A DNA stretch of 37,847 bases from a virus, in the IMG/VR virus record IMGVR_UViG_3300036760_000668, positions 1 to 37,847 of that record; one strand, written 5' to 3'. Below the pieces are notes generated by a model. That model did not search any database, had not been told where the DNA came from, and saw only the letters and a list, made by a program, of their open reading frames with translations. Below, one piece after another: positions 1 to 37,847 of the stretch; position 1 is the stretch's first letter, and the number at the start of each line of letters is the position of its first letter. The position numbers and the translations under genes are program-made.

Positions 1-349
1 ATCAATTTACCCGCAGGTAAACGGCTACCGGGAAGGACCCTGAGAACATGGCACTTACTTCTGTTTGGATTGGCTGACTGCCGTTTCGGGCGACAACTCA
101 GTTAGTCAGTATGTACCACACCACAGGTTGGGTAGTCAAGCAAAAAAACGCGTACAGGTGGCGTCACACTGTCACAGCCTCGCGCGCACGAAGAGTGCTA
201 CCAACCATGTATCAAAGCAATCAATACCAATTTGCACATCCAACAGAAAAGTCTACCAATCTACTGTGACAGCAGTGACAAGAGTGACAGGCTTTCGAAA
301 CCAGGAACTTAGCCCGTCACATATAGCCCAACGAAGTCAGATCACTCAC

Positions 350-382
350 GTGACACCGTGACAAATCTGTCACACGTGTCAC
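350..382. repeat. Imperfect inverted repeat built from GTGACA units
   Basis: The left arm (350-363) carries two GTGACA words. The right arm (368-382) carries two TGTCAC words. The arms differ by a single-base length change and some central bases, with a 4-nt centre (aatc). The dyad could bind a dimeric or tetrameric protein, or extrude as a cruciform. It has no T-run immediately after it and sits downstream of the operon terminator, so a second terminator is less likely than a binding site. Confidence 0.5.
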
Positions 383-384
383 AC

Positions 385-431
385 CAAAAAACAAAAACGT
401 CACACCTCCCACCCCTCAAGGGAGATGTGAC
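385..431 (-). terminator. Rho-independent terminator of the minus-strand operon
   Basis: Read on the minus strand, 431-420 pairs with 410-399: a 12-bp stem with one G-T pair and a 9-nt loop. It is followed by a T-rich tract (397-385, interrupted by single Gs). It lies 40 bp after the stop of the primase-helicase gene, so it ends the leftward transcription unit. The stem arms contain the GTGACA word found repeatedly in this region. Confidence 0.85.
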
Positions 432-470
432 ATTCGATAAAACACCTGGAATTGAAATTAGAGAAAAGCC

Positions 471-2621
471 TTACGGCATCACACCCACCGCCGGCCACCG
501 CCAGAACCGATTCCGAACTTGATTCCCATTCGGCCCCAACACCGCCTTACCCTCGCTATCCACGACCCGCTCCTGAACATACTCGAGCCCATGCCGCCGC
601 AGAATGCGCCCGATCCGCCGCACATCAGCCTGCGTCCACGCGACCTCTGGCTTCTTGATCGACCCCGCCAGGATACGCTCGCTTGTGATCCGGTAGGCCT
701 CCGGCGGATTGAAGCCGCCCGCCACAAATCCGTCCCGATCTGTGGACACCCACATCCACACCAGATCGTCCCATCCGTCCGCTTCGTACCGGCCTTCCTG
801 TTCCTCCTCCGCCAGCTTCACCAATTCTGGATCGTCCAGATACCACGCCGCCCGCGCCTCGTACTTCGCCCGCGCCTCCGCCCACAGTTGATCGCGATCG
901 CGCTGTAGCGCCGCAATATCGATTGCCCCACAGGACACCGGCCAGAAACGCCGGCCGCCCGTTTCATCTTTCAGAAATTCATCGAGATTCACGCTGCCGG
1001 CGAACACGCACTGCCGCGCGAAGTCCTGCGGCCGGCGTTCATAGGGCGGCCGGAAACGATCAAAGCGGCACGTGATGAACGCCTTCACGGCGCCTTCTTC
1101 CGCCCGTCTTCCCACCACGTCCTGCAGCTCCGCAAACTCCACGATCCATTTGCCGTGAATGTTTTGCAGGCTGTCCTTTTCCTGCAGATCTCCCACCCGA
1201 TCCGTGAACCATTCATCGCCGGCCAATACGCGCAACGCGGTCGATTTCTTGCGCCCCTGCGGCCCTACGAGAACCAGGCAATGATCCGCCTGGCAGCCTG
1301 GCTGCATCACTCGCGCCACTGCGGAAATGAGCCAGCGGGAGCCAACCGCGCGCGAATATCGGCTATCCGCCACTCCTAGATACCGAGTGAGCCAGGGGTC
1401 CAGGCGCTCGACGCCATCCCACTGTAGCTTCGCTAAATACTCGCGCACCGGATGGAACTTGGCGTTCTGCGCGACGGCCGCCACCGCCTCGGCGGCATTC
1501 GTCTTACCCACATGACAGCCCTGGTGCTGTAAGTACTCGGCCAGCCGGATATCGTCGACCTCGCACCACTCGCGGGCCTGCCCATCCCACGGCGTCCCCT
1601 GGAGCGCCATTGTCCGCACCGCGAATTCATCGTGCGATACCATGCCCGCGAGTTCCTCGAGATGAGTCAGGAATGTGATCGCATTGGCCAGCATTGGCTT
1701 AATTCCGTTGTTGTCGCCGCGGATCAGCATGCCTTCCCAGGCTTCACCCCGGACCGCTTCAGCCACGGTGGCCACCTTGCGTTTGCGCGTCTTCCTCCGC
1801 GCCTTGCCAAGTTGCCGGATCGTCTCTTCGGGCCCGCGCTGCGCCAGAAAATCGTCGATCCCGTTGACGGTCTCCGGTATATCGGACGGCCAGTCGAACC
1901 AACTGATTTCCGCTCCGCGGCTTTCCAGCTCGCGCGTCAATCCGCGACGCGCCTGTGCAACGCCTTCGTTCGCCTTGACGTTCGTGTCGTACAAAAGCAC
2001 GACGTGGCGCCCCGGCCACTCGACGCGGCCGAGATCCGCGATGGCGCCTTTGACATTCCGCCAGGTCCCGGGCCGTTCGTCTTCGATGCGGCCGATCTTA
2101 CCCCGCCACGAATAGACGCCTTGCAGTCCGATAGGAACAAACGCCGGCGCGTCGGCCGCGTCTCCCAGCCCGTGCCACGCCAGGCGCCATAGAGCCAGCG
2201 CCTTGAACTCACCCTCGACAATCACCAGCGGCATCCCGGCATCGTCCAGCCAGCGCGCCTCCATCGTGGGGGGGAAATATAGCGCGTTGCCGCGACCTGG
2301 CGGCCCGATGTACTTCCGTCCCTGGCGCATCGTTCCCAGGTGATCCGCTTCAAGATCCGGATGATCCCGGCGGATGCGGTACAAGATGACGTGGTTTTCA
2401 CCAGGCCAAATGTACGGAATCGCAATGCCGCCAAAGTCGGGGCCGCCCTTCCACTCGTGCCCCTCCTTCCCCGCCTGGCCGACCAGCTCGGCGCCGTCGA
2501 AAGAACCGACTCGACGCAACAATGCCGCATCCGCATGCTCGCGTGAGATCCACCGAGCCTCCAAAGCCGCATAGTCCGAGTCTGACAACGGCCCTCCAGT
2601 GAGATTAGGCGGCAGGTTCAC
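471..2621 (-). CDS. VapE-type primase-helicase with N-terminal TOPRIM/DUF3854-like region
   Basis: Likely the phage replication protein: a primase-like module joined to a D5/VapE-type superfamily 3 ATPase. The N-terminal part has a TOPRIM-like VIVEGEFKA (about residues 133-141) and VVLLYDTN (about 207-214), as in DUF3854 primase-like domains. The ATPase part has Walker A GPQGRKKST (about 453-461), a Walker B-like KWIVEFAEL (about 491-499) and the VapE-family signature LKDETGGRRFWPV. The GTG start at 2621 is chosen because GGAGG lies 8 nt upstream. A longer TTG start at 2666 exists but lacks such a site. With GTG the product has 716 aa. It overlaps the upstream gene by 17 nt and is the last gene before the terminator. 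Confidence 0.88.
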   Translation of the reverse strand: MNLPPNLTGGPLSDSDYAALEARWISREHADAALLRRVGSFDGAELVGQAGKEGHEWKGGPDFGGIAIPYIWPGENHVILYRIRRDHPDLEADHLGTMRQGRKYIGPPGRGNALYFPPTMEARWLDDAGMPLVIVEGEFKALALWRLAWHGLGDAADAPAFVPIGLQGVYSWRGKIGRIEDERPGTWRNVKGAIADLGRVEWPGRHVVLLYDTNVKANEGVAQARRGLTRELESRGAEISWFDWPSDIPETVNGIDDFLAQRGPEETIRQLGKARRKTRKRKVATVAEAVRGEAWEGMLIRGDNNGIKPMLANAITFLTHLEELAGMVSHDEFAVRTMALQGTPWDGQAREWCEVDDIRLAEYLQHQGCHVGKTNAAEAVAAVAQNAKFHPVREYLAKLQWDGVERLDPWLTRYLGVADSRYSRAVGSRWLISAVARVMQPGCQADHCLVLVGPQGRKKSTALRVLAGDEWFTDRVGDLQEKDSLQNIHGKWIVEFAELQDVVGRRAEEGAVKAFITCRFDRFRPPYERRPQDFARQCVFAGSVNLDEFLKDETGGRRFWPVSCGAIDIAALQRDRDQLWAEARAKYEARAAWYLDDPELVKLAEEEQEGRYEADGWDDLVWMWVSTDRDGFVAGGFNPPEAYRITSERILAGSIKKPEVAWTQADVRRIGRILRRHGLEYVQERVVDSEGKAVLGPNGNQVRNRFWRWPAVGVMP

Positions 2622-2838
2622 GCATCCCGTCCTCCGGCGCCGACGCTTTTCGCTTGCGATTCGCAAGCTTTCCCCAGTTGTTCCGCCGCCATGCGATCGC
2701 CTTCAGGGCGCGGCCCCGGGCACAGTCGCAGCGCTCCAATCCGCCGGAGAAAGCATCCATGCACCACAAGCCCTCGAACTGCCGGCACTGACCGCAGGGT
2801 GCCGGCAACGGGCCGCGTTTGCGCCGGCGGCGTCTCAT
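2605..2838 (-). CDS. Small basic cysteine-rich protein, unknown function
   Basis: A 77-aa protein starting with an arginine-rich stretch (MRRRRRKRG), followed by CGQC, WC and CDC cysteines that could bind one zinc ion. The C-terminal half is again basic (NWGKLANRKRK). The start overlaps the stop of the DUF5131 gene (ATGA), and its 3' end contains the ribosome-binding site of the primase-helicase gene. A nucleic-acid-binding role is plausible from charge and cysteines, but no family is recognised. Confidence 0.6.
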   Translation of the reverse strand: MRRRRRKRGPLPAPCGQCRQFEGLWCMDAFSGGLERCDCARGRALKAIAWRRNNWGKLANRKRKASAPEDGMREPAA

Positions 2839-3495
2839 GCACCGGGGAACTCCCGCCATTCCAGCCCATCGAGCAGCGCGCCGGCCAAGAAGAACGGCAC
2901 ACCCGCCGCCACGCACTGATCGCGCACACGCCGTACCCACTCCGGATGCATGGGCCGCGCACCCGGGCCGGACTCCCCACCCACAATTACCCAGTGGATG
3001 CCACTACCCAACAGTTCGTCCAAAGGCGTGTGCATACACAGCTCACCGCATTTTGGACAGGCGAATCCGGGATCGTCTTCCGGCCCTGCTTCAATGGCCA
3101 GGGACTCCGCACCCACCCATTTGCAGGCGCCGCACTCTAAGCCGGTCTCCGTCCAGCGCTCCAGATCCACGGGCCCAAGCAGCGGTTCGATGGACAAGCC
3201 GCGGCGCCCGAACCGGGTCCCCAGCAACTCCGTCACGCGCCACAGGTAATCCGCGCTCTCCACCGACGTCATCCCCACGACGTTCAGTCGCGGATTTTCC
3301 AACCAGGCCGCCGGCAAAAGGCGCCGGAAATTCTGCGGCCGTTTCGTCAGCAGCAGCCAGTCCAGCCAGGGCGTCGCCTCGATCAGCGGATACAGTTGTC
3401 GCTCCCGGATCCCTTGCAGATACGCGCCCTCTTCCATCACGTCGCAGTGCGACCCGCAAAATACGGGAATTATATAGATGACTACCTTTTTTCTC

Positions 3496-3524
3496 TTGAC
3501 AATCGTGAGGGAGTAATCTACTAT
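3496..3524 (+). promoter_or_regulatory. Sigma-70-like promoter of the IS passenger gene
   Basis: TTGACA at 3496-3501 and TACTAT at 3519-3524 are separated by 17 bp, just inside the left IS end. An inverted repeat CTACT/AGTAG overlaps the -10 region and start point and could be an operator. The promoter points at the passenger gene and probably also serves the transposase. Confidence 0.75.
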
Positions 3525-3540
3525 AAAAGAGTAGCAAGCA

Positions 3541-3557
3541 GCCCGAATCCATCGGGC
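3541..3557 (+). promoter_or_regulatory. Leader hairpin just before the passenger-gene ribosome-binding site
   Basis: GCCCGA and TCGGGC form a perfect 6-bp stem with a 5-nt loop. It ends a base or two before the AGGAG of the passenger gene (ATG at 3570). Such a hairpin could tune translation or shield the IS genes from read-through. No T-run follows, so it is not a typical terminator. Confidence 0.5.
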
Positions 3558-3569
3558 AGGAGAAAAAAG

Positions 3570-4067
3570 ATGACCCAAACGACGTTCACCAAGACCGATG
3601 CCACTGGCGTAACTTTCGGTGGCCACAAGATTTCCTCTGACTTTGTTGTGGGCGGCAAATTCGTGCCCTGGTCCACGCTCAAAGCGGCGGCAGTACAAGA
3701 AGACAAGGCCCTTGCCGCCGCATATGCCGACGTGCTGGCGCGCGCCGAAAAGGCGGAGGCTAGCCGTCAAACATCGGAGAACTGGAAGCAGTACGGCTAT
3801 CCCCTGCGCACTGGATTTAATGGCGCGTATCGTGGCCAGATCGTCATGTGCGCCTGGGAAATCCGCCGCGTCCAACGCAAGGGCGTTGATGCTCACGTCG
3901 GCTATATCGTCGAGTGGGACCGCTCGACCAACACCACATCCATTATCGCCACGTCGCCGGAATTGCCTGATTTCGACGCAGCAACGGCGTGGGTGCGTGA
4001 GAATTACGGCTCCTCCACTGAGGATATCGGCGGAGAGCGCACGGCCAGCACATGGCTCTACGCCTAA
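3570..4067 (+). CDS. IS passenger gene, unknown function
   Basis: A 165-aa protein preceded by AGGAG and by the IS-internal promoter. It starts MTQTTFTKTDATGVTFGGHK. It has an alanine/glutamate-rich, probably helical stretch around residues 45-65 (AAAYADVLARAEKAEASR), then an aromatic, strand-rich part (YRGQIVMCAWEI, HVGYIVEWDRSTNTTSII). No membrane segment, signal peptide or known motif is seen, and I do not recognise the family. It is not needed for the standard IS1595 DDE chemistry, so it is cargo or a regulator. IS1595-family elements with passenger genes are known. Confidence 0.8.
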   Translation: MTQTTFTKTDATGVTFGGHKISSDFVVGGKFVPWSTLKAAAVQEDKALAAAYADVLARAEKAEASRQTSENWKQYGYPLRTGFNGAYRGQIVMCAWEIRRVQRKGVDAHVGYIVEWDRSTNTTSIIATSPELPDFDAATAWVRENYGSSTEDIGGERTASTWLYA

Positions 4068-4163
4068 ATCTCTGCCGTGCCCCTCGCCTTCATCGGCCTC
4101 CGGGTAAGCAAAGCGTCCGAAGGGAAATCGGGGCCGGTACGTAACCCGGCAAAGGTCCAAACG

Positions 4164-5081
4164 ATGAGCAAATCTACAATCAGCACGTTCGAGCTTTTCG
4201 ACCTCTTCCCAGACGAAGAGTCCGCCCGCGTGTACCTGGAAGGTCGCCTCTGGCCTGATGGCGTAGCCTGCCCGACCTGCCAAGCCAAAGACCGTATCAC
4301 GCCGCGCGCCAACGGCTACTATCGCTGCAACGCGTGCCAACTTGATTTCACGGTGCGCACTGGGACGATTTTCGAGCGGTCGCACGTCCCGTTGCATAAG
4401 TGGGTCTATGCCATGTATTTGCTCGTAACGGCCCGCAAGGGAATCTCTTCGTTGCAACTTGCGAAGGAGATTGGCGTGACTCAGAAAACCGCGTGGTTCG
4501 TCCTGGGGCGATTGCGCGAGGCGTGCGGCGGGGAGTTTGAAAAACTCCAAGGCACTATCGAGATTGACGAAACGTTCGTCGGCGGGAAAGAGAAAAACAA
4601 GCACGAACACAAAAAGCTCAAAGCTGGACGCGGATCGGTCGGCAAGACTGCCGTACTCGGAATGCGAGAGCGCGGCGGGCGTACGGTGGCGATGGTCATA
4701 CCGAGTACCGATGCCGGGACAGTCCAAAACGAAATCCACGGCGCGGTGAAAGTCGGATCGCAACTCTACACCGATGAGTTCGGCGCATACACGGATTTGG
4801 ATGGCCTGTTCTTTCGTCACGAGACGGTCAACCACAGCGCGAAAGAGTTCGTCCGAGGTTCGGCCCACACTAACGGCATCGAGAGCGTCTGGGCCGTCCT
4901 GAAGCGCGGGCTGCATGGCGTCTACCATCACGCCAGCCCGAAGCACTTGCATCGCTACGTAGATGAATTTACGTGGCGACTGAATGAAGGCAACGTCAAG
5001 CGGCACAGCCTGCGACGGCTGGACAGTTTCGTAGACGCGACGAAGGGCAAGCGCCTCACCTATCGGAGGCTCTGCCGATGA
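4164..5081 (+). CDS. IS1595-family (ISXO2-like) transposase
   Basis: A 305-aa DDE transposase. An N-terminal zinc ribbon has C36, C39, C55 and C58 (CPTC ... CNAC). A helix-turn-helix-like region around residues 90-115 includes LQLAKEIGVTQKTAWFVLGR. The catalytic core shows D135 (IEIDETFVGG), D204 (YTDEFGAY) and N237/E240 (HTNGIESVW), the ISXO2-type pattern. The ATG at 4164 starts the conserved part; an upstream ATG at 4077 would add unrelated residues. It lies 96 bp after the passenger gene and overlaps the next small ORF by ATGA. It appears intact. Confidence 0.95.
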   Translation: MSKSTISTFELFDLFPDEESARVYLEGRLWPDGVACPTCQAKDRITPRANGYYRCNACQLDFTVRTGTIFERSHVPLHKWVYAMYLLVTARKGISSLQLAKEIGVTQKTAWFVLGRLREACGGEFEKLQGTIEIDETFVGGKEKNKHEHKKLKAGRGSVGKTAVLGMRERGGRTVAMVIPSTDAGTVQNEIHGAVKVGSQLYTDEFGAYTDLDGLFFRHETVNHSAKEFVRGSAHTNGIESVWAVLKRGLHGVYHHASPKHLHRYVDEFTWRLNEGNVKRHSLRRLDSFVDATKGKRLTYRRLCR

Positions 5082-5191
5082 AACCTCCCGTCCCTCCGAT
5101 CCTCGACAAGATGGCCGATTTGGTGCTGAATTATCGACCGAAAGAGAAGGCCAAAAAGCCCCGAAAACGGAAGAAAGCGAAGCGCTCGTAA
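5078..5191 (+). CDS. Short lysine/arginine-rich ORF of the IS
   Basis: A 37-aa ORF whose ATG overlaps the transposase stop (ATGA), suggesting translational coupling. It begins MKPPVPPILDKMADLVLNYR and ends in a tract of mostly K and R (KKPRKRKKAKR). The charge suggests binding to DNA, RNA or the transposase. It ends 22 bp before the right terminal repeat. It may be an accessory of transposition; function unknown. Confidence 0.55.
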   Translation: MKPPVPPILDKMADLVLNYRPKEKAKKPRKRKKAKRS

Positions 5192-5467
5192 GTGGCTGGG
5201 AATTATGAGTGTAGGTAGTCATCTATATAATTCCCCAAAATACGCGCCACAGTTCACCACAGGCCTCTGCCTCGCGATTCCACTTAAGCGGCTGTTCCCA
5301 ATACCCTTCCGAGAGCGCCCGGCGTCCGGCATCCTTGCCCCACACATTGTGCCCATACCGCACCGCCTCCCGCTCCGCGTAACAGTGGTCGCATCCCGGC
5401 GAAACCTTCGTGCAGCCCCACCACGGATTAAACGTGGCATGCGTCCACTCGATTTTGGAGCGTTTAC

Positions 5468-5815
5468 TCATAGTTTCGCCCGGAATCGTTCTAGCGCCCC
5501 GATATGGACATCCAGGGCTGACGGACCCGCGCAGCCGCAGGTTCGATTTCGGCATCCTTTCAGGAGTCGGATCGCCCCATCGCACACGCGTGCGGCCCTG
5601 GTCCACCACCATCGCCGCGACCTCCGGAGGAAACAGGGCGTCCATTGCCCGATAGGATAGATTCGTTCCGGCACATCCGCCGGGTGTACCGCCTCGATGA
5701 AGTCCGACAAAATCGCATTCAGCTCCCGCAACCGAATACATTCACCGCGCAACAGAGTCAATTCGCAATGCGCCTGGTTGGCTTCATCCTCGAACCGGCG
5801 AACCAGCTCAGACAT
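5468..5815 (-). CDS. Coiled-coil-type small protein, possibly frameshifted
   Basis: A 115-aa frame with GGGAG six nt before its ATG. The stop overlaps the start of the DUF5131 gene (ATGA). The first 55 residues look protein-like and helical (MSELVRRFEDEANQAHCELT, LRELNAILSDFIEAV). The second half is rich in W, R and C and looks out of frame. The neighbouring frame over 5645-5472 reads more naturally (MDALFPPEVAAMVVDQGRTR) and runs into the DUF5131 start. A frameshift near 5645, or two overlapping genes, would explain this. Function unknown. Confidence 0.55.
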   Translation of the reverse strand: MSELVRRFEDEANQAHCELTLLRGECIRLRELNAILSDFIEAVHPADVPERIYPIGQWTPCFLRRSRRWWWTRAARVCDGAIRLLKGCRNRTCGCAGPSALDVHIGALERFRAKL

Positions 5816-5992
5816 GATCGTCTCCCGCGTACCCCGTACGTACCGCCCCCGCCCGGTTTCGCCTTTTTACGCCTACCGTCCCTTTTGCTAACCTGTTAGT
5901 TTGTGAAAAGAAAGAGCTTCCAGAAACGTGGGTAGGTATAATGCGTATGTCGATGGGAGAAGACATTGGCAGTATTATCAAGTAGTTAACTC
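5816..5992. other. AT-richer intergenic gap with a small palindrome
   Basis: No gene is seen between the coiled-coil gene and the C39-like gene. The stretch is AT-richer than its surroundings and includes the near-palindrome CTAACCTGTTAG at 5888-5899 and TATAAT-like words on both strands. It could hold a promoter for the genes to the left, but no -35/-10 pair with good spacing stands out. Confidence 0.4.
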
Positions 5993-6544
5993 CTATAGCA
6001 AGTTTTGCGTACCATGCACGGGCTGTTCGAGTTCGACGACATGCGTCAAACACCACCCACCGCTGGCTTTCGGCTCACACTGCTTGAGAAGCCACGGCAC
6101 TACGCTCGAGACCCATTCAGACAACGGCACCCAGCCCCCTACACACAGGCAGTTCACGTCAAAGACATTCTGCTCTTCGCCGTCGATCCTCATCGAACCC
6201 ACCCAATGCGTATGCCGGTACCCCGCCGCCATCGGCTGCCACGGCGCGGTCCACGGACCCTCCCACTGAATACGAACAAGGCCGTACTCCGGCCACCGAC
6301 GAACTCCTCGACTCCAGCTCCAACGCACGCCAATGGCCCGCAGAACATCCCACATCAATGTGGGATTCAGATATCCCTTCTGTTCGAAGTCGCCAAGATG
6401 CGGCCGGACCTCTGCGATTGTCATACCACACATTGCCGCGATAGCAGCCGGTCCGCAGTTGAACCCCCACTCGTCGCCGGCACTTTGAGCATCATCCAGC
6501 GTGAAGCGGGCCGCCATCAACCGGCTCTCAGTCCTCGGAGTCAT
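5993..6544 (-). CDS. C39-like cysteine peptidase fold protein
   Basis: A 183-aa protein with FNCGPAAIAAMCG (C30), then HTHWVGSMRI (H113) and FDVN (D129/N131). This is the Cys-His-Asp/Asn order of papain-like C39 and related folds, with NCGPAA the usual nucleophile signature. There is no signal peptide, so it would act in the cytoplasm or in the virion. The ATG at 6544 has GGGAG seven nt upstream and overlaps the previous stop. It could be a protease, a peptidoglycan amidase-like lysin or an inactive relative. The fold assignment rests on motifs only. Confidence 0.55.
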   Translation of the reverse strand: MTPRTESRLMAARFTLDDAQSAGDEWGFNCGPAAIAAMCGMTIAEVRPHLGDFEQKGYLNPTLMWDVLRAIGVRWSWSRGVRRWPEYGLVRIQWEGPWTAPWQPMAAGYRHTHWVGSMRIDGEEQNVFDVNCLCVGGWVPLSEWVSSVVPWLLKQCEPKASGGWCLTHVVELEQPVHGTQNLL

Positions 6545-6708
6545 CCATGCTCTCCCTCTATTGCCGTCACCTGACCGCCTGCGCCGCCAAGCTCCGCGCC
6601 CGTGGCATGTCGCCCGCCGAACTCCGCGTCCACCGCCGCTGTGGATGCCCCGTCTGGATTATCGGCCTCGATCCCCACGGCGAAATCGTCCGAATGCTGC
6701 TCGGACAC
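6541..6708 (-). CDS. Possible small acidic ORF
   Basis: A possible 55-aa ORF from a GTG at 6708 (SEQHSDDFAVGIEADNPDGA). It ends by ATGA overlap with the C39-like gene. It overlaps the end of the HTH gene in another frame, and its AGGAGG lies too close to the GTG to be ideal. Support is the coupling to the next gene and a plausible acidic composition. It may equally be a continuation of the HTH gene after a frameshift. Confidence 0.25.
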   Translation of the reverse strand: MSEQHSDDFAVGIEADNPDGASTAAVDAEFGGRHATGAELGGAGGQVTAIEGEHG

Positions 6709-6850
6709 GCCTCCTCGCCGCCAAACGCCAGCCCACGCCTTCCTCCGGCCGAAAAAGCTGACGGACTGTCTTCGCATCCAGATTCCACATCTCCGCGATC
6801 TCGTGCGGCGTATAGTGCCGCTCGTCTGCCTTCACCAGCGTGCCACTCAT
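6659..6850 (-). CDS. Small helix-turn-helix protein
   Basis: A 63-aa protein whose N-terminal half reads as a DNA-binding HTH (HYTPHEIAEMWNLDAKTVRQ, residues about 12-31), as in MerR/excisionase-like phage regulators. The C-terminal half is an arginine-rich tail that may be shadow sequence after a frameshift. It could be a regulator or excisionase-like DNA-bending protein. It lies 19 bp after the winged-helix gene, in the same direction. Confidence 0.6.
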   Translation of the reverse strand: MSGTLVKADERHYTPHEIAEMWNLDAKTVRQLFRPEEGVGWRLAARRRVRAAFGRFRRGDRGR

Positions 6851-6869
6851 GTTCGAAACCGCTCCTGTT

Positions 6870-7337
6870 TTATCTCACCAGCTCGTTACGCTGTTCGCCG
6901 TCGATCGCGCGCGTCCGAACCACCATCGCTCCGCGCAGCTCTTTCAACGCCAAATAGATCGATCCCGGATTGTACTCCGGCAACACTCCGATCAACTCCG
7001 CCGATGTCAGCGGCCCGCGCGATTTTAGCAGTGCGTACACCTTCGCTCTACATCCCCCTTTTCCGTCGGTCCCTGGTTCCCCTTTGCCAGCCAGCTCGGC
7101 GGCGAGCTTCGCCGTGGCGCGTCTCCCCGGCATCTTCCTTGCCTTTGCTGGGGGGGGGGAGCCCTTTCCGTTTGCCAATCCACGGAAACCCTCGGGACGC
7201 GGCACTACCGCGCCCAGCGGCGCCGGAGCCAGTTCCGCCACCGACGCATTCCGCGTTCCCAGACAACTGCGGATCGCATCCAGTACCGTCGCGTCCTCAC
7301 CTTCCATCTCCACAACTACTGCCCGAATCTTCGCCAT
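6870..7337 (-). CDS. Winged-helix-type protein, unknown role
   Basis: A 155-aa protein. The first third is a small alpha/beta-like part (MAKIRAVVVEMEGEDATVLD). The middle is a proline/alanine/lysine-rich linker (SPPPAKARKMPGRRATAKLA). The last 60 residues look like a winged helix (CRAKVYALLKSRGPLTSAEL ... IYLALKELRG), ending in a basic tail. A DNA-binding regulator of the phage is plausible. The start overlaps the stop of the previous small gene (TGATG). Confidence 0.6.
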   Translation of the reverse strand: MAKIRAVVVEMEGEDATVLDAIRSCLGTRNASVAELAPAPLGAVVPRPEGFRGLANGKGSPPPAKARKMPGRRATAKLAAELAGKGEPGTDGKGGCRAKVYALLKSRGPLTSAELIGVLPEYNPGSIYLALKELRGAMVVRTRAIDGEQRNELVR

Positions 7338-7504
7338 CAGTCCGCCTCCATCGACACCACGACACATTCCTCACCCCTGACCAGAGTCACCGGCCGCCCG
7401 TTCTGCGCCCTGGCCAGCATCGAGTCGAGGATTACCTGGTCGATCCCGTCGCTCGCCTTCAGCCGGATTTGCAACGTCCCGTTCTTCCGTAGCTCGACTT
7501 CCAT
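7337..7504 (-). CDS. Small 55-aa protein, unknown
   Basis: A 55-aa ORF (MEVELRKNGTLQIRLKASDG) preceded by GGGAGG about 9 nt from the ATG and coupled to the winged-helix gene by TGATG. Strand-rich with one cysteine; no family recognised. Its first residues and its pairing with the next gene make it a credible gene despite its size. Confidence 0.6.
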   Translation of the reverse strand: MEVELRKNGTLQIRLKASDGIDQVILDSMLARAQNGRPVTLVRGEECVVVSMEAD

Positions 7505-7736
7505 AATCAAAGACCTCCCAAAACCGCCCCGCCGGCGCCGCCCGGACTACTCTCCCCCGAGATTTGCCCTGGCGGCGCCCGGACGAAGACGGCGCTCTGG
7601 CGGCCCATTCCCCGGGCCCCGCCAAACTCCACAAAACGGGGACGGCAACCTCGTGTCGCCCCCGATCCCTCGGGTCGCAACCAGCCCGGCCCCAGTCGGA
7701 GGAAGAGAACCGCGCAGCTCGCCAAGGGAAAACCCT
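7505..7736. other. Gap of 232 bp downstream of the parB-like gene
   Basis: Frames across this gap have no protein-like character. It is GC-rich and holds two imperfect copies of a GGCGSCGCCCGGAC-type word near 7537 and 7573. A ParB-binding or regulatory site is possible given the neighbour, but no clear 16-bp parS-like palindrome was recognised. Confidence 0.35.
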
Positions 7737-9596
7737 TCAGGCCGCCCTCGCCAGCGCTCCCAGTTTCCGCGCCGACCAGTCGCGCACCATTACCACATCC
7801 TTGCCCAATCCCACGGCGAGTTCGCCGATGCGCGTATACGCCGCGAACAGTGCCGGCGTCGTACCCTCGAATCCAACCGACTTCTCCGTGTCCGCGTAGA
7901 GCCGCTCGCTCCTCTCCGGCCCGCCCTTCAACGCAACCTTGATCGTCGCCGTCCATCCATCGGCCAGCCGTTTCTTACGCGGCGCCTGCCAACCGCCGCC
8001 TCGATGTGCCCCTTGGCCGTTGCCCAGCACGATCTCCGCCAGCACGGGGCCCTTCGCCCGCGCCCGCAACTGGATCTCCACGCCGTTGTCGCTCTCCACA
8101 CCCGCGAATACCTCCGCCAAAATGCCCTTCTTCTTCGGCGCCGCCATTTCCGCCGCCACGTCCTTCTCGATCGCCTTCCAGTTCACTCCGGCCGCTTCCG
8201 CCCGTTCGCGCAGACTCTCCCCGACGGCGGCATCGCGGCTCCAGGTGTGGTACGTCAAGTCCCGCACCAGCGAGAACTCCATCAGCAGCCGTTCCAGCTT
8301 TTTCTCCGGCAGATCGCCGATCGGCAGGAGATCCGCATCCCATTCCGGATGCCGCTTGCCGATCAACCGCCGGTAGTCGGAGCCCATATTCTCCCACCAA
8401 CTTTCCACCGCGATCGCCAGCAGGTTTGGCAACGTGGTGCCGGCATCCAGAATCGCGTCCACCACGCGTCCCCGCACCGCCCGCGCCAACTCCACCTTGC
8501 GATTCGCGGCCGCCACCTTCGCCTTCTCCGCCGCCGACCGCTCATACCCGCCACCGTTCGAATGGCGTCTCTTATGCTTACCGCACAACGGATCGGTGCA
8601 CACCTGGACCTGCGTCCCGATCCCATCCCCGAACACCACGATTCCAGCGGCCGCCGACCCGCACACATCCTTTTTCTGCCGGATCGGAATGTACTGCCCG
8701 ATCTCCAGCACGTGTTTCGGCTGCCCCTTCCAGTACCCCCACCCGCCCTTGACCCGCACCAGATCCCGATTCCTCCGTAGCTCCCGCGCCACGTGCGCCT
8801 GGACCTTTCCGTCGAAGCATGCCCGGTCCGTGCACACATCCGGCGACGTGATCTCCGGGAACAGCTCCCGCGCATTCCCGCTCCGCCGCGGACACGCCTC
8901 GCAGGATCCGGCCGCCGGCGTCAACTCCGCGTCCGCCCGATCGAACGGCGCCGCGTCCAGCTTCAGCAGCACCCTGCTCTTGATCCAGTGGTCCAGGTCC
9001 CGCACCCCCACGCCTTCCCGCTCCGTCGCATACCCCAGCGCCATCGCCTGGTGATCCGGATTCCGCAGCCGCGCGATCAGGATCGCGTGATTCGTCGTGA
9101 TTTGCCCCGTCCCCACCGCGTCCTTCACCGCCGCCGGCAGCTCGATCAGCGCCAGGCGCTGATAAATCACCCGCGCCTTCTTCCCCAGCCGCGCCGCGAT
9201 CTGCTCCGCCGTGTATCCATAATCCTTCATCAGCTCGCGGAAACCCTCGGCCTCCTGGATCGCGTCCACGTTCTTGCGCTGCAGATTCTCGACCAGTTGC
9301 ACTTCCCGCGCCTGGCGATCGTCGTAGGTGCGCACCACCACGGGGCACACGTCCATGCCCGCCAGTTGCGCCGCACGCCATCGCCGTTCTCCCGCCACCA
9401 GCAGGTAGCCGCCATCCACACCGCGCCGCACGATCAAGGGCTCGATCATCCCCACCGTGCGCAGCGAGTCGGCCAGCTCCGCCAGGCCGTCCGGTTCAAA
9501 CGTCCGCCGCGGGTTAAACCCCGAGGGCGCGATCGCCCCCACCGGGATGCTCAGGTATTCTTCCGCCGCCGCCGTCACCATTTCCATAGGATCCAT
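7737..9596 (-). CDS. ParB/Srx-type DNA-binding protein with two cysteine clusters
   Basis: A 619-aa protein. Residues about 17-110 are the ParB N-terminal domain: IPVGAIAPSGFNPRRTF, the GERRWRA box (69-75) and VENLQRKNV (102-110). An HTH region follows (EQIAARLGKKARVIYQRLAL, about 131-150). The C-terminal 400 residues include CEAC ... CTDRAC (C232, C235, C255, C260) and a second CTDPLCGKH cluster, probably zinc-binding. Plasmid and ICE ParB relatives show the same plan. ParB-domain proteins bind and hydrolyse CTP or act as nucleases. No ParA is seen nearby, so a regulator, nuclease or replication role is as likely as partition. The start overlaps the upstream gene by 22 nt. Confidence 0.85.
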   Translation of the reverse strand: MDPMEMVTAAAEEYLSIPVGAIAPSGFNPRRTFEPDGLAELADSLRTVGMIEPLIVRRGVDGGYLLVAGERRWRAAQLAGMDVCPVVVRTYDDRQAREVQLVENLQRKNVDAIQEAEGFRELMKDYGYTAEQIAARLGKKARVIYQRLALIELPAAVKDAVGTGQITTNHAILIARLRNPDHQAMALGYATEREGVGVRDLDHWIKSRVLLKLDAAPFDRADAELTPAAGSCEACPRRSGNARELFPEITSPDVCTDRACFDGKVQAHVARELRRNRDLVRVKGGWGYWKGQPKHVLEIGQYIPIRQKKDVCGSAAAGIVVFGDGIGTQVQVCTDPLCGKHKRRHSNGGGYERSAAEKAKVAAANRKVELARAVRGRVVDAILDAGTTLPNLLAIAVESWWENMGSDYRRLIGKRHPEWDADLLPIGDLPEKKLERLLMEFSLVRDLTYHTWSRDAAVGESLRERAEAAGVNWKAIEKDVAAEMAAPKKKGILAEVFAGVESDNGVEIQLRARAKGPVLAEIVLGNGQGAHRGGGWQAPRKKRLADGWTATIKVALKGGPERSERLYADTEKSVGFEGTTPALFAAYTRIGELAVGLGKDVVMVRDWSARKLGALARAA

Positions 9597-9847
9597 ACCC
9601 CCGCGATCGCCACCACCGCCCAGCGCGTCACCCTCAGCCGCCGGCGCAATCGGCGGTACCGCGCCCACAGGCGCCGCCGGTTGGCCCGCATCCGGTGGAT
9701 CCGGCTCACCGCCGCATCCCGCCCGTCGACCACCGCCTGGTACTGCGCCGCCGCCACCACCTGCGCCGGCATCCCGGCCGCCATCGCCCGGTCGATCTCC
9801 GTCAGCCACGCCACGTCTTCCGCCGTCAACCGCAATTCGCCGTTCAC
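9575..9847 (-). CDS. Small protein with C-terminal membrane helix
   Basis: A 90-aa protein from a GTG at 9847, chosen because AGGAG lies 6 nt upstream and the GTGA overlaps the preceding stop. It has an acidic/alanine N-terminal half (LTAEDVAWLTEIDRAMAAGM), an arginine-rich middle (RRRLWARYRRLRRRLR) and a terminal hydrophobic segment (WAVVAIAGVWILW) that should insert in the membrane. Unknown function; the tail-anchored form suggests a membrane-tethered phage factor. Confidence 0.55.
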   Translation of the reverse strand: MNGELRLTAEDVAWLTEIDRAMAAGMPAQVVAAAQYQAVVDGRDAAVSRIHRMRANRRRLWARYRRLRRRLRVTRWAVVAIAGVWILWKW

Positions 9848-10008
9848 CGGCACGCTCCTGCACACGCGTGCGCCAGATCCGCCCGCCACATCAGCCAGCA
9901 GGCGCCGGCGAAGATCGTGCCCGCCACCGCCAGCATCGCCAGGGCGCGTCCCAGACGTACCCTCCCGTGCCGCTGCGGTTCTTCCGGCCAGCCATTCCAC
10001 GCCATCAT
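9844..10008 (-). CDS. Small single-span membrane protein
   Basis: A 54-aa protein (MMAWNGWPEEPQRHGRVRLG) followed by a hydrophobic helix (ALAMLAVAGTIFAGACWLMW). The ATG at 10008 is supported by AGAGGAAG directly upstream. A longer frame reaching 10119 would cross the hairpin at 10047-10076, so the short form is preferred. It overlaps the next gene by GTGA; the pair may work together at the membrane. Confidence 0.5.
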   Translation of the reverse strand: MMAWNGWPEEPQRHGRVRLGRALAMLAVAGTIFAGACWLMWRADLAHACAGACR

Positions 10009-10046
10009 CTTCCTCTTACCTCCGGAGCAGTAAGCCTGGGAAAATC

Positions 10047-10076
10047 GGGGAGCCCGATCCCGAAACCGGGCTCCCC
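10047..10076 (-). terminator. GC-rich hairpin, probable terminator or attenuator
   Basis: GGGGAGCCCG (10047-10056) and CGGGCTCCCC (10067-10076) form a perfect 10-bp stem with a 10-nt loop. On the minus strand it is followed by GATTTTCC, a short T-run. It lies after the stop of the 10116-10427 gene and before the start of the 54-aa gene, so it may end or attenuate the leftward transcript. Confidence 0.6.
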
Positions 10077-10115
10077 ACTTCGACCTTTTCCCGGTCCTCC
10101 TTTCCAAAACTCTTT

Positions 10116-10427
10116 TCATACCGCCGCCGCCACCGCCGCCGGCCCCAAGTCACAGCCAGCCGGCTTCCGGCCGGCTTCCGCCGCCACCACCAGGCCGGCC
10201 AGATCGTCCCAGGAAATCCGCTCCCGGCAATCCCACGGATTCGCCTGTACGGACACGTTCCATGCGTCGATCCAGATCGGCGCGATCCGCCCCGCCCGCC
10301 GTAACGCGTACACCCGCGTCACCAGATCAAGCCGCGCCCGCAGCTCCGCGGCATCGTCTTCCGCCAGGCCCCGAATCCTCCGCGACTGGATCGCGTACCC
10401 CGCCGTCATACCGCCCACCGCGCTCAT
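10116..10427 (-). CDS. Hypothetical protein, 103 aa
   Basis: Starts by ATGA overlap with the preceding gene. It contains a helical region (EDDAAELRARLDLVTRVYAL) and a tryptophan-containing centre (IWIDAWNVSVQ, WDCRERISWDDL). No family recognised and no membrane segment. Part of a run of three coupled small genes ending at the 10047-10076 hairpin. Confidence 0.55.
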   Translation of the reverse strand: MSAVGGMTAGYAIQSRRIRGLAEDDAAELRARLDLVTRVYALRRAGRIAPIWIDAWNVSVQANPWDCRERISWDDLAGLVVAAEAGRKPAGCDLGPAAVAAAV

Positions 10428-10657
10428 GCCGCTCTCCCGCGCCCCTTCCGGTTTGCCTCCTTCTGCGCGCGCTCCCACCGCGCCAGAAGTTTATAACCCA
10501 AGTCCAGAATCGCCCGGTACTCCACCGCGACGCCGTGCCTCCTGCGTTTCTCGCGCAACATCATGTAGGTGGTATGCAGTTCGACGACGAGGGCGCGCCC
10601 GCGAACTCGCGTGCCCGTCTCGCGCCGCAGCGGCGCCGCTGGCTTGAGCGTCGTCAT
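10424..10657 (-). CDS. Hypothetical basic protein, 77 aa
   Basis: A basic protein (MTTLKPAAPLRRETGTRVRG) with a central helix (VVELHTTYMMLREKRRRHG) and a lysine/arginine-rich end. ATGA overlap at both ends shows that it is part of a coupled operon. Possibly nucleic-acid-binding from charge; not recognised. Confidence 0.55.
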   Translation of the reverse strand: MTTLKPAAPLRRETGTRVRGRALVVELHTTYMMLREKRRRHGVAVEYRAILDLGYKLLARWERAQKEANRKGRGRAA

Positions 10658-11163
10658 GCCGCACCCCCGGCCGCCACCGCCACCTGGCACAGCTCAATCA
10701 GCCCCGGTCCGTCTTCCAGTCCGCGCTTGCGTGCCCGCCCATTGCGCCGGAAACCGCGCTCCACCGCCACCGTGCCACCCGCCGCAGCCTGCCACACGTC
10801 CGCCGCCGACACACCCATCAGGACCCACGCCAGCATCGCCATTGGCCGCGCCAGCCCCGCCAGGCGCCGCTCCAGGTCCCGCAGCCACACCTCCAGCGCG
10901 ACCGCCGCCGTGCAGTTGTATTCCTTACGCGTCTGCTCCACGTTCCGCCCCGCCCGCAGGCTCCCCACGATCTCCGCCGGCTCCCACCGTTGCAACGTGC
11001 CCGGCACGTCATGGCGCCCGCGCGTCACGATTTGCCGCGCCGATTCAACAGGTTTCCGCGCCACCCCATTGCGCGGCACCGTCTGCTGGCGAAAATCGGA
11101 AACATGAGACGAATAATCTGCTTCGGACTTTTGGACGCCAGCTACAGGGGCGAATGTCTTCAT
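10654..11163 (-). CDS. Hypothetical protein, 169 aa
   Basis: N-terminal residues are polar (MKTFAPVAGVQKSEADYSSH). A helical central segment contains EIVGSLRAGRNVEQTRKEYN, and a hydrophobic stretch follows (LARPMAMLAWVLMGVSAADV). It is the second gene after the ribbon-helix-helix gene and shares its orientation, 11 bp apart, so it is probably transcribed from the same promoter. The true start may be further in. Function unknown. Confidence 0.5.
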   Translation of the reverse strand: MKTFAPVAGVQKSEADYSSHVSDFRQQTVPRNGVARKPVESARQIVTRGRHDVPGTLQRWEPAEIVGSLRAGRNVEQTRKEYNCTAAVALEVWLRDLERRLAGLARPMAMLAWVLMGVSAADVWQAAAGGTVAVERGFRRNGRARKRGLEDGPGLIELCQVAVAAGGAA

Positions 11164-11174
11164 GACGTTTTTTC

Positions 11175-11348
11175 CTACGCGGCCGATCCGAGGTAGGCGC
11201 GCAAGGCTTCTTCGATTACCTGCTGCTTGGAGCAGTCCCGATGCGCCGCCGCAATCTCGATCGCACGGTCAATGGATTTCGGAATCCGGATACTGACCGG
11301 AATTCGCGGATCCCGGTTTGCAGGTCCGTTTTGTGCTAAGGTTTGCAT
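11175..11348 (-). CDS. Ribbon-helix-helix (CopG/Arc-like) DNA-binding protein
   Basis: A 57-aa protein. RIPVSIRIPKSIDRAIEIAA forms the predicted strand and first helix, and KQQVIEEALRAYLG the second helix, as in Arc/CopG/MetJ repressors. The ATG at 11348 gives the usual RHH length; the longer frame reaches into the promoter. It is transcribed leftward from a good sigma-70 promoter overlapped by a 12-bp inverted repeat, so it probably represses itself and perhaps the divergent gene at 11430. Confidence 0.75.
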   Translation of the reverse strand: MQTLAQNGPANRDPRIPVSIRIPKSIDRAIEIAAAHRDCSKQQVIEEALRAYLGSAA

Positions 11349-11363
11349 GATTGCTTGCACTTG

Positions 11364-11392
11364 ACTATAGGAGCAAAAGAGCAAAGTGTCAA
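11364..11392 (-). promoter_or_regulatory. Sigma-70 promoter driving the ribbon-helix-helix gene
   Basis: On the minus strand TTGACA (11392-11387) and TATAGT (11369-11364) are separated by 17 bp, a near-consensus arrangement. The start would lie a few bases before the gene's ATG at 11348, giving a very short leader. One arm of the inverted repeat sits between the -35 and -10 boxes. Confidence 0.8.
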
Positions 11393-11414
11393 TACTCAAA
11401 TACTCTTTTGCTCC
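11370..11414. promoter_or_regulatory. Operator-like 12-bp inverted repeat in the divergent control region
   Basis: GGAGCAAAAGAG (11370-11381) is perfectly complementary to CTCTTTTGCTCC (11403-11414), with 21 bp between. The arms are centred about 33 bp apart, three helical turns, so proteins on them would sit on the same face. One arm covers the promoter spacer of the RHH gene. This fits cooperative repressor binding; the RHH protein is the obvious candidate. Confidence 0.7.
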
Positions 11415-11429
11415 CGTGAAAGCACGCAG

Positions 11430-11831
11430 ATGCTTGAAAATAAAGAGAATTTAGTCACGCTAAAAATCCAATCCGGCGACCGTGAATGGGTCAAGGACGA
11501 GCAACGCCGAATCCAAAAGGCCGAAGGTGATGAGCCTACACACGCCGAGCTGTTCCATCGCTTGCGCGTCGCGTACGAAGTGGACACCGCCACGCAGCAA
11601 TCCTCTCGCCCCGTCGAGCTCCCCGGTCCCTTCGCCGGCCTCACCGACGATCAGATCTGGCTCATCAACAACGTTATCGAGATCTTTCGCGATCAGCCCC
11701 AGGCCTCCATCTACCGGGCCATGGAAAATACCATTCAACTGGCAGTCAAAGAACATCGAAAGACCAGGCAGCCCAACAGACATGCGAAAACTTCAACTCA
11801 TGATCAACGGCGCACCGGCGGCGGTATCTGA
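11430..11831 (+). CDS. Plus-strand protein divergent from the RHH gene, unknown
   Basis: A 133-aa protein (MLENKENLVTLKIQSGDREW), mostly charged and helical (WVKDEQRRIQKAEGDEPTHA, IEIFRDQPQASIYRAMENTI). The last 20 residues are basic and low in character. It is one of the few phage genes on the plus strand and faces away from the RHH gene across the operator. A TTGCAT-N17-TATAGG pair (11343-11371) could be its promoter. The arrangement suggests a regulatory gene pair. No known family. Confidence 0.55.
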   Translation: MLENKENLVTLKIQSGDREWVKDEQRRIQKAEGDEPTHAELFHRLRVAYEVDTATQQSSRPVELPGPFAGLTDDQIWLINNVIEIFRDQPQASIYRAMENTIQLAVKEHRKTRQPNRHAKTSTHDQRRTGGGI

Positions 11832-11841
11832 GGGCCGGAAA

Positions 11842-12072
11842 TTAGAGCGAAAGCGTCGCCTTCTGTTCGGCGTAGGAACCGAACCAACCGCCGCCAACCT
11901 TCATGCCGGCCGTGGCTTCCCGGCGCCGTTCATCCAACGCCTTATCAAAGGGAATTATATACATGGCTACATATGAGTTGAAAGGCAAGCGCCGTTCCGT
12001 CTGGATTGAACTTCCGCCGCCCCGCCGCCCTCCCGATGGCCGGTTCGTGATTCTGGCTATTTGGCAGGCCAT
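11842..12072 (-). CDS. Doubtful small ORF spanning the solitary IS-like end
   Basis: A 76-aa frame whose ATG at 12072 follows AAGGAG by 6 nt and lies 3 bp after the previous stop. Its second half reads naturally (FDKALDERRREATAGMKVGG, then WFGSYAEQKATLSL). The first half is less convincing. The bases encoding MYIIP coincide with an IS1595-like terminus (11950-11971), so the frame may be a fusion of an IS remnant with the end of a broken phage gene. A plus-strand frame at 11963 (MATYELKGKRRSVWIELPPP) competes with it. Confidence 0.35.
   Translation of the reverse strand: MACQIARITNRPSGGRRGGGSSIQTERRLPFNSYVAMYIIPFDKALDERRREATAGMKVGGGWFGSYAEQKATLSL
11950..11971. repeat. Solitary IS1595-like terminal repeat
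   Basis: This 22-bp stretch matches 19 of 22 positions of the terminal repeat of the IS at 3465-5235, including the first 12 bases (GGGAATTATATA). It is oriented as a left end with its interior to the right. No matching right end and no second copy of the adjoining TTATCAAA (11942-11949) were found in the window. It is probably a relic of a related element or of a MITE whose rest was deleted. Confidence 0.5.
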
Positions 12073-12075
12073 TCC

Positions 12076-12477
12076 TCACTCCTTCACAGGCAACCTCAAC
12101 TCGAAAACCATCATCGAGCCAAGTGCTTGGTCCTCGTCGAGATCCTTGCGAAGCTGGGTCTCAATGTAGGACACTGGGTACCCGTGCGTGAACAGGTGAG
12201 CAATCTGTCCAGCGTTGAACAATCGCCCATCGAAGATCTGAACCATCAGATTGGGCCGGGACTGGCGGAACCAGCCCTTCACCATATAATCTGGCACCAC
12301 CACCCCATTGATCATCTGAGCTACGATGGCCGCAGTCTTCTCGGTGGCATAATAGTACGGGTTACATGGATTCGAGCCGTGTGGACCCGAGACAGTTACA
12401 TCGGCATACCACGGCTCTGGACCGAAGACCTCTTCGGCTGTTGGTGCCCAACTGGGGTCTGGTTTCGTCATCTTCAT
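12076..12477 (-). CDS. Hypothetical protein, 133 aa
   Basis: Preceded by AAAAAGGAGAG, a strong ribosome-binding site. Contains many aromatic residues (EVFGPEPWYADVTVSGPHGS; NPYYYATEKTAAIVAQMING; YMVKGWFRQSRPN). No signal peptide or membrane helix. It is the last clear gene of the surface-protein block, 38 bp after the beta-helix gene. Not recognised. Confidence 0.65.
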   Translation of the reverse strand: MKMTKPDPSWAPTAEEVFGPEPWYADVTVSGPHGSNPCNPYYYATEKTAAIVAQMINGVVVPDYMVKGWFRQSRPNLMVQIFDGRLFNAGQIAHLFTHGYPVSYIETQLRKDLDEDQALGSMMVFELRLPVKE

Positions 12478-12515
12478 AAAATTTATCTCTCCTTTTTAGG
12501 CCTTCAATTGTCGGA

Positions 12516-15500
12516 TCAGCGGCGCACTCCGGACACTGCACCGCGCCCGGAATACACCGTGCCGCTTGCGGTTGCCCCCTGCGAACCCGCATATGCCCCC
12601 ATGTTCGGTGCGGCAGCGCCTGGGGTCAGGGGAGTGCCCCGAACGTCTAGCAACGGGACCGCGGTGGCCGAGCCGCTGGCCACGGCGGGCGACCCGGTTT
12701 TCAAGCGCAGGTCGAAAGCGCCGGAGCTGGCGTACCAACTCGTGGACGCTGCGACGAACAGTGGATCGGAATTTGAACACGTCCCCGTCAACGCACCGAG
12801 GAAGGCCCCGGCCGCCCCACAGCCGTAAGCGTTGTAGCCGCCGCCCCCTGCGAACCCGTATCCCAGGAACCCAGTCTCTCCCGCGGTCTTGTAGACGATG
12901 CCATCCACCGTCGTCGTATCAATTGAAAGCGGAGTCGCAGTGTCCTTGAAGATGATCGGCGGATAGTGCGCTGCCCCTGCCGTCATCAACACGATATTTC
13001 GGAAGGTGTTGCTGGCCATGTCGGTCGCGGCGCACCCGGTACTGACAGAACACGATCGGCCCAGCAGGATTGTGGGCTGTTGGGATTGGTCCTGGTTGAG
13101 GTGATCCTTACCAGTCTGATAACTGGTCATGTTCTCGAACAGGTTGTTGCGCTGACTGTAGGCGCAAATGGAATTGAGGTTGTGTCCACCCGCCGCTGGC
13201 GGACAAGTGCATGGATCCGTTCCAGATACCCCGCAGTTAGCCGTTATCCCATCGTCCTTTCCGTCGTAGGTGAACAGACGCAACATGCTGTAAGCATCGT
13301 TGATCGAGACATGGGAGCGGACGAACGAATCGTTGACGCCCTGCGTAAGTGAGACGCCGCCGCCTTGACTGTCGGCGGTGACGTTCTGCTCCATCAACAG
13401 CGCCGTTACCCTCCCATTGAACTGAAACGCCGGGTACGCCCCACCCCTGTACCCGTTGTTGTTCATGACGTTCCCGCGCACCAGCACCCTGCTAGACACT
13501 CGCTCCCGCGAACCGAGGTAGATGGCATGGGTGTCACTGTCTTCAATGTAGTTACCCTCGACGCGCATTCGAGAGAGGCCGTTGGCGGTTCTGATCCCAT
13601 TCCCGCAGCCGGAAAACCAATTCTCGCGGTACGTGATATTGGCGAAATCCTGGCTGAAGCCCCCACCGCCGATGCACTGATCGTCACCATTGTGCACGTA
13701 AAATCCACTGATCTCGACATCGTGCCTGTCGTTCATCTGAATCTTGTTCGGCAGCGCGTTGATCTCGGGCCGCTCGCCTGGATAAGCCGTGTACGTCACG
13801 TTCGCGCCAGCAGTTCCGCTTACCGTCTCTATGGCCTCCGTGATGACATGAGTACGCCCCAGCACCAGGTCCCCGGCAGCGACCAGCGTGTTGACCTTGG
13901 CAAAGGTCCGAAACGCCACGCACGACCCCCATGTCGCCGGGGTGCAGGAGGCCCCGCTGGTGTCGTTGCCCGCCGATGAGACCACGAAGACGCGCGGCGG
14001 GAAGTATCCCAGCTTGGACAAGAAATTAGCGAACGTCGTGTACTTGCTGATGCCGTGGGCCAGCGTCTGAACGCTCGCGTCGTCATCGTCTGCGTCCGGC
14101 CCGGTGCAGCTCGGCCCCTGGCCGTAGCCATCTCCGTCCTTGTCCTTGCAGGTGCCGGTGGAGGCGCCCACGCCCTGGATTCCCAGCATCTGCCCCACCC
14201 ACGTGGTGGACCCGTTCCCCTGCTCTGACACAACCAACGAATCGTTGGCGGCATCGTACGTCATGGCCGTGTTTAGCCCAGTTGACTGCGGGCTGCCTCC
14301 GCCGACATTACCGACGCGCTGCCAAGAGTCCAGCACCGGATCGTATTCCCAATCAGACTGAGTGGTCTGATGGTAATAATGGAACACGCGGCGCTTCGTG
14401 TCATAAGCGAACGGGCCCGATTGAACCTTCAGAAACGTGTCGGTAACCACCGGGGGCGCGTTTACCATCGTTTTCTGCGTCCAGGTCTGCGTGGTGGTCT
14501 CGTAGGACCAAACTTCGCTCCTCCAGGTGCCTCCCGCGCCGTAGCCGCCAGACGTTCCGCCGTATTTGAGGATTCGCTTAGTGTTGGGATCCCAGGCCAG
14601 CGTATAAGCGTAAATCGCCGGTGGGGCCTGCGTCGTCGTCCGCTTCCACGCATCCGCGGCGGCGCACCCCGCGTTCGACTGCGCGGTCGTGAGCGTTCCT
14701 GGAGTCGGGTTCAGGTCGGTCGGGCAGTAAACGTAGGCGTAATAGCCCGCCACCACATAAACGTCGGCGATAGGGTCGTGGACCCCGAAGCCGGTCTGGT
14801 TCTCGTCCAACGGGTAGTTCGTGAAGTTAGTGCTAATATCAGCACTAACGTCGTACCGGGTCCAGGTGTTGGCCTGCGGGTCAGCATTGAGGATCAGGCC
14901 GTACATGTCGACCCTCGGGTGGTTATTGCCCTCATCGAGAAAGCGAAACAGCGTGGTCCCTTGCGTACAGTCAGACCGGGAGAGCGTCAGGTGCGTGGCG
15001 TCCTGCACGCTCACGATGGTCCCGCACGACGTGCCGGCAATCGTGACGGCGGCACCTACCCAATTGCCAACACCCGTCGCACGAAACGGGATGCTGCTGT
15101 TGGCGGTAACGGTCGCCCCGCTAATGATGACACTCATGCCACTGGTCCGCGACGGAGCGTTCCAGTATGACCCTCCAAGCTCTATGTACCGGTTGCGCTT
15201 AGTGTCCACGAAGCTAATGACCGGATGTCGGTCGCCGGGCCACGTCGGAGTATCAATATTCGACCCTGAATCGGTGTGGATATCCGCCCCTTGAGGATCG
15301 CTCCCCGGGCCGCCCGTGCGAAGGTAATCCCAGGTCCCCGTGGCAGCGTCGTAGTACCACATCACGGTCGAAAAGATGTAACCGGAATCAGTGTTCGAGC
15401 CGGACCAGTTGATGCTCCTTTGCGAGAGCTTGTCATACCAGATGTTCTGGTAGCTCGATCCACCTTTTGGCCGCAGTGCCCCTGGATCTGGATGAGTCCA

Positions 15501-15563
15501 GTTCACGGCTGGCGGTTGCGCCAGGAGGCGCGATGCGAGGACGAGGATAAGATAGAGTCTCAT
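12516..15563 (-). CDS. Secreted Kelch-like / MopE-like / beta-helix surface protein
   Basis: A 1015-aa protein with a Sec signal peptide (MRLYLILVLASRLLAQ, cleavage after about 16). Residues about 40-460 contain repeated strand motifs with tryptophans (VMWYYDAATGTWDYL, EVWSYETTTQTWTQK, DWEYDPVLDSWQRVG), as in Kelch/galactose-oxidase propellers. Residues about 472-498 are a MopE/thrombospondin-3-like calcium segment (CKDKDGDGYGQGPSC). Residues about 560-900 look like a right-handed parallel beta-helix (ISGFYVHNGDD, MRVEGNYIEDSDTHAIYLGS), the fold of pectate lyases and phage depolymerases. It could bind or cleave surface polysaccharide. The start overlaps the previous stop (ATGA). Confidence 0.7.
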   Translation of the reverse strand: MRLYLILVLASRLLAQPPAVNWTHPDPGALRPKGGSSYQNIWYDKLSQRSINWSGSNTDSGYIFSTVMWYYDAATGTWDYLRTGGPGSDPQGADIHTDSGSNIDTPTWPGDRHPVISFVDTKRNRYIELGGSYWNAPSRTSGMSVIISGATVTANSSIPFRATGVGNWVGAAVTIAGTSCGTIVSVQDATHLTLSRSDCTQGTTLFRFLDEGNNHPRVDMYGLILNADPQANTWTRYDVSADISTNFTNYPLDENQTGFGVHDPIADVYVVAGYYAYVYCPTDLNPTPGTLTTAQSNAGCAAADAWKRTTTQAPPAIYAYTLAWDPNTKRILKYGGTSGGYGAGGTWRSEVWSYETTTQTWTQKTMVNAPPVVTDTFLKVQSGPFAYDTKRRVFHYYHQTTQSDWEYDPVLDSWQRVGNVGGGSPQSTGLNTAMTYDAANDSLVVSEQGNGSTTWVGQMLGIQGVGASTGTCKDKDGDGYGQGPSCTGPDADDDDASVQTLAHGISKYTTFANFLSKLGYFPPRVFVVSSAGNDTSGASCTPATWGSCVAFRTFAKVNTLVAAGDLVLGRTHVITEAIETVSGTAGANVTYTAYPGERPEINALPNKIQMNDRHDVEISGFYVHNGDDQCIGGGGFSQDFANITYRENWFSGCGNGIRTANGLSRMRVEGNYIEDSDTHAIYLGSRERVSSRVLVRGNVMNNNGYRGGAYPAFQFNGRVTALLMEQNVTADSQGGGVSLTQGVNDSFVRSHVSINDAYSMLRLFTYDGKDDGITANCGVSGTDPCTCPPAAGGHNLNSICAYSQRNNLFENMTSYQTGKDHLNQDQSQQPTILLGRSCSVSTGCAATDMASNTFRNIVLMTAGAAHYPPIIFKDTATPLSIDTTTVDGIVYKTAGETGFLGYGFAGGGGYNAYGCGAAGAFLGALTGTCSNSDPLFVAASTSWYASSGAFDLRLKTGSPAVASGSATAVPLLDVRGTPLTPGAAAPNMGAYAGSQGATASGTVYSGRGAVSGVRR

Positions 15564-15748
15564 TGACCGCCATTCACAAGTGCTTGTTCCACAGCGCGGT
15601 CATAGGCCCGCGCCAGATCCCGTGATGCCGTTTGGAAAGAGGCGTCAGCATTCCTCCGCAACTCATCCAGCGCAGCCATAGCGTGCTCACGCTGCCCGCC
15701 ATCAGGGACAGTTTGCAGCGCCAATTCGATTGTCTCGAAAGGTGTCAT
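15560..15748 (-). CDS. Small helical protein, 62 aa
   Basis: MTPFETIELALQTVPDGGQR followed by a predicted long amphipathic helix (MAALDELRRNADASFQTASR). It is coupled on both sides (TAATG upstream, ATGA downstream), so it is certainly part of the operon. It may be a chaperone or linker for one of the surface proteins beside it. No family recognised. Confidence 0.6.
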   Translation of the reverse strand: MTPFETIELALQTVPDGGQREHAMAALDELRRNADASFQTASRDLARAYDRAVEQALVNGGQ

Positions 15749-16524
15749 TACATTACCGTCCCGCGCGCTGGCGTGCGCGAGTTGGTCGCCGGTGCCGCCA
15801 TCTTGAAGCCGAAAGCCACACAAGCGGCAGTAGGAGCGTTTGATGTCGTGAACTCAGGGCTCTGTGCGCCAGCAGTTGGTGCAAGTCTGTATTCAGATGC
15901 AAAGGCATTGTAGGCCCCCGAGTTATTGTAAGACGTGTCTGTCGAAGTATTTACTCCATCGCCTGTAATCGTGTAGCTAGCCCCTGCTGCCCAACCGATG
16001 TTCCCGCCGCCGTACGCAGTGACCACAAAGGCAACCATCGCCGACGTACTCTCCGTGGTGGTAACCGTTCCACAGGTCTCCGTCGTCGCGCTGTTAGTAG
16101 TGCCGGACGATGGTGTCCCGTCCAGCATTGACGATGTAGCTGCGCCGCCGAAACGGAACACCGAGATTGCATACCAAGTTCCGGTGGATTGGGTGCAAGT
16201 AATAATGAGTGGGCTTTTGGTGGTGGCAATGGTAGCATAATAAGCGGCAACTCCCAGGGTTGTCCCGTTGAACACATTCACAGCTTGGGTGTAGGTGTTT
16301 GGTGTACTCGCGTCATCTGTACAGCCACCAGAAAACGTGAATGCGGACCCTTGAGTCCCATACACCCCGACCGCCAAGAAATCGCCTACCGATGGATTGG
16401 TAGACATCGTGATCGAGATAGATGCCGACCCGCTGCTCGTGTTGTGCTTGCTGTTTGTATCAATGTACGAAATCGCGGCCCAAGACTGAACCGCCGCGAG
16501 AAGCGCCAGGATTATTGGTCGCAT
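15748..16524 (-). CDS. Secreted beta-sandwich-type protein
   Basis: A 258-aa protein beginning with a signal peptide (MRPIILALLAAVQSWA). The rest is rich in S, T, G and A with alternating strands (ISITMSTNPSVGDFLAVGVY), and cysteine pairs typical of exported proteins. It resembles the Ig/concanavalin-like sandwiches common in phage and surface proteins, but no specific family is recognised. The start overlaps the end of the 951-aa gene by 13 nt. With its neighbours it forms a set of exported, phage-encoded proteins. Confidence 0.6.
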   Translation of the reverse strand: MRPIILALLAAVQSWAAISYIDTNSKHNTSSGSASISITMSTNPSVGDFLAVGVYGTQGSAFTFSGGCTDDASTPNTYTQAVNVFNGTTLGVAAYYATIATTKSPLIITCTQSTGTWYAISVFRFGGAATSSMLDGTPSSGTTNSATTETCGTVTTTESTSAMVAFVVTAYGGGNIGWAAGASYTITGDGVNTSTDTSYNNSGAYNAFASEYRLAPTAGAQSPEFTTSNAPTAACVAFGFKMAAPATNSRTPARGTVM

Positions 16525-19367
16525 TGCAGTACCCCGTTGACGAACTTGGCCGTGGCGACTGCCGTAACGTTCATCGCGATCATGTCGTTCGCCGCGACGG
16601 CCGTGTTGGCCCCAAAGTCGGTGGCATTCGCCGTGTGCAGCGCCGTCCCTGACGAGATCGAGAGTCCGCTGGTGCTAATCACGTTGCTCACCGTGGGGAT
16701 CGCCGTCCCGGTCGCTACCTTCCAAAATTTCACCGTGATCGTCCCGGCATCAATCATTACCGTAGATGCACTAATCGTGCAGGCGAAAGGCACCGTGACA
16801 TAGGACGTGGTTGTGCTCGCCACTGTCAGTGCGCCGGAATTGCCGGGATCGCCGATGGAGAATGATATGCCGCGCGCCTTAGTGGTAGCTGGAAGATCCG
16901 CCTGAGCAATCGGGGCGCAGGTCGCCGCTGCAGACCCATTCACTCCACGGACAAACTCATTCGTGCAGGCGTTCGTCGCTGGCACCTGAATCAGCTCTGC
17001 AAAGTAATTGGTTCCATCAGACTCTACGAATGCCCCGCTTGGTGCCGTCGCGCTGGCTGCTGGAACCGTGAGGCTGCCCGTCCCGCCATTTAGGTTGGTG
17101 TCCTGACGGGCAATTGTCACCACGCCAGAGCCGTAGTTGATGATCTTTACCCAAGTGCCAGCCGTTGGCTGAGTAGCAGTTGGCGGAAGCGTCAATGTGA
17201 ACGTCCCACTTGCCACGCTAACTGTGGTGAAGCAAGTGAAGTCCGCTTTGAGAATGGTGTACGTTGCGGTCTTTGGCAGAACCGGGAACGGGGCCGCACA
17301 GTTTGTTCCGCCATTGGCGAGAGCAACCACCCCGGTCACGTTAGCAGCCGTCCCTGATGTATTCTGGTTGAGCGTCGGAATATCGCCTGCCGCAATGGTA
17401 TGGCACGAGAACGTGTGTGATGACGTTGCATACTGAAGCACGCCGCCGGATGCAACACAGTTTGCCACCGAGGTCCAGGAGCCCGTCGCGCCGGCCGTGG
17501 TCAGGAGTACTTGGTCAGCCGCCGAATTCGTGGGCACGGACGTGCCGTTGACCTTCGCCACTGTTGGGCTTGGCAGTGTGCCCGAGAGATCCCCACCAGC
17601 CGTGGCGCTCATTGTGCAGCCACCTGAGGAATCGGACAGGTCGGCACAAGCAGGCCGCGCCTTACTGATTACGCCAGCAGCACTAATGGCGGTCAGGAAG
17701 TTGTTTGCGGCCCCTGTATCGGCCTTGACCGAGGTGAACGCATTGCCGGCGGAGTCCAGGCAAATCTGGGTCGAGGAGACACTGGAGTAGTAGCATGTAA
17801 CATAGCCACCAGGTGGGTTCGATGGCGCAGTGCCGGCCAAGCCAGTAGCCATGTAGGTTCCGGTGTTGGGGGTGGAAAGGTATTTCTCCCAGGCATTATT
17901 CAGGCATACCCACAGAGTGTGGCTTGTAGTCTGATAGAACAGCACCAGACTAGAGGTAGTAGGGGACGTGCAAGCTGCTACCGGGTCGGACGCACCCGTG
18001 GTCATCGTTGTGATGCCACCGCCGGTGCCGGGCGGGACCCCCCAGGTACCATCGGCCTTCAGGTACTTTCCGGCCGCGGCGTCGCCAGCCGCTGGGGCCG
18101 GCGCCGCACCCTTCACCCCGCCGGATCCACCGTCGCCAGCCATGGCGACCATATTGGAGCCGGGGAGGGCCCCAGTCACCGCCGACGCCTGATCCAGGTG
18201 CACCGCATCGTAGCCCGGCTCTGTCGCTCCGCCCTGGAGGGTCTGGTACTGGGTGCCCTTGGCGAGCCGCCCCGGTACCGGTGTGGCCGTGGTGGCCATA
18301 AACAGGTCGCCGCGGGTGGTCAGTGGCGTGTGCGCCAAAGCAAGCGCGCCGGCCAGGTTCGAGAAATTGACCGCCGCCAGCGTCCCATCATCCCGCACGA
18401 ACTTCGCGCCGCTTGGCGTGCCGCTCGCCAGCCATCCGATCGCCAACTGCCCCAGCGCGCCGGCCTTCGGAATCGCGTTCGCGCCAGCGGTGGCCGTCGC
18501 GATCTCATCGGCACCACCGTTCTGATGGCTGCTCGCGTGGGCGGTCGGCGGCCGCGCGTCAGTCATGCGCGAATCGTCGCCGGCCGCCACCGTGCCCGCC
18601 GTGGTGCCCACATTAAGCGCCGCCGCGCCCCCAAGGGTTGGCTTGCCCGACAGATCGCTGTAGGCCCCGGTGGTGGCCACCGTTGCAAGTCCGAGATTGG
18701 CCCATCTCAGGCCGAGCGCCTGGGCGGAATCGGCCATCAACACATAGCCATTGTTGCCAATCGCAATGCGCGTTGCTCCCGTGTCGAAGCCGAATATATC
18801 CCCCTTGGTGGTGACCGGCGGGCTGTATCCACCCCCGCCCGCCTGGTCGATTTCGCAGATGCGATTGCCCGACGTGTCGTAGCCCATCAGCTTGCCAGTC
18901 GTCGTGGTGCATTGACCGGACACCACGCCCCCGAGCGATGACGCCCCCGGCGCCGGAACGGTCGTTAAGAACGCAGGCGCGCCCGTGATCTTCGCCCACG
19001 CCAGGCCCGTGATCCACGCCGGATTACTGTAGTTCCCGCCAGTCACCACCACCGTGCCGCCGTCGCTCAGATCCGCAATCGCAGGCCGGCCCTTACTGAA
19101 GACCCCGGTCGCCGCATCATAGGCCGTGAAAAAGTTGTTGGCCGTAGCCGTTGTATTCGCCGCAAACGCAGGCACTCCCGTGATCTTTGCCCACGCCAGG
19201 CTCGCTATCCACGCCGGATTGACGTAGTTCCCCGTGATGCTCACCGCGTCAGCCAGCCGCGTATTCAGTACCGTCCGCGTGTCCTTAAAAATCGTCGTAT
19301 TGGGGATCGGCGCCACCTGGCCCGCCGCCCAACCCACCAGAACCAAGCTCAGTATGATCGTTCGCAT
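16512..19367 (-). CDS. Tail-fibre-like protein carrying a signal peptide
   Basis: A 951-aa protein. It starts with a Sec-type signal (MRTIILSLVLVGWAAGQ), then reads like a phage tail fibre: repeated WITGLAWAKITGAPAF and WIASLAWAKITGVPAF units, and repeats of the type SKGRPAIADLSDG and SKARPACADLSDS. Long G/S/T/A-rich stretches and a strand-rich C-terminal domain (about residues 840-951) follow. Fibres are normally assembled in the cytoplasm, so the signal peptide is unusual. GGGAG lies just before the ATG. Host-receptor binding is the default expectation; export to the cell surface is the alternative. Confidence 0.7.
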   Translation of the reverse strand: MRTIILSLVLVGWAAGQVAPIPNTTIFKDTRTVLNTRLADAVSITGNYVNPAWIASLAWAKITGVPAFAANTTATANNFFTAYDAATGVFSKGRPAIADLSDGGTVVVTGGNYSNPAWITGLAWAKITGAPAFLTTVPAPGASSLGGVVSGQCTTTTGKLMGYDTSGNRICEIDQAGGGGYSPPVTTKGDIFGFDTGATRIAIGNNGYVLMADSAQALGLRWANLGLATVATTGAYSDLSGKPTLGGAAALNVGTTAGTVAAGDDSRMTDARPPTAHASSHQNGGADEIATATAGANAIPKAGALGQLAIGWLASGTPSGAKFVRDDGTLAAVNFSNLAGALALAHTPLTTRGDLFMATTATPVPGRLAKGTQYQTLQGGATEPGYDAVHLDQASAVTGALPGSNMVAMAGDGGSGGVKGAAPAPAAGDAAAGKYLKADGTWGVPPGTGGGITTMTTGASDPVAACTSPTTSSLVLFYQTTSHTLWVCLNNAWEKYLSTPNTGTYMATGLAGTAPSNPPGGYVTCYYSSVSSTQICLDSAGNAFTSVKADTGAANNFLTAISAAGVISKARPACADLSDSSGGCTMSATAGGDLSGTLPSPTVAKVNGTSVPTNSAADQVLLTTAGATGSWTSVANCVASGGVLQYATSSHTFSCHTIAAGDIPTLNQNTSGTAANVTGVVALANGGTNCAAPFPVLPKTATYTILKADFTCFTTVSVASGTFTLTLPPTATQPTAGTWVKIINYGSGVVTIARQDTNLNGGTGSLTVPAASATAPSGAFVESDGTNYFAELIQVPATNACTNEFVRGVNGSAAATCAPIAQADLPATTKARGISFSIGDPGNSGALTVASTTTSYVTVPFACTISASTVMIDAGTITVKFWKVATGTAIPTVSNVISTSGLSISSGTALHTANATDFGANTAVAANDMIAMNVTAVATAKFVNGVLQCDQ

Positions 19368-19379
19368 TTATCATCTCCC

Positions 19380-19976
19380 TTACTGCTCGATAGTCGCCCA
19401 CGTCGTCGTCCCGCCGATGCTCCCCGAGCCCGCTGTCCCCGCTTCGATCTCGGCCCACGTGCTGGTGCCGTCGATCCCGCCGCCGCCCGTCGTCCCCGCC
19501 CCGTAGCTCGTCCCGTCCCAGATCCACGTCTGCCCCGCCACCAGGCCGGCCGGGTTGATCTGCTGCGGGCTCACCAGAAATTGCGGCGCGCTCGACCCTC
19601 CCCACAGCTTCTCCCGGGTCATCGCGACGCTCGTCTTTGGCACGATCCACCGCTCCGTGAACTGGTCCGTCGGCTTGCCGGTCGCGTCCACCAGCGCAAA
19701 CGTCGCGTCGTATTTCCACCCCGGCCCGCCAGAGAGACAGAAATCCACCGCCCCGCCGTTGCCGATCGTGATCCGCAGCGTGCTCGCCACCACGCCCCCC
19801 GAGGGCGCGCTCGGGCCGCGCAGCGTGATCGTCCCCCGCATCTCGGTCGCCTGGTCCGCCAGCACCAGGGTATCCGCGATGCGCGTAACCCCCGTGGCGC
19901 ACACCCCGTGCGCCGCCGGAATCCCCAGCGCGATCGCCATCGCTGCCCTGCACACATTAATCGTCACCATCTTCAT
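19380..19976 (-). CDS. Secreted fibre-associated protein after the holin
   Basis: A 198-aa protein with a signal-peptide-like N-terminus (VCRAAMAIALGIPAAHGVCA). The middle has strand-rich segments (EMRGTITLRGPSAPSGGVVA; GGPGWKYDATFALVDATGK). The end has two related motifs, TSTWAEIEAGT and TTTWATIEQ, separated by glycine-rich spacers as in fibre proteins. The ATG at 19976 overlaps the holin stop (ATGA). Function unknown; it is probably exported together with the next gene product. Confidence 0.55.
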   Translation of the reverse strand: MKMVTINVCRAAMAIALGIPAAHGVCATGVTRIADTLVLADQATEMRGTITLRGPSAPSGGVVASTLRITIGNGGAVDFCLSGGPGWKYDATFALVDATGKPTDQFTERWIVPKTSVAMTREKLWGGSSAPQFLVSPQQINPAGLVAGQTWIWDGTSYGAGTTGGGGIDGTSTWAEIEAGTAGSGSIGGTTTWATIEQ

Positions 19977-20431
19977 TTCCCTCCTCCTCTTAGGTCGCGC
20001 TCCACTTCCGCCGCCGTACGCCCCCGCCCCGTCACTCGTTTCGCCCGCAACAGCGCCGCCAGCATTGCCTCCGGAATGGGTACCCCGGCCCGGGCGCAGT
20101 TCTCCGTGATCGAGATCGCCTCGTTCACCGCGAACGCGATCGCCACGATCGACCCCAGATCGTAGCCCAAATGGATCGACCATCCCACGAAATGCGCCAC
20201 CGTCACGAGCGTCAGCGTCAGGACCTTCCTCCCCAAACCCCGATACCCCTCCGCCGAGCTCAACCGCCCGCACACCAGGGCGCTCAGCACGCCCGTGGCG
20301 TAGTCGCACACCATCAACACCACCAGCGCCTGCACTGCCGCCGGCGTGGAGATCCACCATGCCGTGATACCCGCCGCCAGCCACTTCCCCCATGCCGGCG
20401 CCGCCACCGCTAACCCTGGCGCTGTTCGCAT
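19973..20431 (-). CDS. Phage holin (Holin_4-like family)
   Basis: A 152-aa membrane protein with about three hydrophobic segments (around 36-55, 70-88 and 92-108). It has the family hallmarks CDYATGVLSA near residue 42 and a NEAISITENCARAG motif near 103-116. Such holins make membrane lesions that let the endolysin out at the end of infection. AAGGA precedes the ATG. No endolysin is recognised next to it. Its position inside the surface-protein block suggests late expression. Confidence 0.85.
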   Translation of the reverse strand: MRTAPGLAVAAPAWGKWLAAGITAWWISTPAAVQALVVLMVCDYATGVLSALVCGRLSSAEGYRGLGRKVLTLTLVTVAHFVGWSIHLGYDLGSIVAIAFAVNEAISITENCARAGVPIPEAMLAALLRAKRVTGRGRTAAEVERDLRGGGK

Positions 20432-20437
20432 TTTTCC

Positions 20438-20623
20438 TTAGCCCCCCCCGTCTCGTATCAGCTTGTCGCCCTCCAGCCGCCATCCGTCGCCCGCCAACTT
20501 CTCGCGGCGCAGAATAGCGCGTAGAATCACCAAACGCTCAGTGTCAAGAGCCAGAATCTGCTCCGTCAGTGGGGCCAGCAACCCCTGGTCGGCCGGCGTC
20601 AACGCGTACTCCGCAAAGTTCAT
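20438..20623 (-). CDS. Small protein upstream of the holin, 61 aa
   Basis: MNFAEYALTPADQGLLAPLT, helical and acidic at the start, then basic (RLVILRAILRREKLAG). The ATG follows a duplicated AGGAGCTT, giving two possible ribosome-binding sites. It lies between the 823-aa fibre-like gene and the holin, 6 bp from the latter. It could modulate the holin or belong to the tail; not recognised. Confidence 0.6.
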   Translation of the reverse strand: MNFAEYALTPADQGLLAPLTEQILALDTERLVILRAILRREKLAGDGWRLEGDKLIRDGGG

Positions 20624-20637
20624 AAGCTCCTAAGCTC

Positions 20638-23109
20638 CTAAGCTATGACCGCATATCCGGTCAGGATTCCGCCGGTAAATGTCTGCCTGCCGCCGCCGGA
20701 CGGATACAGGGCGACATCTATCACCTGTGTGAGTCCAGCCTTAGTTGACCCCGAGATAATGACGCTGAATTTCGTGGTGGCCGATATTGGCCCGGTGGCC
20801 CTTATTGCTTCGGATATACCGCCGTCCGAGATGCGAACCGTGTAGTGAGTTCCGACGATAGTCAGTCCGTTGTCGCCGATAGTCACCGAGGCTCCATCCC
20901 ACCCCGTGATCTTCGCTATCGACAGGTCGCTGATTTTGGCGCTAGTAATCAGGTTGTCGCCAATCTGCCCAATCACCAACGTCCCGGTGAAACTCCCAAT
21001 ATTGATCGTCCCGACATTTGCGACACGCGAGATATCCAGGTTGCCGCTGAAGCTCCCGATTGCCAGCGTCCCGATGTTGGCCACCCGGGAAACGTCCAGG
21101 TTGCCGCTGAAGCTCCCGATGGCAAGCGTCCCGATGTTCGCCACCCGCGACACGTCCAGATTGCCGCTGAAGCTGCCGATGGCGAGCGCGGCCTGATCCA
21201 CGATGAGATTCCCGGCGGCGAACGATATACCCGTTCCCACCTTGACGACGGCGTTGCCGCTGCCGTCCACATTCAGACCATTCCCGGGCTTCCACTGTAC
21301 CCCACCCAAGCCGTCCGGCTCCATGCCCGGCCCTGTGCTGATCTGCTTCTTGCATTCGCAATTATCGATGTAGAGCGAGCCCGAGGACGCGCCACTAATG
21401 CTGGCAATCCACCCGTACATTACGAGTAAGTACGCCGTGCCCGCTGGCGCAGCGGGTGTCAACAGCGGCGACGAGGCGGTCCACGCCGTAAATGGTGCAG
21501 GAATGCCGGTGTTGTATCCACTTGAGATCAGTGCGGAAACGGCGTCAAAGTATGCGTAATAGATGTACCCATAAAAGTTAGCCGATCCAGCATCGGTTTT
21601 CATCTGGCACTTCAGCGCATATCTCTCTCCCGGCTTGGCGCGCACTACTTGCATTGAGCCAGCATAGTCGCCGGTTATCCTCGCGTATGAGGGCGGAGAA
21701 AATGCTCCGGCATCGCTGACCAGCGCCATGGCGCCTTGGGGGGTCCACCCGTCCAGCCCATAGATAAATTCTGGATTTAAAAGCATGTTGCCGTCGAGGT
21801 TATTCGCCACGGACAGCTTCAGCGTCGCGGGGTCGATCATGAGCCCCGGACCAAGCGTCGTTTTGTTGAAACGATCCCCTGGAATCTGACCAGCCGGCAG
21901 CACTCCGAAGTTCAGCCGGATCACGCTCCCCTGCGCCACTGAGCTCGCCGTATTACTCCCCGCCCAATCCCCCGGATTCGTGCTCAGACGGTTTACCGCC
22001 ACGCACTGGATCTCCAGGTAGTGGTGCGTGTCGCTTGCTGCCCGGTACGTGATCTGTAGCGGATCATCCCCGATTGTTGTCCGGGCCCCGCCCCTTACCT
22101 CGCGCTCAAACCACTCCCGCCACGCCCCATTGGCATCGCCCGCGGGCGTACCTCCCGAGTCCGTCTCGCGCACGTAGAATTTCACCAACCACGAATTCAC
22201 GTCTGCCGGGTCGGTCCAGTTCACCCCGTCCAACTCTGCCCACTGCCAGCCCGTCGTCAGATCCAGCTTCCCCGTGATCGTCCCCGCAGAGATGCTCGTC
22301 ACCACGCCGCCTCCCGGCGCCGCCAGACCGCCCACCGGGAACCCGCTCGATACCACCGCCGCCGCCGGCAGCGCGGCTGCCGCGATCAGCTTCGCCGGAT
22401 CACCCCCGATTGCCCCCGTGGCAAACGCCACCTTCCACGTCGCGCTCGCCCCCGGCTTCGGCGCCCGCAGCCGGAACGATTGCCCCACGCTGGTCATCAC
22501 GCTCCAGCCGATCCAGGTCCAGTTCGCGCCGCTGTCCTTGCTGAGCCATTCCGTCACGTTCTGCGGCACTTGCCCGCCATTGAGCACCGGTACCCCATCC
22601 ACAAACGTATAGACCAGGCGCGTCAACGGATCCGCTTCCGGCGTTCCCGCCTCCGCCCCCGAACACGACGTCACCGCCGCCGCCCTTACCGTGACGCTCT
22701 TCGAGAGCGGCGATGCCGTGATCGCCCCGTCGTCGTTCTCGCAGTAAAACTCGATCGTGTCATCGTGAGAGCTCCCGTCCTGCTCCCCGATCGGCCCGCC
22801 CGTGCTCCCCGTCTTCGGAGTTGACCCAAACGACGCCGCGTAGTGCGTCTCCAGCGTCCGCTTCACTCCCGAGCGTGTCCACACCACGTGGATCTTCAGC
22901 AGGTGCGCGTACTCCGCGTCGCCCGTCGGCAGGTCGATCGACCACGAGAAGCCGAACGCCGCGGCGTTGCCGCTCATGCCGTACGTCGCGCTCACCGTCG
23001 CCGTCGCGATGTTTGGCGCCGCCGGCGCCCCGCCGCCCCCGGTCGCCCCGGTCGCCCCTTTGGGCCCCTGCGCCCCCTGCCCGCTTCGGAATAAGATCAG
23101 TTCACTCAT
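20638..23109 (-). CDS. Tail tip/fibre-like protein with collagen-like start and tandem repeats
   Basis: An 823-aa protein. Residues 11-27 are collagen-like (GAQGPKGATGATGGGG). The body has fibronectin-like and carbohydrate-binding-like strand regions (NWTWIGWSVMTSVGQSFRLR; INGDYAGSMQV-type sequence). Around residues 640-710 a 20-residue unit (IGSFSGNLDVSRVANIGTLA) is repeated in tandem, likely a beta-solenoid. The ATG at 23109 is 1 nt after the hub stop. It has no signal peptide, unlike the four proteins to its left. It is probably part of the tail tip or a side fibre. Confidence 0.7.
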   Translation of the reverse strand: MSELILFRSGQGAQGPKGATGATGGGGAPAAPNIATATVSATYGMSGNAAAFGFSWSIDLPTGDAEYAHLLKIHVVWTRSGVKRTLETHYAASFGSTPKTGSTGGPIGEQDGSSHDDTIEFYCENDDGAITASPLSKSVTVRAAAVTSCSGAEAGTPEADPLTRLVYTFVDGVPVLNGGQVPQNVTEWLSKDSGANWTWIGWSVMTSVGQSFRLRAPKPGASATWKVAFATGAIGGDPAKLIAAAALPAAAVVSSGFPVGGLAAPGGGVVTSISAGTITGKLDLTTGWQWAELDGVNWTDPADVNSWLVKFYVRETDSGGTPAGDANGAWREWFEREVRGGARTTIGDDPLQITYRAASDTHHYLEIQCVAVNRLSTNPGDWAGSNTASSVAQGSVIRLNFGVLPAGQIPGDRFNKTTLGPGLMIDPATLKLSVANNLDGNMLLNPEFIYGLDGWTPQGAMALVSDAGAFSPPSYARITGDYAGSMQVVRAKPGERYALKCQMKTDAGSANFYGYIYYAYFDAVSALISSGYNTGIPAPFTAWTASSPLLTPAAPAGTAYLLVMYGWIASISGASSGSLYIDNCECKKQISTGPGMEPDGLGGVQWKPGNGLNVDGSGNAVVKVGTGISFAAGNLIVDQAALAIGSFSGNLDVSRVANIGTLAIGSFSGNLDVSRVANIGTLAIGSFSGNLDISRVANVGTINIGSFTGTLVIGQIGDNLITSAKISDLSIAKITGWDGASVTIGDNGLTIVGTHYTVRISDGGISEAIRATGPISATTKFSVIISGSTKAGLTQVIDVALYPSGGGRQTFTGGILTGYAVIA
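20981..21190. repeat. 60-bp tandem repeat inside the fibre-like gene
   Basis: Three full copies at 21001-21060, 21061-21120 and 21121-21180, plus partial copies on both sides. Each encodes 20 residues. The copies at 21061 and 21121 are nearly identical and the outer ones are more diverged, consistent with recent duplication by slippage or recombination. Copy number may vary between relatives and change the fibre length. Confidence 0.85.
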
Positions 23110-23110
23110 C

Positions 23111-26100
23111 TCATACACCCGGAAACTTAATCCGCGCCGTTCCTTCGCCCGCCGACTCGTCCCACAGATAGATCGCCGACCCGCCGCCGGGCCAGGTGTC
23201 CGACCCGCCACGCAGAATCTTCACCCCGTTCAGATCCGTGCTCTTCTTGCGCACGATGATTTCCTTGTCCGGCGCTGCGCTCGCCGCCAGGCACGTATAC
23301 GTCAGCACCCCGCCGTACGTCACCGTCGCCCCGTTGGAGTGCGTTGCCGCCGTGCTTCCTTTCGCGCCTCGCTCGCATTTCAACGCCGTCGTCCCGGCGC
23401 CCGAGAGGATGCGCAACACCTCGCTGCCCACCTGGATGCACTGCCCGTCCACCAGCCCCGATGCGGCCGCCAGCGTCACATCCTGCGAGGTCGTGTCCGT
23501 GATCGCCGCCCCCAGCGTCGTCGATCCCCCGCTCGCCCCGCTCGTGTCATAGATCACCGTCCCGTCCGTGATCCGCATCGTCGCGTCCGCGGCCAGTTCT
23601 ACCGTTCCCTCGGCCCCAGGCACGTACAGCAGGCGCACCGGGTTCAGGTGCGGCGCCGGCTCATCGCCGCCGCCGTCGGCCGTCGCCGCCTCCAACAGCA
23701 GCGTAGCCCCCGCATAGTTCCGCACCGCCAGCGCCAGGCCGATCCCCGCCGTCTGATCCGCGTTCTTGATTTCCCCCGTCTCCGCCGACTCAGCCAGCAC
23801 CGTCGCGTCCTCGATCACGTACCGCGACGTGCTGTCCGGCGTCACCACCCAACCGTCCGCCACCGTGATTGCCGTCGACGTGTTGTCCGCGATCCGGTAC
23901 CGGTACCCGCGGCCCGCACCCGCGATGATCCGCAGCACACGCCCCTGCTCCTGGTGCGCCGTCAGCCCCGCGCCACCGTTGCTCAGCGTGTTGACCCAGT
24001 TCGCATCCGTCAGCGTTGGGCCGCTCACCGACGGCTGGCTCAGCATCACCAGCACGTCGCCCGCCGCCACGCCCAGCGCATTCGGGTCCGGACTCCCGCC
24101 GTCGATCGTCAGCACCGTCCCCGTGTTGCTCGCCACCCGGAAATTCAGCACCGGCAGCGCAGACAGATCCGCTTTCGCCAGCACCGTGCAGGTGTATCCC
24201 GCCCACTGATTCGTCGTCCATCCAGCCCCCGCGATCGTCAGCGTCCGCGTCCCCACGGCCGTCACCGCGGCCCCGAACACCCCCGCGTGCCATACGTACT
24301 TCGGCCGCACCGTCAGCCGGTCGAATTCCGTGTCTGGCGGGCCCCACGTGGCTGCCGGCAAATCCGCTACCGTCACGCTCGAGGGCGTGCCCGAATACCC
24401 CGCATCGTTCTCCGCGCCCAGCGTGTTCGCGCTCCGTCCTACGAACACGTAGTACCCGCTGCCGGCGGGATCCCAATAACTGACCGCCGCCGTGATCGTG
24501 TTTGTTGTCCCGCCCTGCGCCACCACCACCACGCATGGCGCCGACACCGGACCCGGCCGCCCGTTTGCGTCCTTGCTCGCCACCGCGACAAAGTACACCC
24601 GCCCGCTGCCCGCCAGCGACCCGCCAGAGCTCGCCGTCGTCCCCTGCTTCGCCAGCACGGGCGGCTGTAAGTTCGCCGGCTCGTTTACCGGCAACACCCC
24701 CGTCACCGTCGCCACCGGCGCCACGCCGCCGTTGCGCGCCGCCTCGTACCGCAATTGCAGCCCGAATGTCCACTCCGTCCGCGGATACACAGGATCCCCG
24801 CTGGCCGGCTGCGCCTTGTACGGCTGCCACGGCCAGCTCGGCCGCACCAATCGATTGCGCCGGGCCGCCGTCGCCGGGTTTCCCGTCACCGCCTGGTAGC
24901 TGTCCCCGTACCACGCGTCATCGTGCACCGTCGCGTCGTAGGTGCACGTCTCATGGTTCGGCGCCGGCGCGACCTGCTGCAGCCGCATCAATTGCAGCGT
25001 GTGACCGTGTTTCGCGTTCGACACCGCCACGATCTGCCCCACCGCCAACCGCACGCCCTTCACGCTCGAGGTCCACCGCCACGTCTCGCCGCCGAGCTGC
25101 TCCGCCAGGAAGATCGCCGCCACCCGGTTCGCCCGGTCCAGCGCGTTGCATCCCTCCACCGCGAAATTGCCGGCGATCTCCTGACCCATCAGGTTCACGT
25201 CCTCGATGTCCTTCACCACCACCGAATCGCCCGAGTAGTCGTTCTCTTCATTCCCAAACGAAACCGTCGCCACGTTCGGCACGCTCCCCGACGCCCGCCC
25301 CGGCCGCGTCAGCTGGCTCTTGTCGCGCACCATCGAGCCCTCGGCGAAGTGGTACGCCACGTACCCCCCGCCGATACTCGTGTTGTAGTTGCTGCCGTTC
25401 ACCGGCGCCGGCTGCTGCTCCGCCAGCGTGCCCCGCGCGAACAGCGCGATCCCGCCCGTCGCCAGGTTCCGCCCCAGGTGGCTGGTGCACCCGCGCAGCA
25501 TCCCCGTCAGCAGGTCCGCCGCCGGCCGCCGTTGCCGCACCACCGCCGAGCACGTATACTTTGCGTGGCTCTGCGACGTGCCGTCGCGCGCCGTGTAGCT
25601 GACTGCACGCGTGTGCTTCAGGTTCGCGTCGATCCAGGAGTCCAGGTCCAGGTCCGCCGCCGTCAGCCCGCTCCGCAGCAGCACATCCAGCATCGCCCAC
25701 GCGTATTTATCGCTCGCCCCCTCGTACTCGATATACCCGCCCGTCCCATCCGCCGCCGTGCCCGAAAGCGTCACCGTGCCCGGCGGCCCGGCCGTCCAGC
25801 TCGCCAGCCCCCACGTCGCGTTGAGGGCGCCGTTCGAATTCCCGACGATGCGGATCGTGAACGGCGAGTTCCCCGCGATGTCCACATTCGGCGCGTTGTT
25901 CGCCAGCGTTACCACGCCGCCGCTGACCGAGTCGATCTTCGCGTACGCCCGCACCTTCGGAAACTCGATCAGCGCCCGCACCCGCGGCATCTTCGCCGTC
26001 AGCTTGTGATACACCACCCACTCGATCACGCACAGCGACCCGTGCGGATCCCCGTTCCCGTTCCACGGCGCGTCCGGGTTCCACGCGCCCGTCCGGTCGC

Positions 26101-27046
26101 CGCTCGAGATCACGTTGTACCGGAACAGCCGATCCGCCACGATGTACGCGTTCCCGTCCAGGTCCGTCGCCGGCGGCAATTCCTCGTCATCCACCACCAC
26201 CTTCAGAATCCGCCCCGGCCGCCCTTCGCATACAATCGCCTCTCCGCGCGTCGAGTTCGCCTCCGGCCAGCTCCCCAGCACCAGGCAATCTACCCAGGCC
26301 GTTCCGTACCCGATGGGCGCATAGTCCCCATACTTCGCGGCATTCCCATCGCTCCGCAAATCCGTCAACCAACTGCCGGACACGTACTCCCGCGATCGCG
26401 ACGCCGCTGGCACCTCCCATGTCACCCCGCCGAACCGCGGCGAGTTCGCGTTCGCCGCGCACCCCGCCTTGTCGTAGGTGCAACTCGTCTTCGCCCCGTT
26501 CGTCACCCCGCACGCATAATAGGGCGATCCCTTGGTATCCGCCACCGCCTTGGCCGCCGAAGTCGCCGGGAAGAGTTTCGGGCATCGCACCTGGATCGGG
26601 AACACCGGCAGCAGTTTCGCCTCCAGATTCAGGATGTTGCTCGCCGTCACCACCAGCGCGTCGTCCCGCACCTCTGGCCGGTCGCACCGCCCCACGAACG
26701 GCGCCACCGCATCGCTCGACCAGGCCCCAACCACGAAATCGCGGAACAGGAACGTCACCTTCAATCGCGCCCCGCGGAATCCCTTCGCCGCCTCGATCGC
26801 GTACAGGTCCTTATCCGCGTCCGCCAGCGTCAGCCGCACTGACCCTGGAATCTCGATCCCGTGCGGCGACAACGCCTGGATCGGGTCAATCTGCTGCTGA
26901 TCCACCCGCGGCAGGTAGTCCGTGCCCGCGTAGGTCAAGGCCCAGGCGCTCACCGCCAGCGTCGATCCATCCGCCCAGGTGAAGTCGAACAGGTAGACCG
27001 GCTGCGCCCCCGCCGCTGCCTCCTTATAGGTGTTGATCGTGCTCAC
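23111..27046 (-). CDS. Tail hub protein with lambda-gpL-like Fe-S segment
   Basis: A 1311-aa protein. The N-terminus (about 1-150) resembles the DUF2163/gpL-like hub domain (ALTYAGTDYLPR, GIEIPGSVRLTLADADKD). Cysteines C155, C179, C189 and C196, followed by RFGG (204-207), match the four-cysteine pattern that binds an iron-sulphur cluster in lambda gpL. The central part is a gpJ-like hub region (YACSAVVRQ-type strands, IVAVSNAKHGHTL). The C-terminal 550 residues consist of several fibronectin-like modules (VYFVAVASKDANGRPGPVSA). The fusion of gpL-like and hub/J-like parts in one chain is notable. It overlaps the HTH gene (ATGA). Confidence 0.75.
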   Translation of the reverse strand: MSTINTYKEAAAGAQPVYLFDFTWADGSTLAVSAWALTYAGTDYLPRVDQQQIDPIQALSPHGIEIPGSVRLTLADADKDLYAIEAAKGFRGARLKVTFLFRDFVVGAWSSDAVAPFVGRCDRPEVRDDALVVTASNILNLEAKLLPVFPIQVRCPKLFPATSAAKAVADTKGSPYYACGVTNGAKTSCTYDKAGCAANANSPRFGGVTWEVPAASRSREYVSGSWLTDLRSDGNAAKYGDYAPIGYGTAWVDCLVLGSWPEANSTRGEAIVCEGRPGRILKVVVDDEELPPATDLDGNAYIVADRLFRYNVISSGDRTGAWNPDAPWNGNGDPHGSLCVIEWVVYHKLTAKMPRVRALIEFPKVRAYAKIDSVSGGVVTLANNAPNVDIAGNSPFTIRIVGNSNGALNATWGLASWTAGPPGTVTLSGTAADGTGGYIEYEGASDKYAWAMLDVLLRSGLTAADLDLDSWIDANLKHTRAVSYTARDGTSQSHAKYTCSAVVRQRRPAADLLTGMLRGCTSHLGRNLATGGIALFARGTLAEQQPAPVNGSNYNTSIGGGYVAYHFAEGSMVRDKSQLTRPGRASGSVPNVATVSFGNEENDYSGDSVVVKDIEDVNLMGQEIAGNFAVEGCNALDRANRVAAIFLAEQLGGETWRWTSSVKGVRLAVGQIVAVSNAKHGHTLQLMRLQQVAPAPNHETCTYDATVHDDAWYGDSYQAVTGNPATAARRNRLVRPSWPWQPYKAQPASGDPVYPRTEWTFGLQLRYEAARNGGVAPVATVTGVLPVNEPANLQPPVLAKQGTTASSGGSLAGSGRVYFVAVASKDANGRPGPVSAPCVVVVAQGGTTNTITAAVSYWDPAGSGYYVFVGRSANTLGAENDAGYSGTPSSVTVADLPAATWGPPDTEFDRLTVRPKYVWHAGVFGAAVTAVGTRTLTIAGAGWTTNQWAGYTCTVLAKADLSALPVLNFRVASNTGTVLTIDGGSPDPNALGVAAGDVLVMLSQPSVSGPTLTDANWVNTLSNGGAGLTAHQEQGRVLRIIAGAGRGYRYRIADNTSTAITVADGWVVTPDSTSRYVIEDATVLAESAETGEIKNADQTAGIGLALAVRNYAGATLLLEAATADGGGDEPAPHLNPVRLLYVPGAEGTVELAADATMRITDGTVIYDTSGASGGSTTLGAAITDTTSQDVTLAAASGLVDGQCIQVGSEVLRILSGAGTTALKCERGAKGSTAATHSNGATVTYGGVLTYTCLAASAAPDKEIIVRKKSTDLNGVKILRGGSDTWPGGGSAIYLWDESAGEGTARIKFPGV

Positions 27047-27270
27047 CTGTCCCCCGCCGTCCGCAGCAGATCGTCCAGCCCGCCGAACCGTGCCGTGACA
27101 ATCGCGCCGGGGAGGCTGCCGATCACCCGCATGAGATCGTGCGCGGCCGACCTCCCCACGCCGAACAGGAGCTCGATGTCACGGCTGCCCAGCGGCTGCG
27201 ATGCCTCCAGCTCCGCCACTGCGCGTTGAATCCGTTCGACTTGTCCGATCCAGGCCTTCGGCCGTGCCAT
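27043..27270 (-). CDS. Small HTH-like protein inside the tail operon
   Basis: A 75-aa protein (MARPKAWIGQVERIQRAVAE). Residues about 28-50 (SRDIELLFGVGRSAAHDLMR) look like a helix-turn-helix, followed by a beta-wing-like end (GAIVTARFGGLDDLLR). It is coupled to the hub gene by ATGA overlap. Either a late regulator placed among tail genes or a structural protein with a chance resemblance. It is preceded by a 100-bp gap that holds two direct copies of CCGTCCGGTAA. Confidence 0.6.
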   Translation of the reverse strand: MARPKAWIGQVERIQRAVAELEASQPLGSRDIELLFGVGRSAAHDLMRVIGSLPGAIVTARFGGLDDLLRTAGDR

Positions 27271-27370
27271 CTCTATATAGTCTCCGCGTTACCGGACGGT
27301 TACCGGACGGGGCGCTGGCAGGGATTCCACACTGCACACGCATGCGCTCGCCGCCACCGCCAGATACGCG

Positions 27371-28102
27371 TCATACAAAGAACTCCGCCACCGGCAGCGT
27401 CAGGCTCCACTGCCCCGCCCCCAGGTTCCGCGCCGCGAACTCGTCCGCGTCGAACCGGCAGTGCGCCACATCCGCCCCCGCCTCCGAATCGTGGAAGGTG
27501 AACGATCCCAGCCGGCCCCGCATCGCCATGAAGAACTCGAGGCGCGACCCCAGCTCCGCCGGCGTGATCGCCGGATAGCTGCACACCCAGTACCGCTTCT
27601 TCGCCGCCCACTCCGCCCACCCGTACCGCGCCCCGCTCGCCAGGTCGTTCCGCGTCGTCAGCCACCGCGCCCCCTGCGTAAACGGCCGTTGCGTGTAGAC
27701 TCCCGTGTACAGCGCCGGATAGGACGCCCCCCCCGCTCCCGTATATGTCCCGCTGGTCAGGACCTGGCGCATCTTGACAAAAAAACTGAACTTCCCGGCG
27801 GCGGATTCGACGCCGGCCAGTTCGTCGCCATCCGCCGCCATGTGTGGATACGTCGTCCCATCCGCATCCACAAAACTCCACGTCGCGTCAAACGCGCCCT
27901 TGATCGTGTCCCAAAACGCCTGTACCGCCGCCAGATCCGCCGCCGGCACGTTGGCGAACGTCAACGTGAACCCGTTCAGCGGATCCCCCGCCGCCCACCG
28001 CTGCTCGGTCCCATCCAGGAACTCGATCACCCGCGTCGGCATCGCCAACCGCCGCTCCACCGGCATCCGCAACGGTACCGTCGTCGGAAATGTCACTGGC
28101 AT
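27371..28102 (-). CDS. Tail component, DUF2460/distal-tail-like
   Basis: A 243-aa protein with two related halves: VIEFLDGTEQRWAAGDPLNG-type strands near the start, and RGRLGSFTFHDSEAGADVAH near the end, a motif typical of DUF2460-type tail proteins linking the tail tube to the hub. Several tryptophans occur in the middle (GWAEWAAKKRYWVCSYPAI). It lies between the tape measure block and the hub, as expected. The assignment rests on position and motif. Confidence 0.6.
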   Translation of the reverse strand: MPVTFPTTVPLRMPVERRLAMPTRVIEFLDGTEQRWAAGDPLNGFTLTFANVPAADLAAVQAFWDTIKGAFDATWSFVDADGTTYPHMAADGDELAGVESAAGKFSFFVKMRQVLTSGTYTGAGGASYPALYTGVYTQRPFTQGARWLTTRNDLASGARYGWAEWAAKKRYWVCSYPAITPAELGSRLEFFMAMRGRLGSFTFHDSEAGADVAHCRFDADEFAARNLGAGQWSLTLPVAEFFV

Positions 28103-28230
28103 AAGGCTCCGTCTTGTGCATCCGGGCGAAGATCGGGTGACAGAACGCCTCCTGCTACATCATCCGCGGCGGACAGAAGCTCCAGCCCGGCGCCGACCTC
28201 GCGCGCGCCGTCGCTGACGTAGCCGCATGG

Positions 28231-28362
28231 ATGGAATCCGCCGTGGAAGACAGCATGCCCGACGACGCGCGCGCCTTCCGCCGCCTGGCCAACGAATGCA
28301 TCGCCGACCTCCCCGCCGAGGACTCCGACTGCGATGGCTCCGATTCCGCCATCGTCGTATAG
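28231..28362 (+). CDS. Small acidic plus-strand protein, possibly truncated
   Basis: From the ATG at 28231 a 43-aa acidic protein (MESAVEDSMPDDARAFRRLA; ends SDSAIVV). The same frame is open and protein-like back to 28141 (QNASCYIIRGGQKLQPGADL) but has no start codon there; an in-frame TGA at 28138-28140 cuts it from further upstream sequence. The gene may therefore be longer and broken by a stop. It is the first of three plus-strand genes against the tail operon. Confidence 0.4.
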   Translation: MESAVEDSMPDDARAFRRLANECIADLPAEDSDCDGSDSAIVV

Positions 28363-28377
28363 TGGGGAGGAGCGAAT

Positions 28378-28584
28378 ATGTCCCAGTCCAAATCCCTCTA
28401 CGCCCGCATCGTCGCCGCCGTGGCCTGCCCCCGCTGTGGAGCGGCCATCGGCGAGCGCTGCCACAACCCCATCGCGCATCAGGCCATCCGCGGCCCGGCA
28501 GATCACCGCGCTCAACCCCTCCGCGAACACTCCGAGCGCCGGCGCGCCCACCAGGAGTACCGCCGGGAGCACGAGCGCGCCTAG
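28378..28584 (+). CDS. Plus-strand zinc-finger-type small protein
   Basis: A 68-aa protein with GGGAGGAG close before the ATG. AVACPRCGAAIGERCHNPIA followed by histidine/arginine residues (ADHRAQPLREHSERRRAH) is the CPxCG...C...H pattern of small phage zinc-finger proteins thought to bind nucleic acid. It is 15 bp after the acidic gene and 3 bp before the next one, so the three probably form a mini-operon. Confidence 0.7.
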   Translation: MSQSKSLYARIVAAVACPRCGAAIGERCHNPIAHQAIRGPADHRAQPLREHSERRRAHQEYRREHERA

Positions 28585-28587
28585 CCC

Positions 28588-28767
28588 ATGATCTGCCCTC
28601 ACTGCCACCGTAAGCTCTCCATCGAGCAGCTTGCCGCCCACCTTGCCACTTCCGCATCCGGACAAGCCGCGGACACGGCACCCTCCAGCCGCACCGGCGG
28701 AATCGATCCGTCCGCGCACGGCCACGGGTCCGCCGAGTACAGCCGCGATTCCACCATCAGGCTGTAA
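28588..28767 (+). CDS. Plus-strand small protein with N-terminal CPHC motif
   Basis: A 59-aa protein (MICPHCHRKLSIEQLAAHLA), a common start for small phage proteins with a half zinc ribbon followed by a helix. It lies 3 bp after the zinc-finger gene. It overlaps the 3' part of the minus-strand gene 28599-28922 completely in antisense, so one of the two may be shorter than annotated. Confidence 0.55.
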   Translation: MICPHCHRKLSIEQLAAHLATSASGQAADTAPSSRTGGIDPSAHGHGSAEYSRDSTIRL

Positions 28768-28922
28768 TACCGGTCGTGCTGGAGCCGCCGCTCCATCTCC
28801 GCCAGCGCCGTCCCCGGCTCACTGGCCACTGGCCCGCTGAACTGCGGCATGAAATTCAAGTGCGCCACTTTCTCCCGCCACAAACACCGGAACTGAAAGG
28901 TGCCATACCGCGTTTTCTTCAT
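28599..28922 (-). CDS. Tail protein following the tape measure, 107 aa
   Basis: MKKTRYGTFQFRCLWREKVA is followed by mixed polar sequence (DRYYSLMVESRLYSADPWP). The start overlaps the tape measure stop (ATGA), the position of small minor tail proteins such as lambda gpM. Its 3' third lies opposite the plus-strand gene 28588-28767. No specific family recognised; a tail-tip role is inferred from order alone. Confidence 0.55.
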   Translation of the reverse strand: MKKTRYGTFQFRCLWREKVAHLNFMPQFSGPVASEPGTALAEMERRLQHDRYYSLMVESRLYSADPWPCADGSIPPVRLEGAVSAACPDAEVARWAASCSMESLRWQ

Positions 28923-31765
28923 CCCACCCTCACCGTGTTCCGCACCGCCGTCATCAGGCGCGGCGACACCCGGTCCTCTAGCGCCCCCGTCACCATCCGC
29001 ACGATCTCCGGCGCACGATCCATGAAATCCCGCGAGTCGATCGCCTGCACGGGAATGTTTACCGTGATCCGCAACCCGCCGCTCACATCCGTGTCGAAAG
29101 TGCGCCCGTACCGGTCCCGGGCATAGCTGCTCGCCGCCGGCGCGCTATAGCGCGCCGCCGTCAGCCGGTCCACCATCTCCTGGTCGCGCGTGTGCCGCGG
29201 ATCCGGCAGCATCCCCGTCAGTACGCCCAAGCTCATCCCCGCGATCATCCCCACCGGCCCCGCCCACGCCATCGCCTTACTCGCCAGCGCCAGCACCGCC
29301 CCGGCCGCCGCCATGCCGCTGCCCGCCGCCGTCAACACACCCCGCGCACCCCCGCTCCGTACGCCCGAGTAGATCCCCATCGCGCCGCCGGCTGCCGCGC
29401 CGCCGATGCCCGCCGCCCGGCCCCAACCGGACAGGCCGCCGCCACCACCACCCCAGAATTCTTCGCCCCACGCCGCGCCCTCCGGCGTGATCTGGTCGGG
29501 GTGCGCCGCATCCCAGCCTGGCACTTCCGATCCGCCCTCCATCAGCCGCGCGAACGTGGACGCCGCGCTCGAAAATCGTCCACCGCCGCCCGAAGACGAC
29601 AACGCCAGCGACCGCAGCGCTGCCGTGTTCTCCGCCGTCGCCAGCGTGTTCAGTCCCATCGCGTCTTTCAGCGGATCTTTGCCCAGGACTGTCCCCTGGA
29701 AGATCTTCCCCGCCAGCCCCACGTGTCCCGAGAACTCCGAAGTTAATTCTGCGAAGGCGTTGCCCGCCAACATCCGCCCCTGCCCCTGCAGGAAATTCAT
29801 CCCGAACTGCCGCAGGCCTCCCGGACCGCCCACCAGCGCGTCGAACAACCCGGCGCCCATCGCCCGCCGCTCGTCCAGCCGCGCCCGCTGGAGTTGCCCA
29901 ATCCGCAGCTCGTGATCCAATTCCGTCGCGTGCTGTGAATCCAGCAGCTCCGCATAGCTCCGTGCATAAGCCAGCCTCCGAGCTTGCGAATCATGCAAAG
30001 TATCCGCTTCCGCCACCTGCAAGCCGTAGATCCGCTGCGCCAGGGCGAGCCGCTCCACCATCTCCGCGTTAGCCAGCGCCACCTCCTGCCCCGGCCCCGC
30101 CGCCTGCCCCAGGAATCCGATGCGCTGCCGCGAGTCCATTCCAGCCCGCGAGATCTGCCCCTGCACACTGATCTGCCGAACCTCCTCGCCCGTGTGAATC
30201 CAGATATCTACCGCGCGCTGCGCCGCCGCGCCCGCGCCCTTGTAAACCTCCTGCATCGCCTTATCGGAGTCGTCCAGGTACTTCAGGATGTTCTTCGACC
30301 CATGCGCGAAGACCTCGTCCTCCTCCTTGACCAGCGCCGCCGTAGCCCCAATTCGCGCCGCCGATCGCACCCGCTCCGGCATGTCCCCCTTGAGCGAATG
30401 CTCGCCGATCAACTGCTCGCCCTCCGTCAGGATCTTCGTCGCCGGGCCCATCTCCACCAGGCCCATCCGCCGCTCGAACGCCGCCACCGAGCGCCCCGCC
30501 GCCAGTAGGTCTATCGTCGCCTTCGTCTGCGCCTCGATCCCCGCCACCACCGCCTTCTGCGCTTCGATCTTCCCCGCCAGTTCCTCCTGCTTCCCGAATG
30601 GCCCGCCCAATTGCTGCATACTGCGCAATTGGTCCTGTAATTCGGTCAGCGATTTTTTCGCCAGCCCCAGTTCGCCCGCAGCGTCGTCCACCCCCAGCAG
30701 CGCCCGGCCGATGCGCGACTTATCCACCTTCATCCGCGCCCCACCAAACAGATCCCGGTCCAGGTAACGGTCGATCGCATCCTGGATCCCGCCGATCTCC
30801 AACTGGTCCCCAAATCCGCTCGCCCGCAGCGCCTCCAGCCGCGCTTGCAGCTCCGCCGGCGGAGTCTTCCCGACCTGGCCTCGCAACGCCGCGCCTGCAG
30901 CAGCCCCGATATCCGCCGTGTCTCCCGCGAATCCCTTCATCGTCAGCGAGAACGTCGCCGCCAGCGGCTCCTTTACCTTGCGAGCCAGGCTGTCCCACCG
31001 CGCCGCCAGATCCGCGATCTGCTTGTGGTAGCCTTCCCACCGCGCCATCTCGCTCTCGTTCGGCGCTATCCCCAGCTCCTTCGCACGCCGCAAGCCCTCC
31101 CCCATCTGTAGCAGGTCAGGAACAATCGCCAGGGCGCCCCGCCCCAGCACTCGAATCGCTGCGTCGTTTCGCCGCGCCGCCTCCGGTATCTCGCCCAGCT
31201 TCTCCGCCAACTGGATCACCACGTCCGTCATCGGCCGCAGTTTTCCGGTCGCCGCATCGTATGCCGTTACTCCCAGCGCCGCCAACTGGTCACGGCCCTT
31301 CTTCCCTTCTTCACTCGTGTCCGTCAGAGCCTGCGAAAGTTTCCGCAGGACGCCTTCGACGGACTCGAGCGAGCCGCCCGATCGCTTCATCGCAAAATCG
31401 AGGTTGAACGTCGCCTCGATCGTGTCCCCCAACCGTGCGGCCGTCCGGCCAAGCTGCGTCGAGTATTCACCCAGCCCCTTCGCCGCCTCAAATCCCGCCG
31501 CCCCCGCCGTCGTGAAGATGCCGATCCCCGCCGTCAGGGCCGCTCCCATCAGCCCCCACTTTTCGCCCAACTGATGGACCGTCTGCATGGCCAAACCCAT
31601 CGGGTTCTCGAATCCAGCCTTGATCTTTTCCTCGATGCCGGCGAACATCTTGCCGGTGCTATCCAACTGTTGGTCCAGCGTCCCCAACTCACGGCGCACC
31701 CGCGCAACGCTATCGCTCCCGCCTGCATCCGAGCCGCCAATCGTAAAATCGAAACGATTCGCCAT
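28919..31765 (-). CDS. Tail tape measure protein
   Basis: A 948-aa protein. It has long helical, alanine/glutamate-rich regions (around 360-420 and 570-640), two hydrophobic parts near residues 70-95 (GLMGAALTAGIGIFTTAGAA) and 800-860 (glycine/alanine-rich, AGAVLALASKAMAWAGPVGM), and a C-terminal strand region ending RNTVRVG. This composition and its position after the chaperone genes are typical of tape measures, whose length sets the tail length. With about 1.5 angstrom per residue a tail of roughly 130-140 nm would be expected. Confidence 0.85.
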   Translation of the reverse strand: MANRFDFTIGGSDAGGSDSVARVRRELGTLDQQLDSTGKMFAGIEEKIKAGFENPMGLAMQTVHQLGEKWGLMGAALTAGIGIFTTAGAAGFEAAKGLGEYSTQLGRTAARLGDTIEATFNLDFAMKRSGGSLESVEGVLRKLSQALTDTSEEGKKGRDQLAALGVTAYDAATGKLRPMTDVVIQLAEKLGEIPEAARRNDAAIRVLGRGALAIVPDLLQMGEGLRRAKELGIAPNESEMARWEGYHKQIADLAARWDSLARKVKEPLAATFSLTMKGFAGDTADIGAAAGAALRGQVGKTPPAELQARLEALRASGFGDQLEIGGIQDAIDRYLDRDLFGGARMKVDKSRIGRALLGVDDAAGELGLAKKSLTELQDQLRSMQQLGGPFGKQEELAGKIEAQKAVVAGIEAQTKATIDLLAAGRSVAAFERRMGLVEMGPATKILTEGEQLIGEHSLKGDMPERVRSAARIGATAALVKEEDEVFAHGSKNILKYLDDSDKAMQEVYKGAGAAAQRAVDIWIHTGEEVRQISVQGQISRAGMDSRQRIGFLGQAAGPGQEVALANAEMVERLALAQRIYGLQVAEADTLHDSQARRLAYARSYAELLDSQHATELDHELRIGQLQRARLDERRAMGAGLFDALVGGPGGLRQFGMNFLQGQGRMLAGNAFAELTSEFSGHVGLAGKIFQGTVLGKDPLKDAMGLNTLATAENTAALRSLALSSSGGGGRFSSAASTFARLMEGGSEVPGWDAAHPDQITPEGAAWGEEFWGGGGGGLSGWGRAAGIGGAAAGGAMGIYSGVRSGGARGVLTAAGSGMAAAGAVLALASKAMAWAGPVGMIAGMSLGVLTGMLPDPRHTRDQEMVDRLTAARYSAPAASSYARDRYGRTFDTDVSGGLRITVNIPVQAIDSRDFMDRAPEIVRMVTGALEDRVSPRLMTAVRNTVRVG

Positions 31766-31772
31766 AGTCCCC

Positions 31773-32384
31773 TTACGCCGCCCGCGCCAAGAACAGTCCC
31801 CCAGCCAATCGGCTCACCTCGCTCATCAGGCCCTGCGCCACCAGCTCGCCCTCGAACGCCGCGCCGAACACCTGTGCCGCCCGCGCATCCAGGCGGCGCA
31901 CACTCTCCGGACTCAACCCCCACCACGGCGCCCGCCGCTCGTTCGCCTGCGCCTTGATGCGCGCCAGGCGCGTCGTGATCCCGAACGTCGCCTGCCGGTC
32001 ATCCAGATAGTTGATACGGATCGCATCCAGCATGTGTCCACCGATCCCCGGCCCGCGCAGATCGCGGAGCGGCTGCAATCCCAGCCTCACCTTCGCCTGT
32101 GCATAACCCCGCCGCTCAAACCGGGCCCGCCCACCCACTCGCTCCAGGAACACTGCCCTACCGCTTTCCTTCAGTGACGGCATCGGCTGCCCGTCGGCCC
32201 CCAACCCCGCCGCGCACTGCCCCAGCAGCAGCTCGATCGCGTATTCCGCCAGCAGCCGCAGTTGCCCCGCGCGCACCCAGCTCACCGGTCCCGCCGACGT
32301 CCGCACCCGCCCCTGCTCGCCGCGGAACCACGCAATCTCCCGCCCATCCCGCCGCTTCGTGATCCGCAGTTTTAACAGAGCCAT
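31773..32384 (-). CDS. Hypothetical protein upstream of the tape measure, 203 aa
   Basis: MALLKLRITKRRDGREIAWF, then an arginine-rich, mixed alpha/beta protein (LRLLAEYAIELLLGQCAAGL; FERRGYAQAKVRLGLQPLRD). The ATG at 32384 is the first Met of the protein-like part; the longer frame is shadow. It lies 7 bp before the tape measure. It could be a tail assembly or virion morphogenesis protein, by position only. Confidence 0.6.
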   Translation of the reverse strand: MALLKLRITKRRDGREIAWFRGEQGRVRTSAGPVSWVRAGQLRLLAEYAIELLLGQCAAGLGADGQPMPSLKESGRAVFLERVGGRARFERRGYAQAKVRLGLQPLRDLRGPGIGGHMLDAIRINYLDDRQATFGITTRLARIKAQANERRAPWWGLSPESVRRLDARAAQVFGAAFEGELVAQGLMSEVSRLAGGLFLARAA

Positions 32385-32420
32385 AGCCCACCCCGCCCGA
32401 TCGGCGCTATACTCGCTTCC

Positions 32421-32726
32421 ATGGGTATCTTCATCTTGATGTTCTGGTTCCTCTGCGGCGGCGCTGCCGCCTTCGTAGCCGCCGGCCGCGCGGATAATCC
32501 CTGGTTCTGGCTCCTCATCGGCCTCCTGCTCGGCCCCATCGGCTTCCTCCTGGCCCTCACGTCCACCGGCGAGCCCTGCCCCAAATGCGCCTCCCGCATC
32601 TCCAAGAACGCCTGGCGCTGCCCCAATTGCAACAGTGCCCTGGCGCCTGCCCTCCGCGCCGTCTCCGACCGCGAGAACGACCGTACCCGGGCCCTGGTCG
32701 ACGCCCTTCAGTCCCGCAAACACTGA
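32421..32726 (+). CDS. Plus-strand membrane protein with zinc ribbon
   Basis: A 101-aa protein with two hydrophobic helices (about 2-20, FILMFWFLCGGAAAFVAAG, and 28-46, WFWLLIGLLLGPIGFLLAL). A zinc ribbon follows, CPKC ... CPNC (about residues 53-70), then a charged tail. Phospholipase-D-nuclease-like N-termini and small membrane zinc-ribbon proteins share this plan. It faces the tail genes. A TATACT box lies 7 bp before the ATG with no ribosome-binding site, so a leaderless transcript is possible. Probably a moron gene. Confidence 0.75.
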   Translation: MGIFILMFWFLCGGAAAFVAAGRADNPWFWLLIGLLLGPIGFLLALTSTGEPCPKCASRISKNAWRCPNCNSALAPALRAVSDRENDRTRALVDALQSRKH

Positions 32727-32743
32727 TTCGTCGCCCCGAACCC

Positions 32744-32938
32744 CTACGTCTTTCCATTCGGCACGTACGCCACGCTCGCCGGCGTGCCATCCGGGTTGTA
32801 CGATTGGGCGATCGCTCCGATCGCCGCGTTCACCCCGCTGGATATCACCAACGGAATCGGCGACCCTGTCGCCGCTGCCACATATGCCCCCACCCCGATC
32901 GGCACCAAATGCAGAACTATCTGCGCCCATCTCCGCAT
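32744..32938 (-). CDS. Small two-helix membrane protein, 64 aa
   Basis: MRRWAQIVLHLVPIGVGAYV then ATGSPIPLVISSGVNAAIGA: two short hydrophobic segments with a proline/glycine turn. AAGGAGAGG precedes the ATG at 32938. It lies between the chaperone extension and the plus-strand gene. It might be a small holin-like or tail-associated membrane protein; not recognised. Confidence 0.6.
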   Translation of the reverse strand: MRRWAQIVLHLVPIGVGAYVAAATGSPIPLVISSGVNAAIGAIAQSYNPDGTPASVAYVPNGKT

Positions 32939-32949
32939 AATTCCTCTCC

Positions 32950-33429
32950 TTATTCGGGTCGCACCGCCGCCCGGCACGCCCGTTCTTCCCGCTCGATCTC
33001 CGCCTGGATCAAATCCACCGCGTCGAACCACCGCGCCGGCCATTCCGTGCTGTCCGAACCGTATAGCACGCCGCCCGTCGCCTCCCGCACTCGCCGCGCG
33101 CGCGTGAACTGGTCGATCAACTCCAGCGATTCCGCCGTGATGAGGGCCACCGGGCACTCCCGGGATTCCACGCCCACCTCGTATGGCGCCGCCACCCGGT
33201 CGCCGGCCCCCGGAATCTCGTACACCGCCCGCCATACCGCCGCGCCGTCCCGGTCCACCGCGCTCAGGCGATGGCTGGCACACTCGCACTTGCCGGGCCC
33301 GTGAAACTTGCTGCATCCCCGCCCGAAATCGTAACCAGCTTCCCGGCACGCACCGCACTCCCAGACCCCGCGCTCCCATCCACCACTGCGGCCGAAATGG
33401 ATGGCGATTCTAAATTCTCCTGCTCCCCC
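32950..33429 (-). CDS. Probable -1 frameshift extension of the tail chaperone (gpT-like)
   Basis: This frame overlaps the 3' part of the chaperone gene and lies in its -1 phase, as T does with respect to G in lambda. It has no good start codon. Its sequence is more protein-like than the zero frame in the overlap (FRIAIHFGRSGGWERGVWEC) and carries CGAC ... GRGC ... KCEC cysteines of zinc-finger type, then a helical end (ESLELIDQFTRARRV). A run of five G bases at 33425-33429 (CCG GGG GAG) is a possible slip site, though not a perfect X XXY YYZ heptamer. Confidence 0.55.
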   Translation of the reverse strand, partial: GGAGEFRIAIHFGRSGGWERGVWECGACREAGYDFGRGCSKFHGPGKCECASHRLSAVDRDGAAVWRAVYEIPGAGDRVAAPYEVGVESRECPVALITAESLELIDQFTRARRVREATGGVLYGSDSTEWPARWFDAVDLIQAEIEREERACRAAVRPE

Positions 33430-33869
33430 GGCGACAAGCCCAACTGCTCCCCCACCACCTGCGCGATCTCCTCGTACAGCGGGTCCGGACCGCACTCCCG
33501 GAGCAGCTTGAAGTCCGCCGCCTGGCCGTCGATCTTCAGACCCTCGATCCCAACCAGCGCGAACTCCACCGCTATCGGCGTCAGTTCCTGCCGGTCGATC
33601 CGCTGGGTCTCGCCGATCAGGCGCAGCAGCTCCTTCAGCTTCGCCTCGTCGAACGCGATTGGCCCTCCGGATTCCTTCGCCGCCGCCGCCGCCGCACGGT
33701 ATTCCTCACGCAGTGGCGCCATCTTCTCCTGCAACCCCTGCCCCCGCTCCAGAATCGCGCCCTGGCGCTCCCGCAGCACCTGCCGCCGCCACCAGGTCAG
33801 CCGCAGGATCGTGAACTCCACGCCCTCGCAGGCCTTCGATGAGATCTTGATATGGCTCGAATATTCCAT
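33264..33869 (-). CDS. Tail assembly chaperone, gpG-like
   Basis: A 201-aa protein. MEYSSHIKISSKACEGVEFT, then helical, charged parts (RQVLRERQGAILERGQGLQE; AKLKELLRLIGETQRID). The last 50 residues are low-complexity (SAAVVDGSAGSGSAVRAG) and look like shadow of the -1 frame, consistent with programmed frameshifting near 33429. The position two genes before the tape measure fits the lambda G gene, whose product and GT fusion help assemble the tail on the tape measure. The start overlaps the previous stop (TGATG). Confidence 0.65.
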   Translation of the reverse strand: MEYSSHIKISSKACEGVEFTILRLTWWRRQVLRERQGAILERGQGLQEKMAPLREEYRAAAAAAKESGGPIAFDEAKLKELLRLIGETQRIDRQELTPIAVEFALVGIEGLKIDGQAADFKLLRECGPDPLYEEIAQVVGEQLGLSPGEQENLESPSISAAVVDGSAGSGSAVRAGKLVTISGGDAASFTGPASASVPAIA

Positions 33870-34117
33870 CAGTCGCCTTCCTTGAGACCGCCGCGCTCCA
33901 CGTCCGCTTCGTCCACAACGGTGCACCGAAACTCGGAGCCGCAGATACCACACTTTCCGATCACGCTATCCGTGCCCGCGGGATACACGTAGATCTCCGA
34001 GGTGCCATCCAGGAGCCCGGCCTGCACTTCCGCGAACCAGCACCCGAGGCCTTCGTCAATGCGGATAGTCTGCGAGTGCCCCCCCTCGCAGACCGCGAGA
34101 ATTCCATAGCCCGCCAT
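33869..34117 (-). CDS. Small protein with zinc-knuckle-like cysteines, 82 aa
   Basis: MAGYGILAVCEGGHSQTIRI; a GKCGICGSEFRCTV motif near residues 54-67 could be half of a zinc site, with C10 as a possible partner. It lies between the tail tube and the chaperone genes. Function unknown; the position suggests a tail-assembly accessory. Confidence 0.6.
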   Translation of the reverse strand: MAGYGILAVCEGGHSQTIRIDEGLGCWFAEVQAGLLDGTSEIYVYPAGTDSVIGKCGICGSEFRCTVVDEADVERGGLKEGD

Positions 34118-34126
34118 GTCAAATCC

Positions 34127-35149
34127 TCAGTTAATCGCCAGCGTGTACTGATCCTTCGCCGTAATGGCAGACGGATACGCTACTGCCCCCGCGAAGTTCA
34201 CCGTGCGCCGCGTCCCCGACGTGCCATAGGTCGGCTTCGGCACGATGATGTTGTTCAGCGTGTGAACCCAGCGATTCCCCGCGATGGTTCCCACCGTGAA
34301 CACAGCATTCACCGGCGTGCGCGTGAAAGCTTTCTGTTTCAGGCCCCGCAAATTCGCCGAATCATTGTCGGCCATGGAAAAGTCCAGGGTCACCTTGCGA
34401 TCGCCCGGCGCGCCCGCGCCCGGGAATTCCGTGTTCCCGGTTTTCAACAGCTCACGCATCACGTCGAGCGCGACCTTGCCCGATAGGATGTTCGTATACG
34501 CGTTGCCGTCGATGGTCGCCGTCACCTTAAAGCCAGCCGGGGGCGTGCCGTTCACCACCGGGGCGCTCGGCTCGCTCGGCCAGGCCGTCAGTCCGCCCTT
34601 TGCCGCCGCGGGTGTGCTGCCATCCGCATATTGGTCATTGTCGAGCACCCAGCCTGCCTCGCCGGAGAACGTCAACAGCGGCGTGTCGCCCCCGAATGTG
34701 GCCTCCATCTTCTGCACCAGGGCGTTGAATGCCACCATCGAGGTGGCGTTCGCCAATGCCGTCATGAAGTTCCAGATCGCCAGGTAGTACAGCGTATCCG
34801 CCAGCGACCAGGTCACCGACGTCGACGCCACCACCACGCCGGCAGCGCCAAAGATGCCCTGCAGAAAGTTCTTGCAGTCGGGCGCCGTCCCGGCCGCCCC
34901 ATTCCCCGCGGCGGACATAGAGGCACTGAAGCTCGCGATCCGCCGCCCGGCTTGGGCCACGATCTGGTCGAGTGAGCCGGTCTTGTCCGGCCTCGCAATC
35001 TCCGCCTGTTTCGCATCCATAGTGAGAGCGGTGATGAGGCAGCAGTCGGAATTGCCCACCGTCGCCGCCCCACCCGTGTTTGGAATCGCGTCGAACGCGG
35101 ATTGCACTTGCGGATAGCACCGCTGATTTCTGTCGAATACGTCAGCCAT
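34127..35149 (-). CDS. Major tail tube protein
   Basis: A 340-aa protein. The N-terminal part (TMDAKQAEIARPDKTGSLDQ, then IASFSASMSAAGNGAAGTAP) is typical of phage tail tube proteins of the long-tailed kind, and the strand-rich body includes FKVTATIDGNAYTNILSGKV. It is expected to form the hexameric tube of the tail. Order (after the terminator, before the G-like gene) agrees. The start overlaps the upstream gene by 8 nt. Confidence 0.75.
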   Translation of the reverse strand: MADVFDRNQRCYPQVQSAFDAIPNTGGAATVGNSDCCLITALTMDAKQAEIARPDKTGSLDQIVAQAGRRIASFSASMSAAGNGAAGTAPDCKNFLQGIFGAAGVVVASTSVTWSLADTLYYLAIWNFMTALANATSMVAFNALVQKMEATFGGDTPLLTFSGEAGWVLDNDQYADGSTPAAAKGGLTAWPSEPSAPVVNGTPPAGFKVTATIDGNAYTNILSGKVALDVMRELLKTGNTEFPGAGAPGDRKVTLDFSMADNDSANLRGLKQKAFTRTPVNAVFTVGTIAGNRWVHTLNNIIVPKPTYGTSGTRRTVNFAGAVAYPSAITAKDQYTLAIN

Positions 35150-35456
35150 TTAGGCCACCTCCCTCCGGAATCAATCCCGCCCGGAACCTTTCCGCCGCGG
35201 AAAGCGCCGCCGCCTTCTTCGCCGCGAACTCCGGCGTTGCGTTCGCATGTGCCCCGAACGCTCCGAATCGCCCCACTTCGGCCGCCGTCAACCCGATTTC
35301 CACATACTGCTCCTCCGGCACAATCGCGCTCCCCCCTACGGAGAGATCCCTGGCCTGATCCTCGGTCAGTTCCGCCGACTGTCCAAAGGACCGGAAAGAA
35401 ACCACGCCCATCATATGCGAGGGCAGCGACCCCACAAACACAAACCGTTTCTTCAT
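35142..35456 (-). CDS. Hypothetical protein in the head-tail block, 104 aa
   Basis: MKKRFVFVGSLPSHMMGVVS, then an acidic middle (GQSAELTEDQARDL) and an alanine-rich helix at the end (AAKKAAALSAAERFRAGLIP). It is coupled to the tail terminator (ATGA) and to the tail tube gene. Not recognised; possibly a head-tail connector or a tail accessory. Confidence 0.6.
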   Translation of the reverse strand: MKKRFVFVGSLPSHMMGVVSFRSFGQSAELTEDQARDLSVGGSAIVPEEQYVEIGLTAAEVGRFGAFGAHANATPEFAAKKAAALSAAERFRAGLIPEGGGLNG

Positions 35457-35989
35457 ACGTTGACCTCGAAACTCCCCGTAAATAAGATCTCCTGCGACCA
35501 TCCGAAGTGCTGATCGTCCACCCCGAAAATCTGCTTTTCGACCGGGTTCGACCAGCTCAAATCTCCCCGGAACCCGAACACGCCGAACTCCGGATCCAGC
35601 ACCGCCAGCAGCGCCGATTCGATCGCTTCCCGCTGCGCCACCAGGCCCGATTTCCGCACGCCCTTCACGAACAGGAAGAACCGCCAGTACATCGTCACGT
35701 CCCCCGAGAACAGCCGCGGCTTCTCGAATTGCAGGTTTCGCCCTTCCCCCACCCACATCGCCAGCGCCGGCAGCTCCGGCTCCTCCGTCTCCACCAGCAA
35801 ATCCAGCGTCCGATCCTCCCGGTAATAGTTCGACGGCTGGTCCGCAATCCCGTCGAAGTTGACCGCGAACGCCTGCTCCGCCGCCCCGAACTCCGCCAGC
35901 GCCGTCGCCACCGCATCGTTGAACAGCGCCCCGAAGCGCGCCTCCAACTCCGTCCGCACCAGCCTCGAGACCGATACCACCCCGCTCAT
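35453..35989 (-). CDS. Tail terminator/completion-like protein, 178 aa
   Basis: MSGVVSVSRLVRTELEARFG, with strand-rich sequence (DRTLDLLVETEEPELPALAM; MYWRFFLFVKGVRKSGLVAQ). The place between the head-tail joining protein and the tail tube is that of lambda gpZ/gpU, which stop tail growth and complete the junction. The ATG overlaps the stop of the upstream gene (ATGA). Assignment by order and size. Confidence 0.6.
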   Translation of the reverse strand: MSGVVSVSRLVRTELEARFGALFNDAVATALAEFGAAEQAFAVNFDGIADQPSNYYREDRTLDLLVETEEPELPALAMWVGEGRNLQFEKPRLFSGDVTMYWRFFLFVKGVRKSGLVAQREAIESALLAVLDPEFGVFGFRGDLSWSNPVEKQIFGVDDQHFGWSQEILFTGSFEVNV

Positions 35990-36297
35990 GCGTCCCCCTT
36001 CCGGTGCAGCGCAACGATAGGATTCGCCTTCACCCCCTGGCGCACCGATGCCACCACGTAAAACGTCCCGTCCGCCCACACCACTTCGTCTTTCCGCCCC
36101 GGCGACGGCACCGCCTCCGGATCCACCTCCACGTGCGCGAAAAAACCCGGAGCCGAAGGCTGCGGCGCCTCACTGGCGGTAATCCGCGGGATTACTCTCG
36201 TCTCCACTGGATCACCTCCCTTCGGCAGATACCTTACGGGCTCTCCAAACTCCCGGAATACCGCCGAGTTGATCCGCCGCCTTCGCTCCGCGTCCAC
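35986..36297 (-). CDS. Head-tail joining protein, gpFII-like
   Basis: A 103-aa protein from a GTG at 36297 with AGGAGG upstream. DAERRRRINSAVFREFGEPV is followed by strands with a typical end (VVWADGTFYVVASVRQGVKA). Size and placement directly after the capsid block match lambda FII, which sits between portal and tail. A moderately sure assignment by size, motif style and order. Confidence 0.6.
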   Translation of the reverse strand: MDAERRRRINSAVFREFGEPVRYLPKGGDPVETRVIPRITASEAPQPSAPGFFAHVEVDPEAVPSPGRKDEVVWADGTFYVVASVRQGVKANPIVALHRKGDA

Positions 36298-36299
36298 TG

Positions 36300-36515
36300 C
36301 TACTTCCTCCTGCCGCCCCGTGCCACGGCCGGAGCCTTCTCCGGCTCCGGCGCCGCCGGCTCCGAGACCAGCTCCGCCGCCCCCGACACCAGCAGGCGGT
36401 CCACCTCCGGCGCACCGCCGGGAAAATTGGCCCCACTCAGCTCCACCACCTCGCCCGGATGCGCCGTCTTCCCCGCGCCGTACACGATCGTGTGAACCGC
36501 CTTCAGATTCGCCAT
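36300..36515 (-). CDS. Small head-region protein, 71 aa (possible gpFI counterpart)
   Basis: MANLKAVHTIVYGAGKTAHP then an alanine/proline/glutamate-rich C-terminal tail (EPAAPEPEKAPAVARGGRRK). It lies between the major capsid protein and the joining protein, where lambda has FI. It might be an accessory of DNA packaging or a capsid-binding peptide, but similarity to FI cannot be shown. Confidence 0.55.
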   Translation of the reverse strand: MANLKAVHTIVYGAGKTAHPGEVVELSGANFPGGAPEVDRLLVSGAAELVSEPAAPEPEKAPAVARGGRRK

Positions 36516-36525
36516 GCCCGACGCC

Positions 36526-37551
36526 CTACAGCACCGTCGCGCACACCGAACCGTTTACCCGCGCCGGCACCACCAGCGGCGCGCACTGCGTCATCACCAT
36601 GCGCACCGGCGGATCGTTCTCCAGCCAGCTCGTCGGGTAGTAGTCCAACGCCTGGAACCCCGCCCGCTCGTCCAGGATCGCCCCGTGCGCCTGGATGCCC
36701 TCGAGCTGCGGCCCTGTCAGGATCACCGTCCCGGCCGGCAGCACCGGCTGCTCCGCATCGTTGTCGTCGCGGTACCACCCGGCGTACGTGAAGATATTGA
36801 AGCCGTCGATGTTGCCCTTGTACGACAGCCCTTCCTCTTCCGCCACGCCCTGGTCCAACGTCGGCATTTGCCCGAGCACTCGCTGCGTGGCCAGCCGCTC
36901 CTTCACGTCGGCATCCCCGCGGAAGATCTTCCACGCGTCTTCCGTCATCACCGTGTCCTTCAGCGTCGCGCCGCAGGCCTGCCGCGCCAGGCTCTGCCAG
37001 TCCAGCAGCAGATCCAGCGGCTTCACCCCCGTCTGGCCCCAGCGGTTGCCGCCCGTCAGCGTGATCGAGTGGCCGGCCGCGCGTCCGAAGTCCACCACCA
37101 CCGTCTGGTACTGGTCTCCGGATACCGTCACCTTCCCCGTGCGCAACGCTTCCGACGCCATCACTTCCTTGCGCCGCTTGATCATGTTGACCTGGTCCAG
37201 CAGCATGTTGGCCAGCACCACGCGCTGTGTCGTCAGCGGATCTAGCGGCGACGCCAGCGGCTGCCCCGCCGGCCGCTTCAGCATCCGCTGCGGCTGCATC
37301 ACCTGCTTCGGCTTCACGTACGCCGGCTTGAACGTCTTCGTGGTGAAGCCGTTCTCCGCAACGATCTTGCCCGCCACCAGCGGCGACACGAACGGCGCCA
37401 GGCGCCGCTTCACGTCGATCAGGTCGAAATGGATTTCCTCGGCCGTCGAATACGTGGCCGTCGGAAAGAAGCGATCCAGCAGGTCCGCTTTCACCTGCTG
37501 CTTGAGGTCTTGTACGACCCCGATCAATGCGTTCGTCGAAAAGAGATCCAT
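36526..37551 (-). CDS. Major capsid protein, lambda gpE family
   Basis: A 341-aa protein. MDLFSTNALIGVVQDLKQQV, LLDRFFPTATYSTAEEIHFD, FVSPLVAGKIVAENGFTTKT and TYAGWYRDDNDAEQPVLPAG are typical of the phage major capsid protein E family (HK97-like fold). It forms the icosahedral shell. AGAGGAG precedes the ATG. Next to it is the decoration protein, as in lambda D-E. Confidence 0.92.
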   Translation of the reverse strand: MDLFSTNALIGVVQDLKQQVKADLLDRFFPTATYSTAEEIHFDLIDVKRRLAPFVSPLVAGKIVAENGFTTKTFKPAYVKPKQVMQPQRMLKRPAGQPLASPLDPLTTQRVVLANMLLDQVNMIKRRKEVMASEALRTGKVTVSGDQYQTVVVDFGRAAGHSITLTGGNRWGQTGVKPLDLLLDWQSLARQACGATLKDTVMTEDAWKIFRGDADVKERLATQRVLGQMPTLDQGVAEEEGLSYKGNIDGFNIFTYAGWYRDDNDAEQPVLPAGTVILTGPQLEGIQAHGAILDERAGFQALDYYPTSWLENDPPVRMVMTQCAPLVVPARVNGSVCATVL

Positions 37552-37580
37552 CGTTTTTTCTCCTCTGTTTTACCGGCCCT

Positions 37581-37847
37581 CTACGCCGGCTGGACCGAGA
37601 TCAGATCGATCCCCTTCTTCCGCAGCCCTTCCGTTACCGATGCCGCCGTGTGGGCGGTCCCGTACGTCACTGCCGCGCTGTTGAACTGCCCCCGGAAATA
37701 CGCCACCGCCGGCGCATCCGCCGACGTCGCGTCCGCATCCTCCGCCAGGATCGCGTCCGGTTCCTGCGATCCGTCCACTGCCGCCGTCAGCGACTTCAGG
37801 TACTTGCCGCTGCCCGCCGCCACCGTCACCAGGAACTTGTCCCCGAC
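37581..37847 (-). CDS. Head decoration protein, lambda gpD-like (partial)
   Basis: The frame runs off the right edge, so the N-terminus is missing; a GTG at 37829 is internal or an alternative start. The visible part (AILAEDADATSADAPAVAYF; FNSAAVTYGTAHTAASVTEG) matches the head decoration protein D family, trimers of which clamp the capsid after expansion. It lies 29 bp before the major capsid gene, in the lambda D-E order. Confidence 0.88.
   Translation of the reverse strand, partial: VGDKFLVTVAAGSGKYLKSLTAAVDGSQEPDAILAEDADATSADAPAVAYFRGQFNSAAVTYGTAHTAASVTEGLRKKGIDLISVQPA

Follow-up and report, generated by a model that had tools for sequence, protein, structure and literature searches.

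A dense run of GTGACA words behind the gene of a phage primase-helicase raises the question of whether such an array serves DNA replication, partition, gene control or packaging. The window analysed here is the whole of a linear virus record of 37,847 bp (64% GC), in which nearly all genes lie on the minus strand. A major capsid protein and a tape measure protein are encoded, whereas terminase and portal are absent, and the contig is therefore incomplete. An IS1595-family element, whose transposase ORF lies at 4077-5081 on the plus strand, interrupts a minus-strand DUF5131 (Gp37/Gp68-type) gene (2835-5741). As reported in the first-pass annotation, positions 163-432 hold nine exact copies of GTGACA or TGTCAC, at 170 (-), 266, 275, 284, 350, 358 (+), 368 (-), 377 (-) and 427 (+). 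The further elements described there are equally present: the three tandem copies stand exactly 9 bp apart, the dyad reads GTGACACCGTGACA AATC TGTCACACGTGTCAC, and GTGACA is built into the stem of the hairpin assigned to the operon terminator. Three GTGACG variants, at 162 (-), 315 (-) and 398 (-), are found in addition.

Followed in gene direction, that is, towards descending coordinates, the stop codon at 471 is succeeded by the hairpin, the dyad, a spacer, the triple, an AT stretch, the outer pair, the putative promoter and a block at the edge of the contig, and the array starts 39 bp past the stop (Table 1). The hairpin is a candidate for both the end of the replication operon and the outermost iteron. 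AT content is raised only to 50% between the two main sets, and its peak sits past the second set. A simple promoter and terminator scan of positions 1-1000 listed nothing, not even the hairpin; the promoter-like sequence, partly conserved in relatives, was likewise missed by the consensus scan, and an Rfam search of the contig returned no match.

Table 1. Coordinates and properties of the primase-helicase gene and of the elements following it, in window numbering
Feature	Position	Strand	Details
VapE-type primase-helicase, 731 aa, proposed origin-binding initiator	471-2666	-	Pfam VapE-like (1.6e-77) and DUF3854
C-terminal winged-helix domain (predicted), proposed iteron reader	474-749	-	about residues 640-731
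Hairpin with the word in its stem, then the T-run GTTTTTGTTTTTT on the gene strand	396-434		fold -25.8 kcal/mol
Dyad of four half-sites, 8 or 9 bp apart; first iteron cluster	350-382		350, 358 (+); 368, 377 (-)
Spacer between the inverted clusters, 60 bp, with one GTGACG at 315	290-349		50% AT (contig 36%)
Three direct copies exactly 9 bp apart; second iteron cluster	266-289		266, 275, 284
Most AT-rich stretch of the region, candidate melting site	201-265		63% AT
Outer pair GTGACG/GTGACA, 8 bp apart	162-175		L004 counterpart 706/715, 9 bp apart
Putative sigma-70-like promoter toward the terminase genes	108-139	-	TTGACT, 18 bp, TACATA; read from the alignment with relatives

The word is far from equally frequent along the genome, since the nine copies in 163-432 compare with only eight in the other 37.4 kb, all of them scattered. 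No second array occurs in the contig, and the cluster score of the array, 14.6, exceeds the maximum of 8.3 obtained with 200 first-order Markov random sequences of the same dinucleotide composition. A nucleotide search of phage records detected no relative of the array itself. The GC skew of the contig was uninformative as to an origin because nearly all of its genes are on one strand.

The product of the gene preceding the array matches the phrog_256 helicase (3e-100) and carries its DUF3854 domain ahead of the helicase. Among solved structures its sole strong sequence match is SaPI PriRep1 in complex with dsDNA (7pds, 5.9e-77), and chains of this same entry are the best six matches in a Foldseek search with the helicase model (7.6e-31), in keeping with an SF3-type helicase related to the SaPI PriRep/Rep initiators. 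The C-terminus is predicted to form a winged helix: the last 97 residues were modelled by AlphaFold2 with a pLDDT of 88 in an H-H-E-E winged-helix layout, and the structural neighbours of this domain are mostly winged-helix proteins, including the C-terminus of PriRep1, with modest Z scores of 4-6. Foldseek alone yielded no significant match to the isolated C-terminal domain, and a scan of bacterial genome contigs with the primase found no relative.

The position of the array behind this gene is not peculiar to the contig. A hexamer-cluster scan of terminase loci first brought up a similar array after the primase gene in another locus (L016), and loci were then collected by primase family, 82 of them having at least 300 bp downstream. 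Of these 82, 51 have their best hexamer cluster within 900 bp 3' of the primase gene, with 6.6 expected. Dereplication left 23 of 36 within this distance (2.8 expected; p about 3e-17, calculated on sequences that are still related to one another), while the same test on the upstream side gave 0 of 37. Several other loci have their array 2-5 kb downstream, and some have no clear array. The words vary from locus to locus (GTGGGA, TCACCA, TCCCAA, GGACCA, GGAAAC, GGTCAC and others), and 9 bp is the commonest spacing between neighbouring copies of the same orientation. A frequent plan consists of two to three direct copies, about 90 bp of DNA in which AT is usually raised, and two to three inverse copies; it is followed in complete phages of Pseudomonas (L125, L127 and L128), Marinobacter (L126), Clostridioides (L209) and Streptococcus (L210). 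In Staphylococcus phage 2638A (L211), CGTCCC/CGTGCC repeats in 9-bp steps occupy this place, the best cluster of the locus being elsewhere. Judged by sequence, the origin plan of PICIs and SaPIs recurs in dozens of full-size phages.

The scans also turned up arrays in other surroundings. At L014:4522-4835, upstream of terS, GTAAGC forms an array of two sets in opposite orientation on either side of very AT-rich DNA; the large gene before the array encodes no recognised primase (weak FtsK/STAND-like matches), and the array is conceivably an origin of this kind served by a different initiator. The strongest of the hexamer clusters encountered, with a score of 23 in the terminase-locus scan, belongs to a Paracoccus prophage (L053:225-500), where AGGTTC is repeated 13 times in about 300 bp at a great distance upstream from the terminase.

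The nearest two relatives that share the gene order are L002, whose primase is 68% identical to that of the contig, and L004. In both, the primase gene is followed by a gap, terS and terL, and the gaps align with that of the contig; relatives of the contig additionally encode terminase, portal and protease. The layout is kept in both, and the word differs at every site. L004 alternates TGACA and TTACA in 9-bp steps at 511/520, 592/601/610 and 706/715, and L002 carries AGTCA copies mostly in 8-bp steps. Counterparts of the dyad and of the hairpin are found at the same places, each hairpin stem holding the word of its own phage. The search for the motif at the same place in relatives thus succeeded for the array and failed for the exact GTGACA word, and absence from relatives, proposed in the first-pass annotation as a refutation of a functional site, needs rewording, given that the array is present there with a changed word. 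Such a change is what is expected of co-evolving iterons, and sites that change in concert point to a single DNA-binding protein co-evolving with them. No array was found upstream of terS in L005 (terminase 49% identical), in which the gene order differs. Between the promoter and terS, L004 has an additional short ORF (L004:873-1217) that contains an HTH-like stretch (SYRQIADQVGCTRQHVGQIVKATG) and is absent from L002 and the contig.

Sites for cos or pac packaging are often located 5' of terS, which is where the array lies in L002 and L004, and the conserved block GGGTCCTTCCC..GGGTAAATTGA is found between array and terS; both points would suit a packaging role of the array, as a set of recognition sites for the terminase small subunit. 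This candidate cos block, however, is separate from the array and stands beside it, arrays follow the primase even when no terminase comes next, as in L209 and L210, and PICI origins of the same grammar drive plasmid replication (PMC6092414), which leaves packaging as an extremely improbable function of the repeats. The block lies upstream of terS at L002:3622-3690 and L004:1159-1240, where it is followed by GTGGGNTTTTGGGGAGTCGTCAGTC, and at 1-40 of the contig, which starts inside it. Across the whole family GGGTCC was not enriched as a cos hexamer upstream of terL (12/45 versus 20 expected), and the longer GGGTCCTT is present upstream of lambda-type terminases in 7 of 45 cases.

Direct repeats 8-9 bp apart also suit ribbon-helix-helix (RHH) proteins, and the repeats of the array could in principle be operators through which a phage regulator controls a terminase or late promoter at 108-139, all the more as the outer pair stands just upstream of the conserved promoter-like sequence. 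Against this, the promoter of the contig's RHH gene (11175-11399) is covered by a separate dyad, GGAGCAAAAGAG/CTCTTTTGCTCC, with an unrelated word, the arrays of other phages follow the primase whether or not a terminase is next, and a symmetrical array of 270 bp exceeds the size of an ordinary operator. Control by a regulator is consequently improbable as the function of the array, although a dual role, as origin and in the control of the putative promoter at 108-139, is possible. The 12-bp dyad of the RHH gene occupies a divergent promoter region (11340-11440) between this minus-strand gene and an unannotated plus-strand ORF from near 11429 (MLENKENLVTLKIQ...), and the arrangement resembles a compact regulatory switch that has a separate operator.

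The contig also encodes, at 7737-9863, a ParB-like protein with ParB_N, HTH_ParB and a GERRWR motif, and 368-383 (TGTCACACGTGTCACA) agrees with the classic parS palindrome at 12 of 16 positions, both of which would be in line with a parS-type partition site. Yet no ParA-type ATPase was detected by PF13614 or PF01656 within the contig, itself incomplete, of six complete phage records with arrays of this type five have no ParB_N, the parS-like CACGTG core is not retained in L002 or L004, and the position of the array tracks the primase gene and not parB, so that partition appears very unlikely. With the ParB-like protein as query, no relative was found among viral contigs. Out of the three options put forward in the first-pass annotation, namely replication origin, ParB partition site and RHH operator array, the last two are disfavoured by these observations, while the origin is supported by the uniqueness of the array, its family-wide 3' position and its PICI-like grammar, with the neighbouring primase-helicase as the likely binder.

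Word and C-terminus of the protein also vary together: with the distance between helicase cores controlled for, the distance between motifs correlates with that between C-termini (partial r 0.27, permutation p 0.0005). Under the same control, a correlation of almost equal strength is obtained for the N-terminal half, of which little is left once the C-terminus is controlled for. L153 and L164, with cores 98% identical and C-termini 78% identical, use GGTGAC and TGGGAC, respectively, and L180 resembles L181 in its core (96%) while sharing both C-terminus and word with L159. Hence, at the level of the sequences, word and C-terminus switch together between near-identical helicases. Residue 698 (731-aa numbering), a column that stands out among those of low diversity, is Q in nine of the ten GGTGAC phages, while every one of the 31 TGGGAC phages has K or R there. 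On the core tree the word class needs four changes and residue 698 three; independent pairs gave three cases for an association of word and residue, none against and one without difference, and the sign test (p = 0.25) is not significant because independent switches are too few. Since array and C-terminus are often adjacent, joint transfer by recombination could partly explain the linkage.

Taken together, we consider it highly probable, at roughly 86%, that the array is a theta-type replication origin whose iterons are bound by the adjacent VapE-type primase-helicase via its C-terminal winged helix. According to this model, the winged-helix domain would contact the GTGACA iterons, protomers being accommodated by direct copies spaced at about one turn of the helix (8-9 bp), and a pair of helicase rings would be nucleated by the two clusters of opposite orientation. 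After melting the AT-rich DNA beside them, these rings would travel away from each other while unwinding and priming at both forks, and the outermost iterons would lie within the stem of the terminator of the replication operon.

A literature search, in which open sources prevailed over subscription journals, gave no description of such origins for phages with VapE helicases, and in 2018 PICI-type origins were described as unique to PICIs. We rather favor the view that an origin of the PICI plan is standard for tailed phages with a VapE helicase and not a PICI hallmark, the C-terminus and the word forming a swappable module with a partly readable code, in which Q at position 698 goes with GGTGAC and K or R with TGGGAC. 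The arrays of full-size Pseudomonas, Marinobacter, Clostridioides, Streptococcus and Staphylococcus phages and of environmental contigs suggest a single replicon family shared by satellites and phages. A sequence rule becomes available for finding origins in thousands of unannotated phage contigs, and initiator-iteron specificity becomes testable by the swap of one domain or one residue.

The mechanism proposed is already known from PICIs, SaPIs and SCCmec. In EcCICFT073, a plasmid with rep and the region 3' of rep replicates in E. coli, deletion of either abolishes replication, and the origin consists of two iteron sets flanking an AT-rich region (PMC6092414). This region, read from E. coli CFT073, contains 11 copies of GGTAGA in 220 bp behind the primase gene. 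No hexamer cluster in the surrounding 12 kb scores higher (17.5), and the copies show a 9-bp spacing, occur in both orientations and include a hairpin built of iterons. The array of the contig shares with this origin the place directly 3' of a primase or initiator gene, the inverted hexamer sets (350-382 and 266-289, at 8-9-bp spacing), the 9-bp step and the hairpin. It differs in its word and in its VapE initiator, that of EcCICFT073 being D5_N/DUF5906, and EcCICFT073 is a satellite, whereas the contig belongs to a phage with its own capsid and tape measure genes and hence is no helper-dependent element devoid of structural genes. The likeness to phage P4 concerns the protein: the winged-helix domain of the primase-helicase alpha of this satellite binds the origin (ori/crr), as cited in PMC10516667. 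Cch2 of SCCmec, which is not a phage, likewise uses its C-terminal domain to bind direct repeats immediately 3' of its own gene (PMC7581432), but only three iterons of 5 nt, and no second inverted set, are reported there. In the SaPIs, whose Rep proteins, like Cch2, bind iterons just 3' of their own gene by the C-terminal domain (PMC7581432), the resemblance covers both partners: the short iterons directly 3' of the initiator gene, and a self-loading helicase that belongs, by sequence and fold, to the same family as PriRep1 (PDB 7pds, 7ola), although SaPIs are satellites of staphylococci with AEP-family primases (PMC7581432) and the protein of the contig has DUF3854 before its helicase.
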